From Ignavibacteriota bacterium (GTDB taxonomy: Bacteria; Bacteroidota; Ignavibacteria; Tepidaquicellales; Tepidaquicellaceae), in NCBI GenBank assembly GCA_016218085.1, contig JACREY010000012.1:372001-436000 (forward strand): 64,000 nt of DNA. Direction: 5' to 3'. The notes below the pieces were generated by a model, which saw nothing but the letters and a program-made list of their open reading frames with translations, was not told the DNA's origin and made no database searches. Positions 1 to 64,000 of this stretch are shown piece by piece (within the stretch, counting starts at the first letter, position 1; each line of letters begins with the position of its first letter). Made by a program: the position numbers and the translations under genes.

Positions 1-811
1 TTGGTTTGATTGTTCCGTTATTCCAGTAATAAAGAGTATACCTTTTTATGTCGGTCGTATCTTTCGAGTGAATAAAAGCAACACGGCTTCCTTCCGCATC
101 AACGGCAAGTTTTTTAATTGTTCCCGGCTGGCGGAATATTACTGCAACACTTTCTTTTTTTGTATCGAATATGCTGACAAATGAAGTATCCTTCTTGCCG
201 TTTTTTGTTTTACCCGTGAAGGCAAGTGTCTTTCCGTTTTTTGAAAATGCTCCTTCGTTCACGTCTTTAAGAATAAATTTTTTATCCGTAACCGGATAAA
301 TGATATTCATAAAAGAATACGTGAGTGAATCTTTTTTATTCGAGAAATCCTTTGATTCAAATGTATATGCAAGCCAGCTCTCGTTTTCCTTAGGAATGTA
401 ATATCCCGTGAGTTCGGGATATTTAGTGATTTTATTATTTGCAAATAATCCCAGCGAATCCTTAGGCATCTGGTCTTTCTTTTTCTTTTTCATCTTCAGA
501 TCGCGAGTGATTTTTTCGGGAGTTTTTATTTTGAACACGAAGAAATCCGAATTCGGAGAAAATGTAACATCATATCCTCTCGAAACTGAATCTTTCATTC
601 CGCTTTCGGTATTGTAGAAGTAAAGCCAGCCGTCGCCTTTCTGCGAATTGACTTCGTAAGTAATCCATTTTCCGTCGGGTGAAATTCGCGGCTTTTCCAT
701 GCGCTTCCAGCTTTCATAAACGTCGTGAGTGAGAGGCACCTTTGCGGAATCCTGTGCGAAAAGCACTGCGGTAAAAAGTAAAATGTAAAATGTAAAAAGT
801 ATTTTTTTCAT
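1..811 (-). CDS. secreted S9-type (prolyl oligopeptidase-like) beta-propeller protein, 3' end outside window
   Basis: Reading the minus strand from the ATG at 811 gives an open frame of 270 codons that leaves the window at base 1. It begins with a signal peptide (MKKILFTFYILLFTAVLFAQ, cleavage likely after AQ), then 'YESWKRMEKPRISPDGKWITYE'-type text: the 'ISPDGKW' blade motif typical of the N-terminal propeller of secreted S9 peptidases and PREPL proteins in this phylum. A lysine-rich loop (KMKKKKKD) interrupts the propeller. The catalytic alpha/beta-hydrolase half would lie beyond base 1 and is not visible, so peptidase activity is inferred. It is divergent from the nitrilase gene at 947, with a 135-bp AT-rich gap that should hold both promoters. 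A second S9 protein without a signal peptide lies at 26984. Confidence 0.7.
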   Translation of the reverse strand, partial: MKKILFTFYILLFTAVLFAQDSAKVPLTHDVYESWKRMEKPRISPDGKWITYEVNSQKGDGWLYFYNTESGMKDSVSRGYDVTFSPNSDFFVFKIKTPEKITRDLKMKKKKKDQMPKDSLGLFANNKITKYPELTGYYIPKENESWLAYTFESKDFSNKKDSLTYSFMNIIYPVTDKKFILKDVNEGAFSKNGKTLAFTGKTKNGKKDTSFVSIFDTKKESVAVIFRQPGTIKKLAVDAEGSRVAFIHSKDTTDIKRYTLYYWNNGTIKP

Positions 812-946
812 ATACCCGTTTTAAGATAAATTTTATTAAAATATTTATTATAATTCAAATTATATACACATATTTTTCTTCCGTACTATCGCAAATTTAT
901 TGCTTTTTACTTTTTGGATTTAGTTTTATTTTAAATATATTGAAAA

Positions 947-1720
947 ATGAAAAATTTGCGTGTTACTATAATGCAGTTTCCCGTATACTGGGAAAACATT
1001 GAAAAGAACTTAAAATTCTTTTCCAATAAACTTGATTCTTTCAGAGGCAAAACAGATTTGGTAGTTTTTCCTGAAATGTTCACGACGGGATTTACTATGA
1101 ACGTAAAAGAGTTTTCCGAAGATATGAAAGGAAAAGCCGCTGAATTTGTAATTAAATATGCGAAGAAATTAAACGCCGTCGTTTGCGGGAGCGTGATAAT
1201 AAAATCCGGTGGTAAATATAATAACAGATTATTAGCGGGAATGCCGGATGGGAAAATATATTGTTATGACAAGAGGCACTTATTCAGGATGGCAAAAGAG
1301 CACACGGTTTTTTCGAAAGGGAGCAAGCAGTTAATTTTAAACATAAAGGGCTGGCGGGTTGCATTTTACGTGTGCTATGATTTAAGATTTCCTGTATGGA
1401 GCAGGAATACAGGTAATTACGATGCGGCAGTGTTTTCGGCGAACTGGCCTATGGAGAGAAATTATTACTGGAAAACATTGCTGCTTGCACGTGCAATAGA
1501 GAACCAGTGCTACATAATCGGAGCAAACAGAACCGGCACTGATAAAAACGGGTTTAAGTTTTCAGGTGATTCCGCAATTATAAATCCAATGGGCAGGTAT
1601 GTGCTCAATGCAAAAAATAAAAGCGGGGTATATACGGGTGAACTGGATATGGAACTGCTGGTAAATTTCAGGGAGAAATTCCCCGTGCATATGGATGCAG
1701 ATAAATTTAAAATTTTTTAA
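947..1720 (+). CDS. carbon-nitrogen hydrolase, omega-amidase (YafV/Nit2) type
   Basis: This 257-residue single-domain nitrilase-superfamily enzyme probably hydrolyses omega-amides such as alpha-ketoglutaramate or ketosuccinamate to the dicarboxylic ketoacid and ammonia in the cytosol. The catalytic triad is visible: Glu43 in 'FPEMFTTGF', Lys109 in 'YDKRHLF' and Cys143 in 'VCYDLRFP', followed by 'ANWP'. The spacing and these exact motif contexts are those of the YafV/omega-amidase branch, where the enzyme repairs transamination by-products such as those of methionine salvage. Length is normal for the family. There is no signal peptide. The gene appears monocistronic, with an inverted repeat about 85 bp after the stop. 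The substrate is inferred from the family; other C-N hydrolase branches are less likely. Confidence 0.85.
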   Translation: MKNLRVTIMQFPVYWENIEKNLKFFSNKLDSFRGKTDLVVFPEMFTTGFTMNVKEFSEDMKGKAAEFVIKYAKKLNAVVCGSVIIKSGGKYNNRLLAGMPDGKIYCYDKRHLFRMAKEHTVFSKGSKQLILNIKGWRVAFYVCYDLRFPVWSRNTGNYDAAVFSANWPMERNYYWKTLLLARAIENQCYIIGANRTGTDKNGFKFSGDSAIINPMGRYVLNAKNKSGVYTGELDMELLVNFREKFPVHMDADKFKIF

Positions 1721-1804
1721 ATCATACTTTTGTCTTTTTACATGAAAAGATAAATGTTTATTGATGAAATATGAAGCAAGAAGCAAAAATATTTATTCGA
1801 ATTG

Positions 1805-1829
1805 ATTCCGGCTTAAAACATGCCGGAAT
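1805..1829. repeat. short inverted repeat (REP-like or terminator hairpin)
   Basis: Perfect 8-bp arms ATTCCGGC (1805-1812) and GCCGGAAT (1822-1829) enclose a 9-base loop, followed by 'GACAAAAATGG'. It lies in the 148-bp gap after the nitrilase gene. A REP-like palindrome is as likely as a terminator, because no T tract follows. Confidence 0.5.
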
Positions 1830-1868
1830 GACAAAAATGGCGGAAGCAGATAAATTTAAAATCATCAA

Positions 1869-2453
1869 ATGAGAAAAATTTTAATTACAATTTTTCTTTT
1901 AGTTACTGCGGTAAACCTATTTGCTCAGACCAGTAACTTCACGCGAATAAACACAAAGTTTTCCGGCAAGGATGCGTGGAAAGACTGGTGGGTGGATGTT
2001 AACGGCTCGAGCGGGACAATTAAAACGGTTTATTCGGGTGATGATGCCTGGACATACTGGGATGTCAGCCTGCCGAATATTACAGGCACAATCAGAACTG
2101 TTTATTCAGGTGATTATGCCTGGAAATACTGGCGGTTTGATTTTGATGACTGCTACGGCTCGCTGAGGACAGTTTATAACGGTGATGACGCCTGGAAGGA
2201 ATGGGAAGTGCTTGATGAAACGGGATATTCGGTTTTGAAAGTTGCAACTGTTTACTCGGGAGATAATGCGTGGAAGTACTGGAGGATATATAACTTCAGC
2301 GGCAACCTGAATGTGAACACGACTTTTTCCGGTGACGATGCCTGGAAAAGCTGGTCAATAAACGATTACATTCGGAACGAAAAAGCCGGATACAAGCTGG
2401 CGGCGATTTTTGTATGCGTGTATATGGGGTATAAGCAATCACAGATTAAATAG
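1869..2453 (+). CDS. secreted protein of six Trp-rich 24-residue repeats, function unknown
   Basis: The 194-residue protein has a clear signal peptide (residues 1-20, ending 'VNLFAQ'). It then consists almost entirely of six copies of a repeat whose core is '(Y/F)SGDDAWKYW'. The cores start at residues 31, 55, 79, 103, 129 and 153, so the period is 24 except one unit of 26. Each unit carries two tryptophans, a Gly-Asp turn and a short polar strand ending in Thr before the next core. Such regular short beta-type repeats suggest a solenoid or propeller-like surface protein. The C-terminal 26 residues are different, hydrophobic and end 'GYKQSQIK'. No enzyme motif was seen and the family was not recognised. 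The gene is flanked by intergenic palindromes. Confidence 0.75.
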   Translation: MRKILITIFLLVTAVNLFAQTSNFTRINTKFSGKDAWKDWWVDVNGSSGTIKTVYSGDDAWTYWDVSLPNITGTIRTVYSGDYAWKYWRFDFDDCYGSLRTVYNGDDAWKEWEVLDETGYSVLKVATVYSGDNAWKYWRIYNFSGNLNVNTTFSGDDAWKSWSINDYIRNEKAGYKLAAIFVCVYMGYKQSQIK

Positions 2454-2480
2454 ATTTAAAAGATTAGTAAGATTCGTAAT

Positions 2481-2512
2481 CCCGATGTCGTCAAAAGAAC
2501 TGACTCATCGGG
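2481..2512. repeat. inverted repeat CCCGATG/CATCGGG
   Basis: Arms CCCGATG (2481-2487) and CATCGGG (2506-2512) enclose an 18-base loop in the 227-bp gap before the symporter. It is a REP-like intergenic palindrome; a role as terminator for the repeat-protein gene is possible but no T run follows. Confidence 0.4.
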
Positions 2513-2535
2513 ACGCAAAGTGCGCGGATTCATAA

Positions 2536-2557
2536 AATTTATAAGATTTGTAAGATT
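2536..2557 (-). repeat. dispersed 22-bp repeat, second copy at 18487
   Basis: The 22 bases here occur exactly, on the opposite strand, at 18487-18508 just before gcvT. The match is AT-rich but exact over its full length, and the 18-kb copy is part of an 18-nt tandem array, so this looks like a dispersed fragment of that repeat family. Function is unknown. Confidence 0.5.
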
Positions 2558-2589
2558 AAAGAAATTTTTTTTCTGATTTTGCTCAATTG

Positions 2590-2640
2590 CCACGACCTTT
2601 AGGTCGTGGAATTAGGATTTAGAAAACCGGGCTTTAGCCC
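2590..2640. repeat. paired palindromes, REP-like element
   Basis: Two compact hairpins lie in tandem: CCACGACCT tt AGGTCGTGG (2590-2609, perfect 9-bp stem) and GGGCTTTAGCCC (2629-2640). A third small hairpin with a TTCG loop (TTTAG/CTAAA, 2654-2667) follows, 13 bp before the symporter start. The spacing suggests a bacterial interspersed mosaic-type element. The sequence differs from the REP copies around the transposase at 5521. Confidence 0.55.
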
Positions 2641-2680
2641 TTAATATAAAAAATTTAGTTCGCTAAACAAATAATACTAT

Positions 2681-4447
2681 ATGCATATTATTGACTGGTC
2701 TATTGTTGTTGTTTATTTCATAATCAACATACTCATAGGTCTTTATTACTACAAAAAATCGAGCGGTAATACTGAAAATTTTTTCCTTTCGGGAAGAAAG
2801 ATGACCTGGTGGCTTGCAGGACTTTCGATGGTGGCAACTACTTTTGCCGCAGATACTCCGCTTGCCGTTACGGAGCTTGTCGGGCAGAACGGTATTGCGG
2901 GCAACTGGCTCTGGTGGAATATGATGATTGGCGGAATGCTTACCGTATTCTTCTTTGCAAGATTATGGAGGCGCGCAAATATATTGACGGATGTTGAGTT
3001 TATAGAATTAAGATATTCCGGAAAAGCCGCATCATTCCTTCGGGGATTCAAGGCAATATATCTCGGATTATTTATGAACGTGATAATAATGGGCTGGGTG
3101 AATCTTGCTCTCGGAAAAATTCTGAAAGGAATGTTTCCGGGGCAGATTGATGATACCAATGTAATGCTTTTTATACTTGGGATTATGATTATAACAGCGG
3201 TAATATCCGCGATGTCGGGTTTATGGGGAGTTGCCGTTACGGATTCTTTCCAGTTTATAATTAAAATGACAGGCTGTATAATTTTAGCAATAATAGTCGT
3301 GAACTCTCCTCAAATCGGAGGTGTTTCAGGATTACAGGAAAAACTTCCCGAATGGGCGCTGAAATTCACGCCGCAAATCGGAGGTGAAAGTGCCGGAAGC
3401 ACAGGCGGGATATTGATGATGACCGTATCGACTTTTCTGGCATATATAGGAATTCAATGGTGGGCAAGCTGGTATCCGGGTGCCGAGCCGGGTGGCGGGG
3501 GCTATGTGGCACAAAGAATAATGTCCGCCAAAAATGAAAAACACTCACTACTTGCAACATTATTCTTTCAAGTTGCCCACTATACTTTACGTCCGTGGCC
3601 ATGGATAATCGTGGCTTTATCTGCTATCGTGCTTTACCCTGATTTGCCTATGGCTGATAAAGGTCTCGGATATGTTAAAGCAATGAATGACTTCCTTCCT
3701 GTCGGGCTGAAGGGGCTCCTGCTCGCAACATTCTTTGCGGCATCCATGTCAACTATAGCAACACACCTTAACTGGGGAACATCGTATTTCATTAACGATT
3801 TTTATAAAAGGTTTTTGAAACCAAATGAATCCGACAAGCATTACGTCAGCGCATCACGCTGGATGACTGTTGTATTTATGATTATTGCGGTACTGATTAC
3901 GAATTTCATGTCAACAATTTCGGGAGTCTGGGCATTCGTGATTGAGTGCGGCGCAGGGCTCGGGCTGGTGCTGATACTCAGATGGTTCTGGTGGAGGGTG
4001 AATGCCATCAGTGAAATCGTTGCTACAATGACTCCTTTTGTAGTTTACGGAGTGCTTCATTTCGGTAAGTTTGATATTGCATTTCCGAATACTCTTTTTA
4101 TAATTGTTCCGGTTACAACTCTTGCATGGGTGATAACTTCTTTTATTACAAAACCCACAAAGGAAGAAACGCTACTGAATTTCTATAAGCGGGTTCATCC
4201 GGGAGGATTCGGCTGGAAGAAGATTGCGGCTAAACTCCCCGAAGTAAAGTCTGACAAGGGATACGGCGTGCTCTTCCTCGATTGGGGGCTTGGTGTGGTA
4301 TTGCTTTATTCATTCCTTTTCGGAATCGGAAAAATTATTCTTGGAGATTATTTATCGGGATTAATTTACATAGCAGTCGGTCTGGTTTGCGGATTTATTA
4401 TACTTAAGCACGTAAGTTATCTCGGCTGGGATTTTAAGAATGAGTAA
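2681..4447 (+). CDS. sodium:solute symporter (SSS/SLC5 family)
   Basis: A 588-residue polytopic inner-membrane protein expected to couple Na+ entry to uptake of a sugar or another small solute. The N terminus 'IDWSIVVVYFIINILIGLYYYKKSSGNTENFFLSGRKM' region (residues 4-41) carries the SSS hallmark of TM1 followed by the 'F(F/L)LSGR' loop. Downstream is the substrate/Na+ segment 'WWLAGLSMVATTFAADTPL', where SLC5 proteins unwind TM2. I count about 13 to 14 hydrophobic segments, the usual number. The substrate cannot be fixed; 'W'-rich loops and the long loop with 'GEPGGGG'-like sequence near residue 270 fit uncharacterised Bacteroidota SSS transporters. The stop is followed by a GAGTAAT tandem and then a REP copy. 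Confidence 0.85.
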   Translation: MHIIDWSIVVVYFIINILIGLYYYKKSSGNTENFFLSGRKMTWWLAGLSMVATTFAADTPLAVTELVGQNGIAGNWLWWNMMIGGMLTVFFFARLWRRANILTDVEFIELRYSGKAASFLRGFKAIYLGLFMNVIIMGWVNLALGKILKGMFPGQIDDTNVMLFILGIMIITAVISAMSGLWGVAVTDSFQFIIKMTGCIILAIIVVNSPQIGGVSGLQEKLPEWALKFTPQIGGESAGSTGGILMMTVSTFLAYIGIQWWASWYPGAEPGGGGYVAQRIMSAKNEKHSLLATLFFQVAHYTLRPWPWIIVALSAIVLYPDLPMADKGLGYVKAMNDFLPVGLKGLLLATFFAASMSTIATHLNWGTSYFINDFYKRFLKPNESDKHYVSASRWMTVVFMIIAVLITNFMSTISGVWAFVIECGAGLGLVLILRWFWWRVNAISEIVATMTPFVVYGVLHFGKFDIAFPNTLFIIVPVTTLAWVITSFITKPTKEETLLNFYKRVHPGGFGWKKIAAKLPEVKSDKGYGVLFLDWGLGVVLLYSFLFGIGKIILGDYLSGLIYIAVGLVCGFIILKHVSYLGWDFKNE

Positions 4448-4480
4448 TGAGTAATGAGTAATGAATAATAAAGAGCTATT

Positions 4481-4523
4481 CTGTTGTTGTTAGTCCTGTT
4501 CTTTAGGACGACACAAACAACAA
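4481..4523. repeat. REP-like nested palindrome, diverged copy at left edge of island
   Basis: The outer arms are TGTTGTT-type and AACAACA-type, the inner arms are GTCCT and AGGAC. The order 'GTTGTT..AGTCC' on the left and 'GGACGACACAAACAAC' on the right parallels the copy at 5459-5501 ('GGACGTCACCAACAAC'). I read it as a fifth, decayed member of the REP family that surrounds the transposase gene at 5521. Confidence 0.6.
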
Positions 4524-4558
4524 AATAACATAAGAAATTAAAATGGGGAATAAATATT

Positions 4559-5389
4559 ATGAAAATTCAAAAAGAAGATATAATAAAAGATATACAAAGG
4601 GTAGCAAAAACATTTGGAGTCAAAAGCCTTAAAAGTAAAGATTTTCTAAAAAATTCTAATTATAAATTGGGGTCAATTAGATATCACTTTGAAACATGGA
4701 ACAATGCATTGATAGCAGCAGGTTTAGAACCTGTCGACCCTAACAAAATAATTAATGAACATCGCATAGAAATAAAAGATGATTTACTATTAAAAGATTT
4801 AATAAGATTATATAATGAATATGGCAAAGAACCTACACAGGATTTAATTAATTCAAAAGGAAAATATAGTACAAAGCCTTATAGAAAACGTTGGAAAACT
4901 ATTTCAAATGCTTTTCTAATTGCAAAAATAAATTTTGGAATCGAAATAAAAAGTGAAGTTTCAAAAGAAGAAGATGAAAAGAAAAATTACATTAATGTAA
5001 AAATAATTCCTGAAACAATAAAACCAAAATCTTTAAATAAACCAAGGGTAGTTTTTGGTGAACCTATTAATTTTAGAGGACTTCGATTTGCACCTATAAA
5101 TGAACAAGGGGTAGTTTATTTATTTGGAATGATAAGTCATGAATTAGGATTTTTAATTGAATCAATTAGAACATCATATCCGGACTGTGAAGGAAAAAGG
5201 TGTTTCGATAAAGATAAAAATCAGTGGGAGCATGTTCAAATTGAATTTGAATATTGCAGTTCAAATTTCTTGCAACATGGACATGATGAAAAAATATGTG
5301 ATGTAATAGTATGCTGGGTTCACGATTGGAAAGAATGTCCGATTGAAGTATTGGAATTAAAGAGTGTTATTAGATATCTTTCAAATTAA
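4559..5389 (+). CDS. homing-endonuclease-associated-repeat protein with PD-(D/E)XK-like nuclease domain
   Basis: This 276-residue protein has two parts. Residues 1-130 hold two units resembling the homing-endonuclease-associated repeat, a predicted DNA-binding module: the first centres on 'FETWNNALIAAGL' (about 48-60) and the second on 'RWKTISNAFLIAKINFG'. Residues 150-276 form a conserved domain with 'FGEPINFRGLRFAPINEQGV', then 'IEFEY', 'HGHD' and 'CDVIVCWVHDW', ending in 'VLELK'. Asp248 followed by Glu266-Leu-Lys268 fits a PD-(D/E)XK nuclease core. Nuclease action on DNA is inferred. The coding sequence is visibly richer in A/T than the flanking symporter and membrane genes. It is bracketed by REP copies and lies next to a transposase, all consistent with horizontal transfer. 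Confidence 0.65.
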   Translation: MKIQKEDIIKDIQRVAKTFGVKSLKSKDFLKNSNYKLGSIRYHFETWNNALIAAGLEPVDPNKIINEHRIEIKDDLLLKDLIRLYNEYGKEPTQDLINSKGKYSTKPYRKRWKTISNAFLIAKINFGIEIKSEVSKEEDEKKNYINVKIIPETIKPKSLNKPRVVFGEPINFRGLRFAPINEQGVVYLFGMISHELGFLIESIRTSYPDCEGKRCFDKDKNQWEHVQIEFEYCSSNFLQHGHDEKICDVIVCWVHDWKECPIEVLELKSVIRYLSN

Positions 5390-5400
5390 TAAAATCTATG

Positions 5401-5442
5401 CTGTTGGTGACGTGTCAAAAAGCGACACTTAAACACCAACAG
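5401..5442. repeat. REP nested palindrome A, left of RAYT
   Basis: Outer arms CTGTTGGTG (5401-5409) and CACCAACAG (5434-5442); inner arms GTGTC (5412-5416) and GACAC (5424-5428). The unpaired 'AC' on the left and 'TTAAA' on the right give the element a direction, the asymmetry expected of REP substrates of Y1 transposases. Confidence 0.75.
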
Positions 5443-5458
5443 CGGCGAGTGAGGTGCC

Positions 5459-5501
5459 GTTGTTGGTGTTTAGTCCGCCGCAGGCGGACGTCACCAACAA
5501 C
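5459..5501. repeat. REP nested palindrome B, inverted relative to A
   Basis: Outer arms GTTGTTGGTG (5459-5468) and CACCAACAAC (5492-5501); inner arms GTCCGCC (5473-5479) and GGCGGAC (5483-5489) with a GCA loop. Its unpaired bases (TTTA left, GT right) are the reverse complement of those in copy A, so A and B form a head-to-head pair, the arrangement called REPIN or BIME in other bacteria. It ends 19 bp before the chosen RAYT start. Confidence 0.75.
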
Positions 5502-5520
5502 AGAAAATATCTGGGTGAAA

Positions 5521-6051
5521 ATGGAAGAGAAAGAAAATCATTTAACTTTTTTCACGGCAACGATATTAAATTGGAACCATTTACTAAAATTTGACAAGTA
5601 TAAAGATATTATTGTAAAAAGTTTAAAATTTTTAGTAAATGAAAAAAGGGTAGTATTATCTGCCTTTGTCATAATGCCGAATCATATTCATATTGTTTGG
5701 AGAATTAACAAAGAGCTAAAATATGAGTATGTTCAGAGAGATTTTCTTAAATATACATCACAAATGATTTTAAATGATTTGAAGAAATATCATCCTTTAA
5801 GGCTAAAAAAATTTTATGTTAATGCAAAAGACAGAAAATATCAAATTTGGGAGAGAAATCCTTTGTCTGTAAATATATTCTCTGAAAAAGTTGCGTTTCA
5901 AAAAATTAATTATATACATATGAATCCTTTGCAGGAAGGTTGGAATTTGTGTGAATTACCAAATTTGTACAGATATTCTTCTGCTCGTTTTTATTATGAC
6001 GGAATTGATGATTGGGGGATTTTGACACATTGTTTAGAAAACTATTATTAG
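5521..6051 (+). CDS. REP-associated tyrosine transposase (RAYT, Y1/IS200-like superfamily)
   Basis: A 176-residue HUH/Y1 transposase of the RAYT type, a single-strand DNA nuclease thought to act on REP hairpins. The metal-binding HUH motif is seen as 'VIMPNHIHIVWRI' (His-Ile-His). The C-terminal half has 'KINYIHMNPLQEGW' and 'YRYSSARFYY', the conserved RAYT tail; I could not fix the catalytic tyrosine with certainty. I chose the ATG at 5521 because the upstream extension to 5398 would translate the REP hairpins and carries no conserved residues. The gene is flanked within 100 bp by two REP copies on each side, which is the signature genomic setting. Length is normal for RAYTs. No terminal IS repeats or target duplication were seen, so it is probably a domesticated single-copy gene. 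Confidence 0.85.
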   Translation: MEEKENHLTFFTATILNWNHLLKFDKYKDIIVKSLKFLVNEKRVVLSAFVIMPNHIHIVWRINKELKYEYVQRDFLKYTSQMILNDLKKYHPLRLKKFYVNAKDRKYQIWERNPLSVNIFSEKVAFQKINYIHMNPLQEGWNLCELPNLYRYSSARFYYDGIDDWGILTHCLENYY

Positions 6052-6054
6052 TTG

Positions 6055-6094
6055 CTGTTGGTGGCGTGCACAGACCGCACTTAAACACCAACAG
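6055..6094. repeat. REP nested palindrome C, right of RAYT
   Basis: Outer arms CTGTTGGTG (6055-6063) and CACCAACAG (6086-6094), inner arms GTGC (6066-6069) and GCAC (6077-6080), with 'TTAAA' unpaired on the right as in copy A. It begins 3 bp after the RAYT stop codon. Confidence 0.75.
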
Positions 6095-6108
6095 CGGCGT
6101 GGGTTTTG

Positions 6109-6149
6109 CTGTTGGTGGCGTGCACAGACCGCACTTAAACACCAACAAC
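6109..6149. repeat. REP nested palindrome D, direct repeat of C
   Basis: Nearly identical to copy C over about 40 bases at an offset of 54 bp, and in the same orientation. It lies 26 bp before the next gene, so its hairpin will be in or near the 5' leader of the membrane protein gene at 6175. Confidence 0.75.
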
Positions 6150-6174
6150 GGCATAAAGAAGAGGAAAGCTAATT

Positions 6175-8607
6175 ATGTCAAAACACATTAAAGCAGTAAA
6201 GCAGGCGGCAAAGCCGGAAGCATTGAAGAACGAATACTTTGCGGGGATATTTTTAATATCTCTAGCAACACTTCTTCTTGAGTTTTCGATGACACGGGTA
6301 CTTTCTGTTTCGCTCTGGTATCATTTTGCATTTATGATTATCAGCGTTGCACTGCTCGGATTCGGTGTAAGCGGCATAGTGTTCACAATGAGTAAAAAAC
6401 TTAAAGGCATTAAAACCGATAAACTTCTTGCTTTGCTTTCAATGTGTTTTGGTATCAGTGTTATAGCGGGTTTTCTGGTAATTAATCTTATTCCTTTCGA
6501 TCCGTTCAGTTTGTTTTCGGATTCGATGCAGTTTTTGTATATGCCTGTGTATTATCTGCTTATCACGATACCGTTTTTCTTTGCAGGATTAATTATTTCA
6601 ATACTTCTTTCGAAGTTCAAAAAAGATGTTTCGAAATTATATTTCTATGATTTGCTGGGTGCGGGGCTTTCCTGCTTTGCGTTCGTTCTTTTGATGCCTT
6701 CATTCGGAGGGAATGGCATAATGACCTTTATTGCGGCATTTGGATTTATTGCCTCAATGATATTCGGATTTAAGAATCATAAAGTGATAGCGGTTATTTC
6801 CTTTGTTCTGATGGGCATTGGATTTTCTTTTTTAATTGACAGGGATAACAGGCTTCCGATAAGAGTTACCGAAAATAAGATTTTTGGTAATTATATTAAA
6901 TCAAGACCCGACCTTAATGTGTTCTCAGGGTGGAATACAATTTCAAAAATTGATGTGTTAAAGGAAGAAGAACCTTCTTCCGACGGTTATGATATTCAAA
7001 TGGCTTTTATAGATGAAGGAAATGCTTCGACCAATATTCCAAATGTCAAAAAATTTCCCCTTCTGAACAAGCCTGCGGACGCATCCAACCTGGCTTTCGC
7101 CTGCGGCAAGGATTCAATCGACAGGGTATTTGTGCTCGGTTCCGGGGGTGGCGGAGAAATTCTTGTCAGTTTATATCACAATGCAAACGAAGTAATCGGA
7201 GTGGAGATTAACGGTTTACTTAATGACTTAATCAGCAATAAACTTACATACTGGACAGGTCCTTTAATCAAAAACAACAAGCAGGTAAAACTCATTACCG
7301 ATGATGCGCGCTCGGTTATCAGAAGCGATAAAATTCTGAATGATGTAATTATTTCCGCTCACACAATTTCCTCTTCTGCCGTTTCAAGCGGAGCTATGAG
7401 CATGGTGGAAAATTACATAATGACAAAGGAAGCAGTAAAAGATTACCTGACACATCTGAAAAACGACGGGGTGATTTACATATCAAGGCCGGAGACTCAG
7501 GTGCCGAAGCTGATATCCACTTTCAAACTTGCAGGGAAAGAGCTGTACGGCAAGGATGATAAAAGAAATTTCATTGTTTTCAAAAGACCGCTTAACTCTT
7601 TTGAGGAAAGCAAGAGTTTCATGGCAGGTGTGGTTTATAAGAAAAACGGTTTCAATGATATAGATGTAATGAATATGAGATATGAAGCTTCGAATTTAAA
7701 TCTCGATATCGATTACGACCCGATGGCAAATCAGGAAGGTATGTACAGGGATTTGATAGAATCAAACGATATAGAGAATTTAATAAAAGGGAAACCAAAC
7801 CTGATTCCCGCAACTGACGACAAACCCTTCTTCGATGACAATTTTGGATTCGGCAATTTCAACTGGTCGGATATCAGGGAAATTTATTCCCAAAACGACA
7901 AGGCAATACTTGCCCTGAAAGACAAGCCCGTTGCAGAAGTCACCCTGCTTACCCTGCTGTTTCAGATTTTATTTGTTTCACTGTTGCTGCTTATTGTTCC
8001 GTTTGTTTTTATGAAAAAGGAAACTGAGAACAGGTTTGAAAAAAAATATCTTGTATATTTTGCCTTGCTCGGGCTTGGATATATAATGCTGCAGGTTTCT
8101 ATGATTCAGAAATTCACTCTCTTTCTCGGTCAGCCGGTTTATACAATGCTGACTGTAATATCGACAATGCTGGTGGCATCCGGTATTGGCAGCAGGTATT
8201 CGGGAAAAATCGATGCGAAGAAAGATAAGAATAAGATTACAGCGGTTTTTATTATTATAGGAGTGTATGCAATTCTTCTCGGATTGCTAAGCCCTTTATT
8301 GTTTTCTGCATTATCTGGTTCGGGGATTTTTTTCAGGATAATTGTATCAGTCGTGCTAATTTTTCCTCTAGGATTTTTTATGGGAATGCCGTTCCCGCTG
8401 GGGCTGTCTCTTATAGGAGATACAGAGAGCAATTATATACCGTTTGCGTGGGCAGTCAACGGTTTCTTTTCCGTCATAGGTACTGTAATAACAATGATTT
8501 TGGCAATGATAATCGGGTTTAAATTTATTTTCATTATCACGGGAATATTATATTTAACTGCACTGTATTTTCTGACCTTAAGATTAAAAAGAATTTACTT
8601 ATATTAG
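6175..8607 (+). CDS. membrane protein with internal spermidine-synthase-like domain
   Basis: An 810-residue fusion of transmembrane segments and a Rossmann methyltransferase-like domain. Six or so hydrophobic helices occupy residues about 24-225, opening with 'ISLATLLLEFSMTRVLSVSLWYHFAFM', the usual start of this family. A soluble middle part contains 'VFVLGSGGGGEILVSLY' and 'NEVIGVEINGLLNDL', matching the nucleotide-binding core of spermidine/spermine synthases. A second membrane block of about six helices fills residues 590-805. Family members are annotated as spermidine-synthase-like but their substrate is unproven; polyamine synthesis should not be assumed. A purine-rich 'GAGGAAAG' precedes the ATG. 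It is the first gene downstream of the REP/RAYT island. Confidence 0.75.
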   Translation: MSKHIKAVKQAAKPEALKNEYFAGIFLISLATLLLEFSMTRVLSVSLWYHFAFMIISVALLGFGVSGIVFTMSKKLKGIKTDKLLALLSMCFGISVIAGFLVINLIPFDPFSLFSDSMQFLYMPVYYLLITIPFFFAGLIISILLSKFKKDVSKLYFYDLLGAGLSCFAFVLLMPSFGGNGIMTFIAAFGFIASMIFGFKNHKVIAVISFVLMGIGFSFLIDRDNRLPIRVTENKIFGNYIKSRPDLNVFSGWNTISKIDVLKEEEPSSDGYDIQMAFIDEGNASTNIPNVKKFPLLNKPADASNLAFACGKDSIDRVFVLGSGGGGEILVSLYHNANEVIGVEINGLLNDLISNKLTYWTGPLIKNNKQVKLITDDARSVIRSDKILNDVIISAHTISSSAVSSGAMSMVENYIMTKEAVKDYLTHLKNDGVIYISRPETQVPKLISTFKLAGKELYGKDDKRNFIVFKRPLNSFEESKSFMAGVVYKKNGFNDIDVMNMRYEASNLNLDIDYDPMANQEGMYRDLIESNDIENLIKGKPNLIPATDDKPFFDDNFGFGNFNWSDIREIYSQNDKAILALKDKPVAEVTLLTLLFQILFVSLLLLIVPFVFMKKETENRFEKKYLVYFALLGLGYIMLQVSMIQKFTLFLGQPVYTMLTVISTMLVASGIGSRYSGKIDAKKDKNKITAVFIIIGVYAILLGLLSPLLFSALSGSGIFFRIIVSVVLIFPLGFFMGMPFPLGLSLIGDTESNYIPFAWAVNGFFSVIGTVITMILAMIIGFKFIFIITGILYLTALYFLTLRLKRIYLY

Positions 8608-8642
8608 TACGATTTTATTACAATTCATTAAAAATTTTACAT

Positions 8643-9962
8643 ATGTCAGAAGATCATTATCACAAAAAAACGCTGGCTATTCTTGTGGGAGGAGGTCCTG
8701 CTCCGGGAATAAACGGTGTAATCAGGTCTGTTACGATTGAAGCGATTAATTCAGGTCTGAACGTAATCGGAATTTATGACGGTTTCGAATATCTGAGCAA
8801 GGGTGACTCAAGCCATACAATCGAACTGAGAATAGAGGATGTTTCACGTATTCATTACAGCGGCGGAAGCATTTTACATACTTCAAGGGTAAATCCCGCA
8901 AAGAGCAAGGAAATGCTCGATGCAGCAATGAAGGCATTAACGCAGTTATCCGTTGATTATCTTGTAACAATCGGTGGAGACGATACTGCAACAAGCGCTT
9001 CTAAAATTGACCAGCTTGCAGCAGGTCAGATTCAGGTCGCTCACGTTCCAAAAACAATTGACAACGATTTACCGCTTCCCGGAAATATGCCTACATTCGG
9101 ATACCAGACGGCAAGGGATTTCGGTTTTCATATTGTACAGTCACTGATGGTTGATGCTGCAACAACGAGGCGCTGGTACTACGTTGTAACAATGGGCCGC
9201 AAGGCCGGACATCTTGCCCTTGGTATAGGCAAAGCGGCAGGTGCTACGCTTACGATTATCGGAGAGGAATTCCGCGATACTACAATCAGTTTCGAAACAG
9301 TTTGCGATATACTCGAAGCTTCGATAATAAAAAGAATGGCTCAGGGAAGCAATTACGGAATTGCAGTTCTTGCAGAAGGAATAATAACAAGAATAGACCA
9401 GGAGGAACTCAGAAATCATCCGTATGTAAACCTGGAAAAGGATTTGCACGGACACATCAGGCTTTCTGAAATAGATATTGGAAGAATAACAAAGGATGAA
9501 GTGAGAAGGAGACTCCGCGAAAGAGGAATAAATGTTACGATAGTAAACAAGGATATCGGATATGAATTAAGGTGCGCATCACCCATTCCTTATGACTGCG
9601 AGTACACGCAGGATCTGGGATATGCAGCTGTCAGGTACCTTTTATCCGGAAATTCAGGAGCTATAGTTACAGTTGACAAGGGACAGCTGATTCCCATTAA
9701 ATTCAAAGATATTATCAATAAAGACGGCAGAATAAATACAAGGGAAGTGGACGTTGATTCTGACAGCTATCAGGTTGCAAGAAAATACATGATCAGGCTG
9801 GAAAAGCTGGACTTCGAAGAGCTGAAGAACGTAGCAAGATATGCTTTGATAGGGAATATGAAGACGGAAGAATTCATTGACAGATTCCAGTATCTTACCA
9901 ATGATCCACCGGTGAAAGAAAGAAAAGAGCACAAAGAAGAAAAAGCCAAAAGCAAGAAATAA
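8643..9962 (+). CDS. 6-phosphofructokinase, PPi-type active site
   Basis: A 439-residue PFK-family enzyme phosphorylating fructose 6-phosphate in glycolysis. The N-terminal loop is 'GGGPAPGINGVI'. The donor-site motif reads 'GGDD' (residues 111-114) and the catalytic loop 'PKTIDND' (136-142). In this family Asp at the fourth position of GGDx together with Lys at the position held by Gly in E. coli PfkA is the established signature of pyrophosphate dependence, so a reversible PPi-PFK is the best reading. The C terminus has an extra charged tail (residues 425-439, Lys/Glu rich). A rho-independent terminator follows immediately, separating it from the second PFK gene. ATP use cannot be excluded without assay. 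Confidence 0.85.
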   Translation: MSEDHYHKKTLAILVGGGPAPGINGVIRSVTIEAINSGLNVIGIYDGFEYLSKGDSSHTIELRIEDVSRIHYSGGSILHTSRVNPAKSKEMLDAAMKALTQLSVDYLVTIGGDDTATSASKIDQLAAGQIQVAHVPKTIDNDLPLPGNMPTFGYQTARDFGFHIVQSLMVDAATTRRWYYVVTMGRKAGHLALGIGKAAGATLTIIGEEFRDTTISFETVCDILEASIIKRMAQGSNYGIAVLAEGIITRIDQEELRNHPYVNLEKDLHGHIRLSEIDIGRITKDEVRRRLRERGINVTIVNKDIGYELRCASPIPYDCEYTQDLGYAAVRYLLSGNSGAIVTVDKGQLIPIKFKDIINKDGRINTREVDVDSDSYQVARKYMIRLEKLDFEELKNVARYALIGNMKTEEFIDRFQYLTNDPPVKERKEHKEEKAKSKK

Positions 9963-9970
9963 ATAATTTC

Positions 9971-10031
9971 ATTTCGTTCCTGATTGAATAAAAAATCCTG
10001 AATAAGGCAGTCGGGAACGAAATATTTTTTT
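9971..10031 (+). terminator. rho-independent terminator after the first PFK gene
   Basis: Arms ATTTCGTTCC (9971-9980) and GGAACGAAAT (10014-10023) pair perfectly, can extend by three more pairs inward, and are followed by A and seven T residues (10025-10031). It begins 8 bp after the stop codon and ends 25 bp before the second PFK start, so the two genes are likely transcribed separately. Confidence 0.75.
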
Positions 10032-10056
10032 ATACACAAAATAATCAGCAGTAATT

Positions 10057-11088
10057 ATGAAAATCGGAGTATTAACAAGCGGCGGCGACTGTCCGGGGCT
10101 TAACGCGGTTATCCGCGCAATAGCAAGAAAGGCAGACCAGTTCGGATATGAAACCATAGGCATAATGAACGGCTGGAAAGGGATATTCGACGAAAGCTAC
10201 AAACCCCTGTCGCTTGCAAACGTTGCCGGAATAATCAATCGCGGCGGAACGATTCTCGGCACGTCGAGATTTTCCCCGTTCGAGCAGAAAAGCGGAAAGG
10301 ATACTCTACTTCATAAAATATCGAGGGAAGGCTTCGATGCAATAATATCAATCGGCGGAGAAGGCTCGATGCACATAGCTCAGCTTGCCCACGAAGCGGG
10401 AATCAATGTAATAGGCGTTCCGAAAACAATCGATAATGATATAAGCGGTACTGACTATACTTTCGGATTCGATACTGCAGTTGGGATTGCAACAGAAGCC
10501 ATCGACAGGCTGCACACAACGGCGGAATCCCATCACAGGATTATGGTCCTCGAAGTAATGGGAAGGCATGCAGGCTGGATTGCACTGTATTCGGGTATTG
10601 CAGGCGGTGCGGATGTTGTAATAATACCGGAAAAGAAAACCAAGATTTCCGAAATAGTCGACGTGCTGAAAAGCCGATATAAAAGAGGAAAACTTTTCTC
10701 CATAGTTGTTGTCGCTGAAGGCGCGCAGTTTCTGGAAAAAGAACTAAAGCCGAAAAAAGACAGTAAAAAACTGGATGACTTCGGGCGTGAAAGGCTTGGC
10801 GGTATCAGTTATTACCTCGCAGAAGAAATCGAAAAGCGCACGGGTTTCGAAACGCGTGCAACTATTTTAGGATACATTCAGCGCGGCGGGATGCCTTCTG
10901 CATTCGACAGGATACTAGGAACTAGATTTGGCATCTATGCTGTTGAAATGGTCAAGGCAGGGAAGTTCGGCAGGATGGCAGCTTTGCAGTCGAACGAAAT
11001 TACTGATATTCCCATTAAGGAAGCAATCGGAAAACTTAAAACGGTTGATCCAGAACAATACAAAGTCGCACAGGTTTTCTTTAAATAA
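10057..11088 (+). CDS. 6-phosphofructokinase, ATP-type donor site
   Basis: A 343-residue PFK with the short length of bacterial and actinobacterial-like enzymes. It begins 'MKIGVLTSGGDCPGLNAVIRA'. The donor motif is 'GGEG' (100-103), with Gly at the position that decides for ATP, while the catalytic loop is 'PKTIDND' (122-128) with Lys. This Gly/Lys combination is known from ATP-dependent group III PFKs such as that of Streptomyces, whereas PPi enzymes of that group have GGED. Irreversible ATP-dependent glycolytic flux is therefore inferred, complementing the PPi-type enzyme encoded just upstream. The gene has its own leader after a terminator, and 12 bp separate it from the permease gene downstream. 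Confidence 0.85.
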   Translation: MKIGVLTSGGDCPGLNAVIRAIARKADQFGYETIGIMNGWKGIFDESYKPLSLANVAGIINRGGTILGTSRFSPFEQKSGKDTLLHKISREGFDAIISIGGEGSMHIAQLAHEAGINVIGVPKTIDNDISGTDYTFGFDTAVGIATEAIDRLHTTAESHHRIMVLEVMGRHAGWIALYSGIAGGADVVIIPEKKTKISEIVDVLKSRYKRGKLFSIVVVAEGAQFLEKELKPKKDSKKLDDFGRERLGGISYYLAEEIEKRTGFETRATILGYIQRGGMPSAFDRILGTRFGIYAVEMVKAGKFGRMAALQSNEITDIPIKEAIGKLKTVDPEQYKVAQVFFK

Positions 11089-11100
11089 ATATAATTTCTG

Positions 11101-12540
11101 TTGGACCATAACAAACACTCTCACACGGTACATTCCAGCGGACTGCTTACCAGGCTTGGAATGTTTACGGCTTTAATGATTGTTATCAGCTCTATGATAG
11201 GCTCGGGTGTTTTCAAGAAAATTGCACCAATGTCAACCGAGCTCGGCTCTCCTGGTCTTGTTCTGCTCTGCTGGCTGATTCCCGGTATAATCACACTTTT
11301 CGGCGCCGCTACCAATGCTGAAATTGCAGGGCTTATTGCCGAACCAGGCGGACAATATGTATATTTCAAAAAGATGTACGGAAAAGCATTTGCTTTTCTA
11401 TACGGCTGGTCGTGCTTCTCTGTTATCCAGTCTGCTTCTATTGCTTCCATTGCCTATGTTTTTTCGGAATCAGTTAATGCGGTAATTCCTTTGCCTCACC
11501 TGCCGGAACATATCGAAAATATTTCGGTGTTCGGAATTTTCATGCCGTTCGAGGGATTCGGAGTAAAAGCACTCACGATTTTCACGCTCATATTTCTTAC
11601 ATCTGCAAATTATTTCGGAGTGGTATTCGGCGGCTCAATTACGAATATTTTTACAGTCCTCAAAGTAATCGGAATATTTGCAATTATAATATTGGGACTC
11701 ACCATCAGCGGAGGAAGTGTTTCCAATGCAACCCCGATGTTCGAGCAATCCGGATTTCAATACGGCTCGCAGATGGGCTTGTTCGGCGCAATGTTCGCCG
11801 CAATGCTCGGGGCATTCTGGGCTTATGACGGCTGGAACAATATCGGCTACCTGGGCGGAGAAATAAAAGACCCGAAAAAAATAATTCCGCGCTCATTATA
11901 CGGCGGTGTAATAATTGTCATTTTGATTTACCTGACCGTGAATTTTGCGTACCAGTTCGTAATGCCTGTTGATGAGATAATAAATGTTGCAAAAACCCCG
12001 CACAGTATAATCGCTATCGAAGTTCTGAGGAAATTCCTCGGAACCTACGGCGCGCTTTTCATCTCAATATTGATTATGGTTTCGACATTCGGAACGACTA
12101 ACGGTACGATACTCGCATCGTCGAGAATTTATTTTGCGATGGCTAAGGATAAATTGTTTTTCCTGAATGCAGGCAAGCATCATTCAAAGTACAGAACTCC
12201 TCACGTTTCTTTGCTTATCCAGTGCGCATGGGCTTCGATGCTCGTGCTTTCGGGCTCGTTCGACCAGCTGACCGATATGCTTCTATTTGCGGCATTTATA
12301 TTTTACGGAATGGGTGCATTCGGAGTGTTCGTGCTGAGAAAGAAAATGAAGGACGAACCGAGACCTTATAAAGTATTCTGGTATCCTGTCGTGCCTGCGA
12401 TTTTCGTGCTGTTCAGCTTTGTGCTTGTAGTCGTAACGATTATACAGAATCCGCGTGATGCAGGAATAGGTCTTGCTTTGATATTAATAGGTATTCCTTT
12501 CTATTTATTCTGGAACAGGAAGACGAAAGCGGAATTATAA
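11101..12540 (+). CDS. APC-superfamily amino acid permease
   Basis: A 479-residue membrane transporter with about 12 helices, expected to import or exchange amino acids. The first helix contains 'SSMIGSGVFKK', the conserved APC substrate-backbone-binding Gly-rich turn. 'EIAGLIAEPGGQYVYFKKMYG' (TM2-TM3) and 'FWAYDGWNNIGYLGGEIKDPKK' near residues 238-260 are also typical of LAT/YjeH-like permeases. I use the TTG at 11101, which gives the short cytoplasmic N terminus with a His-rich stretch; the next in-frame ATG at 11161 would start inside TM1. Substrate unknown. It may be cotranscribed with the PFK gene 12 bp upstream. Confidence 0.8.
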   Translation: MDHNKHSHTVHSSGLLTRLGMFTALMIVISSMIGSGVFKKIAPMSTELGSPGLVLLCWLIPGIITLFGAATNAEIAGLIAEPGGQYVYFKKMYGKAFAFLYGWSCFSVIQSASIASIAYVFSESVNAVIPLPHLPEHIENISVFGIFMPFEGFGVKALTIFTLIFLTSANYFGVVFGGSITNIFTVLKVIGIFAIIILGLTISGGSVSNATPMFEQSGFQYGSQMGLFGAMFAAMLGAFWAYDGWNNIGYLGGEIKDPKKIIPRSLYGGVIIVILIYLTVNFAYQFVMPVDEIINVAKTPHSIIAIEVLRKFLGTYGALFISILIMVSTFGTTNGTILASSRIYFAMAKDKLFFLNAGKHHSKYRTPHVSLLIQCAWASMLVLSGSFDQLTDMLLFAAFIFYGMGAFGVFVLRKKMKDEPRPYKVFWYPVVPAIFVLFSFVLVVVTIIQNPRDAGIGLALILIGIPFYLFWNRKTKAEL

Positions 12541-12549
12541 TAAAATATA

Positions 12550-13497
12550 TTATTTAAACGTTTCTATTCCTTCTTTGTAGTTTTTAAATTTGAGAGCCGG
12601 CAGCAATTCGGCTCTCATTTTTTTAGTATCACCGTAATACGATGACATGCCTATCTTAATAAAATCTTTTGTAAGCGGACTTCTCGTGCCGAAAAGTTTT
12701 GAAAACAGTTCGAATACTTCTGCCGCAAACATTATCAGCCCGACGGGCATTCTCCAGGGTTTGTGATAGCCCCTGTATTCAGCAATGTCATCGAAGAATT
12801 CCTGAAGCGTTTGCCTGCCTTCGTCGCCGATATTATATATTCCCCTGATGTTTTCTTTTGTGATTGCATTCTTGGTTGATTCAAGAAAATCAATAGTAGA
12901 AATTAGATGAATGTGTGTTGGTTTTTTCCATATGCCGAGCAGGTAATATTTTGCGAACCACAGAGCGGCATCAATCATAAGAATTCCTTTGCTGTAAACC
13001 ATTCCTACTCTTAATGATACGGCTTCATAACCTTTTCCCTTGCCGAAAAGAAGTTTTTCCTCTTCGAGTCTTGTCCGTGCGTGAACAGATGAAGGCACAC
13101 CGTCCAGCCTGTCTGTTGAAGGCATTTCGGGTGTTGTTTCCCCCTCTACATGCGGAAAACTAATAAGAATTATTCTTTTTACTTTATGCTCGATTGCTTT
13201 TTCCAGCAAATTGCTGAAATACTGCGTGTTGGTTAAGGGTAAAAATTTTTCAGGATTGCTTTTAAAAAGTATCCCTGCTAAGTGCACGATGACATCCACG
13301 CCTTCAAGAGATTTATCAAGGGTTTCTTTCTTCGACAAATCCGCTTTGAATATTTTCACGTTTGATTTTTCACTGAGACTGCTGTCAACTTTTTTATTGT
13401 GAATCATCAGATGCAGATTCAAATCTGAGTCTTTCAAGTGCTGAGCCAGCAGTCCACCGAGATTTCCCGCGGCTCCGGTTATTAATACAGTTTTCAT
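12550..13497 (-). CDS. extended SDR / NAD(P)-binding epimerase-like protein with altered active site
   Basis: This 315-residue protein starts 'MKTVLITGAAGNLGG', a GxxGxxG dinucleotide-binding turn (Gly8, Gly11, Gly14), followed by Asp53 and 'VIVHLAG' as in extended SDRs. At the place of the catalytic YxxxK motif the sequence reads 'HARTR' (139-143), so both Tyr and Lys are replaced; classical epimerase or dehydratase chemistry is doubtful. It could act as a redox sensor, a chaperone-like NmrA-type protein, or use other residues. It converges on the permease gene with a 9-bp gap and is divergent from the histidine kinase gene, with a stem-loop in the shared promoter region. Confidence 0.7.
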   Translation of the reverse strand: MKTVLITGAAGNLGGLLAQHLKDSDLNLHLMIHNKKVDSSLSEKSNVKIFKADLSKKETLDKSLEGVDVIVHLAGILFKSNPEKFLPLTNTQYFSNLLEKAIEHKVKRIILISFPHVEGETTPEMPSTDRLDGVPSSVHARTRLEEEKLLFGKGKGYEAVSLRVGMVYSKGILMIDAALWFAKYYLLGIWKKPTHIHLISTIDFLESTKNAITKENIRGIYNIGDEGRQTLQEFFDDIAEYRGYHKPWRMPVGLIMFAAEVFELFSKLFGTRSPLTKDFIKIGMSSYYGDTKKMRAELLPALKFKNYKEGIETFK

Positions 13498-13527
13498 AAA
13501 TTGGTTAATAAAATCTAAAACAAATAA

Positions 13528-13569
13528 AGATGAATTAGAATTTCTGATTTTAAGAAAATCAATTCATCT
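13528..13569. promoter_or_regulatory. interrupted dyad in divergent promoter region
   Basis: Outer arms AGATGAATT (13528-13536) and AATTCATCT (13561-13569) and inner arms TGATTTT (13545-13551) and AAAATCA (13555-13561) form one long, one-sidedly bulged stem in the 116 bp between the divergent SDR and histidine kinase genes. It could be an operator for both promoters or a leader hairpin. The symmetry is visible; the role is a guess. Confidence 0.4.
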
Positions 13570-13613
13570 TGAATATTTTAATTCTTTCACTTATGTTTTT
13601 GTAAATTTTATTT

Positions 13614-14456
13614 ATGAGGAAATCTTCTTTCAGGTGGATATATCTGCTGATTTTACTTTTCATTGCAGCGGATTTTTATTTCCAGCTCAGGTTTTCTCCG
13701 GTACCCTTCTGGCAGTCTGACTGGTTTCTATGGCGGGTGCTGGTTCTGCTTATAATTCTATTTGCACTGATGCTTTATTTTGCAATCAAGCATTTTCATA
13801 ATATCGATATCGAGAAGCAAAAATTAATTAACAAATTCATAAACCAGCAGGACGAAAGCTACCGCCGAATTGCATCAGAACTGCACGATTCAATCGGGCA
13901 GAACCTTATTGTGCTTAATAATGAAATCCTGAAAGTATCGAATTCGTATCCTGCCGACTCGCCTGAGTTCGGGGAACTGAATAAAATGAATATCCTGCTT
14001 ACCGAATCTGTTGATGAACTGAGAAATATATCCTCTGCAATATTTCCGAATAAAATTGAAAAGCTCGGACTGAAAAAAGCCATCGAGTCAATGGCAGAAA
14101 GCGCATTCGAATCTTCGGGCATTCAGCTTTCTTTCTCGGCAGGTAATATTGACGGAATATTCGGAAATACAATTGAGCTGAATGTTTTCAGGATTATTCA
14201 GGAATGCATAAATAACATTCTCAAGCATTCCGAATCATCACAGGCGGGAATCAGCGTACATTTTATTTCAGGAAATCTTGTCATCGAAGTAACCGATAAC
14301 GGCAAGGGTTTTGACACGAAGAATATCCCGGAGAAGCACGGACTCGGGCTCGATAATATCAGGAACAGAACAATTTACTGCGGCGGGAGTATAAGAATTG
14401 ATTCAAAACCCGGGAAAGGAACAAAAATTAAAATTTTAATTCCATCAAGGATATGA
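13614..14456 (+). CDS. membrane sensor histidine kinase, HisKA_3/NarX-LiaS type
   Basis: A 280-residue kinase with two transmembrane helices (about 7-23 and 39-58) enclosing only a short external loop, so it probably senses a membrane signal or works through a partner. The phosphoacceptor is His91 in 'IASELHDSIGQNL', the HisKA_3 motif. The C-terminal ATPase has 'NNILKHS' (N box), 'VTDNGKGFD' (G1) and 'HGLGLDNIRNR' (G2). The stop overlaps the response regulator start in ATGA, so the pair is translationally coupled. The ligand is unknown. The promoter region is shared with the divergent SDR gene. Confidence 0.9.
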   Translation: MRKSSFRWIYLLILLFIAADFYFQLRFSPVPFWQSDWFLWRVLVLLIILFALMLYFAIKHFHNIDIEKQKLINKFINQQDESYRRIASELHDSIGQNLIVLNNEILKVSNSYPADSPEFGELNKMNILLTESVDELRNISSAIFPNKIEKLGLKKAIESMAESAFESSGIQLSFSAGNIDGIFGNTIELNVFRIIQECINNILKHSESSQAGISVHFISGNLVIEVTDNGKGFDTKNIPEKHGLGLDNIRNRTIYCGGSIRIDSKPGKGTKIKILIPSRI

Positions 14457-15109
14457 GTAAAGATAAGATAAAAATAATAGTTGCTGACGACCATCCGATT
14501 TTCAGAAGCGGGCTGGTGACTGCCATCGGAAGATGCGCTGAATATGAGATAGCAGGTGAATCTGAAAACGGAAAAGATGCGCTCGGACTTATCAAATCTC
14601 TAAAACCCGATATCGCAATTCTCGATATCAATATGCCCGGAATGAACGGGCTGGAAGTTACAAAAGCAGTAAATAAGGAAAAACTTCCGGTTAAAATAAT
14701 TATCCTGACGATGTACAAGGACGAAGATTATTTCAGCGAAGCAATTAACCTGAATGTATGCGCCTATGTCTTGAAAGATGCGGCTACCAATGAAATCATT
14801 AAGTGCCTCGAAGAAGTTTCGGAAGGGGAATATTTTTTCAGTACGGGCGTGCTTAATTATCTCGTAAAAAGAAAAACTAAAAAGAGTTCACTTGAAAAAG
14901 AGAACCCCGGACTGAAAGACCTTACGGCTGCTGAAAAGCAGGTGCTACTTAAAGTTGCAGAGAATAAAACCAGCAGGGAAATTGCGGAAGAGCTTTTCAT
15001 CAGCCACCGCACAGTTCAGAACCACCGCAATAACATTTGCACAAAATTAAATCTCAAAGGATACAATAAGCTTTTGCAGTTTGCAATATTTAATAAGAAT
15101 CTGCTATAA
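14453..15109 (+). CDS. response regulator, NarL/LuxR family
   Basis: A 218-residue DNA-binding response regulator, partner of the overlapping kinase gene. The receiver domain has the acidic pair in 'VADDHP' (Asp12, Asp13), phosphoacceptor Asp58 in 'IAILDINMPGMNG', the Thr switch in 'IILTMY' and the Lys in 'VLKDAA'. The C-terminal LuxR-type helix-turn-helix runs from 'LTAAEKQVLLKVAENKTSREIAEELF' through 'SHRTVQNHRNNI' (about residues 155-200). Its targets are not evident; the adjacent divergent gene and its dyad are candidates. The 3' end overlaps the convergent gene at 15104 by 6 bp. Confidence 0.9.
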   Translation: MSKDKIKIIVADDHPIFRSGLVTAIGRCAEYEIAGESENGKDALGLIKSLKPDIAILDINMPGMNGLEVTKAVNKEKLPVKIIILTMYKDEDYFSEAINLNVCAYVLKDAATNEIIKCLEEVSEGEYFFSTGVLNYLVKRKTKKSSLEKENPGLKDLTAAEKQVLLKVAENKTSREIAEELFISHRTVQNHRNNICTKLNLKGYNKLLQFAIFNKNLL

Positions 15110-16456
15110 TTTCCTGTCCTGAATTACCTTAATTTCCTTTGCGGAATATTTCGGAGTTCCGAGTATGTCGAATTCAAGTTTTCCCGTTACTCTAATCTTC
15201 AGTACGAATTCATTTATTCCGAGAATGGAGCCTTTCATTTTAACCGTGTATTCATTTTCCTCCGTATGGGTATTGTCAGAATCAGTCTTCTCTCCAATCT
15301 TTGTCATTTCTATGTTCTCGATTTTCGATGCCGGGTGCTCGGTAGTTGCTCTGTCCTCTGCTGCAGTTTTCATAAATGCAAGCAGGTCGTTTCTGTACAA
15401 CTCGCGTGATAATTTCAGGGAATATTCGGAGAAGAATCTTTCAGGGTTCAGTTTGTAAATTGTTGTGCTGGAATTCACTATTTCGTTATTCTCGTCTTCT
15501 ATTATATGTGTTGCAAGGAAAAGCAGATTCCTGCCGTCAATAGGATAGAAATTGTGCAGGCTTGTATTCAAATCCTTGTTTAGTGCCGTTTTGCTGAAGT
15601 TACGGCAGCCGTTTATCGTGCAGAAAATCTTATTATCGTCGCCTATCAATACGATGGAATCCATGTTGAATGCATAAACAGACCTTAATGCGGAATTCGG
15701 GATTTCTTTGCTTGTCCATTTCCGGCATCCGTCGTATGTATAAGTAATTATTCCCGCATCATTTTTCGAGCCGACAAAGTAACCGGTGCTTTCGTTTAAA
15801 AAGAAAATATCATTATATACGCAGTCACTTTTTGTTGTCAATGTTATCCAGGTCAAACCTCTGTCCGTGCTTTTCAATATCAGGTTGGCGCTTCCCGCCG
15901 CATAGCAAATGTTTTCGATTGTGTAAATTCTGTTTACGCTGCTTTTTGGAGAAGAAAAAACTTCGCTCACTTCACCTTCGCTTATTCTTACAATCACGCC
16001 GCTGTAATTATTGATGTCGGTGTGGTTGTTTATTACATTGTTGTATCTTATCCCGCATACCAGAAGTTCATCCCTGCTTAGCACAAGCATATTTGTCAGG
16101 GCATAAACAGTTCGGCTCTTCCTGTTAATTATTGTACTGTCCCATATCCTCCCGGCATCGCCGGTTGAGAAAATTTCGTCGCCGAATCCGAGGCAGTATC
16201 CGCTGATTTCGTCAGAGAATATAAAATCGAATCCGAATTTTGAATTCTGGCATACAAGCTCGAAATTCCTGAATAAATTATCTGTTTTGAAAATTTCTCC
16301 CGTCGATGTCAGAATCCTGATATCATTTGCGCTTAATACCGAAATTGAATTTATCTGATTGGGATAATCAATCAGATTTTCTATGCTCTGCGAAAATGAA
16401 AAGCCTGAATAAAAAAGAAATGACAAAAAAACCAACGTAAAAAGTTGTTTTTTCAT
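15104..16456 (-). CDS. exported Ycf48/BNR-like beta-propeller protein
   Basis: A 450-residue exported protein. The N terminus has a signal peptide ('KQLFTLVFLSFLFYSGFSFSQS', residues 3-24). The body shows repeated short blade motifs of the sialidase/BNR and Ycf48 kind: 'GDAGRIWDS', 'STDRGLTWITL', 'YTYDGCRKWTSKEI' and 'FCTINGCRNFSKTA', with 'STGYFVG'-type strands between them. About six blades fit residues 40-330. The last 110 residues are a separate mixed alpha/beta domain with no recognised motif. No T9SS sorting domain was seen at the C terminus. Proteins like this serve as scaffolds or assembly factors; a specific role cannot be given. Confidence 0.6.
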   Translation of the reverse strand: MKKQLFTLVFLSFLFYSGFSFSQSIENLIDYPNQINSISVLSANDIRILTSTGEIFKTDNLFRNFELVCQNSKFGFDFIFSDEISGYCLGFGDEIFSTGDAGRIWDSTIINRKSRTVYALTNMLVLSRDELLVCGIRYNNVINNHTDINNYSGVIVRISEGEVSEVFSSPKSSVNRIYTIENICYAAGSANLILKSTDRGLTWITLTTKSDCVYNDIFFLNESTGYFVGSKNDAGIITYTYDGCRKWTSKEIPNSALRSVYAFNMDSIVLIGDDNKIFCTINGCRNFSKTALNKDLNTSLHNFYPIDGRNLLFLATHIIEDENNEIVNSSTTIYKLNPERFFSEYSLKLSRELYRNDLLAFMKTAAEDRATTEHPASKIENIEMTKIGEKTDSDNTHTEENEYTVKMKGSILGINEFVLKIRVTGKLEFDILGTPKYSAKEIKVIQDRKL

Positions 16457-16538
16457 GGCGTGCTGTTTTATTATTGAAATTTTTGTAATGTATAAAAAAA
16501 CAGCTATATAAACAAATTAAAAATAAAATCTTAAGAAA

Positions 16539-16572
16539 GGGCTTCAAAGCAATATTGATTACTTTAAAGCCC
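16539..16572 (-). terminator. rho-independent terminator for the minus-strand gene at 16584
   Basis: Read on the minus strand, GGGCTTTAAAG pairs with CTTTGAAGCCC across a 12-base loop, followed by TTTCTTAAGATTTTA. It starts 11 bp after the stop codon of the gene at 16584-17489. Confidence 0.7.
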
Positions 16573-16583
16573 TGTAAATTTAA

Positions 16584-17489
16584 TTACCATTCTCCGAAAG
16601 TAAATGTTTTCATTTCGGTAACATTTAGCTTCGGATTATATTTGTCTTTCACAGTGACGTTAAAGCTTGTTCTGTAGGGTTCAGTTTTCCCTTTAATCCA
16701 CGAATTGAAGGCATTTTCAGAAGACAGAAGAACTAATGTAACATCATATTGATTCGAGCTGACCTTATCAATTTTTACAGGTCCGTTAATATTAACGCTC
16801 AAATCACCGGTGTAATTTGATATTATGGTAACCCTGTAACCGACTCCGCCCTGAACTTTTCTGAGAGATGCATTCGGTCCATCCGTTGTGAATTTTTGTA
16901 TATCAATTTTCGGGGACTGTTTTTCTTTTGTTGACTTTACGTCCTCTGCATTCCCGACCTTGAATTTGAAACTGCTTTCACCGTTTACATTTATTACCGA
17001 ACTGCCTTTCGGCGGAATTGTTGCAAGAAGCTTGCCGTCTCCGAACACTTCGAGGTTTTCATTGTATGGATTTGTCAGTTTCGGTCTTGTGAACTGAGTG
17101 AACTCAACTCCCTGAACGGTTGCCATCTTGTCGGATTTCGGCGGAGTGTAATTTGTATTTACATCCGGCTCTTTATCTTTTTGCTTCTCGATTATCAGTC
17201 CTGTATTTTTATTCTCTTCCGTTTTAGGAACAAGACCTGCCAGCAATTTATCAACATCATCTTTTGAATATATCTTTGTCGAGTCCCACTCCATCTTCGG
17301 CACCAGCCCGAGCGCGAGCAGGGAATCCAGCTTGTGCTTTATTGCATCCGCCACGTCTTTCGGCACGGCATTTTCCTTATTAAGCACTTCCTCAAGATTT
17401 ATGTCTGCGCCTTTGAGGGCTATCACGCAGACCACGAAAATGTAAAGAACCTGATATATCACGAATTTTATGTCTCTTCCTGTTTTCAT
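16584..17489 (-). CDS. single-pass membrane protein of unknown function
   Basis: A 301-residue protein with one transmembrane helix near the N terminus ('FVIYQVLYIFVVCVIALKG', about residues 9-27) and a large extracytoplasmic part. Residues 28-95 are charged and helical ('DINLEEVL', 'DVADAIKHKLDSLLALGLVPK'). The segment '(A)LGLVPKMEWDSTKIYSKDDVDKLLAGLVPKT' contains the duplicated phrase 'GLVPK'. The rest is beta-rich with Ig-like character. The layout, a short cytoplasmic tip, one helix and periplasmic beta domains, resembles the gliding/type IX component GldM, but no decisive motif was found and the protein is shorter. A terminator follows it. I do not assign a function. Confidence 0.55.
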   Translation of the reverse strand: MKTGRDIKFVIYQVLYIFVVCVIALKGADINLEEVLNKENAVPKDVADAIKHKLDSLLALGLVPKMEWDSTKIYSKDDVDKLLAGLVPKTEENKNTGLIIEKQKDKEPDVNTNYTPPKSDKMATVQGVEFTQFTRPKLTNPYNENLEVFGDGKLLATIPPKGSSVINVNGESSFKFKVGNAEDVKSTKEKQSPKIDIQKFTTDGPNASLRKVQGGVGYRVTIISNYTGDLSVNINGPVKIDKVSSNQYDVTLVLLSSENAFNSWIKGKTEPYRTSFNVTVKDKYNPKLNVTEMKTFTFGEW

Positions 17490-17589
17490 ATTTTTAGGGT
17501 TTAAGTTTTATACAAATATTATCAGAAAGAATTATATTGTGAATAGGGCAGATTACTCATTTTATTTGAGTAATTGTACTTAGTATAAG

Positions 17590-17647
17590 AATTCAGAAAT
17601 CATTAATTTCAGGCAAAATCTATGAATGATTAATATACCTTCTGAAT
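17590..17647. promoter_or_regulatory. interrupted dyad in the 258-bp divergent intergenic region
   Basis: ATTCAGAA (from 17591) pairs with TTCTGAAT (17640-17647) and AATCATT with AATGATT further in, with unpaired bases on one side. The whole 17490-17747 gap is AT-rich, holds no ORF, and must carry the promoters of the divergent genes at 17489 and 17748. The dyad may be an operator or leader structure; weak evidence. Confidence 0.25.
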
Positions 17648-17747
17648 ACCGAATTCTGGCAACTGTATTCTTGATTTTTGAATTTTTTATATCAATTAAT
17701 TTGAATAAATTCATTTAATACATTTAATTAAATAAAATCATAAGAAT

Positions 17748-18395
17748 ATGAGAATATTCATAGACACAGCCAATTTAAAGGAAATAAAAGAAGCGGCTGA
17801 TATGGGGCTATTGGATGGAGTTACCACAAACCCGTCTTTAGTTGCAAAAGAAGGTCACAAGAATTTCAGGGATATGCTCGAGAAAATCTGTGCCATAGTT
17901 GACGGTGATATTAGCGCGGAAGTCGTTTCGACCGATTGCGAAGGTATTTTGAAAGAGGGCAGAGAACTTGCCAAAATCCATAAGAATATCGTAATAAAGG
18001 TTCCGCTAATCAAAGAAGGTTTAAAAGCCGTAAAAGCATTTTCGGATGAAGGCATCAAGACAAACGTAACACTCTGCTTCTCCCCGTCGCAGGCATTGCT
18101 CGCGGCTAAAGCAGGCGCATACCTTGTTAGTCCGTTTGTCGGAAGGCTCGATGATATATCTCTGAACGGAATGGATTTGATTTCACAGATAAGGCAGATT
18201 TACGATAACTACGGATATACAACGCAGATACTCGTTGCATCAATAAGGCACCCCATGCACTTCGTGGATTCATGCATGATAGGCGCAGATGTCTGCACGA
18301 TGCCGTTTAAAGTAATCGAACAGCTCGCTAAGCATCCTCTGACGGATATAGGTTTGGATAAATTTCTTGCAGACTGGAAAAAGCTGAATAGTTAG
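17748..18395 (+). CDS. transaldolase, TalC/fructose-6-phosphate aldolase subfamily
   Basis: A 215-residue (beta/alpha)8 class I aldolase of the short transaldolase subfamily (TalC, MipB, FSA). It begins with '[31 protein letters not shown]', the family signature. The Schiff-base lysine is Lys84 in 'NIVIKVPL', followed by 'TNVTLCFS' and 'SPFVGRLDD'. Transfer of dihydroxyacetone in the non-oxidative pentose phosphate pathway is the usual role in bacteria that lack long transaldolases; fructose-6-phosphate aldolase activity is the alternative and the two are hard to separate by sequence. It fits with the two PFK genes and DeoC in this window as part of central sugar-phosphate metabolism. Confidence 0.85.
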
Positions 18396-18463
18396 TTTGC
18401 CACAGATTCACAGATTTTTATTAAAAAATAACTTTAAAAAGTTTTTTACAAATATTATGATTC

Positions 18464-18517
18464 TTAAGAATGTTACGAATTTTAAGAATCTTACAAATCT
18501 TATAAATTGTTATGAAA
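18464..18517. repeat. 18-nt tandem repeat just upstream of gcvT
   Basis: Unit 1 (18464-18481, TTAAGAATGTTACGAATT) and unit 2 (18482-18499, TTAAGAATCTTACAAATC) differ at three positions; a degenerate third unit runs into the gcvT start codon at 18512. Bases 18487-18508 recur on the other strand at 2536-2557. The placement in the leader may affect translation, but the repeat is probably just a dispersed element. Confidence 0.5.
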
Positions 18518-19594
18518 AAAACAGCCTTTCTTGATTTACATAAAAAATACGGTGCTAAGATAGTTGAGTTTGCCGGATATGAAATGCCTGTGCAGTACGA
18601 AGGAATAATAGCCGAGCATAAGGCAGTGCGTGAATCTGTCGGAGTGTTTGACGTATCCCACATGGGTGAAGTGGAAGTTCACGGAAAAGACGCATTTGCA
18701 TACGTTCAAAAGCTTACCACAAATGATGTATCAGTTCTTTCAAAAGGAAAGATTCAGTATTCTTCTATGTGTTACAAAGACGGAGGAATGGTGGACGATT
18801 TGCTGGTTTACCACTGCGGCGATTATTACCTTCTGGTTATTAATGCGGCAAACGTTGACAAGGATTTCAAATGGATGCAGGAAAATGTTTTTGGTGATGT
18901 TGTTCTGAAAAATATATCAGATAATATCTCCCAGCTTGCCATTCAGGGACCGAATTCACAAAAGACTTTGCAGAAGCTTACCGATACTGATCTCTCGAAG
19001 ATAGAATATTATAACTTCGAATTTGGCAAGATGGTGGGAATAGATGCTATCATTTCTCATACAGGCTATACGGGTGAAAAAGTATGCTTTGAAATCTACA
19101 TAGATTCAGATGTCGCAAAATCAGAGAAGTTATGGAATGCAATATTCGAAGCAGGTGCGGAATTTAACATTAAACCCATAGGACTCGGCGCACGCGATAC
19201 TTTAAGGCTTGAATATGCGTTCAGGCTTTACGGGAATGATATGGACGAAAAAACAAATCCGCTCGAGGCAGGACTGGCGTGGATTACAAAGCTCGATAAA
19301 GGCGATTTCAACGGACGCGATGCAATATTAAAGTGCAAGGAAGAAGGACTTAAAAGGAAACTCATTGGATTCATAGTTGATGATAAAATGGTGGCAAGGC
19401 ACGGACAGGATGTCTATTCAGGCGATAAGAAAATCGGGTTCGTGGCAAGCGGCGCTCCCTCACCGATGCTCGGAAAGAATATAGGAACGGCTTCGGTTGA
19501 AACGGCATTTGCAAAAACCGGAAATGAAATCGAAATAGATGTTAGGGGAAAACGCCTAAAAGCGAAAATTGTAAAAACCCCGTTTCTAAGTTAG
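18512..19594 (+). CDS. gcvT: aminomethyltransferase (glycine cleavage system T protein)
   Basis: A 360-residue folate-dependent enzyme that takes the aminomethyl group from lipoyl-GcvH and releases ammonia while forming methylene-tetrahydrofolate. The start 'KKTAFLDLHKKYGAKIVEFAGYEMPVQY' and 'VFDVSHMGEVEVHG' are diagnostic of GcvT, as are 'GYTGEKVCFEIY' and 'PIGLGARDTLRLE'. Length is typical. The other gcv genes (H, P) are not in the window. The leader carries an 18-nt tandem repeat that reaches the ATG. It may share one-carbon metabolism with FolD encoded at 29708. A hairpin that could terminate transcription lies at 19791. Confidence 0.95.
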   Translation: MKKTAFLDLHKKYGAKIVEFAGYEMPVQYEGIIAEHKAVRESVGVFDVSHMGEVEVHGKDAFAYVQKLTTNDVSVLSKGKIQYSSMCYKDGGMVDDLLVYHCGDYYLLVINAANVDKDFKWMQENVFGDVVLKNISDNISQLAIQGPNSQKTLQKLTDTDLSKIEYYNFEFGKMVGIDAIISHTGYTGEKVCFEIYIDSDVAKSEKLWNAIFEAGAEFNIKPIGLGARDTLRLEYAFRLYGNDMDEKTNPLEAGLAWITKLDKGDFNGRDAILKCKEEGLKRKLIGFIVDDKMVARHGQDVYSGDKKIGFVASGAPSPMLGKNIGTASVETAFAKTGNEIEIDVRGKRLKAKIVKTPFLS

Positions 19595-19727
19595 AAAGTT
19601 TTTCAAGTTTTTAAAGTTATAAAGTTATAAGGTTATAAGGTAAAAAGGATTGATTCTAATGTAAAAGTGAAATGATATTGCTCTTAACTTTAAAATCTTT
19701 ATAAACCTTAAAAACTTTCAAACTTCT
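19593..19727. repeat. AAAGTTAT tandem repeat within a long imperfect inverted repeat
   Basis: Four 8-mers (AAAGTTAT twice, AAGGTTAT, AAGGTAAA) lie in tandem at 19613-19644. The flank 19593-19624 is also roughly the reverse complement of 19697-19727 (about 30 bases with a few mismatches), so the region can fold into a long stem. Together with the hairpin at 19791 this fills the 256-bp gap between gcvT and comB. No ORF was seen. Confidence 0.4.
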
Positions 19728-19790
19728 TAGCTTGAGTGAAATCAAATTTAGAAATTGATATTAGCTGATATCTGATTATAGTTGATTATA

Positions 19791-19817
19791 AAAAAGAGGA
19801 TTTAATTTCCTCTTTTT
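19791..19817. terminator. perfect 10-bp hairpin with terminal A/T tracts, probable bidirectional terminator
   Basis: AAAAAGAGGA (19791-19800) and TCCTCTTTTT (19808-19817) pair fully across a 7-base loop. On the plus strand the stem ends in TTTTT, as in rho-independent terminators. It lies between gcvT and comB, 33 bp before the comB start. Confidence 0.6.
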
Positions 19818-19850
19818 GCTTTTAAATATTGTAGTTAAATTTAAGGTAAT

Positions 19851-20657
19851 ATGAAAAAAATCGATGTATACCTGACGCAGTCATTAATAAGCGACGACCT
19901 ATTTTTAAAGGACAGGAATGTTGTCGTAGTTGATGTATTGAGGGCGACGACTACCATTACAGTTGCGCTTGCCAACGGGGCAAAGGAAATAATACCTGCT
20001 GAATCGGTGACAATAGCAGCGAGGATTTCCAAAGGACTCGGAAAGGCTCTGCTGTGCGGCGAGCGAAACGGAAAAGTGATTGAGGGGTTTGCGCTTGGCA
20101 ATTCCCCACTGGAATACAAGAGCGAGACCATAAAGGACAAGCCGCTGATTTTCAGCACTACTAACGGCACAATCTCAATTACAAAATCAAGACTTGCCAA
20201 ATCCTGCGTACTGGCTAGTTTCATTAATCTGACAAAAGCTGTCGACCATATAAAATCTATCGAAGGAGACATTGTAATCCTTTGTTCTGGAAAGCTCAAC
20301 ACATTCTGCATAGAAGATGCGGTTTGCGCAGGAGTGATAATTGACAGGCTTATAAATGAAGAACCGGGTAAGTACGAAATTAATGACTCGGCATATGCCT
20401 GTGTCAGGCTCGGTTGTGTACTGGCAAAGAAAACCGGCAGGCTCTCCTCGGAAAAAATTCTCTCAATGTTCGGGGAGTCGGAACACGGGAAATACCTGTC
20501 GGAACTAGGTTTCGGTGAAGACCTGAAAATATGCGCCGGAATAGATTCTTATCCGTACCTTCCCGTTTATTATAACGGAACAATAAAACTGCCGGAGATA
20601 ATTGAGATTGAGACAAATGAAAAATCTCACATGAAGAAAATCAAGATCAGCAAATGA
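19851..20657 (+). CDS. comB: 2-phosphosulfolactate phosphatase family protein (ComB-like)
   Basis: A 268-residue protein with the family's N-terminal core 'KKIDVYLTQSLIS', 'NVVVVDVLRATTTITVALANGAKEI' and 'LLCGERNGKVIEGFALGNSP', followed by 'LIFSTTNGT'. ComB is a Mg2+-dependent acid phosphatase that makes sulfolactate in archaeal coenzyme M synthesis. Homologues are common in bacteria that make no coenzyme M, where the substrate is unproven, so the symbol denotes family only. The stop overlaps the ftsK start (ATGA at 20654), making translational coupling to the DNA translocase likely, although no functional tie is known. Confidence 0.75.
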   Translation: MKKIDVYLTQSLISDDLFLKDRNVVVVDVLRATTTITVALANGAKEIIPAESVTIAARISKGLGKALLCGERNGKVIEGFALGNSPLEYKSETIKDKPLIFSTTNGTISITKSRLAKSCVLASFINLTKAVDHIKSIEGDIVILCSGKLNTFCIEDAVCAGVIIDRLINEEPGKYEINDSAYACVRLGCVLAKKTGRLSSEKILSMFGESEHGKYLSELGFGEDLKICAGIDSYPYLPVYYNGTIKLPEIIEIETNEKSHMKKIKISK

Positions 20658-23263
20658 ACAAGAAAATGAAATCGAGAATTTCTCCAGACTCAAAATCAAA
20701 GGAAACAAAAAGGAAAAAACCCGAAGCGGGAGAGGAGTTCAGCATTCCTGAAAGTTTCAAAAAGAAGCTTATAGGTTTCCTGCTCTTCCTTATAGGCGTG
20801 CTTTTCTTTTTTGCTATCGTTTCATATTCTGATAAAGACCAGGTACTTCTGGAGAGAATCGGCTTCTTCGATTTCTTCCGGAGGGAAACCTATTCATCGC
20901 TTTATGTAATCAACAACTGGCTCGGCATAGCGGGAGCTTTTGCATCTAATGTTTTTGTCAATAATATATTCGGCTATTATTCTGTGATAGTGGCTCTTGT
21001 GCTCTGCATTATCGGGATTACGGTCTTCAGGGCAAAATCGCTCTACCGTGCTGTTACATTCGCAATATATTCGGTTTTTATGATGGTGATTTTAGCATCA
21101 GGCACGGGACTGGTGAGGTTGTTTGTGGGAAAGGAATATATCTCACCCAAAGTGAGCGGAGTTGCGGGAGATTTCCTCGGAAATGTATTTTACAAGTTCA
21201 TGGGAAATGTGGGAGCATCGATTTTTATAGTTCTGATGTTTGTTGTGACATCATTCCTTCTTTTCGACAGCAATTTACTTAAAACTCTTGCAAGACTGAA
21301 AATCCTTTTCGATAAAATTAAAGAGAAGTTTAAAAAAGAAAAAGAAGATTTAAAAGTTAAAGAAGAAAAGAAAATCGAGATAGAAGAGTCGGTGAATCAG
21401 CTCGATAGCGAAATTGCAGAGGCGTTGAAAAAAGAGCGCGAGCGCATACTGAAGCTGAAAACATTAAAAGAATTTGACGAAGCAGACCCGCTGATAAAAG
21501 AGACAGAAATCAAAAGACCCGACTCAAAATCCGCGAAAATAAAGCAAAAAGAAACAATTGAACCCGCACCCCCCCCTCCTGTAGAATTGCCGGCTGAGGA
21601 AATAAAACCGAAAGAAGAGCAAAAGCCGAAAAAAGAAAAAAGAGAAAATAAAGAAATTGATTCTCTGCTGATTAAGGAAGAGAAGAAAGAGGATATATCC
21701 GAAACTGATATCAATCCCGAAAATTCAAATGAACTTGACTCAATCAATAATAAGCAGGAAGATGATTTTATAGAAGAAACACTTGATGATTATAAATATC
21801 CGCAGGTTGATATGCTAGATGAACCGACAAAAGAAGAATTCGAGCTTATCTCCGATGAAGAAGTTACACAGAACGGAAAACTCCTTCAGGAAAAACTTCT
21901 TAAATTCGGAATTGAAATCGAAAAAGTATTTGCAACTCCGGGACCTGTTGTTACGCTTTATGAACTTATTCCTTCTCCCGAAGTAAAACTTTCTAAAATA
22001 GAATCACTTCAGGATGATATTGCACTTGCTCTGAAAGCAAGAGGAATACGTATGATAATACCTATGCCCGGAAAAGGTACGGTGGGCGTGGAAATCCCGA
22101 ACAGTAAATCGCAGATTGTAAGGATAAAAACCGTTATTGCATCGGAAGAATATAAATCGAGCACGAAGAGATTAACAGCCGCATTCGGGAAACTTATTGA
22201 CGGAAAGATTTTTGTCGATGACCTTGCAAAAATGCCTCACGTGCTGATTGCAGGCGCTACGGGTTCGGGAAAAAGTGTAGGTATAAATACTATTATAGCA
22301 AGTTTACTTTACAAAATGCATCCGTCTGATTTGAAGTTTGTGATGATAGACCCTAAGAAAATAGAACTTAGCCTTTATTCAAAATTAAGAAAGCATTTCA
22401 TTGCAACAACTACGGATATAAACGAAAGCATTGTTACAAGTTCATCCAATGCAGTAACGGTTTTGAAAAGTGTTGAAATCGAAATGGAACAGCGCTACGA
22501 CAAGCTTGCAAATGCAGGAGTGCGAGATATCAAAGCATACAACGAAAAATATGCAATGGGCAAACTGAAAAACACGGAAGCCATACGCCACAGGAAGATG
22601 CCTTATATTGTTGTGATTATTGATGAGCTTGCAGACCTTATGATAACGGCAAAGCGCGACATAGAAGAGCCGATTACGCGTATTGCACAGATGGCGCGCG
22701 CAGTGGGAATTCATATGATACTCGCTACTCAGAGACCTTCGGTTGATGTTATCACGGGCGTAATAAAAGCAAACTTCCCCGTGAGGATTGCATATCAGGT
22801 TGCATCTAAAATCGATTCACGCACTATACTCGACGGTTCGGGTGCTGACCAGCTATTGAGAAACGGCGATATGCTTTATCTCTCATCCTCATATCCCAAG
22901 CCAATCAGGATACAGAATGCATATATCTCGACCGAGGAATGCGAAAAACTTGTAGAGTTTATCGGCGAGCAAAAAGGATTTACAAAACCATATCTATTAC
23001 CATCCATTATAGAAAAACGAATGGGCAGCGGCGCATACGACGGCGACCGCGACGAAATGTTCGAAGAAGCCGCACGCCTCGTGCTCAAGCTTCAGCAATG
23101 CTCCACTTCCACTCTTCAGAGACGCCTGAAGCTCGGCTATGCAAGGGCGGCGAGGATAGTTGACCAGATGGAAGTTGCGGGAATAGTCGGACCGAACCAG
23201 GGTGCCAAAGGCCGCGAAATCCTAATCAGCGAAGACGATTTGGAAGATTTGCTTAACGGGTAA
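20654..23263 (+). CDS. ftsK: FtsK/SpoIIIE DNA translocase
   Basis: An 869-residue divisome DNA pump that clears the chromosome terminus from the septum and activates dimer resolution. N-terminal membrane part (residues about 35-210) has four helices, the first 'KKLIGFLLFLIGVLFFFAIV'. A Lys/Glu-rich linker with a proline stretch ('APPPPVELPAEE') spans 220-390. The motor has Walker A 'AGATGSGKSVG' (Lys540), Walker B 'IVVIIDELADLM' (near 650) and 'RIAQMARAVGIHMILATQRPS'. The C-terminal winged-helix gamma domain includes 'CSTSTLQRRLKLGYARAARIVDQM', the KOPS reader. The linker is encoded by a run of eight C residues (21569-21576). Start chosen at the ATGA overlap with comB. Confidence 0.95.
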   Translation: MNKKMKSRISPDSKSKETKRKKPEAGEEFSIPESFKKKLIGFLLFLIGVLFFFAIVSYSDKDQVLLERIGFFDFFRRETYSSLYVINNWLGIAGAFASNVFVNNIFGYYSVIVALVLCIIGITVFRAKSLYRAVTFAIYSVFMMVILASGTGLVRLFVGKEYISPKVSGVAGDFLGNVFYKFMGNVGASIFIVLMFVVTSFLLFDSNLLKTLARLKILFDKIKEKFKKEKEDLKVKEEKKIEIEESVNQLDSEIAEALKKERERILKLKTLKEFDEADPLIKETEIKRPDSKSAKIKQKETIEPAPPPPVELPAEEIKPKEEQKPKKEKRENKEIDSLLIKEEKKEDISETDINPENSNELDSINNKQEDDFIEETLDDYKYPQVDMLDEPTKEEFELISDEEVTQNGKLLQEKLLKFGIEIEKVFATPGPVVTLYELIPSPEVKLSKIESLQDDIALALKARGIRMIIPMPGKGTVGVEIPNSKSQIVRIKTVIASEEYKSSTKRLTAAFGKLIDGKIFVDDLAKMPHVLIAGATGSGKSVGINTIIASLLYKMHPSDLKFVMIDPKKIELSLYSKLRKHFIATTTDINESIVTSSSNAVTVLKSVEIEMEQRYDKLANAGVRDIKAYNEKYAMGKLKNTEAIRHRKMPYIVVIIDELADLMITAKRDIEEPITRIAQMARAVGIHMILATQRPSVDVITGVIKANFPVRIAYQVASKIDSRTILDGSGADQLLRNGDMLYLSSSYPKPIRIQNAYISTEECEKLVEFIGEQKGFTKPYLLPSIIEKRMGSGAYDGDRDEMFEEAARLVLKLQQCSTSTLQRRLKLGYARAARIVDQMEVAGIVGPNQGAKGREILISEDDLEDLLNG

Positions 23264-23271
23264 TAATGTAA

Positions 23272-24417
23272 TTATCCTTCTTTTGTTAAAAACTCATAAT
23301 AGTTTGCAGGAGTAATCAGACTTATTTTTTTTGGTTTGTAATTTTCTGTAAAAGTTTTTGAAAATTTAGCTTTTGAGTTTTTATTCCATTTAAATTCATA
23401 ACAAAAGGTTTCTCCTGAGATTTCTTCGATATAATCTATTTCCTGTTGTTGTGTAGTTCTCCAGAAAAATTTTTGACAATCTTTTCCTTTAAACAACAAA
23501 TATTTCATTCTCTCGCTTACTAGATAATTCTCCCATAACGCACCCACATCATATCTATTTTCAAGTAAATTAAAATTTCCTATAATTGCATTTCTTATCC
23601 CGCAATCATAAAAATAATATTTTTTTCCTTTTCTTATTTCATTTCTTAGATTCCCGCTGTATGAAGAAAGTTTAAATATAACAAAAGCTTGTTCAAGAAC
23701 AGTTAAATATTTTTCTACAGTCTGATGATTTGCACCTAAATGTCTTGATAATTCATTTATAGAAACTTCACTACCGACCTGCAGGGCTATTGCTTTAACA
23801 AGTTTTTCAAGTAAAAGGTGATTCCTAACACCTTCCAGAGAAAAGATATCTTTAAATAAATAGCTATTTGTAATGTTTTTTATTAAATCCATACTTTCAT
23901 CTTTTTTCATAACAACCTCGGGATAGTATCCGTATAGCAATCTTAATTCAAGATTTTTTTGTTCTTCAAAAAGACTTGAATAATTTACCATTTCAGAAAA
24001 AGAAAGAGGCAGAAGTAGAAATTCATATTTCCTTCCTGTTAAAGGTTCGTTTAATTTGTTTGCAAGTTCAAAGGATGATGACCCTGTAGCAATAACCTGA
24101 ACTGAACTCAATTTGTCAACGATAATTTTTATTGCATTTCCGATTTCCGGAAATTTTTGTGCCTCATCGATGAAAACAATTTCCTTTTTTCCAAATAATG
24201 ATTTTAATTTATTAACATTTGGTTTTGATAAAGCTTCCCTATCGCTGAATTCATCTCCATTTATAAACAAAATATCTTTTGTAATATCTTTTAAAATAGA
24301 TTTCACAAGTGTGGTTTTCCCGCTTTGACGTGGTCCGAAAATTAAAATTGCTTTCCCTTTGAATAATTTATCGGAAATTCTGTTTGCTATATGTCTTTTT
24401 ACCATATTTTTTAACAA
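23272..24417 (-). CDS. AAA ATPase with C-terminal DUF4143 domain
   Basis: A 381-residue protein of the widespread AAA_14 plus DUF4143 architecture. The ATPase begins 'LFKGKAILIFGPRQSGKTTLVKSIL' (Walker A within about residues 26-37), with Walker B 'EIVFIDEAQKFPEIG' near 78-92 and sensor 'VIATGSSSFEL'. The DUF4143 half (about 200-340) includes 'LARHLG'-like winged-helix text 'INELSRHLGANHQTVEKYLTVLEQAFVIFKL' and 'NEIRKGKKYYFYDCGIRNAIIGNF'. The nuclease-like end 'EIDYIEE..FCYEFKW' resembles a PD-(D/E)XK strand. Family members are often mobile or toxin/defence-linked but their function is unknown. The gene is AT-rich compared with ftsK, with which it converges at an 8-bp gap. Confidence 0.75.
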   Translation of the reverse strand: MLKNMVKRHIANRISDKLFKGKAILIFGPRQSGKTTLVKSILKDITKDILFINGDEFSDREALSKPNVNKLKSLFGKKEIVFIDEAQKFPEIGNAIKIIVDKLSSVQVIATGSSSFELANKLNEPLTGRKYEFLLLPLSFSEMVNYSSLFEEQKNLELRLLYGYYPEVVMKKDESMDLIKNITNSYLFKDIFSLEGVRNHLLLEKLVKAIALQVGSEVSINELSRHLGANHQTVEKYLTVLEQAFVIFKLSSYSGNLRNEIRKGKKYYFYDCGIRNAIIGNFNLLENRYDVGALWENYLVSERMKYLLFKGKDCQKFFWRTTQQQEIDYIEEISGETFCYEFKWNKNSKAKFSKTFTENYKPKKISLITPANYYEFLTKEG

Positions 24418-24537
24418 ATATAATTATTTTATGATAAATAAGCAATATTATTATAATTATTATATGTTATATAAGCATTAATATTATTTTCTATTTTGAA
24501 TTCTCCCCCCCATATATAATTCTTAGCTACCAGTTAG

Positions 24538-24951
24538 ACCTTATTGATTTCAAATAATTATATTTTTACAGGAACTTGGGGTGGATCAGTTATTAGACGT
24601 CCTCTTTCCGAATTAATTGGAATTCAAAATATTACTTCTTCTATTCCAAATTACTTCTCTCTTTCCCAGAACTATCCCAATCCTTTTAATCCGGCTACAA
24701 ATATCAAATACCAAATAGCAAATAACAAATTTATTTCACTTAAGGTTTTTGATATTCTCGGTAAAGAAATAGAGTCTTTAGTTAACGAAAAGCAGTCTGC
24801 GGGAACTTATGAAGTAAACTGGAATGGCTCCCAATACCCAAGCGGAGTGTACTTCTACAGGCTTGTTACGGATGGATTTACTGATACGAAGAAAATGATA
24901 CTTATTATTAATAAAAATTTTGTTACATTTAAACAAATAACAATCAATTAG
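24538..24951 (+). pseudogene. truncated T9SS-exported protein, C-terminal sorting domain only
   Basis: The frame opens after a TAG at 24535 without a credible start; the first candidate is a TTG at 24544. The encoded 135 residues begin in the middle of a propeller-type motif ('YIFTGTWGGSVIRRPLSEL') and continue into a complete type IX secretion sorting domain: 'LSQNYPNPFNPATNIKY', 'LKVFDILGKEIESLVNEKQSAGTYEVNW' and 'YPSGVYFYRLVTDGFTDTKKMIL'. Such domains sit at the end of large secreted proteins, so this is the 3' remnant of a deleted gene. It points to the Ignavibacteria lineage. It lies in an AT-rich patch between the AAA/DUF4143 and lipoprotein genes, with a C7 run just upstream (24505-24511). 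Confidence 0.75.
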
Positions 24952-24962
24952 AGGAGAATGTT

Positions 24963-25811
24963 ATGAAGAACATTATTTATTTATTTGTTCTATTATCTTT
25001 ATTGAATTTATCTTGCAGTGATGATAATAACACTGTAAATACCGGTATAATCACGCCAAATGTTGAGGTTGAATCAAGTACAATTAAAGTAGGATGTGAA
25101 ATTGAGAAAATATGCTCACAAGCCTGCACATATATGATATTAGTATATAGAAATCAACCTTTGCCTGTTTCTGCATGCCCTACTGTTACTTTAGATAATC
25201 AGTCTAAAAAAATAACAGTAGATTACGGATCCGCTCCATGCATATCAAATGTTGATTCTGTAAGAATAAGCGGAAAATACGTCATTAATTATTATACAAA
25301 TGTCAGTTCTGACTCCATTGCCGGTAAAATCACATTTACAGATTTTCGGATTTACAAAACCAACAATGTAAACGATACCAGCTACTTGAAAATTTCAGGA
25401 GATGATGATATAGGGGGAAAAAAATTAGATTCACTGAATTACAAAGTTACATATGTAATGAATAATAACTTCTATAGAGACAACGGTAGTAACGGAAATG
25501 CAATCTTAAATTTAAGTGTAAATGCCAACACCGGGTCATTAAGTAATTTATCCGATGATATATTCACAATAACAGGAAGCGGAACGATTATAAATTCCGG
25601 TGTTTCTTATAGCTACAATATTTTTGATAATACTAAACCAATTATGATTTATGGAGATTGCAAATATCCAAAATCAGGTTTAATAAAATTAACTTCCGGT
25701 AATGGAGATGTAATAATTGATTTTTATCCTAATTCAGGAGCGTGCGATGCAATTATTTCTGTATTAAAAAATAATATACAGGTAATAGTTGATCTTGCAT
25801 CGAGAAATTAA
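24963..25811 (+). CDS. lipoprotein of unknown function
   Basis: A 282-residue predicted lipoprotein: signal 'MKNIIYLFVLLSLLNLSCSDDNN' with lipobox cysteine at residue 18, followed by acidic residues. A strong ribosome binding site GAGGAG precedes the ATG by 7 bases. The mature part is rich in Asn, Ser, Thr and beta strands ('VDSVRISGKYVINYY', 'DIFTITGSGTIINSGVSY') and contains cysteines in 'GCEIEKICSQACTY' and near 'PNSGACDA' that could form disulfides. No family recognised. It probably sits in the outer membrane or periplasm. Its A/T content and its position in the accessory patch after a truncated T9SS gene suggest it was acquired. Confidence 0.6.
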   Translation: MKNIIYLFVLLSLLNLSCSDDNNTVNTGIITPNVEVESSTIKVGCEIEKICSQACTYMILVYRNQPLPVSACPTVTLDNQSKKITVDYGSAPCISNVDSVRISGKYVINYYTNVSSDSIAGKITFTDFRIYKTNNVNDTSYLKISGDDDIGGKKLDSLNYKVTYVMNNNFYRDNGSNGNAILNLSVNANTGSLSNLSDDIFTITGSGTIINSGVSYSYNIFDNTKPIMIYGDCKYPKSGLIKLTSGNGDVIIDFYPNSGACDAIISVLKNNIQVIVDLASRN

Positions 25812-25887
25812 TTTAACCGACAAGAATACAATAATCCGAAAATTTTCTTCAGATACTCAGGGATTTTTATTGTAGAGAATCCAGAGC

Positions 25888-26784
25888 TTATGATTTTGAA
25901 TTTAAAGAATTATATTCTTTCAGCAAATCATTCAGCAGTGATGATGCGCCTATTCTGAATAAATCAGGTGTCAGCCATTCTTCACCCAGAATTTCTTTTA
26001 CAAGGAGAATATATTCGATTGCATCCTTTGCAGTTCTTATTCCGCCTGCGGCTTTGAAGCCGATTTTGATTCCAGTTATTTCATAAAATTCATTTATAGC
26101 TTCGCACATAACATATGCAACAGGCAGTGTTGCCGCTACGGATATTTTTCCCGTTGATGTTTTAATGAAATCCGCCCCTGCAAACATTGCTATGAAGCTT
26201 GCCTTGCGGACGTTTTCAAGAGAGCCGAGTTCGCCTGTTTCGAGTATTACTTTCAGGTGTGCGTGTTTTTTCTTTTTAGTCGTTATGCAGACTTTTTTGG
26301 TCTTTTTTATTTCATCGAATACATATTCATAATTTCCAGATAAAAACTCTCCGCGTGAAATCACCATATCGATTTCATTTGCGCCTTCTTCTATGCAATA
26401 TTTCACATCGGCAAGTTTAAGTTTAAGCGGAAACTGTCCCGACGGAAATGCTGTTGCAACCGATGCTACATTCACCTTGCTGCCTTTCACTGCCTTCTTT
26501 GCCGTCTTTACAAAAACCGGATAAACGCAGACTGCTGCGCAGTGGGGAAAGTTTTTTTCGCCCACCAGCGGTGTAACAGCTTTTTTGCACATACTTGCCA
26601 CTTTTTCCTTTGTATCGCTTCCTTCGAGTGTTGTGAGGTCTATTGCCGATACGGCAAATTTAATGGCTTCGAGTTTTTCTTCTCCTGTCAGATTTTTCGA
26701 GATAATCGAATTAATTTTTTCGTTCAGTTCGCTTTCATTATAATCTTTCAGGTAGATATTAAGTAATCTTGTAAGTTTTTTCAT
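25888..26784 (-). CDS. deoC: deoxyribose-phosphate aldolase
   Basis: A 298-residue class I aldolase splitting 2-deoxyribose 5-phosphate into glyceraldehyde 3-phosphate and acetaldehyde in nucleoside salvage. Seen motifs are 'AIDLTTLEGSDT', 'CAAVCVYPVFV', 'VASVATAFPSGQ', 'EIDMVISRGEFLSGNYEYV', 'VILETGEL' and the Schiff-base lysine segment 'DFIKTSTGK', then 'GFKAAGGIRTAKDAI' for phosphate binding. At 298 residues it is longer than the E. coli enzyme (259) because of an N-terminal helical extension of about 40 residues, as in the DeoC group that includes the human enzyme. It reads away from the S9 peptidase gene; the 199-bp gap between them holds a probable promoter. Confidence 0.9.
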   Translation of the reverse strand: MKKLTRLLNIYLKDYNESELNEKINSIISKNLTGEEKLEAIKFAVSAIDLTTLEGSDTKEKVASMCKKAVTPLVGEKNFPHCAAVCVYPVFVKTAKKAVKGSKVNVASVATAFPSGQFPLKLKLADVKYCIEEGANEIDMVISRGEFLSGNYEYVFDEIKKTKKVCITTKKKKHAHLKVILETGELGSLENVRKASFIAMFAGADFIKTSTGKISVAATLPVAYVMCEAINEFYEITGIKIGFKAAGGIRTAKDAIEYILLVKEILGEEWLTPDLFRIGASSLLNDLLKEYNSLNSKS

Positions 26785-26913
26785 AATTTTGTAAAAAATA
26801 AATATAGCTAATTATTTTTTGAATAAAAAGTGTTACAAAAAAATCATCAGAAGACAAGTATTTAGACTAATATGTATTCAAAAAAAACATTATTTTACAC
26901 ATGTAATAATCTT

Positions 26914-26942
26914 TTGACAATATTCAATAATATTGTTATTTT
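26914..26942 (+). promoter_or_regulatory. possible promoter with dyad operator, upstream of S9 peptidase gene
   Basis: TTGACA (26914-26919) and TATTTT (26937-26942) are 17 bp apart, like a sigma-70 type promoter. The spacer is occupied by a perfect dyad, ACAATATT (26917-26924) and AATATTGT (26929-26936), which could bind a dimeric repressor. The start codon of the next gene is 41 bp downstream. The region is A/T-rich, so chance matches to the boxes are possible. Confidence 0.4.
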
Positions 26943-26983
26943 AAATGCAGTATTTAAAGCCATAGTTTAAATATATTAAGGCT

Positions 26984-28810
26984 ATGAGCAATATAAATTC
27001 GAAAATAAAGAAAATCCCTGTCGAAAAGTTTTTTTCCATCAGGACAATCGGTGGTTTTTCGATATCGAACGATGATAAGTACATATATTACATTACTAAT
27101 ACGACAGGGCTGCCGCAAATATGGAAGGTTTCGACTTTTTCCGGTTGCCCGGAACAAATCTCAGTATGGGGAGATGCAATTAAATCTGTATTACACAATC
27201 CGGTAAAAAGCGAACTACTGTTTTTGAGTGACAAAAAAGGTGATGAGAATTACAGAATCTTCAGGTTAAAGACGAAGGAAGGGGAAATCGAACATTTAAC
27301 AGGAGAGTTCGAAGATTCACAGAGTTTTTTCAGCGTATACAATAAAAAAGGGACGAAATTTTTATTTGCAACCAATAAAAGGCTGAAATATAATTTCGAT
27401 GTTTACATAAAAGACCTAAAGACCGGGAAAAACGAACTGGTAAGGTCTTTTGAAGATGAGTTTCCGGTTGAATCGGAATCCTGGAGCAGTAATGAAAGAT
27501 ACATAACTTTTATTGTGCACTATGGCAATATAAGCCAGGATATACTTCTGCTCGACAGGAAGTCGGGAGTAATGGAAAATGTAACCAAAAACAATCCCGG
27601 CGACGATATTTTTAATGCTTATACGAAATTCAACAGGAAATGCACGGGCTTTTATTATCTTTCCGATGAAGGAAGGAATTTTAAGGGAATAAAGTTTTAT
27701 GATATTAAAAGCAGGAAATCGGAATGGTTTTTAACGGAAAACTGGGATATTACAAATTTCGAGTTTTCCAGGAATTTTAACCGTCTCATTTATACTGTAA
27801 ATGAAAACGGCAGCAATAATGTAAAGCTAAAAAATCTCGGGACAGGAAAAGTAAGGAAGCTGAAGCTTCCGAAGGGAAATTATTCTTCTTTCGATTTTAC
27901 GAAAGACAGCAAAAGACTGGTATACATTTGTGACAGTCCTCTTAATCCTGCCGATATTTTTACGTACGATTTCCGCTCCGAAAAAATAAACCAGAGAACT
28001 TTTTCCGTAACGGGCGGAGTGACAAAAGATTCTTTTACAAAGCCGGTTGATGTATTTTATAAATCATTCGACGGGCTTAAGATTCATGCTCTTTTATTTG
28101 TGCCGAAGGGTCTGAAAAAAGACGGCAGGAATCCGGCAATTTTATGGCCTCACGGCGGACCCGAATGGCAGGAGATACATAATTTCAACAAGTATGTTCA
28201 GGTAATGGCAAATGCGGGATTCATAGTGCTGGCACCGAACTTCAGGGGAAGCACAGGATACGGCAAGGATTTTCAGAAGCTGATATACAAGGACTGGGGC
28301 GGCGGAGAATTTCAGGATGTTCTTTACGGTGTTGAATGCCTGAAAAAATCAGGTTATGTGGATAAAAATAAAATCGGAATAGCCGGAGGAAGCTTTGGCG
28401 GATTTATGGTGTTGACCTGCATAACGAAAGCACCCGAAATCTGGAAGTGCGCAGTTGATATATTCGGACCTTCGAATCTGTTTACATTTTTGAGGTCGGT
28501 TCCCGAGCACTGGAAAAACAGCACTGACAGTCTTGTCGGGAATCCGGACAAAGACATAGAACTGCTGAAAGAAAGGTCACCGATAAATTTTGTGGATAAC
28601 ATAAAATGTCCGCTGCTCGTGATTCAGGGAAGGCAGGACCCGAGGGTAGTACAGGCGGAGTCGGAGCAGATTGTGAGCAAGCTGAGGAATATGGGCAAGC
28701 ACGTTGATTATATTTTACTGGAAGATGAAGGTCACGGTTTCAGCAAGGTATCGAATCAGATAAGGGTATTTAAGGAGAAAATTAAATTTTTAGAAAACTA
28801 TCTAAGATAA
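26984..28810 (+). CDS. cytosolic S9 family peptidase (prolyl oligopeptidase / acylaminoacyl peptidase type)
   Basis: A 608-residue serine peptidase with an N-terminal beta-propeller (residues about 20-350; 'FSISNDDKYIYYITN', 'FSVYNKKGTKFLFAT', 'SWSSNERYITFIV') and a C-terminal alpha/beta-hydrolase domain. The hydrolase shows the oxyanion segment 'WPHGGPEWQ', nucleophile Ser470 in 'GIAGGSFGGF', Asp552 in 'IQGRQDPRV' and His584 in 'EDEGHGF', so the triad is complete. No signal peptide is present, unlike the S9-type protein at the left edge. Cleavage of short peptides after Pro or of N-acylated peptides is inferred from the family. A probable promoter with a dyad lies 41 bp upstream. Confidence 0.9.
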   Translation: MSNINSKIKKIPVEKFFSIRTIGGFSISNDDKYIYYITNTTGLPQIWKVSTFSGCPEQISVWGDAIKSVLHNPVKSELLFLSDKKGDENYRIFRLKTKEGEIEHLTGEFEDSQSFFSVYNKKGTKFLFATNKRLKYNFDVYIKDLKTGKNELVRSFEDEFPVESESWSSNERYITFIVHYGNISQDILLLDRKSGVMENVTKNNPGDDIFNAYTKFNRKCTGFYYLSDEGRNFKGIKFYDIKSRKSEWFLTENWDITNFEFSRNFNRLIYTVNENGSNNVKLKNLGTGKVRKLKLPKGNYSSFDFTKDSKRLVYICDSPLNPADIFTYDFRSEKINQRTFSVTGGVTKDSFTKPVDVFYKSFDGLKIHALLFVPKGLKKDGRNPAILWPHGGPEWQEIHNFNKYVQVMANAGFIVLAPNFRGSTGYGKDFQKLIYKDWGGGEFQDVLYGVECLKKSGYVDKNKIGIAGGSFGGFMVLTCITKAPEIWKCAVDIFGPSNLFTFLRSVPEHWKNSTDSLVGNPDKDIELLKERSPINFVDNIKCPLLVIQGRQDPRVVQAESEQIVSKLRNMGKHVDYILLEDEGHGFSKVSNQIRVFKEKIKFLENYLR

Positions 28811-28827
28811 TTCAATTTAACAACAAG

Positions 28828-29232
28828 ATGATTAAAAAAATTATTTATTTCGTTATTCCGGTTTCGGTAATTTTTTCATTTTTGTTTTATGCCTGCTCTT
28901 CGGATGTCTATGACGAGGATGATATTGTAGTTGTAAGGGATACAATAACAATAACTACCGATACCACTATAAAGGAGCAGAGGGAAATGGAAAAAGTCAG
29001 GCTGATGCTTGTGATTCAGCTTGCCGCATTTTCGAGCCGTGACCATGCCGAAACTTTTGCAGCAACCGCTAAGGACAAGTTGTCCCGTGAAGTAGATATA
29101 AGAAAGGCAGGCGGAGTCTTTGTTGTCACGGTTGGTTCATACTCCGATGCGAAATCTGCCGAGGAATACCTCTACGTTGTCAAGACAAAGGGCTTCGACA
29201 AGGCATTCATAAAAAATATAAAATTTAATTAA
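28828..29232 (+). CDS. SPOR-domain lipoprotein
   Basis: A 134-residue predicted lipoprotein. The signal 'MIKKIIYFVIPVSVIFSFLFYACSSD' has its lipobox cysteine at residue 23. A Thr/Asp-rich linker ('VVRDTITITTDTTIKEQ') leads to a C-terminal SPOR domain (about 60-134; 'LMLVIQLAAFSSRDHAETFAATAKDKL', 'FVVTVGSYSDAKSAEEYL'). SPOR domains bind denuded glycan strands of septal peptidoglycan, so a cell-envelope role at the division site is inferred. It is followed 42 bp later by a paralogue and precedes folD and prmA in an apparent operon. Confidence 0.8.
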   Translation: MIKKIIYFVIPVSVIFSFLFYACSSDVYDEDDIVVVRDTITITTDTTIKEQREMEKVRLMLVIQLAAFSSRDHAETFAATAKDKLSREVDIRKAGGVFVVTVGSYSDAKSAEEYLYVVKTKGFDKAFIKNIKFN

Positions 29233-29274
29233 TAATTCAGATAATTGAATTCATATAATAAGGGGTTATATAAC

Positions 29275-29685
29275 ATGCTTAAAAAAATATCCATAGTTTT
29301 TATTCTGTCAGGACTATTCAGTCTTCCTATTTTCTTTTCGTCCTGCTGCGGAGATGAGCAGTGCGCGGAAGAGGATACATACGGAAAGGCAATATTCAAA
29401 AAAACAGACACGGTTTACAAGCGAATTCCAAAAATAAAAACAAGTCCGATGAGCGTTCAGATTGGAGCATTTGTAAACAGGGATAATGCGGATTATTTCA
29501 CCAGGGAAGCAAGGGAGAGGCTGAAAGTAGATGTTTTTGTTAAGCTGACACCAGAAGGCTTGTACAGGATTCTAATCGGGGAGTACAGCGATATCGAAGC
29601 GGCAAGGGAAATGCTGATGAGAGCCAGACAGGGTGGATACGCCGATGCATTTATCCGTGATGAATTCGGAGCCGTAGAAAGATAA
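29275..29685 (+). CDS. second SPOR-domain lipoprotein, paralogue of the preceding gene
   Basis: I start at the ATG at 29275, preceded by AAGGGG; the open frame reaches back to a TTG at 29245 but the sequence from 29275 begins the signal peptide. The 136-residue protein has a lipobox in 'LFSLPIFFSSCCGDEQ' and a C-terminal SPOR domain (about 55-136; 'MSVQIGAFVNRDNADYFTREARERL', 'LYRILIGEYSDIEAAREML'). The parallel architecture with the gene at 28828 points to a tandem duplication followed by divergence. Peptidoglycan binding is inferred from the domain. Confidence 0.8.
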   Translation: MLKKISIVFILSGLFSLPIFFSSCCGDEQCAEEDTYGKAIFKKTDTVYKRIPKIKTSPMSVQIGAFVNRDNADYFTREARERLKVDVFVKLTPEGLYRILIGEYSDIEAAREMLMRARQGGYADAFIRDEFGAVER

Positions 29686-29707
29686 TAAAAATTTTAAAAC
29701 ATATTAG

Positions 29708-30592
29708 ATGAGCGAAGAAAAAATTATCGATGGAAAAATAATTTCTGCACAAATCAAGGAGGAGATAAAAAAGGAAGTAATAAATTTAAAGAATAAACGA
29801 AATATAACACCGGGTCTTGCTTTTATACTTGTAGGGGAAAATCCCGCTTCGGTTACGTATGTTAAGAGCAAAGGAAAGGCCTGCGAGGAACTGGGCTTTT
29901 ACTCGGTAACAAATGCACTTCCCGAAAGCACTTCAGAAAGCGAAGTACTGGAGTTGATATCCGGTTATAATGAAGATAAAAGCATACACGGAATTCTGGT
30001 ACAGCTTCCGGTTCCCGGGCATATCAATGAAGAGAAAATAATCGAATCAATTAATTATAAAAAGGACGTTGACGGATTTCATCCGCAGAATATAGGAAGG
30101 CTCATTATAGGTTCAAAATGCTTTATTCCGTGCACGCCGTTAGGCGTGGTTGAAATGATTAAAAGAAGCGGAATTGAAACAAAGGGGAAAAATGTAGTTG
30201 TTATCGGCAGGAGCAACATTGTCGGCAAGCCGGTGGCAAATCTTTTTATACAGAAATCGCTTAACTCGACCGTAACCGTCTGCAACAGTTTCACAAAAGA
30301 TATAAAAGAGCATACACTTAAAGCGGATATTCTGATTGCGGCGATAGGCAAACCTCATTTTGTTACGTCAGATATGATAAAAAAGGACACCGTGATAATT
30401 GATGTAGGAATAAACAGGATTCCTGATGCTTCGAAGAAATCCGGTTCCCGGCTCGTCGGAGATGTTGACTATGACGGGTGCATCGGCAAATGTTCGAAAA
30501 TAACACCGGTACCGGGAGGTGTAGGGCTTATGACCATTGCAATGCTTATGAAAAACACTTTGGATTCAGCGGCGGGAAAAATATATGGATAA
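29708..30592 (+). CDS. folD: bifunctional methylenetetrahydrofolate dehydrogenase / methenyltetrahydrofolate cyclohydrolase
   Basis: A 294-residue cytosolic enzyme interconverting 5,10-methylene-, 5,10-methenyl- and 10-formyl-tetrahydrofolate with NADP+. Diagnostic motifs are 'PASVTYVKSKGKACEELG' with the catalytic Tyr and Lys, 'GILVQLPVPGHI', 'KDVDGFHPQNIGRL', 'PCTPLGVVEMI', 'VVVIGRSNIVGKPVANL' and the C-terminal 'TPVPGGVGLMTIAMLMKNT'. Length is normal. It overlaps prmA by 8 bp, so the two genes are coupled. One-carbon units from GcvT (18512) can feed this enzyme. Confidence 0.97.
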   Translation: MSEEKIIDGKIISAQIKEEIKKEVINLKNKRNITPGLAFILVGENPASVTYVKSKGKACEELGFYSVTNALPESTSESEVLELISGYNEDKSIHGILVQLPVPGHINEEKIIESINYKKDVDGFHPQNIGRLIIGSKCFIPCTPLGVVEMIKRSGIETKGKNVVVIGRSNIVGKPVANLFIQKSLNSTVTVCNSFTKDIKEHTLKADILIAAIGKPHFVTSDMIKKDTVIIDVGINRIPDASKKSGSRLVGDVDYDGCIGKCSKITPVPGGVGLMTIAMLMKNTLDSAAGKIYG

Positions 30593-31436
30593 AAATTATT
30601 TCGAACTGGAAGTCAGGTTTGACGGAAAGAATTACGAAAAAATATTTGAAGTATTATACCTTTCGGGAATTCATAATATCCTCGAAACTGAAAATTCAAT
30701 AGTTGTTTACTTCTCCGAAAAAGAAAAAAATAATGTTGATACGGTAACAAGGGAATTGTTATCAAAGAAACTTGCAGATAAGAAGACTCTCATACTTAAA
30801 ATGCTTGTGAATCAGGACTGGGACAGGAACTGGAAAAAATCAATAAAACCCGTATTCATAAAAAAAGAAATTATAGTTTACCCGTCCTGGCTGAAGAAGT
30901 CTGTAAATAAATTCAAAAACCGGATATTGATTGAAATCGACCCGAAAATGTCATTCGGCACGGGACATAATGAAACGACGCAGCTCGTTCTTGAGCTGAT
31001 GTGCGACTTCAGGGATACGGAAGATAAATACGCGCTTGATTACGGCTGCGGAACGGCGGTTCTTGCAATTGCAGCGGTCAAGCAGGGAATTAAAAAAGCA
31101 GTGGCAATAGATATTGATGAAGACTCGATTGAAAATGCAAGGGAATACCTGAAAATCAACAAGGCGGAAAACAAAATCAGATTATACAGGAAAGACATTT
31201 ATCAGATTAAGGAAAAGAATTTTGATGTAGTATATGCAAATATTTTAAGGAATGTAATAGAAAAGAACCTCGGCAATATATACAAGAAGCTTAAGAGCGG
31301 CGGAAAGCTTTTTATTTCAGGGGTGCTTGCCGAAGAAGACGATAAAATTTCAGTTTCACTCAGAAAAAATAATTTCAGGATTGTGGACAAGAGATATAAA
31401 TCCGAATGGCTGGGAATATTTGCGGTTAAGGAGTAA
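30585..31436 (+). CDS. prmA: ribosomal protein L11 methyltransferase
   Basis: A 283-residue SAM-dependent methyltransferase that trimethylates ribosomal protein L11. An N-terminal substrate-recognition domain (1-100; 'YFELEVRFDGKNYEKIFEVLYLSG') precedes the catalytic domain, which has the PrmA-specific 'MSFGTGHNETTQLVLELM', motif I 'ALDYGCGTAVLAIAAVK' and the post-II 'VVYANILRNVIEK' (an NILxN variant of the usual N-I-L-A-x-P/L motif). The ATG overlaps the end of folD by 8 bp and the cupin gene begins one base after its stop. Confidence 0.92.
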   Translation: MDKNYFELEVRFDGKNYEKIFEVLYLSGIHNILETENSIVVYFSEKEKNNVDTVTRELLSKKLADKKTLILKMLVNQDWDRNWKKSIKPVFIKKEIIVYPSWLKKSVNKFKNRILIEIDPKMSFGTGHNETTQLVLELMCDFRDTEDKYALDYGCGTAVLAIAAVKQGIKKAVAIDIDEDSIENAREYLKINKAENKIRLYRKDIYQIKEKNFDVVYANILRNVIEKNLGNIYKKLKSGGKLFISGVLAEEDDKISVSLRKNNFRIVDKRYKSEWLGIFAVKE

Positions 31437-31437
31437 T

Positions 31438-31764
31438 ATGAAAACAGGGAACATATTTTGTACTGATGATATTTCGGATTTTAAAGAAGAGATGTTTTTA
31501 GGTTTATACAAAAATGAAAACTGTCTTGTAGAGAAAATAATTTCTGCCGGACAATCTACGGAAGAAGGAATCTGGTTAGAGGAAGACAAAGACGAATTTG
31601 TTCTTCTTCTTCAAGGGGAATCCGAACTGGCCTTCGAAGAAGGGGAAAGAGTAAAACTAAGTAAAGGTGATTTTATTTTAATACCTGCCGGAAAAAAGCA
31701 CAGGGTAAAATTTACTTCTGCTGAACCAAAGTGCATCTGGCTAGCTATTCATATAACTAAATAA
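31438..31764 (+). CDS. small cupin-domain protein
   Basis: A 108-residue single cupin. I chose the ATG at 31438 because it has an AAGGAG site 8 bases upstream and directly follows the prmA stop; the open frame could reach back inside prmA to 31327 but that part has no cupin character. The barrel includes 'VLLLQGESELAFEEG' (cupin motif 1 without its usual His pair) and 'GDFILIPAGKKHRVKFTS' (motif 2 with one His). The loss of the motif 1 histidines makes metal-dependent catalysis uncertain; phosphomannose-isomerase-like or binding roles are possible. Cotranscription with folD and prmA is likely. Confidence 0.75.
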   Translation: MKTGNIFCTDDISDFKEEMFLGLYKNENCLVEKIISAGQSTEEGIWLEEDKDEFVLLLQGESELAFEEGERVKLSKGDFILIPAGKKHRVKFTSAEPKCIWLAIHITK

Positions 31765-31771
31765 AAAATAA

Positions 31772-33079
31772 ATGAGCGAAATTAATTCAAAACCGGTTCA
31801 TTCAATGGCTTTCAGAAAAAGAAGGGCCCTGAACTGGCTTACGCTGGGTGTGACATATGCAACTATGTATATGGGCAGATATAATCTTTCTTTTGCAAAT
31901 AAATCCCTTTCCGATAATTACGGATGGGACAAGACTACTATCGGAACGATTATAACAGCAGCGCTTACCATCTATGGCATTTCAGCTTTGTTTAACGGAC
32001 CGCTTGCAGACAGAATCGGAGGAAGAAAAGCTATGCTGATCGGGTCAATCGGAACAGTAATTTTTAATATACTGTTCGGACTGGGTGCATATTTAGGCTT
32101 TCTGGGAACGGGTACTTTTTTGCTTAGTTATTTTGCAAGTATATGGGCTTTGAATGCTTACTTCCAGTCTTACAGTGCGCTTTCCCTTATAAAAGTAAAT
32201 TCTGCCTGGTTCCATATAAGGGAGAGAGGTGTGTTTTCGGCAATTTTCGGTTCGATGATTCAGAGCGGAAGAGCGTTGATTTTTATTCTTGGCGGTTTTG
32301 CGGTTACAGTACTTCCCTGGCAATGGGTATTCTTTCTTCCCGCAGTTATTATTGCCCTGATGTCATTTGCTACATTCCTTTTTGTAAAGGATTCTCCGGA
32401 AGATTTAGGATTTCCCGTTCTCGATACGCAGGATGCAACGAGCGGGGATACGGAAGCAATTACATTTAAATACGTTTTCAAGAAGGTTTTTTCTAATCCG
32501 ATAACAATTACAATTGCTATTGCAGAGTTTTGTACGGGCTTTGTAAGACACGGATTCGAACAATGGTTTCCGAGATATATGCAGGAATACCAGCAGCTCG
32601 CGCTTGATTCAAGTGTCTTTCAAAAAGGAGCATTAGGAGTTGTACTAGCGGGAATTGCCGGTGCGTTTATAGCCGGTACTGCCTCTGATTGGTTTTTCAA
32701 ATCGAGAAGGCCTCCAGTAGCATTTATCGGTTATTTTTTCCAGATTATTTGCCTGGCAATTATCTGGGTATCAAAGGATTTAAATCTGATTATTATAGCA
32801 TTCATTGTGAATTCAGCTGCAATCAGTATGGTGCACTCGATGCTTTCGGGAACGGCATCTATGGATTTCGGGGGAAAAAGGGCTGCGGCAACAGCTACCG
32901 GAATGTTTGACGGAATGCAGTACCTTGGCGGTGCAGCGGTTGGTATAGGCGTAGGCTGGTTGCTGGATAATTTCGGCTGGGGATCCTGGGGACCGAGCAT
33001 GATTGGATTTTCTTTGATAGGGGCAATTTTAATGCTAAAATTGTGGAACGCAACACCTTCTAAAAGTGGTGGTCATTAA
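31772..33079 (+). CDS. MFS transporter, organophosphate:phosphate antiporter (GlpT/UhpT)-like
   Basis: A 435-residue polytopic membrane protein with about 12 helices. The segment 'NWLTLGVTYATMYMGRYNLSFANKSL' (TM1, with the Arg-containing 'GRYN' that recalls the substrate-binding Arg of GlpT), 'FNGPLADRIGGRKAMLIGS' (MFS loop 2-3 motif) and 'QYLGGAAVGIGVGWLLDNFGWGSWGPSMIGF' near the C terminus are features of the OPA family. Import of a phosphorylated C3 or C6 compound in exchange for phosphate is inferred; the exact substrate is unknown. It closes the gene string that begins at 28828; 106 bp of AT-rich sequence with only a weak AAAAAC/GTTTTT hairpin separate it from the polysaccharide cluster. 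Confidence 0.8.
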   Translation: MSEINSKPVHSMAFRKRRALNWLTLGVTYATMYMGRYNLSFANKSLSDNYGWDKTTIGTIITAALTIYGISALFNGPLADRIGGRKAMLIGSIGTVIFNILFGLGAYLGFLGTGTFLLSYFASIWALNAYFQSYSALSLIKVNSAWFHIRERGVFSAIFGSMIQSGRALIFILGGFAVTVLPWQWVFFLPAVIIALMSFATFLFVKDSPEDLGFPVLDTQDATSGDTEAITFKYVFKKVFSNPITITIAIAEFCTGFVRHGFEQWFPRYMQEYQQLALDSSVFQKGALGVVLAGIAGAFIAGTASDWFFKSRRPPVAFIGYFFQIICLAIIWVSKDLNLIIIAFIVNSAAISMVHSMLSGTASMDFGGKRAAATATGMFDGMQYLGGAAVGIGVGWLLDNFGWGSWGPSMIGFSLIGAILMLKLWNATPSKSGGH

Positions 33080-33185
33080 ATAAGGAAAAACGCGAAAACA
33101 AGGGTTTTTATGCCGTTAAACAATTATTTTATCATTTAGTTTTAGGTAATAAAATAATATATTTAAAATTAAATTAATTACGGAT

Positions 33186-33719
33186 TTGAACAAAATTTAT
33201 TATACTTTTTTATTTTGTTTTTTATTCTTTTTGACGGGAATAACCAATTCTCAGGATAAAGAAAGGGTAGGAACTCCACAGACATATTCTCAGACGGGAG
33301 GGTTTTTTAATTACGGTGAAAAAGATAAAGTGAATATCGAAGTCAGTGTGTGGGGATATGTCAAATATCCGGGTAAATATATCATACCTCAAGGTTCATC
33401 TCTTGTTGATTTAATTTCCTATGCCGGGGGACCGACGGTAGACGCAAAACTGGAAAACATCAGGCTATTCAGACCTAAAAACGATACTCTTAACATTACT
33501 GAAGATGAGATGATAAAGATTGATTACAATGATATTTTCTGGCTGGATAAGGTGATGTTCAAAAAAACCAGAAACATTATAATGAAACCCGGGGATATCC
33601 TGATTTTTCCGGGTGAGCCGAAATTATTTTTTAAGGATAATATGACAATAATATTATCGGTTGCATCAGTTTTGATTTCACTGGCAATTTTAGCTGTATC
33701 TATTACCAGAAATAATTAA
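33186..33719 (+). CDS. minimal SLBB-domain exopolysaccharide protein, first gene of the cluster
   Basis: A 177-residue protein from a TTG start, with signal peptide 'MNKIYYTFLFCFLFFLTGITNSQ'. One SLBB domain (about 52-130) has 'VSVWGYVKYPGKYIIPQGSSLVDLISYAGG' in its middle. A transmembrane helix lies at the C terminus ('MTIILSVASVLISLAILAVSI'). Classical Wza exporters carry an N-terminal PES domain and several SLBB domains; neither is present here, so this looks like a reduced or accessory exporter subunit in the envelope. It heads the polysaccharide operon and stands 20 bp before the Wzc-like gene, as Wza/Wzc pairs do. Confidence 0.75.
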   Translation: MNKIYYTFLFCFLFFLTGITNSQDKERVGTPQTYSQTGGFFNYGEKDKVNIEVSVWGYVKYPGKYIIPQGSSLVDLISYAGGPTVDAKLENIRLFRPKNDTLNITEDEMIKIDYNDIFWLDKVMFKKTRNIIMKPGDILIFPGEPKLFFKDNMTIILSVASVLISLAILAVSITRNN

Positions 33720-33739
33720 ATAACTAAAAATACTGATTT

Positions 33740-36013
33740 TTGAATCCGAATTTTAAAAAAAACGTCGATTCTCAGGGCAAGCCGTTCTCTACAGTGCATA
33801 TGCAGTCAAATAATCTGAAAGAATACCTGAATGTAATAAGAAATAATATTCTTCCGATTATTTTGATTTTCTTTGCAAGTGTTCTTGTGACGATTTTATA
33901 TGTGATAAATTCCATTAACATTTACAAAACCACAACCACTTTAAAGATTGTAAGGCCTCAGGGAAGCATTTTATCTGCACAACTCATTCCTGAATTTCAG
34001 GATTTCCAGACAGACAGGTATATATCAAATGAAATTGAAATAATGAAGAGTTTTACGATACGGGAAAAAGTTGCGAATTCCCTGCTCGACAGTTTCAGAG
34101 TATCAGGCGATAAATCCGTGTTTTACTATTTAAGAAGCAGGAGCCCTGAAGGCAGTCAGAATCCGGCCTCTCTTATTGCAATAACTAAAGAACTTGGGGT
34201 AATTGTTTCTATAAATCAAAAGAGGGGGCTCGATATAGCTGAGATAGAGGTGCAAAGCCCTTCCAGTTACGAGACTCAGCTGATTGCAAACGTATATGCC
34301 GAAACGTACCTGAAATACAGTGTCGAGTATGCGAGAAGAGAACTTACAACAATGAAGGATTTTCTTGAAGAGGAGAAGAGTAAAAAGATAAACGACCTGA
34401 ACACATCCGAGGCATCATTACAGGATTACCAGCAGAAAGGCGGTGTGATTTTTCTTGATGACAAGGCAAAACTGCTTGTGGAGCAAATTTCCACGTTTGA
34501 AGCTCAGAAGAACTCCGCCGAAGTGGATTTAAAGACAAAAGACAGGGCATATTCCGAAATAAAGCGCGAGCTTGAAAAAATAGATAAAAGTGTTCCGAAT
34601 TACATCGAAGGTCAAATAAACCAGCCTTATGTTGCCGAGCTGGAGAAGAAAATAGCAGAGCTTGAAATTCAGAAAAGCCTCGAGCTGACAATTTCTTCCG
34701 ATCCGAAGCTTATAGAAAAAGTCAGAGCGGAATTTGACAAGAAAATTATTCCTTTGAAAACCGAATACGATGAGAGAATTAAACTGATAAGGGCGGGGTT
34801 GACAGCAAACACGCCTTCGGAAAAATCGAACATATACCAGAAGTTCATAGAGGCGGGAATCGACCTTCAGTCGGTCAAGGCGAGGACGGCTTCACTTTCA
34901 AACCTGCTTTCAAAGTACGAAAGAGATTTTGCAAAAATTCCATCACAAAGCATTGAACTGGCAAGGCTCGAAAGGTCAAGAAAATCAAATGAAAAGCTTT
35001 TTCTTGCTCTGGAAGAAAAATATCAGGAGGCGCTTGTGAACGAAAGAGCGCAGCTTGGCAATGTGAATATTATTGATAAAGCGATACAGCCGTTAAAGCC
35101 GGCTAAGCCAAACAGAACACTGATAATATCAATCGGCTCAGCTCTGGGTCTTTTACTTGGCGTTGGTTTTGCCTTCCTGAGAAATTATCTTGACAGAACA
35201 ATAAAGAATCCGGAGGAAATTGAATCTAAAGGCGTTTCCGTACTTACCTGGGTTCCTTCCATAGAAGAACTAAGCGAGCTTGGATCATCGCAGCTTGAGT
35301 TTATAGTAGCGAACAAGCCGAATGCATCAGCTTCGGAATCTTTCAAAGCTCTGAGGACAAGGGTGATGTATTCAAAGCTGGAAACTGAACTGAAAATTAT
35401 ACTTGTTACAAGTTCTGTCCCGGGCGAAGGCAAAACAACAGTTGCAATAAATCTTTCAGGCAGTTTTGCTCTTGCGGATAAAAAAGTACTGCTTCTGGAC
35501 TGTGATTTGAGAAAACCAAGAATTCACTCTGTGTTCAAATCAGAGAGGTTTCCCGGGCTAAGTGATTATTTATTCTCAAACGTTACACTCGAGGATATTA
35601 TACGCCCGACAAAGCTTCAGAATCTTTCTTTTATAACAAGCGGTACAATACCTCCGAATCCTTCTGAACTTCTCGGTTCAAAGCAGATGTCGGATTTCCT
35701 CGAAAAGCTGAGGGGACTTTATGATATCGTTATACTTGATTCGCCTCCATTTATTTCCGTAACGGATCCGGAAATTCTGTCCAGGATATCCGACGGTACT
35801 ATATTAATTGTTCAGGCCAACAAGACACCGATGGACGCATTCCTAAAGACTTACGGAAGGATTGTGAATATTGACAACCACAAGTTTCTCGGTTCGGTAC
35901 TTAACAACTTCAGCCTGAAAAGCGCTTACGGCTATTATTACAATTATTATTATTACTATTCCAAACCGGATGGTATGGACAAGAGAAGAAGCAAACAGAT
36001 AAAGAAATCATAA
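33740..36013 (+). CDS. polysaccharide co-polymerase fused to BY-type tyrosine autokinase (Wzc-like)
   Basis: A 757-residue inner-membrane protein regulating polymer length and export. The Wzz domain is flanked by TM1 ('ILPIILIFFASVLVTILYVI') and TM2 ('LIISIGSALGLLLGVGFAFL'), with coiled-coil helices between them (about 210-450). The cytoplasmic kinase has Walker A 'SSVPGEGKTTVAINL' (Lys565), Walker A' 'VLLLDCDLRKPR' and Walker B 'YDIVILDSPPF'. The C terminus contains nine tyrosines in twelve residues ('YGYYYNYYYYY'), the usual autophosphorylation cluster of BY-kinases, followed by a basic tail. The start is a TTG at 33740; an in-frame ATG at 33800 is the alternative. No separate phosphatase gene was found nearby. 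Confidence 0.92.
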   Translation: MNPNFKKNVDSQGKPFSTVHMQSNNLKEYLNVIRNNILPIILIFFASVLVTILYVINSINIYKTTTTLKIVRPQGSILSAQLIPEFQDFQTDRYISNEIEIMKSFTIREKVANSLLDSFRVSGDKSVFYYLRSRSPEGSQNPASLIAITKELGVIVSINQKRGLDIAEIEVQSPSSYETQLIANVYAETYLKYSVEYARRELTTMKDFLEEEKSKKINDLNTSEASLQDYQQKGGVIFLDDKAKLLVEQISTFEAQKNSAEVDLKTKDRAYSEIKRELEKIDKSVPNYIEGQINQPYVAELEKKIAELEIQKSLELTISSDPKLIEKVRAEFDKKIIPLKTEYDERIKLIRAGLTANTPSEKSNIYQKFIEAGIDLQSVKARTASLSNLLSKYERDFAKIPSQSIELARLERSRKSNEKLFLALEEKYQEALVNERAQLGNVNIIDKAIQPLKPAKPNRTLIISIGSALGLLLGVGFAFLRNYLDRTIKNPEEIESKGVSVLTWVPSIEELSELGSSQLEFIVANKPNASASESFKALRTRVMYSKLETELKIILVTSSVPGEGKTTVAINLSGSFALADKKVLLLDCDLRKPRIHSVFKSERFPGLSDYLFSNVTLEDIIRPTKLQNLSFITSGTIPPNPSELLGSKQMSDFLEKLRGLYDIVILDSPPFISVTDPEILSRISDGTILIVQANKTPMDAFLKTYGRIVNIDNHKFLGSVLNNFSLKSAYGYYYNYYYYYSKPDGMDKRRSKQIKKS

Positions 36014-36025
36014 TATAATTAAAAA

Positions 36026-36307
36026 TTGAATTTAAGATTATTTATAAGAAAAAATGTCCAGCTTGCACGGTGTCCGAACTGCGGAAAAATAGCGGCTTTA
36101 AGGAGAAGCAGGACCAGGAATGCGGCAGAAAAAATTCTTAAGAAAATTAAACTCAGTCCTTATTTCTGCCAGTCATGCGGGTGGAGAGGCAAAATATTTT
36201 CATACAAGATAAGTAAAAATTTTTTCCAGCTGATTTTATTGTATATTTTTCTAATGATACTTTCTGCATATATAGTGCAGAAGTTCTTAAAAAGCTATTT
36301 TGATTAA
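36026..36307 (+). CDS. small zinc-ribbon membrane protein
   Basis: A 93-residue protein from a TTG start. The N-terminal half has two CxxC pairs, 'CPNCGKIAALRR' (from residue 16) and 'FCQSCGWRGK' (around 48), a zinc ribbon with many Arg and Lys between. One hydrophobic helix ('LILLYIFLMILSAYIVQKFL') occupies residues about 69-88. It lies between the Wzc-like gene (12 bp gap) and the NusG-like gene (37 bp gap), so it is part of the cluster head. The family was not recognised; it may bind nucleic acid or a partner protein at the membrane. The coding character is good, but function is open. Confidence 0.6.
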   Translation: MNLRLFIRKNVQLARCPNCGKIAALRRSRTRNAAEKILKKIKLSPYFCQSCGWRGKIFSYKISKNFFQLILLYIFLMILSAYIVQKFLKSYFD

Positions 36308-36344
36308 ATAATTTTATTATCAAGTTAAAACGGTTTATGTTATT

Positions 36345-36872
36345 TTGGATTATGTAAAAAAATGGCACGTTATACAAACCAGACCAAAGAATGAAAAGAA
36401 GGTTTATGAGCAGATTTTACGAAAGGATATCGAGGCGTTTCTGCCTTTGGTTCAGACTGTTCGATACTGGTCTGACAGGAAAAAAAAACTTGATGTTCCT
36501 TTGTTTCCCGGTTATGTATTTGTTAATACCGGCAGGGAGGAAAGAATTAGGGCAATTTCGAATACTTACGGCGCTTTGAGATATCTGATGTACCAGAAAA
36601 AGCCTGCTGAAATTACGGAGAGTGAAATCAAAAATATTAAGCTTTCGCTTCAGGCTCCTGAAAAAATCAGGCTCGAGGAAAACGCGGTGACGGAAGGGGA
36701 TTTGGTCGAAATTACCGGTGGAGTATTCAGAGGATTAACCGGGTATATTAAAGAATTACGGGGGAATTATAAATTGATTGTAAATATAACAGAATTGAAT
36801 TCTACATTCAGCGTGCAGCTGAGCAATTCTGAAATCAAACTTCTCAGGTCTGTGAAAAATACCTATCATTAA
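36345..36872 (+). CDS. NusG-like antitermination factor (UpxY/RfaH type)
   Basis: A 175-residue specialised NusG paralogue. The TTG start is required because 'KKWHVIQTRPKNEKKVYEQI' is the first strand and helix of the NGN domain. 'EAFLPLVQTVRYWSDRKKKLDVPLFPGYVFV' (about 29-60) is the RNA-polymerase-binding region, and the KOW domain has 'EGDLVEITGGVFRGLTGYIKEL'. Paralogues placed at the head of capsule or O-antigen operons (UpxY in Bacteroides, RfaH in enterobacteria) promote read-through of these long operons. That role is the obvious inference for the 27-kb string of genes that follows. Confidence 0.88.
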   Translation: MDYVKKWHVIQTRPKNEKKVYEQILRKDIEAFLPLVQTVRYWSDRKKKLDVPLFPGYVFVNTGREERIRAISNTYGALRYLMYQKKPAEITESEIKNIKLSLQAPEKIRLEENAVTEGDLVEITGGVFRGLTGYIKELRGNYKLIVNITELNSTFSVQLSNSEIKLLRSVKNTYH

Positions 36873-36888
36873 ATTATATTAAATTCTT

Positions 36889-38196
36889 ATGGAATTAACT
36901 GAAAAAATTAAGCAAAACAAATTCAAAGTCGGCATAATCGGATTGGGTTATGTGGGACTGCCTCTTGCGCTTGAATTTTCTTTAAAGAACATTAAAGTAC
37001 TCGGATTTGACCTTGATGCGGAAAAAGTAAGGAAAATAAACAAAGAGAAAAAATCTTATATTAAGCATATACCTTCCGAAAAAATAAGAAAAGAAGTAAA
37101 CAAGAAAACATTTACTGCGACTACGGATTTCTCAAGAATAAAAGAAACAGATGTAGTAATAATCTGTGTTCCTACACCATTGAATGCAAACAGGGAGCCG
37201 GATTTAAGTTATGTGCTAAATTCCACAAAAGAAATCGCAAAGTATATGAGGAAAGGGCAGTTGATTTCTCTGGAAAGCACAACATATCCCGGCACGACAG
37301 ATGAAGACATACTCGGAATTCTCGAAAAAACAGGATACAGGATAGGAAAAGATTTTTACCTGTGTTTCTCTCCTGAAAGAGAAGACCCAAATAACCCGGT
37401 TTATTCCACTTCGACCATACCCAAAGTTGTCGGCGGTGTTACCGATAAATGCACCAAAATAGGAGTTAAAGTTTACAGCAAGGTAATTGAAAAAGTCGTT
37501 CCGGTATCCAATGCAAGAGCAGCAGAAGCAACCAAGCTTCTGGAAAATATTTACCGTTCGATTAACATTGCGCTTGTAAACGAACTGAAAACAGTTTTTG
37601 ACAGGATGGAAATTGATATATGGGAGGTAATAAGAGCTGCCTCGACAAAGCCTTTCGGTTTTACCCCGTTTTATCCGGGACCGGGGCTCGGCGGCCATTG
37701 CATTCCCATCGACCCGTTTTACCTGACCTGGAAAGCACGTGAATATGAAATATCAACAAAGTTTATTGAGCTTGCAGGTGAAGTAAATACCTCTATGCCT
37801 TATTATGTGGTTGAAAAAGTAATGTTTGCACTTAATACAAATTTCAAACACATTAACGGAGCAAAAATTCTGATACTGGGTCTCGCTTACAAAAGAGATA
37901 TAGACGATATTAGGGAATCCCCGTCACTTAAGCTAATTGAACTGTTGCAGGATAAAGGAGCAAAAGTGGATTATAACGATGATTATGTAACCGAAATTCC
38001 AAAGCTGAGGAAATATACATTTAACAAGAAATCTATTAAAATTACAAAAACAAGTCTGGCTAAGTATGATGTAGTTTTATTGTCGACAGATCACTCTTAT
38101 TATGATTACGGTTATATTCTCAGGAATTCAAAAATTATTGTAGATACTAGAAATGCATTTGGTAATTTCACGAGCAAGAAGATTTATAAAGCATAA
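36889..38196 (+). CDS. wbpA: UDP-N-acetylglucosamine 6-dehydrogenase (WbpA-like)
   Basis: A 435-residue NAD-dependent nucleotide-sugar dehydrogenase oxidising the C6 alcohol of a UDP-HexNAc to the uronic acid. It starts with 'VGIIGLGYVGLPLALEFSLKN' (Rossmann GxGxxG), has 'IICVPTPLN' and 'SLESTTYPGTTDE', the catalytic Cys271 in 'GLGGHCIPIDPFYLTW' and the C-terminal UDP domain with 'LGLAYKRDIDDIRESPSLKL'. The presence of WbpB-, WbpD- and WbpE-like genes close downstream supports UDP-GlcNAc as substrate, giving UDP-GlcNAcA, rather than UDP-ManNAc or UDP-Glc. It is the first sugar gene of the cluster, 17 bp after the NusG-like gene. Confidence 0.85.
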   Translation: MELTEKIKQNKFKVGIIGLGYVGLPLALEFSLKNIKVLGFDLDAEKVRKINKEKKSYIKHIPSEKIRKEVNKKTFTATTDFSRIKETDVVIICVPTPLNANREPDLSYVLNSTKEIAKYMRKGQLISLESTTYPGTTDEDILGILEKTGYRIGKDFYLCFSPEREDPNNPVYSTSTIPKVVGGVTDKCTKIGVKVYSKVIEKVVPVSNARAAEATKLLENIYRSINIALVNELKTVFDRMEIDIWEVIRAASTKPFGFTPFYPGPGLGGHCIPIDPFYLTWKAREYEISTKFIELAGEVNTSMPYYVVEKVMFALNTNFKHINGAKILILGLAYKRDIDDIRESPSLKLIELLQDKGAKVDYNDDYVTEIPKLRKYTFNKKSIKITKTSLAKYDVVLLSTDHSYYDYGYILRNSKIIVDTRNAFGNFTSKKIYKA

Positions 38197-38297
38197 TAAA
38201 TATATATTTTAACTTATAATTATTGTAAATGTTCCGGTTTTTATTTGTATGTTTTTTATATTGATAAAAACTTCGATTAAAATTATATTAAAAGTCG

Positions 38298-38320
38298 TCT
38301 AAATTTATAATAAATTTAGA
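38298..38320. promoter_or_regulatory. 23-bp perfect palindrome in the wbpA-gmd gap
   Basis: TCTAAATTTAT (38298-38308) and ATAAATTTAGA (38310-38320) are perfect arms around a single A. It sits in the 196-bp gap 73 bp upstream of gmd, the longest gap inside the cluster, so it could mark an internal promoter/operator or a leader hairpin. The rest of the gap is AT-rich and holds no ORF. Confidence 0.4.
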
Positions 38321-38392
38321 TTATTGCGTAATTTTTCACAATTTGTGAGTAAATAAGCGGAGCTATACCCAAAAATTTTTAAAATTATTAAA

Positions 38393-39487
38393 ATGAAAAA
38401 GAAAATTGCAATGATAACCGGAATTACCGGGCAGGACGGCAGTTATCTCACTGAAATCCTTATTAAAAAAGGATATGAAGTTCACGGTATTATCAGGAGA
38501 AGCAGTTCATTTAATACAGGAAGAATCGACCATCTGTATAATGATTCAAAAATTCTGAACAGAAAACTTTTTCTTCACTACGGAGACGTTACTGATACCA
38601 GTAATTTGAACAGGCTTATAGAAAAAACAATGCCCGACGAAATTTATAATCTTGCAGCACAAAGTCACGTGAAAGTATCTTTTGAGATACCGGAATATAC
38701 AGCTGAAGTTGATGCTATGGGAACACTCAGATTCCTGGATGCAATAAGGGAAACCGGAATCAAGACAAAATTTTACCAGGCTTCGACAAGCGAGTTATTC
38801 GGAAAAATTCAGGAAATACCTCAGTCAGAAAAAACGCCATTCTATCCGCGAAGCCCCTATGGAGTTGCAAAAATTTACGGTTACTGGATAGTCATAAATT
38901 ACAGGGAGGCTTATAATCTGTATGCCTGCAACGGGATTCTCTTCAATCACGAATCCCCGAGAAGAGGAGAAACATTTGTAACCAGAAAAATCTCAAGAGC
39001 TGCAGCCAGAATAGCGCTCGGATTCCAGAAAAAACTGCTTCTTGGAAACCTGAATGCGAAACGTGACTGGGGATATGCGCCCGAATACTGCGAAGGAATG
39101 TGGAAGATGCTTCAGCAGAAAGAACCTGAAGACTTTGTTCTGGCCACAGGAGAAACTCATACAGTCAGGGAATTTTCTGAACTTGCATTCGATGAAATCG
39201 GAATAGAGCTTGAATGGAAAGGAAAAAACGAAAATGAAAAGGGAATAATCAGTAAAATCAGGAAGACGGAACTTGTTAAAGATAAAAAATTAATTGTCCC
39301 GAAACCCGGCGATACTGTTGTCGAAGTTGACAGGGGATATTACAGGCCTACTGAAGTTGATTTACTGATAGGTGATGCTTCCAAGGCAAAACGGAAACTG
39401 GGATGGAAACCCAAAGTGAAATTTAAAGAACTGGTGAAAATAATGATGGATTCTGATTTCAGAAAAGTAATGAAACGCGGATACTAA
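38393..39487 (+). CDS. gmd: GDP-mannose 4,6-dehydratase
   Basis: A 364-residue extended SDR converting GDP-mannose to GDP-4-keto-6-deoxymannose. Motifs: '[16 protein letters not shown]' (NADP site), '[18 protein letters not shown]', '[11 protein letters not shown]', catalytic 'STSELFG' (Thr132, Glu134) and '[12 protein letters not shown]' (Tyr156, Lys160), and '[17 protein letters not shown]', all standard for Gmd. No GDP-fucose synthase or Rmd reductase is found in the window, so the keto sugar may be aminated (see the aminotransferase at 59592) or reduced by an enzyme encoded elsewhere. It stands between wbpA-like and wbpB-like genes, after a gap with a perfect palindrome. Confidence 0.95.
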
Positions 39488-39519
39488 TTTTAAAAAAAAT
39501 AATAAACCAACTATAAAAA

Positions 39520-40488
39520 TTGAAAATTAAACTTGCGGTAATTGGTTGCGGGAAATGGGGACTGAATCATGTCAGGACTGCTTATAAAATTCTCGGGAAG
39601 AATTTAATATCAGTGTGCGACACGGATACTTCAGCTCAGGAGAAGGTTCAGCGGATTTCAGAGAAAATAAAATTTACAAACAACATCAGGGATATCACCG
39701 ATAATTCCGAAGTAAATGCAGTGATTGTTTCCTCTTCTGCAGAAACGCACTTTGATATTGCAAAAGAATGCCTTCTGGCGGGAAAAAATGTACTGGTAGA
39801 AAAGCCCATTACATTACTTTCTAAGGAAGCAGTGGAACTTGTAAGAATATCCGTGGAAAAAAATCTGAAGCTGATGGTGGGACATGTTCTTTTATATCAC
39901 CCTGCCCTTCTTACCATGAAGGAAAAAATCGACAGCGGGGAAATAGGAAAGCTTCAATATATATACAGCAACAGGCTTAACCTCGGAACGATAAGAAGCG
40001 AGGAAAATATATTATGGAGTTTTGCACCGCATGATATATCAATAATTCAGTTCCTTACAGGGAGTGTGCCTGAATATATAGGAGCAAAGGGAGCCGCATT
40101 TGTTCAGCAGAATATTGAAGATACAACACTGACTTATATGAAATATCCCGGGAATGTTCACGCTCACATATTTGTGAGCTGGCTTCATCCATTCAAGGAA
40201 CAGCGGCTTGTTGTCATAGGTGATAAGGGTATGCTTGTTTTCGAAGACAGCTTAAAAACCGAAAAGCTGAAATATTATAAAAAGGGATTTAACATTGTAA
40301 ACGGAGAACCTGAAAAATTCGAATCCGAATATGAGGTTATCACTTTTCCCGAAAAAGCTCCTCTCGAAGAGGAACAGATGCATTTCTTTGACTGCATAAT
40401 TAATGATAAAACTCCAAGAACGGACGGTGTGCACGCAAAGGAAGTACTCGAAGTTCTGGAAACTGCCCAAAGCAGGTTAAATGAATAA
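39520..40488 (+). CDS. wbpB: Gfo/Idh/MocA oxidoreductase, WbpB-like
   Basis: A 322-residue NAD(H)-dependent sugar oxidoreductase starting at a TTG, since 'KIKLAVIGCGKWGLNHVR' is already the Rossmann strand. The family motif 'NVLVEKPITL' (EKP) and 'GHVLLYHPAL' are present. In the Pseudomonas WbpABDE pathway this enzyme oxidises C3 of UDP-GlcNAcA to the 3-keto sugar that WbpE then aminates. The next two genes encode WbpD- and WbpE-like proteins, which makes that assignment probable. Length is normal for the family. Confidence 0.8.
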   Translation: MKIKLAVIGCGKWGLNHVRTAYKILGKNLISVCDTDTSAQEKVQRISEKIKFTNNIRDITDNSEVNAVIVSSSAETHFDIAKECLLAGKNVLVEKPITLLSKEAVELVRISVEKNLKLMVGHVLLYHPALLTMKEKIDSGEIGKLQYIYSNRLNLGTIRSEENILWSFAPHDISIIQFLTGSVPEYIGAKGAAFVQQNIEDTTLTYMKYPGNVHAHIFVSWLHPFKEQRLVVIGDKGMLVFEDSLKTEKLKYYKKGFNIVNGEPEKFESEYEVITFPEKAPLEEEQMHFFDCIINDKTPRTDGVHAKEVLEVLETAQSRLNE

Positions 40489-40523
40489 TAAATTAATACT
40501 CATAAACAAATAAATAAATCTCT

Positions 40524-41105
40524 GTGATTATGGATTATTATATAAATCAGTTCGCTGTTGTGGATGATAATGTCGAAATAGGTGAAGGAACAAAAATCTG
40601 GCATTTCTCCCACGTTCAGTCAGGCTCTAAAATAGGAAAGAAATGCGTTCTGGGGCAGAACGTAAATGTAGGCAATAATGTAAAAATCGGAAATTTTGTT
40701 AAGATACAAAATAACGTTTCCGTTTACGAAGGTGTTGAACTTGAAGACTATGTATTCTGCGGTCCTTCGATGGTGTTTACAAATATTATTGACCCGAGAA
40801 GCAAATACCCCCAGGTAGGTGCTGAGTTTTACAAAAAAACCCTGGTTAAGGAAGGTGCATCGCTCGGAGCAAACAGCACAATAGTATGCGGTCACACAAT
40901 CGGTAGGTTTGCATTTGTTGGTGCAGGTGCGGTAGTTACAAAGGATATACCTGACTTTGCGCTTGTCGTTGGCAATCCCGCCAGAATTGTTGGCTGGCTT
41001 AGCGAAGCCGGAAGAAAACTTACCTTCGATAAGGACGGATTTGCTTTCTGCGAAAAATCGAATAAAAAATATAAACTGGAAAATAAAATGGTTGTAGAAA
41101 TTTAA
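40524..41105 (+). CDS. wbpD: hexapeptide-repeat N-acetyltransferase, WbpD-like
   Basis: A 193-residue left-handed beta-helix acyltransferase. It begins 'YINQFAVVDDNVEIGEGTKIWHFSHVQSGSKIGKKCVLGQNVNVGNNV' (residues 4-52), repeated hexapeptides [LIV]-G-x-x-x-x, and continues with 'VFCGPSMVFTNIIDPRSKYPQ' and 'GASLGANSTIVCGHTIGRFAFVGAGAVVTKD'. The pattern with 'WHFSHV' and 'TN..DPRS' is that of WbpD/WlbB, which acetylates the 3-amino group of UDP-GlcNAc(3NH2)A from acetyl-CoA. It lies between the WbpB- and WbpE-like genes, supporting this role. Confidence 0.85.
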   Translation: MIMDYYINQFAVVDDNVEIGEGTKIWHFSHVQSGSKIGKKCVLGQNVNVGNNVKIGNFVKIQNNVSVYEGVELEDYVFCGPSMVFTNIIDPRSKYPQVGAEFYKKTLVKEGASLGANSTIVCGHTIGRFAFVGAGAVVTKDIPDFALVVGNPARIVGWLSEAGRKLTFDKDGFAFCEKSNKKYKLENKMVVEI

Positions 41106-41139
41106 TTCAATATTTTCTGAATAATAAAATTAATTTAAA

Positions 41140-42309
41140 ATGAAGGTTCCTTTATTAGATTTAAAAGCACAATACAGAAGTTTAAAAACCGAACTGGACG
41201 AAGCATTAATAAAAACCGCCGAATCACAGTATTTCATACTCGGACCCGAAGTCGAAAAATTAGAAAAAGCCATGTGTGAATATATAGGATGCAAATATGC
41301 TATCGGGGTTTCTTCGGGTACGGATGCACTTCTTATAGCTTTAATGGCAATCGATATAAAACCAGGTGATGAAATTATAGTTCCCACTTATTCATTCTTT
41401 GCAACAGCAGGGGTCGTATCGAGATTGAATGCGATTCCGGTTTTTGTTGATTCTGACCCGGTAACATTCAACATTAATCCAAAAGAAATAGAAGGATTAA
41501 TTACAAAAAAGACAAAAGCAATTATACCGGTTCATTTATACGGACAGTCCGCAGAAATGGATGAAATCAATGCGATTGCAAAAAAACACAGCCTTAAAGT
41601 AATTGAAGACGGCGCTCAGGCAATTGGTGTGCAGTACAAAGACGGACGGAAAGTCGGAACGCTCGGAGATATCGGATGCTTCTCATTCTTCCCCAGCAAG
41701 AACCTTGGATGCTTCGGAGACGGCGGACTTGTGACAACCAACGATGATGCGCTCGGTGAAAAGTTGAGAATAATGAGAGTACACGGCGGCAAACCGAAAT
41801 ATTACCATAAAATAATCGGCGGCAATTTCAGGCTCGATGCGATTCAGGCAGGCGTGTTAAGCGTAAAGCTTCCTCACCTCGACAGCTGGTCCGAAAGACG
41901 CAGGCAGAATGCCGAGCTTTATTCCGGGCTTTTCATAGAATCGGGCCTCGCTAGCAAAGAAGGAAAAATCGAATTAAATTCTACAGAAAAAATCCTTCTG
42001 CCCAAAGCAGTCTATAAAGAAACCGGACATAAAAATTATCACATTTATAACCAGTATGTTATCAGGGTTGAAAAGCGTGATGAACTTAGAAAACATCTCA
42101 CGGAAAAAGAAATAGGTACGGAAATTTATTATCCCGTTCCATTTCACAAGCAGGAATGCTTTGCGGATTTAAAACCGCGATTCGAAAAAACCTGTTTTTC
42201 GGTTTCCGAATTTGCTGCTGACCATTCGATTGCTCTGCCCATTTACCCTGAACTGACAAAAGAGCAGATTGAATATGTGGTAAAGTGCATAGCAGAGTTT
42301 ATAAAATAG
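41140..42309 (+). CDS. wbpE: DegT/DnrJ/EryC1 aminotransferase, WbpE-like
   Basis: A 389-residue PLP-dependent sugar aminotransferase. It begins 'MKVPLLDLKAQYRSLKTEL', has 'GVSSGTDALLIALMA' and 'VPTYSFFAT', 'VIEDGAQAIG' (Asp binding PLP N1) and the Schiff-base Lys187 in 'FFPSKNLGCFGDGG', as in WbpE/WlbC. It should transfer the amino group to C3 of the keto sugar made by the WbpB-like enzyme. The 2-epimerase WbpI, needed to form the ManNAc(3NAc)A isomer, is not in the window, so the finished sugar may keep the gluco configuration. Confidence 0.85.
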   Translation: MKVPLLDLKAQYRSLKTELDEALIKTAESQYFILGPEVEKLEKAMCEYIGCKYAIGVSSGTDALLIALMAIDIKPGDEIIVPTYSFFATAGVVSRLNAIPVFVDSDPVTFNINPKEIEGLITKKTKAIIPVHLYGQSAEMDEINAIAKKHSLKVIEDGAQAIGVQYKDGRKVGTLGDIGCFSFFPSKNLGCFGDGGLVTTNDDALGEKLRIMRVHGGKPKYYHKIIGGNFRLDAIQAGVLSVKLPHLDSWSERRRQNAELYSGLFIESGLASKEGKIELNSTEKILLPKAVYKETGHKNYHIYNQYVIRVEKRDELRKHLTEKEIGTEIYYPVPFHKQECFADLKPRFEKTCFSVSEFAADHSIALPIYPELTKEQIEYVVKCIAEFIK

Positions 42310-42341
42310 AATAATCATTTAATAATTTAAAAATATTATTA

Positions 42342-43352
42342 ATGTTAAACAATAAAGTGATTCTGGTTACCGGGGGTTCAGGTTCTTTCGGGAAAAAGTT
42401 CATTCAGACTGTATTCGAAAAGTACAAACCTGAAAGAATAATTGTGTACAGCCGGGATGAGCTCAAGCAGTTCGAAATGCAGGAGTCGGAAATGTTCAGT
42501 CCTTACAGAGATAGGCTGAGATTCTTTATAGGAGATGTTCGGGATGAGGCAAGATTAAAAAGAGCGATGGAAGATGTGAACGTGGTAGTTCACGCTGCAG
42601 CACTTAAGCAGGTACCGGCCGCAGAATACAATCCTTTCGAAGCGATAAAGACAAATATTATCGGAGGCCAGAATGTTGTGAATACATCTATTGATTCCGG
42701 CGTGTCCCACGTTATTGCCCTTAGCACTGATAAGGCGGCAGCTCCTATTAATCTCTACGGAGCGACGAAACTCTGCTCTGATAAACTTTTCGTTGCAGGA
42801 AACAATTACAAGGGAGCGCGCGATATAAAATTCTCCGTTGTAAGGTACGGAAATGTTATGGGTAGTCGCGGCTCGGTAATACCTTTCTTCCTAAAAAAGA
42901 AAAAGGAAGGTGTGCTTCCCGTGACAGACGAAAGGATGACCAGATTTAATATTACATTACAGGAAGGTGTTGATTTTGTACTGAAATGCTTTGAAAGAAT
43001 GTGGGGCGGGGAATTGTTTGTCCCGAAAATCCCGTCTTTCAAAATCACAGACCTTGCAAAGGCAATTGCTCCTGAATGCAAAATAAATTTTATTGGAATA
43101 AGGCCGGGCGAAAAAATCCACGAGGAAATGATAACGGAAACCGATTCGCTTAACACTGTTGAATTTGAAGATTACTATGTAATACTTCCTTCCACTCCCA
43201 TCTGGGATTTTGAAAAATTCAGGAAGGAAAGCGACAGGAAAACAGGGAAATACTGTGAGCTTGATTTCCGTTACAGCAGCGATACCAACACTCAGTGGCT
43301 TAATGTCGGTGATTTGAAAAAACTTCTGGCAGAAAATTTAAACATCAAGTAA
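42342..43352 (+). CDS. pseB: UDP-N-acetylglucosamine 4,6-dehydratase (inverting)
   Basis: A 336-residue SDR catalysing the first step of pseudaminic acid synthesis, C4 oxidation, C6 deoxygenation and C5 inversion of UDP-GlcNAc. Seen are 'ILVTGGSGSFGKKFIQTV' and 'VYSRDELKQFEMQ' (strong PseB/FlaA1 signatures), 'FFIGDVRD', 'ALSTDKAAAPINLYGATKLCSDKLF' with Tyr139 and Lys143, and 'RYGNVMGSRGSVIPFF'. The 1-bp gap to the PseC gene and the later PseI and PseF genes confirm the pathway. Confidence 0.92.
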   Translation: MLNNKVILVTGGSGSFGKKFIQTVFEKYKPERIIVYSRDELKQFEMQESEMFSPYRDRLRFFIGDVRDEARLKRAMEDVNVVVHAAALKQVPAAEYNPFEAIKTNIIGGQNVVNTSIDSGVSHVIALSTDKAAAPINLYGATKLCSDKLFVAGNNYKGARDIKFSVVRYGNVMGSRGSVIPFFLKKKKEGVLPVTDERMTRFNITLQEGVDFVLKCFERMWGGELFVPKIPSFKITDLAKAIAPECKINFIGIRPGEKIHEEMITETDSLNTVEFEDYYVILPSTPIWDFEKFRKESDRKTGKYCELDFRYSSDTNTQWLNVGDLKKLLAENLNIK

Positions 43353-43353
43353 A

Positions 43354-44544
43354 TTGCGAAGTAAAATAAAGAGCTATTCGTACGGACGACAGAATATCGG
43401 AAAAGACGATATTAAGTCAGTCATCGAAGTGCTGAAATCAGACTGGCTCACACAGGGTCCAAAAATTCAGGAATTCGAAAATGCCCTTGCAAATAAATTC
43501 GGCGCAAAATACTGCTCAGCGGTTTCAAGCGGAACTGCGGCGCTGCATCTGACAGCGCTTGCGCTCGGATGGAAGAAGGGCGATATTGTTATTACTTCAC
43601 CGGTTACTTTTCTGGCGAGCGCAAACTGCGCGGTATATGCAGGTGCCACGCCTGACTTTGCGGATATTGATGAATCAGGTTATACGATCGATACGGGTAA
43701 GCTCGAAGATAAATTAAAAAAATACAAGCAAAGAAATAAAAACGTGAAAGCGGTTGTCGCGGTTGACTACGCAGGAAATCCGAGCAACTGGGAAGAGCTG
43801 AAATATCTGTCCCGGAAATATGGTTTTTCACTGGTTGATGATTTCTGCCATGCAGCAGGGGCAGAATACAGGAAAGATTACCGTTACGCCGTTAAATATG
43901 CGGATGCGGTGTGCATGAGCTTCCACCCTGTTAAGCACGTAACCACAGGCGAAGGCGGCGCAGTTCTGACAAATAGCAGGAAAACTGATGCACTCGTAAA
44001 AGTTTTAAGGACTCACGGTATTATAAAAAATAATACCGTATTTAAAATCCGGAATTCAAAATATAAAAGCGATCCCTGGTATTATGAAATGCAGATGCCG
44101 GGGTATAATTACAGGATAACCGATTTTCAGTGTGCACTCGGAATATCACAGTTGAAAAAACTCGATAAATTTATCGAAGAAAGAAGAAAAATTGCATCCC
44201 TGTATGATGAGTTCTTCAAGAATGATGAAAGGTTTATCCTTCCCTTTGTTAATCCTGACAGAAAACACGCTTACCACCTTTATCCGCTGCAGATTAAATT
44301 TGATAAACTGAAAATAAGTAAGAAAGAATTTTTCGATAAACTTGCATCGAAAGGGGTTTTCTGCCAGGTGCATTACATTCCTGTTCACCTCCAGCCGTAT
44401 TATGCGAAAAATTTCGGATTCAGGAAGGGGGATTTTCCAGTAGCGGAAAAGTTCTATGAAAGGGAAGTCTCAATTCCGGTTTATCCTTCTTTGAATAAAA
44501 AAGATATTTCTCATATTTCGGACATAATAAAAAAATCTTTGTAG
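43354..44544 (+). CDS. pseC: UDP-4-amino-4,6-dideoxy-N-acetyl-beta-L-altrosamine transaminase
   Basis: A 396-residue PLP aminotransferase, second enzyme of the pseudaminic pathway, aminating C4 of the PseB product with glutamate. The TTG start is needed to include 'YSYGRQNIGKDDI', the conserved N terminus. Schiff-base Lys194 lies in 'MSFHPVKHVTTGEGGAV', the form typical for PseC, after 'LVDDFCHAAGAEY'. It follows pseB at once, and the next gene (methyltransferase) begins 3 bp after its stop, so all are cotranscribed. Confidence 0.92.
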   Translation: MRSKIKSYSYGRQNIGKDDIKSVIEVLKSDWLTQGPKIQEFENALANKFGAKYCSAVSSGTAALHLTALALGWKKGDIVITSPVTFLASANCAVYAGATPDFADIDESGYTIDTGKLEDKLKKYKQRNKNVKAVVAVDYAGNPSNWEELKYLSRKYGFSLVDDFCHAAGAEYRKDYRYAVKYADAVCMSFHPVKHVTTGEGGAVLTNSRKTDALVKVLRTHGIIKNNTVFKIRNSKYKSDPWYYEMQMPGYNYRITDFQCALGISQLKKLDKFIEERRKIASLYDEFFKNDERFILPFVNPDRKHAYHLYPLQIKFDKLKISKKEFFDKLASKGVFCQVHYIPVHLQPYYAKNFGFRKGDFPVAEKFYEREVSIPVYPSLNKKDISHISDIIKKSL

Positions 44545-44547
44545 AAT

Positions 44548-45420
44548 TTGCCACAGGTAATTAAAAATAAGTTCGATTATTTTGAACTGAAGAAAAAACC
44601 CTCAGTAGAGGAACTTAAGAAATATTATTCGGAAAAATATTACCAGGAAAATAATGCCACTTACGGGCAGGAATACACTCCCGATGAAATAAAATTTTTC
44701 AGTAATAAAATTGTTCAGAAATATTCCCTTGTGAAGGAAAGGTTTTCAGGAAAAGCAAATCCGGATATGCTTGATATTGGCTGCGGAGAAGGATTTACAC
44801 TGAAATATTTTTCGGATATGAACTGGAATGTCACAGGGCTTGATTATTCGTCGTTCGGATGCAAAAGGCATAATCCTGAAGTGCTCGAAAAAATTACAAC
44901 AGGAGATATATTCGCAAACCTCGAGGAAATTGTTAAGTCCGGAAGGAAATTTGATTTAATCTGGCTCGATAATGTGCTTGAGCACGTTCTCGAACCGCAT
45001 CTGCTGTTGACTATGTGTCGTGAAATCGGCAGAGATAATTCAGCAGTGATAATAGAAGTCCCGAATGATTTTTCAAAGATTCAGAGCCTTGCTTTGCAAA
45101 AAGGTTATATTGATAATGAATTCTGGATTGTCAGTCCGGACCATATATCCTACTTCAACGCTGAAGGGCTCGAAAATCTTTGCCAATCCGCGGGCTGGAA
45201 GAAAATAAAGATTATCAGCGATTATCCGATAGAAGTCAACCTGCTGAATGATGACTGCAATTACATAAAAGATTCAAAGAAAGGAAAGAATACTCACTTC
45301 CAGAGAATTGAATTCGAAAACCTGCTTCACGAAATATCGGTTGAGAAAACAAACAAGCTTTTCGAAGCCCTTGCGGAACTCGGCATGGGAAGGTCGCTGA
45401 CAGGAGTATTTATAAAATAA
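44548..45420 (+). CDS. class I SAM-dependent methyltransferase
   Basis: A 290-residue protein from a TTG start, with a Rossmann methyltransferase core: motif I 'DMLDIGCGEGFTLKYF' (about 72-87), 'WNVTGLDYSSFGCKRH', 'FDLIWLDNVLEHVLEPHLLL' and 'VIIEVPNDFS'. The region 'DHISYFNAEGLENLCQSAGWK' is typical of sugar or small-molecule methyltransferases. It lies between PseC and a GNAT gene, where it could N-methylate or O-methylate a nonulosonic acid intermediate or the finished sugar. The acceptor is unknown. Confidence 0.75.
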   Translation: MPQVIKNKFDYFELKKKPSVEELKKYYSEKYYQENNATYGQEYTPDEIKFFSNKIVQKYSLVKERFSGKANPDMLDIGCGEGFTLKYFSDMNWNVTGLDYSSFGCKRHNPEVLEKITTGDIFANLEEIVKSGRKFDLIWLDNVLEHVLEPHLLLTMCREIGRDNSAVIIEVPNDFSKIQSLALQKGYIDNEFWIVSPDHISYFNAEGLENLCQSAGWKKIKIISDYPIEVNLLNDDCNYIKDSKKGKNTHFQRIEFENLLHEISVEKTNKLFEALAELGMGRSLTGVFIK

Positions 45421-45426
45421 AAGATT

Positions 45427-45999
45427 ATGAACGGATACAGGTGCCTTAATACAAATAATTTTGAATACGGAGATTATAAAATCACTCCGGTAAGAAAGAA
45501 GGACATACTTAAAATAAAAGACTGGCGGAACAGCCAGATAGATATTCTCAGGCAGAAGGAATATCTGACAAATAAAAAACAAAAAGAATATTTCGGCAAG
45601 ATAATATTCCCGGATTTCGCGTCTGAATATCCGGGGCAAATAATATTTTCATTTTTATTGAACGGCAAGCTTATAGGGTACGGCGGACTTGTGCATATCA
45701 ACTGGGAAGACAGGCGGGCGGAGTTATCTTTCCTTCTCGAACCTGACAGGCTTAAAGACAGAATGCAATACAGAAAAGACTTTACCGCATTCCTTAAATT
45801 AATGAAACACGTTGCTTACTTAGAGCTTAATTTCAACAGGCTTTACACCGAGACATTTGATATCAGGAAACATCATATCAGTGTACTGGTTGCAAACAGG
45901 TTTTATCCCGAAGGCAGGATGAAAAAACACGTCTTAATAAAAAATAAATTTATTGATTCTCTTATCCACGGCAACTTAAAGGAATATGAAAAATTTTAA
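45427..45999 (+). CDS. GNAT N-acetyltransferase, candidate for the PseH step
   Basis: A 190-residue GNAT-fold protein. 'YKITPVRKKDILKIKDWRNSQID' is the opening strand and helix of sugar-modifying GNATs, and 'FSFLLNGKLIGYGGLVHINWEDRRAELSFLLEPD' covers the central strands; the C terminus has 'NRFYPEGRMKKHVLIKNKFID', which is standard for this group. Placed after PseC, it is the natural candidate to acetylate the C4 amine of UDP-4-amino-4,6-dideoxy-N-acetyl-altrosamine, the PseH reaction. It could also add another acyl group. Its last 14 bases overlap the next gene. Confidence 0.72.
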   Translation: MNGYRCLNTNNFEYGDYKITPVRKKDILKIKDWRNSQIDILRQKEYLTNKKQKEYFGKIIFPDFASEYPGQIIFSFLLNGKLIGYGGLVHINWEDRRAELSFLLEPDRLKDRMQYRKDFTAFLKLMKHVAYLELNFNRLYTETFDIRKHHISVLVANRFYPEGRMKKHVLIKNKFIDSLIHGNLKEYEKF

Positions 46000-47899
46000 G
46001 AATAAAAGAATTTTCATAAGCGGGGGCAACGGAGTAATCGGCCGCGAGCTTATCAGAAAACTTGTTAAACAGGGCGCAGTGGTATTAACAGGCGACCTCA
46101 AGCCTAGAGGAATTGAATTGCCCCTTAATATTTTTTACAGGCAGGGTGATTTGAATTTCATTGAAAAGCAGGAACTCGAAGTTTTCAAACCTGAAATCTT
46201 TGTTCATCTTGCCGCAACATTCGAAAGGTCAACTGAGTCTTATGAATTCTGGGAAGAGAATTTCCTGCACAATGTAAGACTGAGCAATCACCTGATGACG
46301 CTTATGAAGGATTTGAAGTCACTGAAAAAAGTTATTTTTGCTTCGAGCTATCTAATTTATGACCCCGCACTTTATAATTTCAATAGTCCGCGGGAAAACC
46401 CTGTTTCTTTAAAGGAGACCGATAATATATATCCGAGAAACCTGACAGGAATGGCAAAACTTTCACACGAAATTGAATTAAGATTTCTTGATGGTTTCAA
46501 GTCGAAGCAGTTTAAGACAGTTAATGCAAGAATTTTCAGGGGTTACGGAAAAGGTTCAAGGGATGTGATATCGAGATGGGTGAGAAACCTTTTGAAAAGA
46601 GAAAAGATAAATGTGTTCAGGGAAGAAGGAATTTTCGATTATATCTTTTCCGAAGATACAGCCGAGGGTTTGCTGAGACTGGCATTATCGGATAAGGCTC
46701 AGGGTGTAATCAATCTAGGAACGGGGAAATCCCGAAGAGTCAGCGATGTTGTATCTGTACTGAAAAAACATTTCCTGGAAATGAAAGCAGAGACAGGAAA
46801 AAGCAGTATTGAATATGAGGCTTCCCGGGCCGATACAAAAAAGCTTTACAGACTTTTAAAATGGACTCCGGGAATCACGCTTGAAGAAGGTATTAAAAAA
46901 ATTATTGAATACGAAAAGAAAAAGATAAATGAAAAAACCGAGGATTTGGGAAACATACTGATAACCAGCATATCAAGGAAAGTGCCGCTGATAGAAGCAG
47001 TTAAAAAAGCCGCAGCAAAACTGAATCCCGGAATAAGAGTTTACGGAACAGACCAGAACAAAGACTGCATCGGAAAATATTTTACGGATTGCTTTTTGAA
47101 TGAAGGTGAATTAACAAAATTAAATAAAGAAAAACTTTTAAGAGTCTTAAATAAGCATAATATTAAATATGTAATTCCAACAAGAGACGGGGAATTGCTG
47201 TTCTGGTCGAAACAAAAGTACTTTTTAAGAAAAAAAGGAATTGGTGTTTTTGTCTCAGATGAGAAAGCTGTTAATATCAGTCTTGATAAATTTTTATTCT
47301 ATAAGTATTCAAAGTCAAAAAGAATTCCTTCGATACAGACATCAATGAATATTGATAAAATAAAATCCGAAAGACTGGTTGTAAAGGAACGGTTCGGAGC
47401 TGGCGCAAAGGCAATCGGGATAAATCTGAACAAAAAAGAAGCAATACTTCACTCAAAAAATTTGGTTAATCCTGTCTTCCAGCCATTTATTAAAGGCAGG
47501 GAATTCAGCTTTGATGCATATTGCGGAAAAAACGGAAAAGTGAAACATCTAATTCTGAGAGAAAGAAATACGGTAGTCAATGGCGAGTCACAAATTACAA
47601 CCTTAGTGAAAAGCAGAAATATTGAAAAGAAATTATCGGGCATAGTAGAAAAATTCGGATTTAACTTTCATATCGTCGGGCAAATGATTCTTGATTCAAA
47701 AAGTAGAGTAAATATAATTGAAATCAATCCGAGATTCGGAGGTGCTTCGACACTTGGTGTTGCCGCAGGGCTTGATTCATTTTACTGGTTCCTGCTTGAA
47801 TGCTGCGGTGATAATACAGATAAATATCCTGTCTTATCTCCTGAAAAAATTTTAAAACAAATCAGGTATCCTGCAGATTGCCTAAAGACTGTAAGATAA
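45986..47899 (+). CDS. fusion of NAD-dependent sugar epimerase-like SDR and ATP-grasp ligase
   Basis: A 637-residue two-domain protein. Residues 1-312 form an extended SDR: 'IFISGGNGVIGRELIRKL', 'VHLAATFERS', 'IFASSYLIYD', 'RIFRGYGKGSRDVISRW' and 'GVINLGTGKSRRVSDVV'. Where YxxxK is expected it reads 'TGMAK' (Thr154 to Lys158), so the catalytic Tyr is missing. Residues 325-637 form an ATP-grasp domain like CarB or PylC, with 'VVKERFGAGAKAI' (ATP lysine and glycine loop), 'FQPFIKGREFSFDAY' and 'INIIEINPRFGG'-type metal site ('VNIIEINPRFGGAS'). An ATP-grasp enzyme activates a carboxylate and joins it to an amine, so amino acid or amide attachment to a sugar acid is a possible role. It overlaps both neighbours. 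The fusion was not recognised as a known gene. Confidence 0.8.
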   Translation: MKNFKNKRIFISGGNGVIGRELIRKLVKQGAVVLTGDLKPRGIELPLNIFYRQGDLNFIEKQELEVFKPEIFVHLAATFERSTESYEFWEENFLHNVRLSNHLMTLMKDLKSLKKVIFASSYLIYDPALYNFNSPRENPVSLKETDNIYPRNLTGMAKLSHEIELRFLDGFKSKQFKTVNARIFRGYGKGSRDVISRWVRNLLKREKINVFREEGIFDYIFSEDTAEGLLRLALSDKAQGVINLGTGKSRRVSDVVSVLKKHFLEMKAETGKSSIEYEASRADTKKLYRLLKWTPGITLEEGIKKIIEYEKKKINEKTEDLGNILITSISRKVPLIEAVKKAAAKLNPGIRVYGTDQNKDCIGKYFTDCFLNEGELTKLNKEKLLRVLNKHNIKYVIPTRDGELLFWSKQKYFLRKKGIGVFVSDEKAVNISLDKFLFYKYSKSKRIPSIQTSMNIDKIKSERLVVKERFGAGAKAIGINLNKKEAILHSKNLVNPVFQPFIKGREFSFDAYCGKNGKVKHLILRERNTVVNGESQITTLVKSRNIEKKLSGIVEKFGFNFHIVGQMILDSKSRVNIIEINPRFGGASTLGVAAGLDSFYWFLLECCGDNTDKYPVLSPEKILKQIRYPADCLKTVR

Positions 47900-48570
47900 T
47901 ACTTGTATTTGACCTGGATGATACGCTGTACGATGAGAAGACCTATGTCCTTAGCGGATTCAGGGCTGTTGCCGCCCATCTTAAAAGAAAGTACCGCCTG
48001 AATTCAGATAAAACCTATAATTTCATGCTGAAGGATTTAAAAGCTAACGGAAGAGGGAAAATTTTCAATAACATACTTTCAAAATATTCGCTTGAAAACA
48101 AGAAACGTATAAGGGAGTTGTTGTCGGTATACAGAAAACATAAACCGAAAATGAAACTGTTCGGCGATTCCGAAAGGATTTTAAACAGATTTAAAAACCT
48201 TCCGCTTTATGTGGTTACGGACGGCAATGTTAATGTTCAGAGTAATAAATGCAGGGCGCTAAAACTTGAAAAATACGTCGATAAAATTTTTATTACATAC
48301 AGGTACGGAATTGAAAATGCCAAGCCAAGCACACATTGTTTTAAGAAAATTCTTAAGCTTGAGAATTCCAATCCTGAAAATTTAGTGTACATTGCGGATA
48401 ACCCGAAAAAGGACTTTGTGAATTTAAACAGTGAAGGATACAAAACAATAAGGATAATGAGAGGTATGTTCAAAGATTTCAAAGCCGCAAAAGGTTATGA
48501 TGCAAAGCACAGAATAAAATCGCTCGATGAAATAACAACTAGGTTTATTAATTCATTAATAACAAAATGA
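47878..48570 (+). CDS. HAD-superfamily hydrolase
   Basis: A 230-residue HAD phosphatase with all four motifs: nucleophile motif 'LVFDLDDTLYDE' (Asp-x-Asp-x-Thr), motif II 'YVVTDGN', motif III Lys in 'ENAKPSTHCFKKIL' and motif IV 'YIADNPKKDF'. The cap fits the C1 type of pyrimidine nucleotidase or haloacid-like enzymes. The TTG at 47878 is the only start that keeps the first strand, and it overlaps the end of the ATP-grasp fusion by 22 bp. The next gene (pseI) starts 4 bp before its stop. Such tight coupling suggests that it works with the ligase and with PseI, perhaps dephosphorylating an intermediate. Confidence 0.82.
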   Translation: MPKDCKIILVFDLDDTLYDEKTYVLSGFRAVAAHLKRKYRLNSDKTYNFMLKDLKANGRGKIFNNILSKYSLENKKRIRELLSVYRKHKPKMKLFGDSERILNRFKNLPLYVVTDGNVNVQSNKCRALKLEKYVDKIFITYRYGIENAKPSTHCFKKILKLENSNPENLVYIADNPKKDFVNLNSEGYKTIRIMRGMFKDFKAAKGYDAKHRIKSLDEITTRFINSLITK

Positions 48571-49607
48571 TTGATAAAAATATTTTAGAATCAGCAAAAG
48601 AAAAAGTATTTATAATTGCCGAACTTTCAGCAAACCACAACCGTGATTTCGATATTGCGCTTCGCACAATAAAGGCAATGAAAGATTCCGGAGCTGATGC
48701 GGTCAAGTTGCAGACTTATACCCCGGATACTATAACATTGGACTGCAGGAATGAATATTTTCAGATTAAGCACGGAACGATATGGGACGGAAAAAATCTG
48801 CATGACCTTTACAAAGAAGCATACACGCCGTGGGACTGGCAGCCAAAGCTCAAGAAATACGCGGAAGAACTCGGAATGATTTGCTTTTCGTCGCCTTTTG
48901 ATAAAACCGCTGTGGATTTTCTTGAAAAAATGGATGTACCCGCATATAAGGTTGCCTCCTTTGAGATAACTGATATTCCCCTGATAGAATATATAGCATC
49001 AAAAGGAAAACCGGTAATAATATCAACAGGAATTGCATCTTATGAAGACATAAAAGATGCAGTTGATGCTTGCAGAAGAACAGGAAATAACAATATCGCG
49101 CTTCTGAAATGCACATCTGCATATCCAGCTCCGTATGAAGAAGTAAACCTGAATATGATACCTGACATCATAAAAAAATTCGGACTTGTAACCGGATTGT
49201 CAGACCATACTGAGGGATATACTGTTCCCATCGCGGCAGTAGCTCTCGGAGCAAGGATTATCGAAAAGCATTTCATACTTGATAAGAAAATAGGCGGACC
49301 CGATGCGGAATTTTCAATGGAGCCTGCCGGGTTTAAAAATATGGTTGATGAAATCAGGAAAGTTGAAAAAGCACTTGGCAAAGTTGATTATGATTTATCC
49401 GATAAGATGAAAAAGAGCCGCGAGTTTTCGCGCTCGCTTTTCATAGTGAAAGATGTATGCACCGGTGAAGAAATTACCGGGGAAAATGTAAAATCCATCA
49501 GGCCGGGATACGGACTGCACCCAAAATATTACAATGAAATACTCGGAAAGAAATTTAAGTCGGATTTGAAAAAAGGAACACCGCTTTCGAAGGAGGATTT
49601 CGAATGA
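48567..49607 (+). CDS. pseI: pseudaminic acid synthase (NeuB-family nonulosonate synthase)
   Basis: A 346-residue PEP-condensing synthase joining a 6-deoxy hexose to PEP to make a C9 nonulosonic acid. 'VFIIAELSANHNRDFDIALRTIKAMKDSGADAVKLQTYTPDTI' (residues 14-56) and 'CFSSPFDKTAVDFLEKM' are NeuB signatures; 'TPDTITLDC' and 'YKEAYTPWDW' match the PseI branch rather than NeuB. 'TGLSDHTEGYTVPIAAVALGARIIEKHF' and a C-terminal SAF domain (about 290-346; 'SLFIVKDVCTGEEITGENVKSIRPGYGLHP') complete it. It overlaps the HAD and PseF genes. The sugar substrate should come from a PseG-type hydrolysis that is not encoded nearby. Confidence 0.92.
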   Translation: MIDKNILESAKEKVFIIAELSANHNRDFDIALRTIKAMKDSGADAVKLQTYTPDTITLDCRNEYFQIKHGTIWDGKNLHDLYKEAYTPWDWQPKLKKYAEELGMICFSSPFDKTAVDFLEKMDVPAYKVASFEITDIPLIEYIASKGKPVIISTGIASYEDIKDAVDACRRTGNNNIALLKCTSAYPAPYEEVNLNMIPDIIKKFGLVTGLSDHTEGYTVPIAAVALGARIIEKHFILDKKIGGPDAEFSMEPAGFKNMVDEIRKVEKALGKVDYDLSDKMKKSREFSRSLFIVKDVCTGEEITGENVKSIRPGYGLHPKYYNEILGKKFKSDLKKGTPLSKEDFE

Positions 49608-50299
49608 AAAACATTGCCATAATAACCGCACGCGGCGGAAGCAAGAGGATTCCCGGGAAAAACATAAGGGATTTTCTGGGAAAGCCCGTTATTGCCTATT
49701 CAATCGAAGCGGCAGTTAACTCGGGGTGCTTCGATGAAGTGATGGTTTCCACCGATGATAAGGAGATTGCCGCTGTCTCGGAAAAATACGGCGCTAAAAT
49801 TCCTTTCTTCAGGTCAGAAAAAAACTCGGATGATTTCGCTACAACATCCGAAGTGCTGACAGAGGTTTTGGGCAGGTATATTGAATCGGGATTTAAATTT
49901 GATAATGCCTGCTGCATCTATCCCGCTGCCCCTTTTATAAAAACCGATACTATAAAAAAAGCTTTTAAGGAATTTATCGATGAAGATGCTTACGCCCTGA
50001 TGCCTGTTGTAAGGTTTGGTTATCCCATTCAGAGGGCTTTTAAAACTGACGGACATTTTTTAAAATTGCTGCAGCCGGAAAATATTAACAAGCGCTCGCA
50101 GGACCTTGAGCCCGCATACCACGACGCAGGACAGTTTTACTGGCTCAGGATAAAAGAATTTCTTGTGAATAAAAGCATTATTACAGATAAAACGGCTTAC
50201 TATGAAATACCCGAATTATATGCTCAGGATATCGATGATGAGTCCGACTGGAATATTGCTGAATTAAAATATAAAATCATTTCTCAGAAAAATAAATAA
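49604..50299 (+). CDS. pseF: pseudaminic acid cytidylyltransferase
   Basis: A 231-residue CMP-nonulosonate synthetase that activates the sugar with CTP for transfer. The N terminus 'IAIITARGGSKRIPGKNIRDFLGKP' holds the nucleotide-binding signature of the family, and 'FSTDD'-like 'MVSTDDKEIA', 'YPAAPFIKTD' and 'QPENINKRSQDLEPAYHDAGQFYWLR' follow. The Lys-Arg-Ile-Pro-Gly variant of the first motif is usual for PseF. A strong AAGGAGG stands within the end of pseI just before the ATG. It closes the pseudaminic core of the cluster. Confidence 0.92.
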   Translation: MKNIAIITARGGSKRIPGKNIRDFLGKPVIAYSIEAAVNSGCFDEVMVSTDDKEIAAVSEKYGAKIPFFRSEKNSDDFATTSEVLTEVLGRYIESGFKFDNACCIYPAAPFIKTDTIKKAFKEFIDEDAYALMPVVRFGYPIQRAFKTDGHFLKLLQPENINKRSQDLEPAYHDAGQFYWLRIKEFLVNKSIITDKTAYYEIPELYAQDIDDESDWNIAELKYKIISQKNK

Positions 50300-50304
50300 C
50301 CGAT

Positions 50305-52194
50305 ATGCTGATTGCTTCAGAAAAATTTAAAAGTAAAATAAAAAATGCTGAATTTATAAAAACCGGAAACCTGTTTATCAGCACCGGAAATGAGCACAGA
50401 ATAAATGAAAGCATTTTGTTTTCAGGTGAAATAGACTATGTAACGGTAAACGAACAAAAAAGAAAGTTCAGAGGAGATTTCTCCGATGCTGTTAAGGCTG
50501 TTGAAAGCGGGAATGCAAAAAAAATATACGACAGCATCGAGGGTTCGTTTTATTTCATAAAGATTTCCTCCGTGGGAATATCATTTTATACAGACAGATA
50601 CTGTAAAAAGGATATTTTTTATTTCTCCGAAGGAAATGATTTTCTGATTTCGGATACACTAGAATGTTTCTTTGAAACAGGACTGGCGGGAGAATTTGTC
50701 CCGGTTTCACTTGTCGCTTTTTTTACCCTTTACGGAAATTATCCTCCGAAAAAACACACTCTGCACAGTGGGATTTCAAGACTGGGTGTTAATGAAACGC
50801 TGACAGTTTCCGGGAAAGGCCTGAAAATTATAAAGACGGAAAATAATTTACACGGCATAAAAGATTATAATAATACAAATCTCGAAGAATATTACGAACT
50901 CTTATTTTCAGCTGTAAAAAACCGCAGTTCGGAAAACGGAATAAACTGGATTTACCTTTCCAGCGGCTGGGATTCTACATCGATTTTAACTTTATTGAAA
51001 CAGGCATATCCGTCGGAACAAATAAGGGGAGTCATTGGCGAAATGATTTATTCCGAAAGGTCAGGCGTAATAAATAAGTTCGAAGTTGACAGGGCAAAAG
51101 CATTTGCAGATTATTACGGAATCAAACTGGACGTGGTTCCTCTGGATTATACGAAGCAGGATATTATCGCCAGCATGAATACAATAGTCCCGTTTATGAA
51201 AAATAATCTTGTAAACTCTTTTAATACTTTTAATTTCTTCATGCTTTCTGATTTTATCGGCAGGAATGCGGGAAAAGATGATGTGGTTTTTTCCGGAGAA
51301 ATAAGTGACGGGGTTCATAACCTCGGATTTTCACAGTATGCAACAATTCTGGATCACCCTGACCTTGGGTTCAGGGAATATGCCGATAAAATGTCTTCTT
51401 ATTTATTCGGTCCTTCTTTTCTGAAAGCGGTAAACGGAAATAATTACGAAAAGGATATAATATATAATTTCCTGAAGAACAGATACGGTGCGGCAAAATT
51501 CGGAAGCGTATTAAACCTTTCAAAAGAAAAGCAGAACACTGAAATGCTTGCCTCGTTCTTTCTGGCACCGAGGAGAATTCCTTTCTATGGGATGGAAAAT
51601 ATGGCTATGTTCACTGAAAAAGCCCGTAATGAATATTTATCGGTTTTCAAATCTGAGTACCTGAACGAATACGGAAAAAATTTAAGCACGGAAAATATTT
51701 ATTCAGCAATTATTCATCTTTATAATTCATTTCACTGGCAGGGTTCAACGGTTAAGGTAATCGGAAAATCGCTCGGGCGCTTTGGTAAAGATATTAAACT
51801 TCCATTCTGGGATACCGGTATCCAGGATTTTTTATCTCAGATGCCGGAGAGCTGGGGCAGAGGACTTGATTTTAACAGTACAAAATTCCCGCTTAAATGG
51901 ATTCTGAAAAATAAAACGGATTACCCGATTCACTTGCAAAAAGGACCGCATTCATACCTGTATGATGTTAATCCCGGTTTCAGCCACCTTGCCGAAGTGC
52001 TTTACGGTAAAAGACTGAACTCATACTTTAAGAATCTGCTTCAGGACAGGAAATTCAATCTGCACTTGACCGGTGATTATTTCAATCAGGAATATCTCAA
52101 CGGTATTACCGGTGATTACCTGAATGGTACAGAGCTGGGCGGACAGAAACTGAATGACCTCGGCTCGCTTGTCCTGTTCTCATTAATATTGTAA
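50305..52194 (+). CDS. asparagine-synthase-like PP-loop protein without glutaminase cysteine
   Basis: A 629-residue protein of the AsnB/beta-lactam synthetase superfamily. The C-terminal two thirds contain the PP-loop 'LSSGWDSTSIL' (Ser219 to Ser224), 'NKFEVDRAKAFADYYG' and 'VVFSGEISDGVHN', matching Asn_synthase. The N-terminal 200 residues have the beta-sandwich of a class II amidotransferase ('IYDSIEGSFYFIKI', 'FYTDRYCKKDIFYF') but start MLIASEKF, with no Cys2. It therefore cannot use glutamine through the Ntn cysteine and probably uses ammonia or an amine nucleophile, as beta-lactam synthetase does. Its place between pseF and a GT52-like gene hints that it amidates or amidinates a sugar carboxylate or acyl group. 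Confidence 0.78.
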   Translation: MLIASEKFKSKIKNAEFIKTGNLFISTGNEHRINESILFSGEIDYVTVNEQKRKFRGDFSDAVKAVESGNAKKIYDSIEGSFYFIKISSVGISFYTDRYCKKDIFYFSEGNDFLISDTLECFFETGLAGEFVPVSLVAFFTLYGNYPPKKHTLHSGISRLGVNETLTVSGKGLKIIKTENNLHGIKDYNNTNLEEYYELLFSAVKNRSSENGINWIYLSSGWDSTSILTLLKQAYPSEQIRGVIGEMIYSERSGVINKFEVDRAKAFADYYGIKLDVVPLDYTKQDIIASMNTIVPFMKNNLVNSFNTFNFFMLSDFIGRNAGKDDVVFSGEISDGVHNLGFSQYATILDHPDLGFREYADKMSSYLFGPSFLKAVNGNNYEKDIIYNFLKNRYGAAKFGSVLNLSKEKQNTEMLASFFLAPRRIPFYGMENMAMFTEKARNEYLSVFKSEYLNEYGKNLSTENIYSAIIHLYNSFHWQGSTVKVIGKSLGRFGKDIKLPFWDTGIQDFLSQMPESWGRGLDFNSTKFPLKWILKNKTDYPIHLQKGPHSYLYDVNPGFSHLAEVLYGKRLNSYFKNLLQDRKFNLHLTGDYFNQEYLNGITGDYLNGTELGGQKLNDLGSLVLFSLIL

Positions 52195-53271
52195 ATGGTT
52201 ACAGTGAAAAAAGAACTGATAATTGACGATGATATGAATTTTGCGGCAGAGGTCTCTTCCGTGTTTCATATGCTATGCGCTTTGAGCTTTGCGAATAAGC
52301 TTTCAAAGGAGAGATATGTCAAAGGAACAATTTTCATCCGCAATCACTTCATAAAAAATGACCCTATAAGCGAACAGGTGCTTGAATTTGAAAATCTGAG
52401 ACTTGAATTTGTAAGCTTCAGGGATAAATACAGGCATCTTGAGTTCACATCGAAGTCAGAAGGGAAAAAAGATAAAAACAATAATGTAATTTACCTTTTA
52501 AGCGTAAAGGTGCCGAATCTCGATATGTACCTTAAATACAGGTCAAACACAAATAAGAAAATTCAGGCAATAGTGATAGATGAAGGTACCGGAACTTATT
52601 ATAATTTTTCAGGAATATTTTATCCTTTAAAGACATTCCTGAAAAAGCTTCTGATTTGCATGAATCTTTCCACTGTTAAAAAATATTTTTTTCTGAAAAG
52701 AAAAGGAAATAAAATTTTTCCAGACAGGGAAGTCGTCAGCGACCTTGTAGAAGTTATCGATAAATACAATAAAGCCCGCTCGGTACCTGAGCTCGATATC
52801 CTGAAAGCTCCCGGCAGAAAATATGCTGTTTTGATTTCCGGATTATTCATAGAAATGGGATTGATATCACAGGAAGAGTATAAAAAACACCTTTATGAAA
52901 TTAAAAATATTCTGGAAAGCTATGGAGTCAGTCTTCTGATAAAACCATACCAGAGCGAAGACCTTGAAAAATACAATGACTTTAATTTTGATATCCTTCC
53001 CTGGGATGCTCCCTGCGAGTGTGTTTTTCCTATCCTTAAGCCTGTAATGACAATCGGTTTTCTCTCTACATCGATGGTTACAGGAAAAGTTTTGTATGAT
53101 ATTGATACAATTGATGTTGGCGATATATTCGGATTGAAAAATGATATACCGTTTGAATCAAGATACAACAAGGTATATGAATTGTTCGGTGAATATATTT
53201 CCCGTGCGGATTCCCCCGGAAAATTCGAAGAATGTGTAAAAAATATTGCAAGGAAAAAAAATCTTGCTTAG
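52195..53271 (+). CDS. putative nonulosonate/sialic-acid-type transferase (GT52-like)
   Basis: A 358-residue cytosolic protein with a GT-B-like look. It has 'IQAIVIDEGTGTYYNFSGIFY' (about 122-142), the Asp/Glu-Gly-Thr-Gly segment seen in GT52 sialyltransferases, and 'SYGVSLLIKPYQSEDLEKYN', which sits where GT52 enzymes have 'KPHP'. The region 'WDAPCECVFPILKPVMTIGFLSTSMVTG' resembles the family's C-terminal half. It begins directly after the Asn-synthase-like gene (the stop TAA is followed at once by ATG) and close to pseF. Transfer of CMP-activated nonulosonic acid onto the repeat unit is inferred; similarity is limited. Confidence 0.5.
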   Translation: MVTVKKELIIDDDMNFAAEVSSVFHMLCALSFANKLSKERYVKGTIFIRNHFIKNDPISEQVLEFENLRLEFVSFRDKYRHLEFTSKSEGKKDKNNNVIYLLSVKVPNLDMYLKYRSNTNKKIQAIVIDEGTGTYYNFSGIFYPLKTFLKKLLICMNLSTVKKYFFLKRKGNKIFPDREVVSDLVEVIDKYNKARSVPELDILKAPGRKYAVLISGLFIEMGLISQEEYKKHLYEIKNILESYGVSLLIKPYQSEDLEKYNDFNFDILPWDAPCECVFPILKPVMTIGFLSTSMVTGKVLYDIDTIDVGDIFGLKNDIPFESRYNKVYELFGEYISRADSPGKFEECVKNIARKKNLA

Positions 53272-54217
53272 CAGCATAGCGAAGAATATTTCAAAAAGAA
53301 TAATTGAAAAAATACTGTCCCTGAAAATACTCAGGGCGAAAAATCTTTTCTTAATTAAAATTATCAAGAACAGGTCCCAGTCTGTTTATTCAAAACACTG
53401 CGATAGTAATTATATTACAATCCGTCCGCTCGAGCTCGCACGGGAATATGCGGAGAATTTAAAATCAGAAAACGGTTTCACGGGTAAGAGGTTCCTGGAT
53501 TTCGGTTGCGGGGAATCCAATCCGCTGGGAACAGCCGCTGTGCTTTATATTAACGGTGCAGGCGAAATAGTATCGACTGACATAAAAAAAATTGATGATG
53601 AGCATATTGCTTATTCACTTTATGAACTACTGATCGAGGTTTATCTTAACCCTTCTAAGTATTATCTCTCCTTAACCGAAAAAAGACTTTTTACTGAGAG
53701 GCTTGGTGAATTCAGTATGAAACATTTAAGGGAAGGTGATTTGTCTTCGGGGCTGGGAAAGGCAAAAATTTCTTTCAGAAAAATGAATCCCGGTTCTGAA
53801 ATGCCGGTCGGAAAGAAATATGATATTATTGCGTCGGTTTCAGTTCTCGAGCATGTACAAGGATTAGAGGAGTATTTGAAATGGTTCGGTAGAATTCTTG
53901 ATGAAGAGGGTGTTATGTATCATCATATCGACTTGGTTGACCACAGGGCTTATACAAGACCCGGCAAATATAATTACTGGACGTTCCTGACAATCGAAAA
54001 TTACAAAGACACAGTTTCAAATATGCTGCGTCACGAAGAAATTGCTAAGCTGGTTCGCGAAAACGGATTTGAAATTACGCAAGAAACTAAAATGACAAAT
54101 GAAGTTCCGGATAGTATTTACAACAGCCTGTCAGGCAGTTATAATAAGTTCTCTAAAGAGGAAATCAGCATTACAGGTACGAAAGCTTTAATGAAAAAAA
54201 TAAAGGGAGCAGTCTGA
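53246..54217 (+). CDS. class I SAM-dependent methyltransferase
   Basis: A 323-residue protein from a TTG start inside the preceding gene (26-bp overlap). After a basic N-terminal helix (1-45) comes motif I 'KRFLDFGCGESNPLGTAAVLY', the acidic 'IVSTDIKKIDDEH', and 'YDIIASVSVLEHVQGLEEYL'. 'YHHIDLVDHRAYTRPGKYNYW' (about 232-252) and 'FEITQETKMTNEVPDS' are characteristic of polysaccharide-cluster methyltransferases that modify sugar hydroxyls. It may add an O-methyl group to the repeat unit or cap the chain. The acceptor is unknown. Confidence 0.72.
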   Translation: MQGKKILLSSIAKNISKRIIEKILSLKILRAKNLFLIKIIKNRSQSVYSKHCDSNYITIRPLELAREYAENLKSENGFTGKRFLDFGCGESNPLGTAAVLYINGAGEIVSTDIKKIDDEHIAYSLYELLIEVYLNPSKYYLSLTEKRLFTERLGEFSMKHLREGDLSSGLGKAKISFRKMNPGSEMPVGKKYDIIASVSVLEHVQGLEEYLKWFGRILDEEGVMYHHIDLVDHRAYTRPGKYNYWTFLTIENYKDTVSNMLRHEEIAKLVRENGFEITQETKMTNEVPDSIYNSLSGSYNKFSKEEISITGTKALMKKIKGAV

Positions 54218-54227
54218 TAAAGAACAG

Positions 54228-55658
54228 ATGATATCTTCGCTTAAAAACAGGCTGGGTTACAATAAGCTGGACGGTGATTTCAGGGAACTGCTGTCTCATT
54301 CGAAAAACTACCTGTCGGCAAATGTATTTCTAAAAGGTTTAAGTTTTCTCACGATTCCCATATTCACAAGGCTTCTTGCTCCTTCGGATTACGGTTATAT
54401 TTCGGTGTTCTCGACACTCACAAACATATTCAGCATTTTATTTATACTCGGAGCAGACGGAGCGCTTTACAGGTATTATTTTGAAAAGAAAGATGACTTC
54501 TTTTCATTTATGGGAACGAATTTTATATTCCTGGTATTTGCCGATGCTGTTTTTGTGATACTGCTTCTGCTTTTTAAGGATGTAATCATCAGTTTCTTTT
54601 CTCTGGAATGGGAACTTTATTTTTATGCTATTATAGCTTCACTGATGTCCATTCCGTTTTTATTCCTGCTGAATTATTATCAGTGCTCTTTGAAAAGCAG
54701 GACATACTCGATATTGAATATAATCAAGTACAGCTCCATCACTGTTCTTGCAATAGTTTTTATCCTGCTTATGAAAGAAAAGCTTTACCTGGGAAGAGTA
54801 TACGGCGAACTGCTTGTCGGGCTTATCCTGGCAGTGTTCGCACTTGTGGTTATCGTTAAATATTCCCGCTTTCATTTTGATTTCAAGTATATAAAATACA
54901 CGTTGCTTTTCGGAATTCCTCTGCTTCCCGGTGCTCTTTCGCAGTTTGTTCTGAATTTTTTCGACAGGCTGATAATAAACCAGGTAAACGGTGAAAATGA
55001 AGTCGGGCTTTATTCATTTGCATTCAATATAGGTATGGTAATGAATACTTTTGTAATGGGTATGAACCAGTCCTGGGCTCCGCTTTTTTATGACAGGTTA
55101 AAGAACGAAAAAAATTCCGAAATTCACAGTCTTAGTCCGAAGTACGTTAATATTATTTTTTCAGTTGCAATTATTCTGATTCTGTTTTCACGGGAAATTG
55201 TTTTCGTGATGGGAGAGAAAAGGTATCACGAAGCCCTGAACATAATTCCTGTTGTGATGCTTGGTTATGTGTTTATTTTTCTTTACACCCTTTATGCAAA
55301 TTATGCTTTCTATCATAAGAAGGTCTGGCAGATAACTATATTCACGGTTACATCAGGTATAATAAGCGTAGCTCTAAATTATATTCTGATTCCTAGGTTT
55401 GGATACAAATTCGCGTCTGTTTCCGCACTATTATCGTATTTCTCCCTGTTCATTCTTCATTATGTCAACGTAAGATATGTATTAAAGATAAAGGAATTGA
55501 TTCCCGTTCGGAAAACTCTGGTAAAGCTACTGCTTATTTTGCTGAGCATAGCAGTGTTCTATGCGGGTGAGTATTTCAAGTTAAATGAGATTTCAGGCAT
55601 TGCGTTCAAGCTGTTATATTGCCCGTTTGTTATATATATATTGTACAAGGTTAAATGA
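54228..55658 (+). CDS. wzx: Wzx-type polysaccharide flippase
   Basis: A 476-residue polytopic protein of the MOP (oligosaccharide flippase) superfamily moving lipid-linked repeat units to the outer face of the inner membrane. About 13-14 helices are seen. The N-terminal part 'SANVFLKGLSFLTIPIFTRLLAPSDYGYISVFSTLTNIF' (about 30-68) is the hallmark of Wzx/RfbX, and 'NQVNGENEVGLYSFAFNIGMVMNTF' recurs around residue 260. The stop overlaps the start of the Wzy-like gene in ATGA. The gene name follows the family, as specificity is not known. Confidence 0.9.
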   Translation: MISSLKNRLGYNKLDGDFRELLSHSKNYLSANVFLKGLSFLTIPIFTRLLAPSDYGYISVFSTLTNIFSILFILGADGALYRYYFEKKDDFFSFMGTNFIFLVFADAVFVILLLLFKDVIISFFSLEWELYFYAIIASLMSIPFLFLLNYYQCSLKSRTYSILNIIKYSSITVLAIVFILLMKEKLYLGRVYGELLVGLILAVFALVVIVKYSRFHFDFKYIKYTLLFGIPLLPGALSQFVLNFFDRLIINQVNGENEVGLYSFAFNIGMVMNTFVMGMNQSWAPLFYDRLKNEKNSEIHSLSPKYVNIIFSVAIILILFSREIVFVMGEKRYHEALNIIPVVMLGYVFIFLYTLYANYAFYHKKVWQITIFTVTSGIISVALNYILIPRFGYKFASVSALLSYFSLFILHYVNVRYVLKIKELIPVRKTLVKLLLILLSIAVFYAGEYFKLNEISGIAFKLLYCPFVIYILYKVK

Positions 55659-56887
55659 AAAACGATTCCAATATAGAAATTTACAGGACTAATCACAATC
55701 CGTTCATGATACTTGTGATAATCTATCTGGTTTCACTTGTATTCTCGATGGTTCCTGTAATGACGGATTTAAAATACATAAAGTACATTGTTGCGATTTT
55801 ATCCCCGCTTTTCCTGCTTCCGGGTAAGGTATATTTTAAATTTCTTGACAGGTATCTTCTGAATAATATAATTTTGTATACGGTTATTATCCTGATATCT
55901 TTTTTGTCTATTGCTTTGCGCGAAGATTTTTACCAGAGGTTTTTTGAAGAATCTGTTTTCATCCTTACACCGGCTATTTTCACTTTTTTTCTGTTCCGCT
56001 ATTATAACCCGGAGCGGAAAGATTTTTACATTAAGTTTTTATTCTGGGGCATTTCCATATCTTATTTCATACTGCTTTTTGTATATAACATACAGGGATT
56101 AAATTTTATTATTAATCCTTATGATTTTCTAATTAACAAGGAGCGTTCCCTCGTTAACACATCCCATTCATTTTATTTTGTTTTTTTTGTTATTTATTTC
56201 TTCTTCAAGAAAAACAACAGGTATCTGATATTCTCACTGATACTTTTCATACTTTCCTTAAAAAGGGTATCCCTGTTTGGAATGATTGTGGTTGTAGTGG
56301 TTTACCTTTTATACAAGAAGAAGGAGTTTTCGGAAATTAATTACAAGGTTGTACTTCCTGCTGCAATTATAATAAATCTTATTCTTGTGTTTCTTATATA
56401 TAATTTTGCACTGGGAAATTATGATTATCTTTTTAGTGATTATACAGGAAGGTTTTCAGATGACGTTGTATCGGGAAGAAAAGGAATATACTTTGTCTTC
56501 TTTGAAAAGTTTGATTTGACGAAGCTGTCACTCCTTGGTGAGGGAATCGGGAAAGTGATGGATGTGATATCCCGGTATGCAGGATATAAATTCAATTTCC
56601 ACTCGGACATTCTGAAAAACTACACTGAGATGGGACCTGTAATTTTTATTGTGTGGATTTATTTTATGTATAAAATTAATTCCAGGAATCTTATATCTCT
56701 GCTGTATATCATTTACATAAACGTATTGTTCATTTCGGATAATGCATTCGTGTATTTCGATGTATTGTTCCTTTTTTATTTCTTCATCGGCATATCCCAG
56801 ATAGAGCAGTCTGAGCAGGAAGAAATGGCAAATGTAGAGACTGAAATGGAGCAGGAATCAGAAAATAATTACGCAAAAGCAGAATGA
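55655..56887 (+). CDS. wzy: Wzy-like O-antigen polymerase/ligase membrane protein
   Basis: A 410-residue membrane protein with about ten helices and one large periplasmic loop (about 240-330). That loop includes 'YTGRFSDDVVSGRKGIYF' and 'FNFHSDILKNYTEMG', similar to the R-x(10-15)-H and 'HN..L...E.G' features of the Wzy/WaaL superfamily. It polymerises repeat units flipped by Wzx, or acts as ligase. The C-terminal 30 residues are very acidic ('EQSEQEEMANVETEMEQE'), an unusual tail. It overlaps both the Wzx gene and the next glycosyltransferase in ATGA junctions. Confidence 0.78.
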   Translation: MKNDSNIEIYRTNHNPFMILVIIYLVSLVFSMVPVMTDLKYIKYIVAILSPLFLLPGKVYFKFLDRYLLNNIILYTVIILISFLSIALREDFYQRFFEESVFILTPAIFTFFLFRYYNPERKDFYIKFLFWGISISYFILLFVYNIQGLNFIINPYDFLINKERSLVNTSHSFYFVFFVIYFFFKKNNRYLIFSLILFILSLKRVSLFGMIVVVVVYLLYKKKEFSEINYKVVLPAAIIINLILVFLIYNFALGNYDYLFSDYTGRFSDDVVSGRKGIYFVFFEKFDLTKLSLLGEGIGKVMDVISRYAGYKFNFHSDILKNYTEMGPVIFIVWIYFMYKINSRNLISLLYIIYINVLFISDNAFVYFDVLFLFYFFIGISQIEQSEQEEMANVETEMEQESENNYAKAE

Positions 56888-57954
56888 GAATATTAATAGC
56901 GGGTGAATATCAGTGGTTCTGGTACGAAAAAGCTTTTGAAAACAGTTTTAAAAACCTCGGGCATGAAGTTGCCGCTTTCAGATTTATAGATTATTTCAAG
57001 AAGTTCAAAGTAGGCAAGGTAGAGCCCGATTTTATTTCAAAGCATGCGGAAATTGAGTTCAGGCTGAAATTCGGAACGATTATAAACAGTCTGAACAGGG
57101 ATTTGATAGAAGCATCGGAAAAATTCAGACCGGACGTGATTTTATTTTACAGACCTGTACATATATTTGGGAAAACTCTCTCTACTTTAAAGAAAAAAAA
57201 TAACCCGGTAATAATAAGTTATTTCAACGATGACCCTTTCGGAAAGAGTTCTACGGAGTTCAAGTGGAGGCATTTCATAAAGTCGATTGAGCTTTTTGAT
57301 ATTAATTACATTGTAAGGATGAAAAATCTACCCGAATATGAAAAATGCGGTTCACATAAAACAGAATATCTGGGGCATTTTTTTGTAAGGGACGTCCATT
57401 ATAAAAGCAGTACGGATAAAAAAAAGAAAGATGTGATATTTGCAGGGCATTATGAAAACGATATCAGGATAGAGTCTCTTGAAAAGCTTTTGAAAAACGG
57501 AACAGACCTTCGTTTATACGGAGGGGGCTGGAACGGGTTTCTCGGAAGTGCAAAGGAGAACCTTCTTCTGAAAAATTTCCATCCTGTTACTCCTGTCATC
57601 GGCGGGGTTTACAGGGAAAAAATATCTGAATCGAAAATTGCATTATGCTTTCTTTCAAAGCTCAATTGTGACGATTCCACATCGAGAAACTTTGAAATTC
57701 CTGCGATAGGTACCTTTATGCTTTCGGAATATTCCGGTATGCTGGCAGATATTTACAGGGAGGGTGAAGAAGCCGAGTTTTTCAGAAGCAGTGACGAGCT
57801 TCTCGATAAAGTGAAATTCTATCTGAAAAACGAAGAGACCCGGGAAAAAATTGCACTTCGCGGGCACGAAAAAGCAATGAAGGGCGACTTCAGCTCGGAT
57901 GAGAAGGCAAAGAAAATTATCGCTGATTTAAAAAATGATTTTGGCTTTTCGTAA
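56884..57954 (+). CDS. CgeB-type glycosyltransferase
   Basis: A 356-residue GT-B protein of the CgeB/Glyco_trans_1_2 group. It opens 'MRILIAGEYQWFWYEKAFENSFKNLGHEV', has 'PDVILFYRP' and 'VISYFNDDPFG' in the first half, and in the second 'KDVIFAGHYENDIRIESLEKLL', 'LRLYGGGW' and 'SRNFEIPAIGTFMLSEY', the conserved donor-site block. Such enzymes often sit in polysaccharide or glycoprotein clusters. It starts in the ATGA overlap with the Wzy-like gene. Sugar specificity cannot be read from the sequence. Confidence 0.82.
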   Translation: MRILIAGEYQWFWYEKAFENSFKNLGHEVAAFRFIDYFKKFKVGKVEPDFISKHAEIEFRLKFGTIINSLNRDLIEASEKFRPDVILFYRPVHIFGKTLSTLKKKNNPVIISYFNDDPFGKSSTEFKWRHFIKSIELFDINYIVRMKNLPEYEKCGSHKTEYLGHFFVRDVHYKSSTDKKKKDVIFAGHYENDIRIESLEKLLKNGTDLRLYGGGWNGFLGSAKENLLLKNFHPVTPVIGGVYREKISESKIALCFLSKLNCDDSTSRNFEIPAIGTFMLSEYSGMLADIYREGEEAEFFRSSDELLDKVKFYLKNEETREKIALRGHEKAMKGDFSSDEKAKKIIADLKNDFGFS

Positions 57955-59064
57955 ATGGAAGGGAAAATAATCTTAAATATTTTTTCGACCGTTCCGACTC
58001 CGCACAACAATTATTTCTTTAGTAAGATAATCGAATCTGGTTCTTTTGAACTGAATTTGTTTTATACGACAGGCAGTTTGAAAATGTATAGCTGGAAAAA
58101 AGATTATTTTGAGGAGTTTGCGGAAATATCGAAAGTAACCGGAAAATATAAAATAAATCCGGGGATTATTCTGCGCGCGCTGAAAAGAAAAAACGAGAAA
58201 TACTTTTTTATCGGATGGCCCGATATTACGACAAGAATATTGCTGTTGCTTTTCGGATTGCTGAAAAGGGAGTTTTATTACTGGAGTGATTTGCCCGGGA
58301 TTGAAAAAAAATATTCATTTGTTACCAGGAGAGTAAGGAATATTTTTTATAATATCGTGAAAAATAAGGCACGCAAAGTTTTTGTTGTGGGGGAATTTGC
58401 AATTCCCCGTTTTGTTGAAATGGGATTCAGAAAGGAATCGCTTGTTAATCTTCCGATTTTCATAGAAGTTCCTGAGGTTAAAGCCATAGAAAAGGATGAT
58501 GTTTTCGGGAAATTTAATATTGATAAGGAAAAATTAATACTTATATCCGGCAGCAGGCTGACAAAACAAAAAGGTTATGACAAATTGCTTGAAGCAGTTT
58601 CAAAACTGAAAACGGATACAAGGAAAAAAATAAAACTGATTATAGTCGGCACAGGAGAAGAAAAGGAAAATCTTCTGAATCAGACTGCTGAACTTGGAAT
58701 AGGTGATGCTGTTATTTTTCTTGATTGGATGGAATCAGAGGAGTTTGCATACCTGATTTCAAAAAGTTACGCATATATTCATCCGGCTCTTTATGATGCT
58801 TTTGGCGGAGGGACTTTGATTGCAATGGCTTATGGAATCCCCGTAATCGGTTCCGACGGCTCGGGTGTGGTCAGGGAGAGGGTAAAAAATAAAATTAACG
58901 GACTTGTATATAACTGCAGCGATTCTGATGAATTAGCAGGAAACATAGAATATTTGATAGAGAATAAGAATGCGGCAGAGCAAATGGGAATTAATGCGCG
59001 CAGGACGGCGGAAGAGTGGCAGCCCGGAAAAGGTGTGGAAATATTAATTCGAAATTTAAATTAA
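57955..59064 (+). CDS. GT4-family glycosyltransferase
   Basis: A 369-residue GT-B retaining-type glycosyltransferase beginning directly after the previous stop. 'LILISGSRLTKQKGYDKLLEAVSKL' and 'LIIVGTGEEKENL' are GT4 donor-domain strands, and 'HPALYDAFGGGTLIAMAYGIPVIGSDG' is the position of the EX7E motif, here Asp and Ile in place of the two Glu. The change at the second Glu is uncommon and may alter donor binding or catalysis. It should add one sugar of the repeat unit at the inner membrane face. Confidence 0.82.
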   Translation: MEGKIILNIFSTVPTPHNNYFFSKIIESGSFELNLFYTTGSLKMYSWKKDYFEEFAEISKVTGKYKINPGIILRALKRKNEKYFFIGWPDITTRILLLLFGLLKREFYYWSDLPGIEKKYSFVTRRVRNIFYNIVKNKARKVFVVGEFAIPRFVEMGFRKESLVNLPIFIEVPEVKAIEKDDVFGKFNIDKEKLILISGSRLTKQKGYDKLLEAVSKLKTDTRKKIKLIIVGTGEEKENLLNQTAELGIGDAVIFLDWMESEEFAYLISKSYAYIHPALYDAFGGGTLIAMAYGIPVIGSDGSGVVRERVKNKINGLVYNCSDSDELAGNIEYLIENKNAAEQMGINARRTAEEWQPGKGVEILIRNLN

Positions 59065-59067
59065 ATT

Positions 59068-59595
59068 ATGAATAAAAAAACCGAAATATCGTGTGCTGAG
59101 TATCCCGATGTTAAATTAAGAATGATAAAAGAAGATGAAATTGAAATGCTGAGGATATGGAAAAATAATAATGCCGATTCATTTTTTTACACAAAGGAAA
59201 TCAGCCCCGATCAGCAGTTGAAATGGTATGAAGGATATATATCCAGGGATAATGATTTTATGCTTGCCGTTTATTATCAGGAAAATTTAGTCGGATGTAT
59301 CGGATTCAGGATACTGGAAGATAAGCTGATTGATATTTATAATGTCATTCTCGGCGTGGAAGGATTTGCCTCAAAAGGTATAATGGCCAGGACTATGGAA
59401 ATGCTTACAACATATCTTGCAGGAAATTATGAGTTTGATATAACGGCAAAAGTTCTGATAACAAATAAAGCAATAAACTGGTACAAGAAGAACGGATTCA
59501 GCATTGCCGAAGAAAAAGAAGATTATTACCTGATATTATACGATAAATCTTTTTTAAAAAATAATTTGCAAATTAAAACGGTTCAAAGAATATGA
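59068..59595 (+). CDS. GNAT acetyltransferase
   Basis: A 175-residue GNAT. Motifs include 'VKLRMIKEDEIEMLRIWKNN', 'DFMLAVYYQENLVGCIGFRI', 'GFASKGIMARTMEMLTTYL' (CoA-binding loop, Gly-containing) and 'KVLITNKAINWYKKNGFSIAEEKEDYYLI'. The final motif is typical of RimJ- and PseH-like enzymes. It overlaps by 4 bp the DegT aminotransferase gene that follows, so it probably acylates the amino sugar made there. It is an alternative candidate for the PseH step. Confidence 0.78.
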   Translation: MNKKTEISCAEYPDVKLRMIKEDEIEMLRIWKNNNADSFFYTKEISPDQQLKWYEGYISRDNDFMLAVYYQENLVGCIGFRILEDKLIDIYNVILGVEGFASKGIMARTMEMLTTYLAGNYEFDITAKVLITNKAINWYKKNGFSIAEEKEDYYLILYDKSFLKNNLQIKTVQRI

Positions 59596-60704
59596 TATCT
59601 GTATTTGGGTCAAATATATCGGAAAAGGAAATCCGCAGGGTAGTTGAAGTTTTGAAAAGCAACTGGCTCGGCTTCGGCGGAAAAGTAACTGAGTTCGAAA
59701 AAAAGTTTTCTGAAAAACTCGGAACGGAGAATTTCTGCATGGTGGACAGCGGCTCGAACGCCCTTTTCATGGCTGTGAAGCTACTCGAGCTTCCTCCCGG
59801 CGCTGACATTATCCTTCCAAGCTTTACATGGGTATCCTGTGCCCAGGCGATTCTAATGGCAGGACATAATCCTGTATTCTGTGATGTAGAACCGGATACA
59901 ATGAATGTAAGTGCGGAAACAATTTCCCCGCATATAACAAAGAAAACAAAAGCCATAATGATTGTCCATTACGCGGGTAAACCCGTCGACCTGAATCCTG
60001 TCATGGGACTTGGGCTGCCTATAATAGAAGATGCTGCCCATGCTGTGGATTCATTTTATCACGGAAAAGCCTGCGGCTCGATTACAGATGTCGGTATTTT
60101 CAGTTTCGATGCCGTAAAGAATCTAACTGCGGGAGAAGGCGGAGGAATCTGTACACGGGATTCAAAAAAAATAGAAGAGGCAAAAATGCTGAGATACTGC
60201 GGAATCGGAAAATCAGGCTTCGAAGCTGCAAGCTCTTCGAATTCAAATAATAAATGGTGGGAATACAATATTATCGAACCTTTTATTAAAATGCTTCCTA
60301 CTAATATTGCGGCTGCTATTGCATCAACACAGCTCGAACGGCTTCCCGAACTTCAGAAAAAAAGAAAAGAAATATGGGATACTTATCAGAAAGAATTTGA
60401 AAAGGAAAACTGGATTATCAGGCCTGTCGATGCGGAATCTTTCGAGCAGCATTCCTATTTTACATATGTAATTCGCGTCCCGAAGAGAGATGAACTTGCG
60501 AAACACCTTTTTGATAACGGAATATATACAACTTTAAGGTATCATCCACTGCACATGAACAGGGTTTATAATTCGAATGCAAGATTGAAAAACACAGAGC
60601 AGCTGAATCTCGATGCACTCAGCATTCCGCTGCATCCGAATCTAACAGAAGAAAATGTTTCTTTAATAATTGATCAAATCAGGAAATTCAGGGAAAGAAT
60701 ATAA
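59592..60704 (+). CDS. DegT/DnrJ/EryC1 sugar aminotransferase
   Basis: A 370-residue PLP enzyme, the third of this family in the cluster. 'MISVFGSNISEKEIRRVVEVLKSNWLGFG' opens, with 'VDSGSNALFMAVKLLELPPGADIILPSF', 'PIIEDAAHAVDSFY' and Schiff-base Lys176 in 'FSFDAVKNLTAGEGGG'. It differs in sequence from both WbpE- and PseC-like proteins and is closest in style to 4-aminotransferases such as ArnB, FdtB or perosamine synthase. With gmd but no reductase in the window, GDP-4-keto-6-deoxymannose is a conceivable substrate, with the adjacent GNAT acylating the product. Confidence 0.82.
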   Translation: MISVFGSNISEKEIRRVVEVLKSNWLGFGGKVTEFEKKFSEKLGTENFCMVDSGSNALFMAVKLLELPPGADIILPSFTWVSCAQAILMAGHNPVFCDVEPDTMNVSAETISPHITKKTKAIMIVHYAGKPVDLNPVMGLGLPIIEDAAHAVDSFYHGKACGSITDVGIFSFDAVKNLTAGEGGGICTRDSKKIEEAKMLRYCGIGKSGFEAASSSNSNNKWWEYNIIEPFIKMLPTNIAAAIASTQLERLPELQKKRKEIWDTYQKEFEKENWIIRPVDAESFEQHSYFTYVIRVPKRDELAKHLFDNGIYTTLRYHPLHMNRVYNSNARLKNTEQLNLDALSIPLHPNLTEENVSLIIDQIRKFRERI

Positions 60705-60724
60705 GCAATATAGAATTAAATACA

Positions 60725-61891
60725 ATGAAGGATAGAAAAAAGAAAATCCTTTTTATCGGTTCCCTTCCGCCTCCTTACCACGGTTCATCCGTTTATTTTT
60801 ACAATCTGGTAAATCATGCAGGCTTGAAGGAGGAATTTGATGTATTGTGCCTCAACACCGGTGAAGTCAGGCAGGACCTTGATAATGTGGGCAGGGTAGA
60901 TTTTATTAATATTAAAACCGCCATTAATAATATATTTCAGTTGATAGATTTATGCAGGAAAGAGCGGCCTGACCTTGTGTATATTAATACTCCGCAGGGA
61001 ATAGCATATATAAGGGAAGGTTCTTTTGTTCTGATAGCTAAGCTGTTTTATAAAATACCCGTAATCCAGCATCTTCACGGTTCGGAGTTCCTCAATTTCT
61101 TCGGCAGATCAAATTTCCTTTTCAAATTTTTTATAAATTTATCACAGAAAAGGGTTGACTATTCGATAGTGCTCGGAGATAATCTGAGATATATATTCAG
61201 GAAATGGAATAAGCTGGAAAATATTTTCACTATTCCCAATGGTATTGAACCGCCGGCAGATTTCGCAAGAAGGGAATTAAGCGGAAGGCTTCCCGTGCTT
61301 TTTTTCTTCGGAAACCTCTATAAATTCAAAGGCCTGCTTTTATCTCTGGAGATTCTGGAGATAGTTAAGAAAGTATATCCTGAAATAAAAATGAACATTG
61401 CAGGTAACTGGGGAAACGACTCTTACTTCAATCTTACGATTTCAAAAATGAAAGAGTTTTTTTTCGGTGCAATAAAAGAAAAGGACCTGGAAAGTAATAT
61501 TAATTTTATCGGGCCTGCTTACGGAAATGATAAGGTAGAGCTTCTGAAAAATTCGGATATACTCGTTTATCCGACGTATATGGACGGTTTTCCAATTGTA
61601 CTTCTGGATGCTATGTCAGCCGGTTGTCCTGTTGTCACTTCAAAAGTGGTCGGTGCAATATCGGAAGTCGTTGTAAACGGTGAGACTGGGTACCTTATTT
61701 CCGATTACAATCCTGAAAATTATGCAAATGCAATTCTGAAAATTATAGGTGATGAAAAACATTTTATCAAGTTATCCGCTAATTCACAAAAGAGATTTAG
61801 AGAAAAATATTCACTTGAGAATAACATTAAAAATCTTGAATTAATTTTTCAAAAAATAACAGGTGAGCGGCAAAAAAAACATAACAAGTGA
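60725..61891 (+). CDS. GT4-family glycosyltransferase
   Basis: A 388-residue GT-B enzyme. It starts 'ILFIGSLPPPYHGSSVYFYNLVNH', then 'IPVIQHLHGSEFLNFFGRSN', 'TIPNGIEPP', 'LFFFGNLYKFKGLLLSLEIL', and the EX7E position 'YPTYMDGFPIVLLDAMSAGCPVVTSKVVG', with Asp at both Glu places. The 'SLPPPYHG' N terminus is common for GT4 enzymes of capsule clusters. It overlaps the next gene by 29 bp. Specificity unknown. Confidence 0.85.
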   Translation: MKDRKKKILFIGSLPPPYHGSSVYFYNLVNHAGLKEEFDVLCLNTGEVRQDLDNVGRVDFINIKTAINNIFQLIDLCRKERPDLVYINTPQGIAYIREGSFVLIAKLFYKIPVIQHLHGSEFLNFFGRSNFLFKFFINLSQKRVDYSIVLGDNLRYIFRKWNKLENIFTIPNGIEPPADFARRELSGRLPVLFFFGNLYKFKGLLLSLEILEIVKKVYPEIKMNIAGNWGNDSYFNLTISKMKEFFFGAIKEKDLESNINFIGPAYGNDKVELLKNSDILVYPTYMDGFPIVLLDAMSAGCPVVTSKVVGAISEVVVNGETGYLISDYNPENYANAILKIIGDEKHFIKLSANSQKRFREKYSLENNIKNLELIFQKITGERQKKHNK

Positions 61892-62750
61892 TATAAAGGA
61901 TTTCTGGCAGAAGAATCCCTGCGGTTCGGATTTCATCGAAAAAAGCGATTGGAAAATTTTTTTCAGGGAATATGATGAGTTTAAATACAAAATCGAGCCC
62001 CATATAATCGATAACCTCGATAGTATTGACTGGAAGAATAAAAGAGTGCTTGAAATCGGATTGGGGCAGGGAGCGGAAGCCCAGAGAATTATTGAAAGAG
62101 GGGCAATATATTACGGTATTGACCTTACAGAGGAATCAGTTTTCAGGGTAAAGAAGCGATTCGAAATCAATAATCTTGGATATGAATCGGTTTCTGTTAT
62201 GAATGCCGAAAAAATCGGATACGAAGACGGATTTTTCGATATAGTATTTTCTCACGGTGTAATTCATCACTCTCCCGACATTGGAATTATCATTGGCGAG
62301 ATATTCAGGGTACTGAAAAAAAACGGAACGGCAATAATTATGCTCTATCATAAAAACTCTGTAAATTACAGGATTTCTATAAATATTATCAGAAGAGCGG
62401 GAATATTTCTACTTTATATTCCCGGGTTTTCAAAAATAATAAGCAAACTGACCGGAGAGCCCGTTGAAAGGCTGAAGAAGCATAAGGAAAATATTAAGAA
62501 GTCCGGATTGTCTTATTTGAAAATGAGTAATTTCATACATAAGTCAACTGACGGACCTGATAACATTTTTTCCTCTGTGTTTACAAAAAACGATTCAAAG
62601 AAAATGTTTGAAGAATTTTCCGATATCAGATTTTCCGTGCATTATATAAATCTGAGACACGTTCCCTTTCTGCTGATACTTCCGAAAAAAATAAAAAAAA
62701 TTCTTGAATCAAAATACGGTTGGCACCTGTGGATTTATGCAATCAAGTAG
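61863..62750 (+). CDS. class I SAM-dependent methyltransferase
   Basis: A 295-residue protein from a GTG start in the end of the GT4 gene. 'DIKDFWQKNPCGSDFI' is the typical N-terminal signature of a methyltransferase group (WQ.NPCG), followed by motif I 'KRVLEIGLGQGAEAQRIIERGA' and 'VSVMNAEKIGYEDGFFDIVFSHGVIHHSPDIG' and then 'AIIMLYHKNSVNYRI'. In polysaccharide clusters these enzymes methylate sugars or act with asparagine synthetases. It is 12 bp upstream of asnB. Confidence 0.78.
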   Translation: MSGKKNITSDIKDFWQKNPCGSDFIEKSDWKIFFREYDEFKYKIEPHIIDNLDSIDWKNKRVLEIGLGQGAEAQRIIERGAIYYGIDLTEESVFRVKKRFEINNLGYESVSVMNAEKIGYEDGFFDIVFSHGVIHHSPDIGIIIGEIFRVLKKNGTAIIMLYHKNSVNYRISINIIRRAGIFLLYIPGFSKIISKLTGEPVERLKKHKENIKKSGLSYLKMSNFIHKSTDGPDNIFSSVFTKNDSKKMFEEFSDIRFSVHYINLRHVPFLLILPKKIKKILESKYGWHLWIYAIK

Positions 62751-62762
62751 AATTAAAATATA

Positions 62763-64000
62763 ATGTGCGGAATAACAGGATTATTTAATATCGGAAACCG
62801 GGAAATCCTCGACAAAATGAATTATACAATTTATTTCAGAGGACCGGATGATAAAGGCACAGAATGGTTTGAAAAGCACAATTCAGGAATAGGGAACCGC
62901 AGGCTCGCAATTCTTGACCTCTCGCCTTCAGGGCATATGCCAATGACGAACGAAAAAAAGAATCTCTGGATTACTTATAACGGTGAAATCTATAACTACA
63001 GGGAAATCAGAAAAGAACTCGTATCAAAAGGTTATGAGTTCCATTCCGACAGCGATACAGAGGTTGTTCTGAAATCATACGAGGAATGGGGTGAAAACTG
63101 CCTCGAAAGATTTAACGGAATGTTCGCCTTTATAATTTATAATTCACATGATAATTCAGTTTTTGCAGCCCGTGACAGAATTGGAATCAAGCCGTTTTAT
63201 TACTGGTACAGCGAGAAATCTCTGATAATTGCATCGGAAATTAAAGCAATTTTAGAATCGGGACTTGTTGAGAAATCACCTGATTTTTTCTCGCTATGCA
63301 CTCCGACCAGATTTCAGATTTATCCTCATACAGGTTTTAAAGATATTTTTAAACTTCCGGCAGGATGCTATCTTACCTACAAAAACTGCAATCTGAAAAT
63401 TGAAAAATACTGGGATATCTATCCGACGGAAAATAAAAAAATCACTGAATGTGATGCAGTTGAAAGACTCGATTACCTGCTGTCAGATTCTGTCGCATTG
63501 CAGATGATATCCGATGTTCCTGTGGGCTTACTGCTGAGCGGAGGACTTGATTCCTCAATTATTGCATCCCTGATGAGAAAGAATTCAAGCAATGACATTC
63601 ATGCATTTACAATAAAATTTTCGGAATCCGACCAGAAATTCGAGCAGGCAGCTGATGACGGATATTATTCAAAAATAGTTTCCGATATTTTCGGTTTTAA
63701 ACTTAAGATATTCGAAATAAATCCTTCCATAAAGGATCTTCTGCCGAAAATGATATGGCATCTTGATGAACCGCTCGCTGATCCGGCAGCTATTAACACT
63801 TACCTTATTTGTGATTATGCAAAACAGCAAGGCATTCCGGTCTTATTAAACGGTATGGGGGGTGATGAAATTTTCGGAGGATACAGAAAACAACTCGCCT
63901 GTCTAAGGGTTGATAATTACAACAAGGTAATTCCGGGATTTGTACGCGGAGTATTCGAAAATTTTGTCTCCAGACTGCCCGTTGCTTCAAAATCAAAAGG
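62763..64000 (+). CDS. asnB: asparagine synthase (glutamine-hydrolysing), 3' end outside window
   Basis: An open frame of 412 codons reaching the window end. It begins MCGITGLF with the Ntn nucleophile Cys2, continues with 'GPDDKG', 'GNRRLAILDLSPSGHMPM', 'NGEIYNYREI' and 'GMFAFIIY' of the glutaminase domain, then the synthetase PP-loop 'LLLSGGLDSSIIASL' and 'LNGMGGDEIFGGY'. It is complete in all visible catalytic motifs, unlike the related gene at 50305. AsnB homologues in exopolysaccharide clusters often amidate uronic acids or other sugar carboxylates rather than make asparagine, and this is likely here because WbpA-like chemistry gives an acid. The C-terminal part cannot be judged. Confidence 0.9.
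   Translation, partial: MCGITGLFNIGNREILDKMNYTIYFRGPDDKGTEWFEKHNSGIGNRRLAILDLSPSGHMPMTNEKKNLWITYNGEIYNYREIRKELVSKGYEFHSDSDTEVVLKSYEEWGENCLERFNGMFAFIIYNSHDNSVFAARDRIGIKPFYYWYSEKSLIIASEIKAILESGLVEKSPDFFSLCTPTRFQIYPHTGFKDIFKLPAGCYLTYKNCNLKIEKYWDIYPTENKKITECDAVERLDYLLSDSVALQMISDVPVGLLLSGGLDSSIIASLMRKNSSNDIHAFTIKFSESDQKFEQAADDGYYSKIVSDIFGFKLKIFEINPSIKDLLPKMIWHLDEPLADPAAINTYLICDYAKQQGIPVLLNGMGGDEIFGGYRKQLACLRVDNYNKVIPGFVRGVFENFVSRLPVASKSK

Follow-up and report, generated by a model that had tools for sequence, protein, structure and literature searches.

The stretch of DNA analysed here, a window of 64 kb from the genome of an Ignavibacteria-like bacterium, holds a small transposase-like gene set among nested palindromes. 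This raises the question of whether gene and palindromes belong together and, if so, what kind of system they form. An earlier note on this DNA had read them as a REP-associated tyrosine transposase (RAYT) with cognate REP-like hairpins. Our combined findings favor a more specific form of this reading, to which we assign a probability of about 87%: a REPtron of Bacteroidota type, consisting of a single-copy, subclass 2.6-like RAYT and its cognate hairpins, with a mechanism that we infer by analogy.

The gene (5521–6051, + strand) encodes a protein of 176 aa with the HUH motif NHIH and a catalytic tyrosine, Tyr131, in the motif YIHMNP. Its probable start is at 5521 rather than 5398, because the longer frame crosses the palindromes. 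The protein matched the Pfam profile Y1_Tnp slightly under the curated cut-off (E 5e-4) and the NCBIfam profile REP_Tyr_transpos (NF047646) with an E value of 7e-20 and 71.4 bits, below a cut-off of 80 that is an annotation threshold and not a biological definition. In a search with the predicted structure (mean pLDDT 91.5), the closest fold was the E. coli RAYT-REP complex (4er8, E 4e-8), followed by IS200/IS605 transposases. The columns of H55, H57 and Y131 were invariant in the alignment of homologues. Motifs, profiles and fold thus agree with the earlier description of a Y1/HUH transposase lying between palindromes.

We inspected the window sequence and its open reading frames and found four nested palindromes at 5401–5442, 5459–5501, 6055–6094 and 6109–6148, exactly where the earlier note had placed them, including the 54-bp spacing of the right pair. 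Its inner stems (GTGTC, GTCCGCC and GTGC) were likewise as described, while its statement that the outer arms are shared needs narrowing: GTTGGTG/CACCAAC is common to all four palindromes, but the longer form CTGTTGGTG/CACCAACAG is exact in only two of them (2 matches in the 64 kb versus 0 in 100 shuffles). Folded as DNA, the four palindromes yield nested hairpins with z scores of -4.7, -6.0, -3.2 and -1.1, and an Rfam search of the window gave no match. The left hairpin of the RAYT (5455–5501, + strand) has the foot TGCC, the outer stem GTTGTTGGTG/CACCAACAAC and the inner stem GTCCGCC/GGCGGAC. On the right, a hairpin at 6054–6099 (- strand, inner stem GTGC) has its foot outward (CGCC on the - strand), and a near-identical second one follows 54 bp further in direct orientation (6108–6153, - strand).

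Further to the left, a gene for a 276-aa HNH_repeat (PF18780) protein (4559–5389, + strand) lies between two other hairpins. The one on its right (5400–5447, - strand) carries the foot CGCC on its right side and faces the left hairpin of the RAYT. The one on its left (4479–4523, + strand) is a decayed copy, aligned by eye to the 5459 copy (TTAGTCC...GGACG), and corresponds to the diverged fifth copy reported earlier at 4481; it is genuine but weak, with degenerate arms, no foot and a folding z score of -2.2. The 5401 and 5459 copies are opposed with their feet inward and thus mark the place where two outward units meet: the RAYT unit (5459 and 6055) and the unit of the HNH-repeat gene (the decayed 4479 copy and 5401). 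Elsewhere in the window, a 194-aa secreted-looking protein, most of which consists of repeats centred on TVYSGDDAWKYWRF, is encoded at 1869–2453, and two adjacent phosphofructokinase-like genes lie in the same orientation at 8643–9962 and 10057–11088.

We then counted copies in the rest of the genome by pattern search. Exact sites of the form GTTGGTGN{12,42}CACCAAC numbered seven, against none with a reversed-pattern control, so that the additional palindromes expected by the earlier note do exist: four are in the window and three are remote, all three of them intergenic among larger open reading frames. A looser pattern (GTTGNNG...CNNCAAC) gave 53 matches versus 73 in the control and was thus uninformative, apart from one extra diverged copy on the same contig (C3:291011). 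The genome therefore holds one RAYT of the window type and approximately eight repeats, a small family that makes for a weak REP population, far smaller than those of classical REPs. All seven exact copies can be aligned in a single orientation, in which the CC foot and GGTGTT are conserved, and read foot-first as [C/T][G/T]CC - [G/A][T/C]TGTTGGTG - TT... - stem - ...G[T/C] - CACCAACA. Their feet are CGCC, TGCC or CTCC, and no GTAG or GTGG tetranucleotide lies 5' of the hairpin.

Three further RAYT-like genes in the same genome have 34–36% identity to the window RAYT. The second RAYT, at C8:195728–196180, is flanked by another palindrome, GTTACCAAGCNNNNGCTTGGTAAC, at C8:195655 and C8:196248, with 13 exact copies genome-wide versus 0 in the reversed control. 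A third gene (C3:1820–2278) stands beside the palindromic repeat GTTCCCAACGGGGACGTTGGGAACGAG, and a fourth (C16:13950–14456) beside the palindromic repeats GTCGCGGGGAGTCTCTCCGAT with ATCGGAGGACTCCCGC. As the latter two adjoin yet other palindromic repeats, the genome seems to hold four pairs of RAYT and repeat.

Is the association between gene and hairpin retained in relatives? A homologue with 52–63% identity is present in roughly a dozen of the order's 44 genomes, although a few of these homologues are fragmentary or contain stops. The intact homologues inspected have inverted hairpins on either side, mostly of the form (C/G)CC-GTTGTTGGTS-NNNN-SACCAACAAC. Homologues from named genomes are nearly all from Bacteroidetes and occur widely in Bacteroidota (Pontibacter, Rufibacter, Mucilaginibacter, Roseivirga, Chitinophagaceae and others), the Pontibacter homologue having 59% identity to the window protein, and in a tree the Ignavibacteria-side sequences make up one side of a branch with moderate support. 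In a uniform test for two-sided hairpins, matching hairpins were present on both sides within 250 bp at 68 of 89 RAYT homologues versus 0 of 255 control positions, these being random sites on the same contigs. Together with the further copies, this result gives good support to the pairing of a RAYT with cognate REP-like hairpins. The stem sequence also diverges together with the RAYT: stem distance and RAYT distance were correlated (Mantel r = 0.27, 0/2000 permutations), a value from which shared ancestry has not been removed.

Copy number was related to the presence of the gene as well. Most RAYT-bearing relatives carry 9–42 repeats. Hairpins were commoner in those genomes of the order with a close RAYT (44 genomes, Mann-Whitney p = 2e-4), and at the level of the phylum the presence of at least three copies was associated with a close RAYT (Fisher p = 4e-6). 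The expectation that relatives without the RAYT should be poor in palindromes was for the most part borne out. The same-genus genome G024 (88% complete) had no RAYT of the window type and zero palindrome copies in either form, in keeping with the trend over the order, but G001, G010, G014, G023 and G029 keep many copies, several of them 9–21, with no close RAYT detected. One of these, G023 (same family, 93% complete), has 15 nested palindromes, mostly near GTTGGTGACGCCAAAGAACGGCTAACACCAAC (contigs C30, C47, C71, C116 and others), and no RAYT match in a search of its genome; these palindromes are either an orphan family or belong to a RAYT that was missed.

Comparison of the hairpins revealed that they have a direction: a (G/C)CC foot lies 5' of a stem of 10 bp (NNTGTTGGTG in the window genome), and the loop starts with TT. 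The oriented pattern SCC-NNN-GTTGGTS-N4-SACCAAC had 188 matches over the order, against approximately 8 expected and 0 in the reversed control; short-loop hairpins counted in the same genomes came to 253, versus these 188 with the SCC foot. Where the stem ends on its outer side, the adjoining bases are mostly CGCC, TGCC, AGCC or CCCC, and the loops, read foot-first, are TTNT in nearly all copies listed. The hairpins flank RAYT genes in inverted orientation with their feet outward; others are scattered through intergenic DNA or form short pairs, again with feet outward. Among the matches listed, the feet pointed outward in 7/7 RAYT-flanking pairs, while RAYT-free pairs less than 300 bp apart comprised, in small counts, seven with feet outward, none inward and three direct. 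In several loci (L064, L068, L075, L076 and L094) the basal pair differs systematically by side, being C-G upstream (CTTGTTGGTG) and T-A in the downstream hairpin read foot-first (TTTGTTGGTG). The enzyme may tell the left from the right hairpin end by this pair.

Most relatives have a 4-nt loop, with neither TTAAA nor an inner stem. The loop TTGT of the relatives appears in the window as TTTA-stem-GT, which indicates one and the same hairpin, enlarged by a second helix within the loop. Judged by sequence, the nested palindromes of the window are thus this footed hairpin, to whose loop an inner helix, variable in sequence, has been added. Over 39 nested copies, the inner loop folded modestly above shuffles (mean z = -1.1), so that the inner helix is sometimes not a strong stem. 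The "unpaired TTAAA" of the earlier note is the TTTAA of the loop viewed from the opposite strand, and its proposal that the protein recognizes the outer arm plus TTAAA is incomplete: what is conserved is the outer stem, the loop-initial TT and a one-sided (G/C)CC foot, which had been overlooked. RAYTs of other Bacteroidota lineages (L060, L062, L078, L081, L084 and L117) likewise have nested long-loop hairpins on their flanks, and since these are scattered across the family, the loop extension probably arose more than once.

We considered whether the locus could instead be an array of mobile cassettes, in which outward pairs mobilize their content and the RAYT, the hairpins and the HNH-repeat gene arrived as one block. 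The whole block of ~1.7 kb (4448–6174) is missing in G024, where the gene for an SSF transporter (90% identity) and that for an 810-aa protein (79%) are adjacent on one contig with a short spacer. Both block genes are AT-rich, with 27% GC versus 38% for the window, and both units are outward, the HNH gene lying between its decayed left hairpin and a foot-bearing right one. This picture, drawn from sequence comparison, fits acquisition, but loss in G024 would look alike. Moreover, the left hairpin of the HNH gene is footless, no second copy of the block was found in its own genome, and none of the three HNH homologues elsewhere in the order had such hairpins within its 3.3-kb locus. We therefore regard an array of this kind as unlikely. 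The HNH-repeat gene may be a passenger in the block. That outward hairpin pairs let the RAYT carry passengers, with this nuclease-like gene as cargo mobilized in trans, is improbable; if true, the system would not spread repeats alone but would act as a REP-based gene cassette. A role of the HNH gene as a defence protein was considered and rejected, as there was no PADLOC match and no convincing solved relative.

It is more doubtful still that the locus is an ordinary insertion sequence resembling IS200/IS605, with the subterminal hairpins forming its ends. Such an element would account for a Y1 transposase between inverted hairpins and for the empty site in a relative. However, RAYTs of the window type are present as one or at most two diverged genes per genome, near-identical sets were never found in the genomes of the order searched, and the hairpins are dispersed singly. 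Furthermore, the protein scores as a RAYT and not as IS200, in line with its nearest fold. Palindromes that separate single genes could also suggest an integron. This candidate was rejected on inspection, since the consensus for attC sites has the outermost bases RYYYAAC...GTTRRRY and those of the window are GTTGGTG...CACCAAC; the linkage of RAYT and hairpin explains the layout better. Very improbable, too, is that the palindromes are RNA elements (terminators or mRNA stabilizers) unrelated to the protein: the hairpins are stable and several lie just past stop codons (6055 is 3 nt after the RAYT stop, and a copy on C21 is a few nt after the end of an open reading frame), but two-sided pairing at 68/89 homologues, a one-sided foot, strict outward orientation and a stem that co-varies with the protein do not follow from such a role.

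How does a REPtron in this genome compare with known systems? The earlier note had described RAYT/REP systems as known from gamma-proteobacteria, a range that is too narrow: tnpA-REP has been reported in ~25% of bacterial species (PMC8266576), and RAYT subclass 2.6, equivalent to Bertels group 5, is found mainly in Bacteroidetes (PMC6006769). This subclass has a length of ~179 aa and the motifs NH[LIV]H, WQ, YIH[QN]NP and a C-terminal SS, and the 2018 classification describes its REPs only as "atypical", lacking the GT[AG]G foot and present at other genomic sites as well (PMC6006769). The window RAYT resembles it in NHIH, in its length and in an SS after the tyrosine (YSSA), and departs from it by one residue each in WE for WQ and YIHMNP for YIH[QN]NP. 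By that description, its hairpins are similar too, being atypical flanking hairpins with no GTAG foot and with copies elsewhere, and so is the distribution in Bacteroidetes; the Ignavibacteria-like host and the nested, long-loop form of the window hairpins are differences (PMC6006769).

The E. coli REPtron (subclass 2.2, 4er8) shares the HUH-Tyr fold, a one-sided 5' foot, a REP and an inverted REP around the gene, and a single gene copy (PMC8266576). It differs in that the window-type foot is (G/C)CC rather than GTAG and the stem pairs perfectly, without an essential bulge (PMC8266576); in addition, the window system has a low copy number, and identity to the E. coli RAYT is 19% in the structural alignment. 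As in Pseudomonas REPINs, inverted hairpin pairs with no RAYT between them are dispersed in the genome, although here they are a handful and singlets dominate (PMC3116915). TIRtrons, or TIRYT genes, are similar in that tyrosine transposase genes lie between inverted, partly self-complementary non-GTAG repeats belonging to small families, but the GGGGWSAS motif of some TIRtrons was not seen in the flanks inspected here (PMC3733652).

By analogy with work on the E. coli RAYT (PMC8266576) and with the enzymes of IS200/IS605, the protein would most probably bind the hairpin as folded single-stranded DNA, with the foot telling the strands apart and guiding cleavage. Tyr131 would nick beside the foot, after which the ends would be rejoined. 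By such copying or movement, single hairpins or feet-outward pairs would reach new positions between genes, and the RAYT gene itself would rarely move.

The window RAYT represents an Ignavibacteria branch within a family described earlier from Bacteroidetes, which makes it informative while the kind of system is not new. The useful addition is an explicit definition of foot, stem and loop, subject to comparison with the published subclass 2.6 hairpins, to which ours were compared by description only. RAYT biochemistry has so far been built on GTAG-type proteobacterial systems. For the poorly described Bacteroidota type, the sequences now point to a candidate substrate that combines a (G/C)CC foot, a stem of 10 bp and a TT-led loop, strand-specific and arranged in outward pairs, and the nested copies indicate that an extra helix can enter the loop while foot and outer stem stay. 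Since this definition spans dozens of genomes, including those of cultured Pontibacter, Mucilaginibacter and Roseivirga, the cleavage and spread of these hairpins are directly testable.
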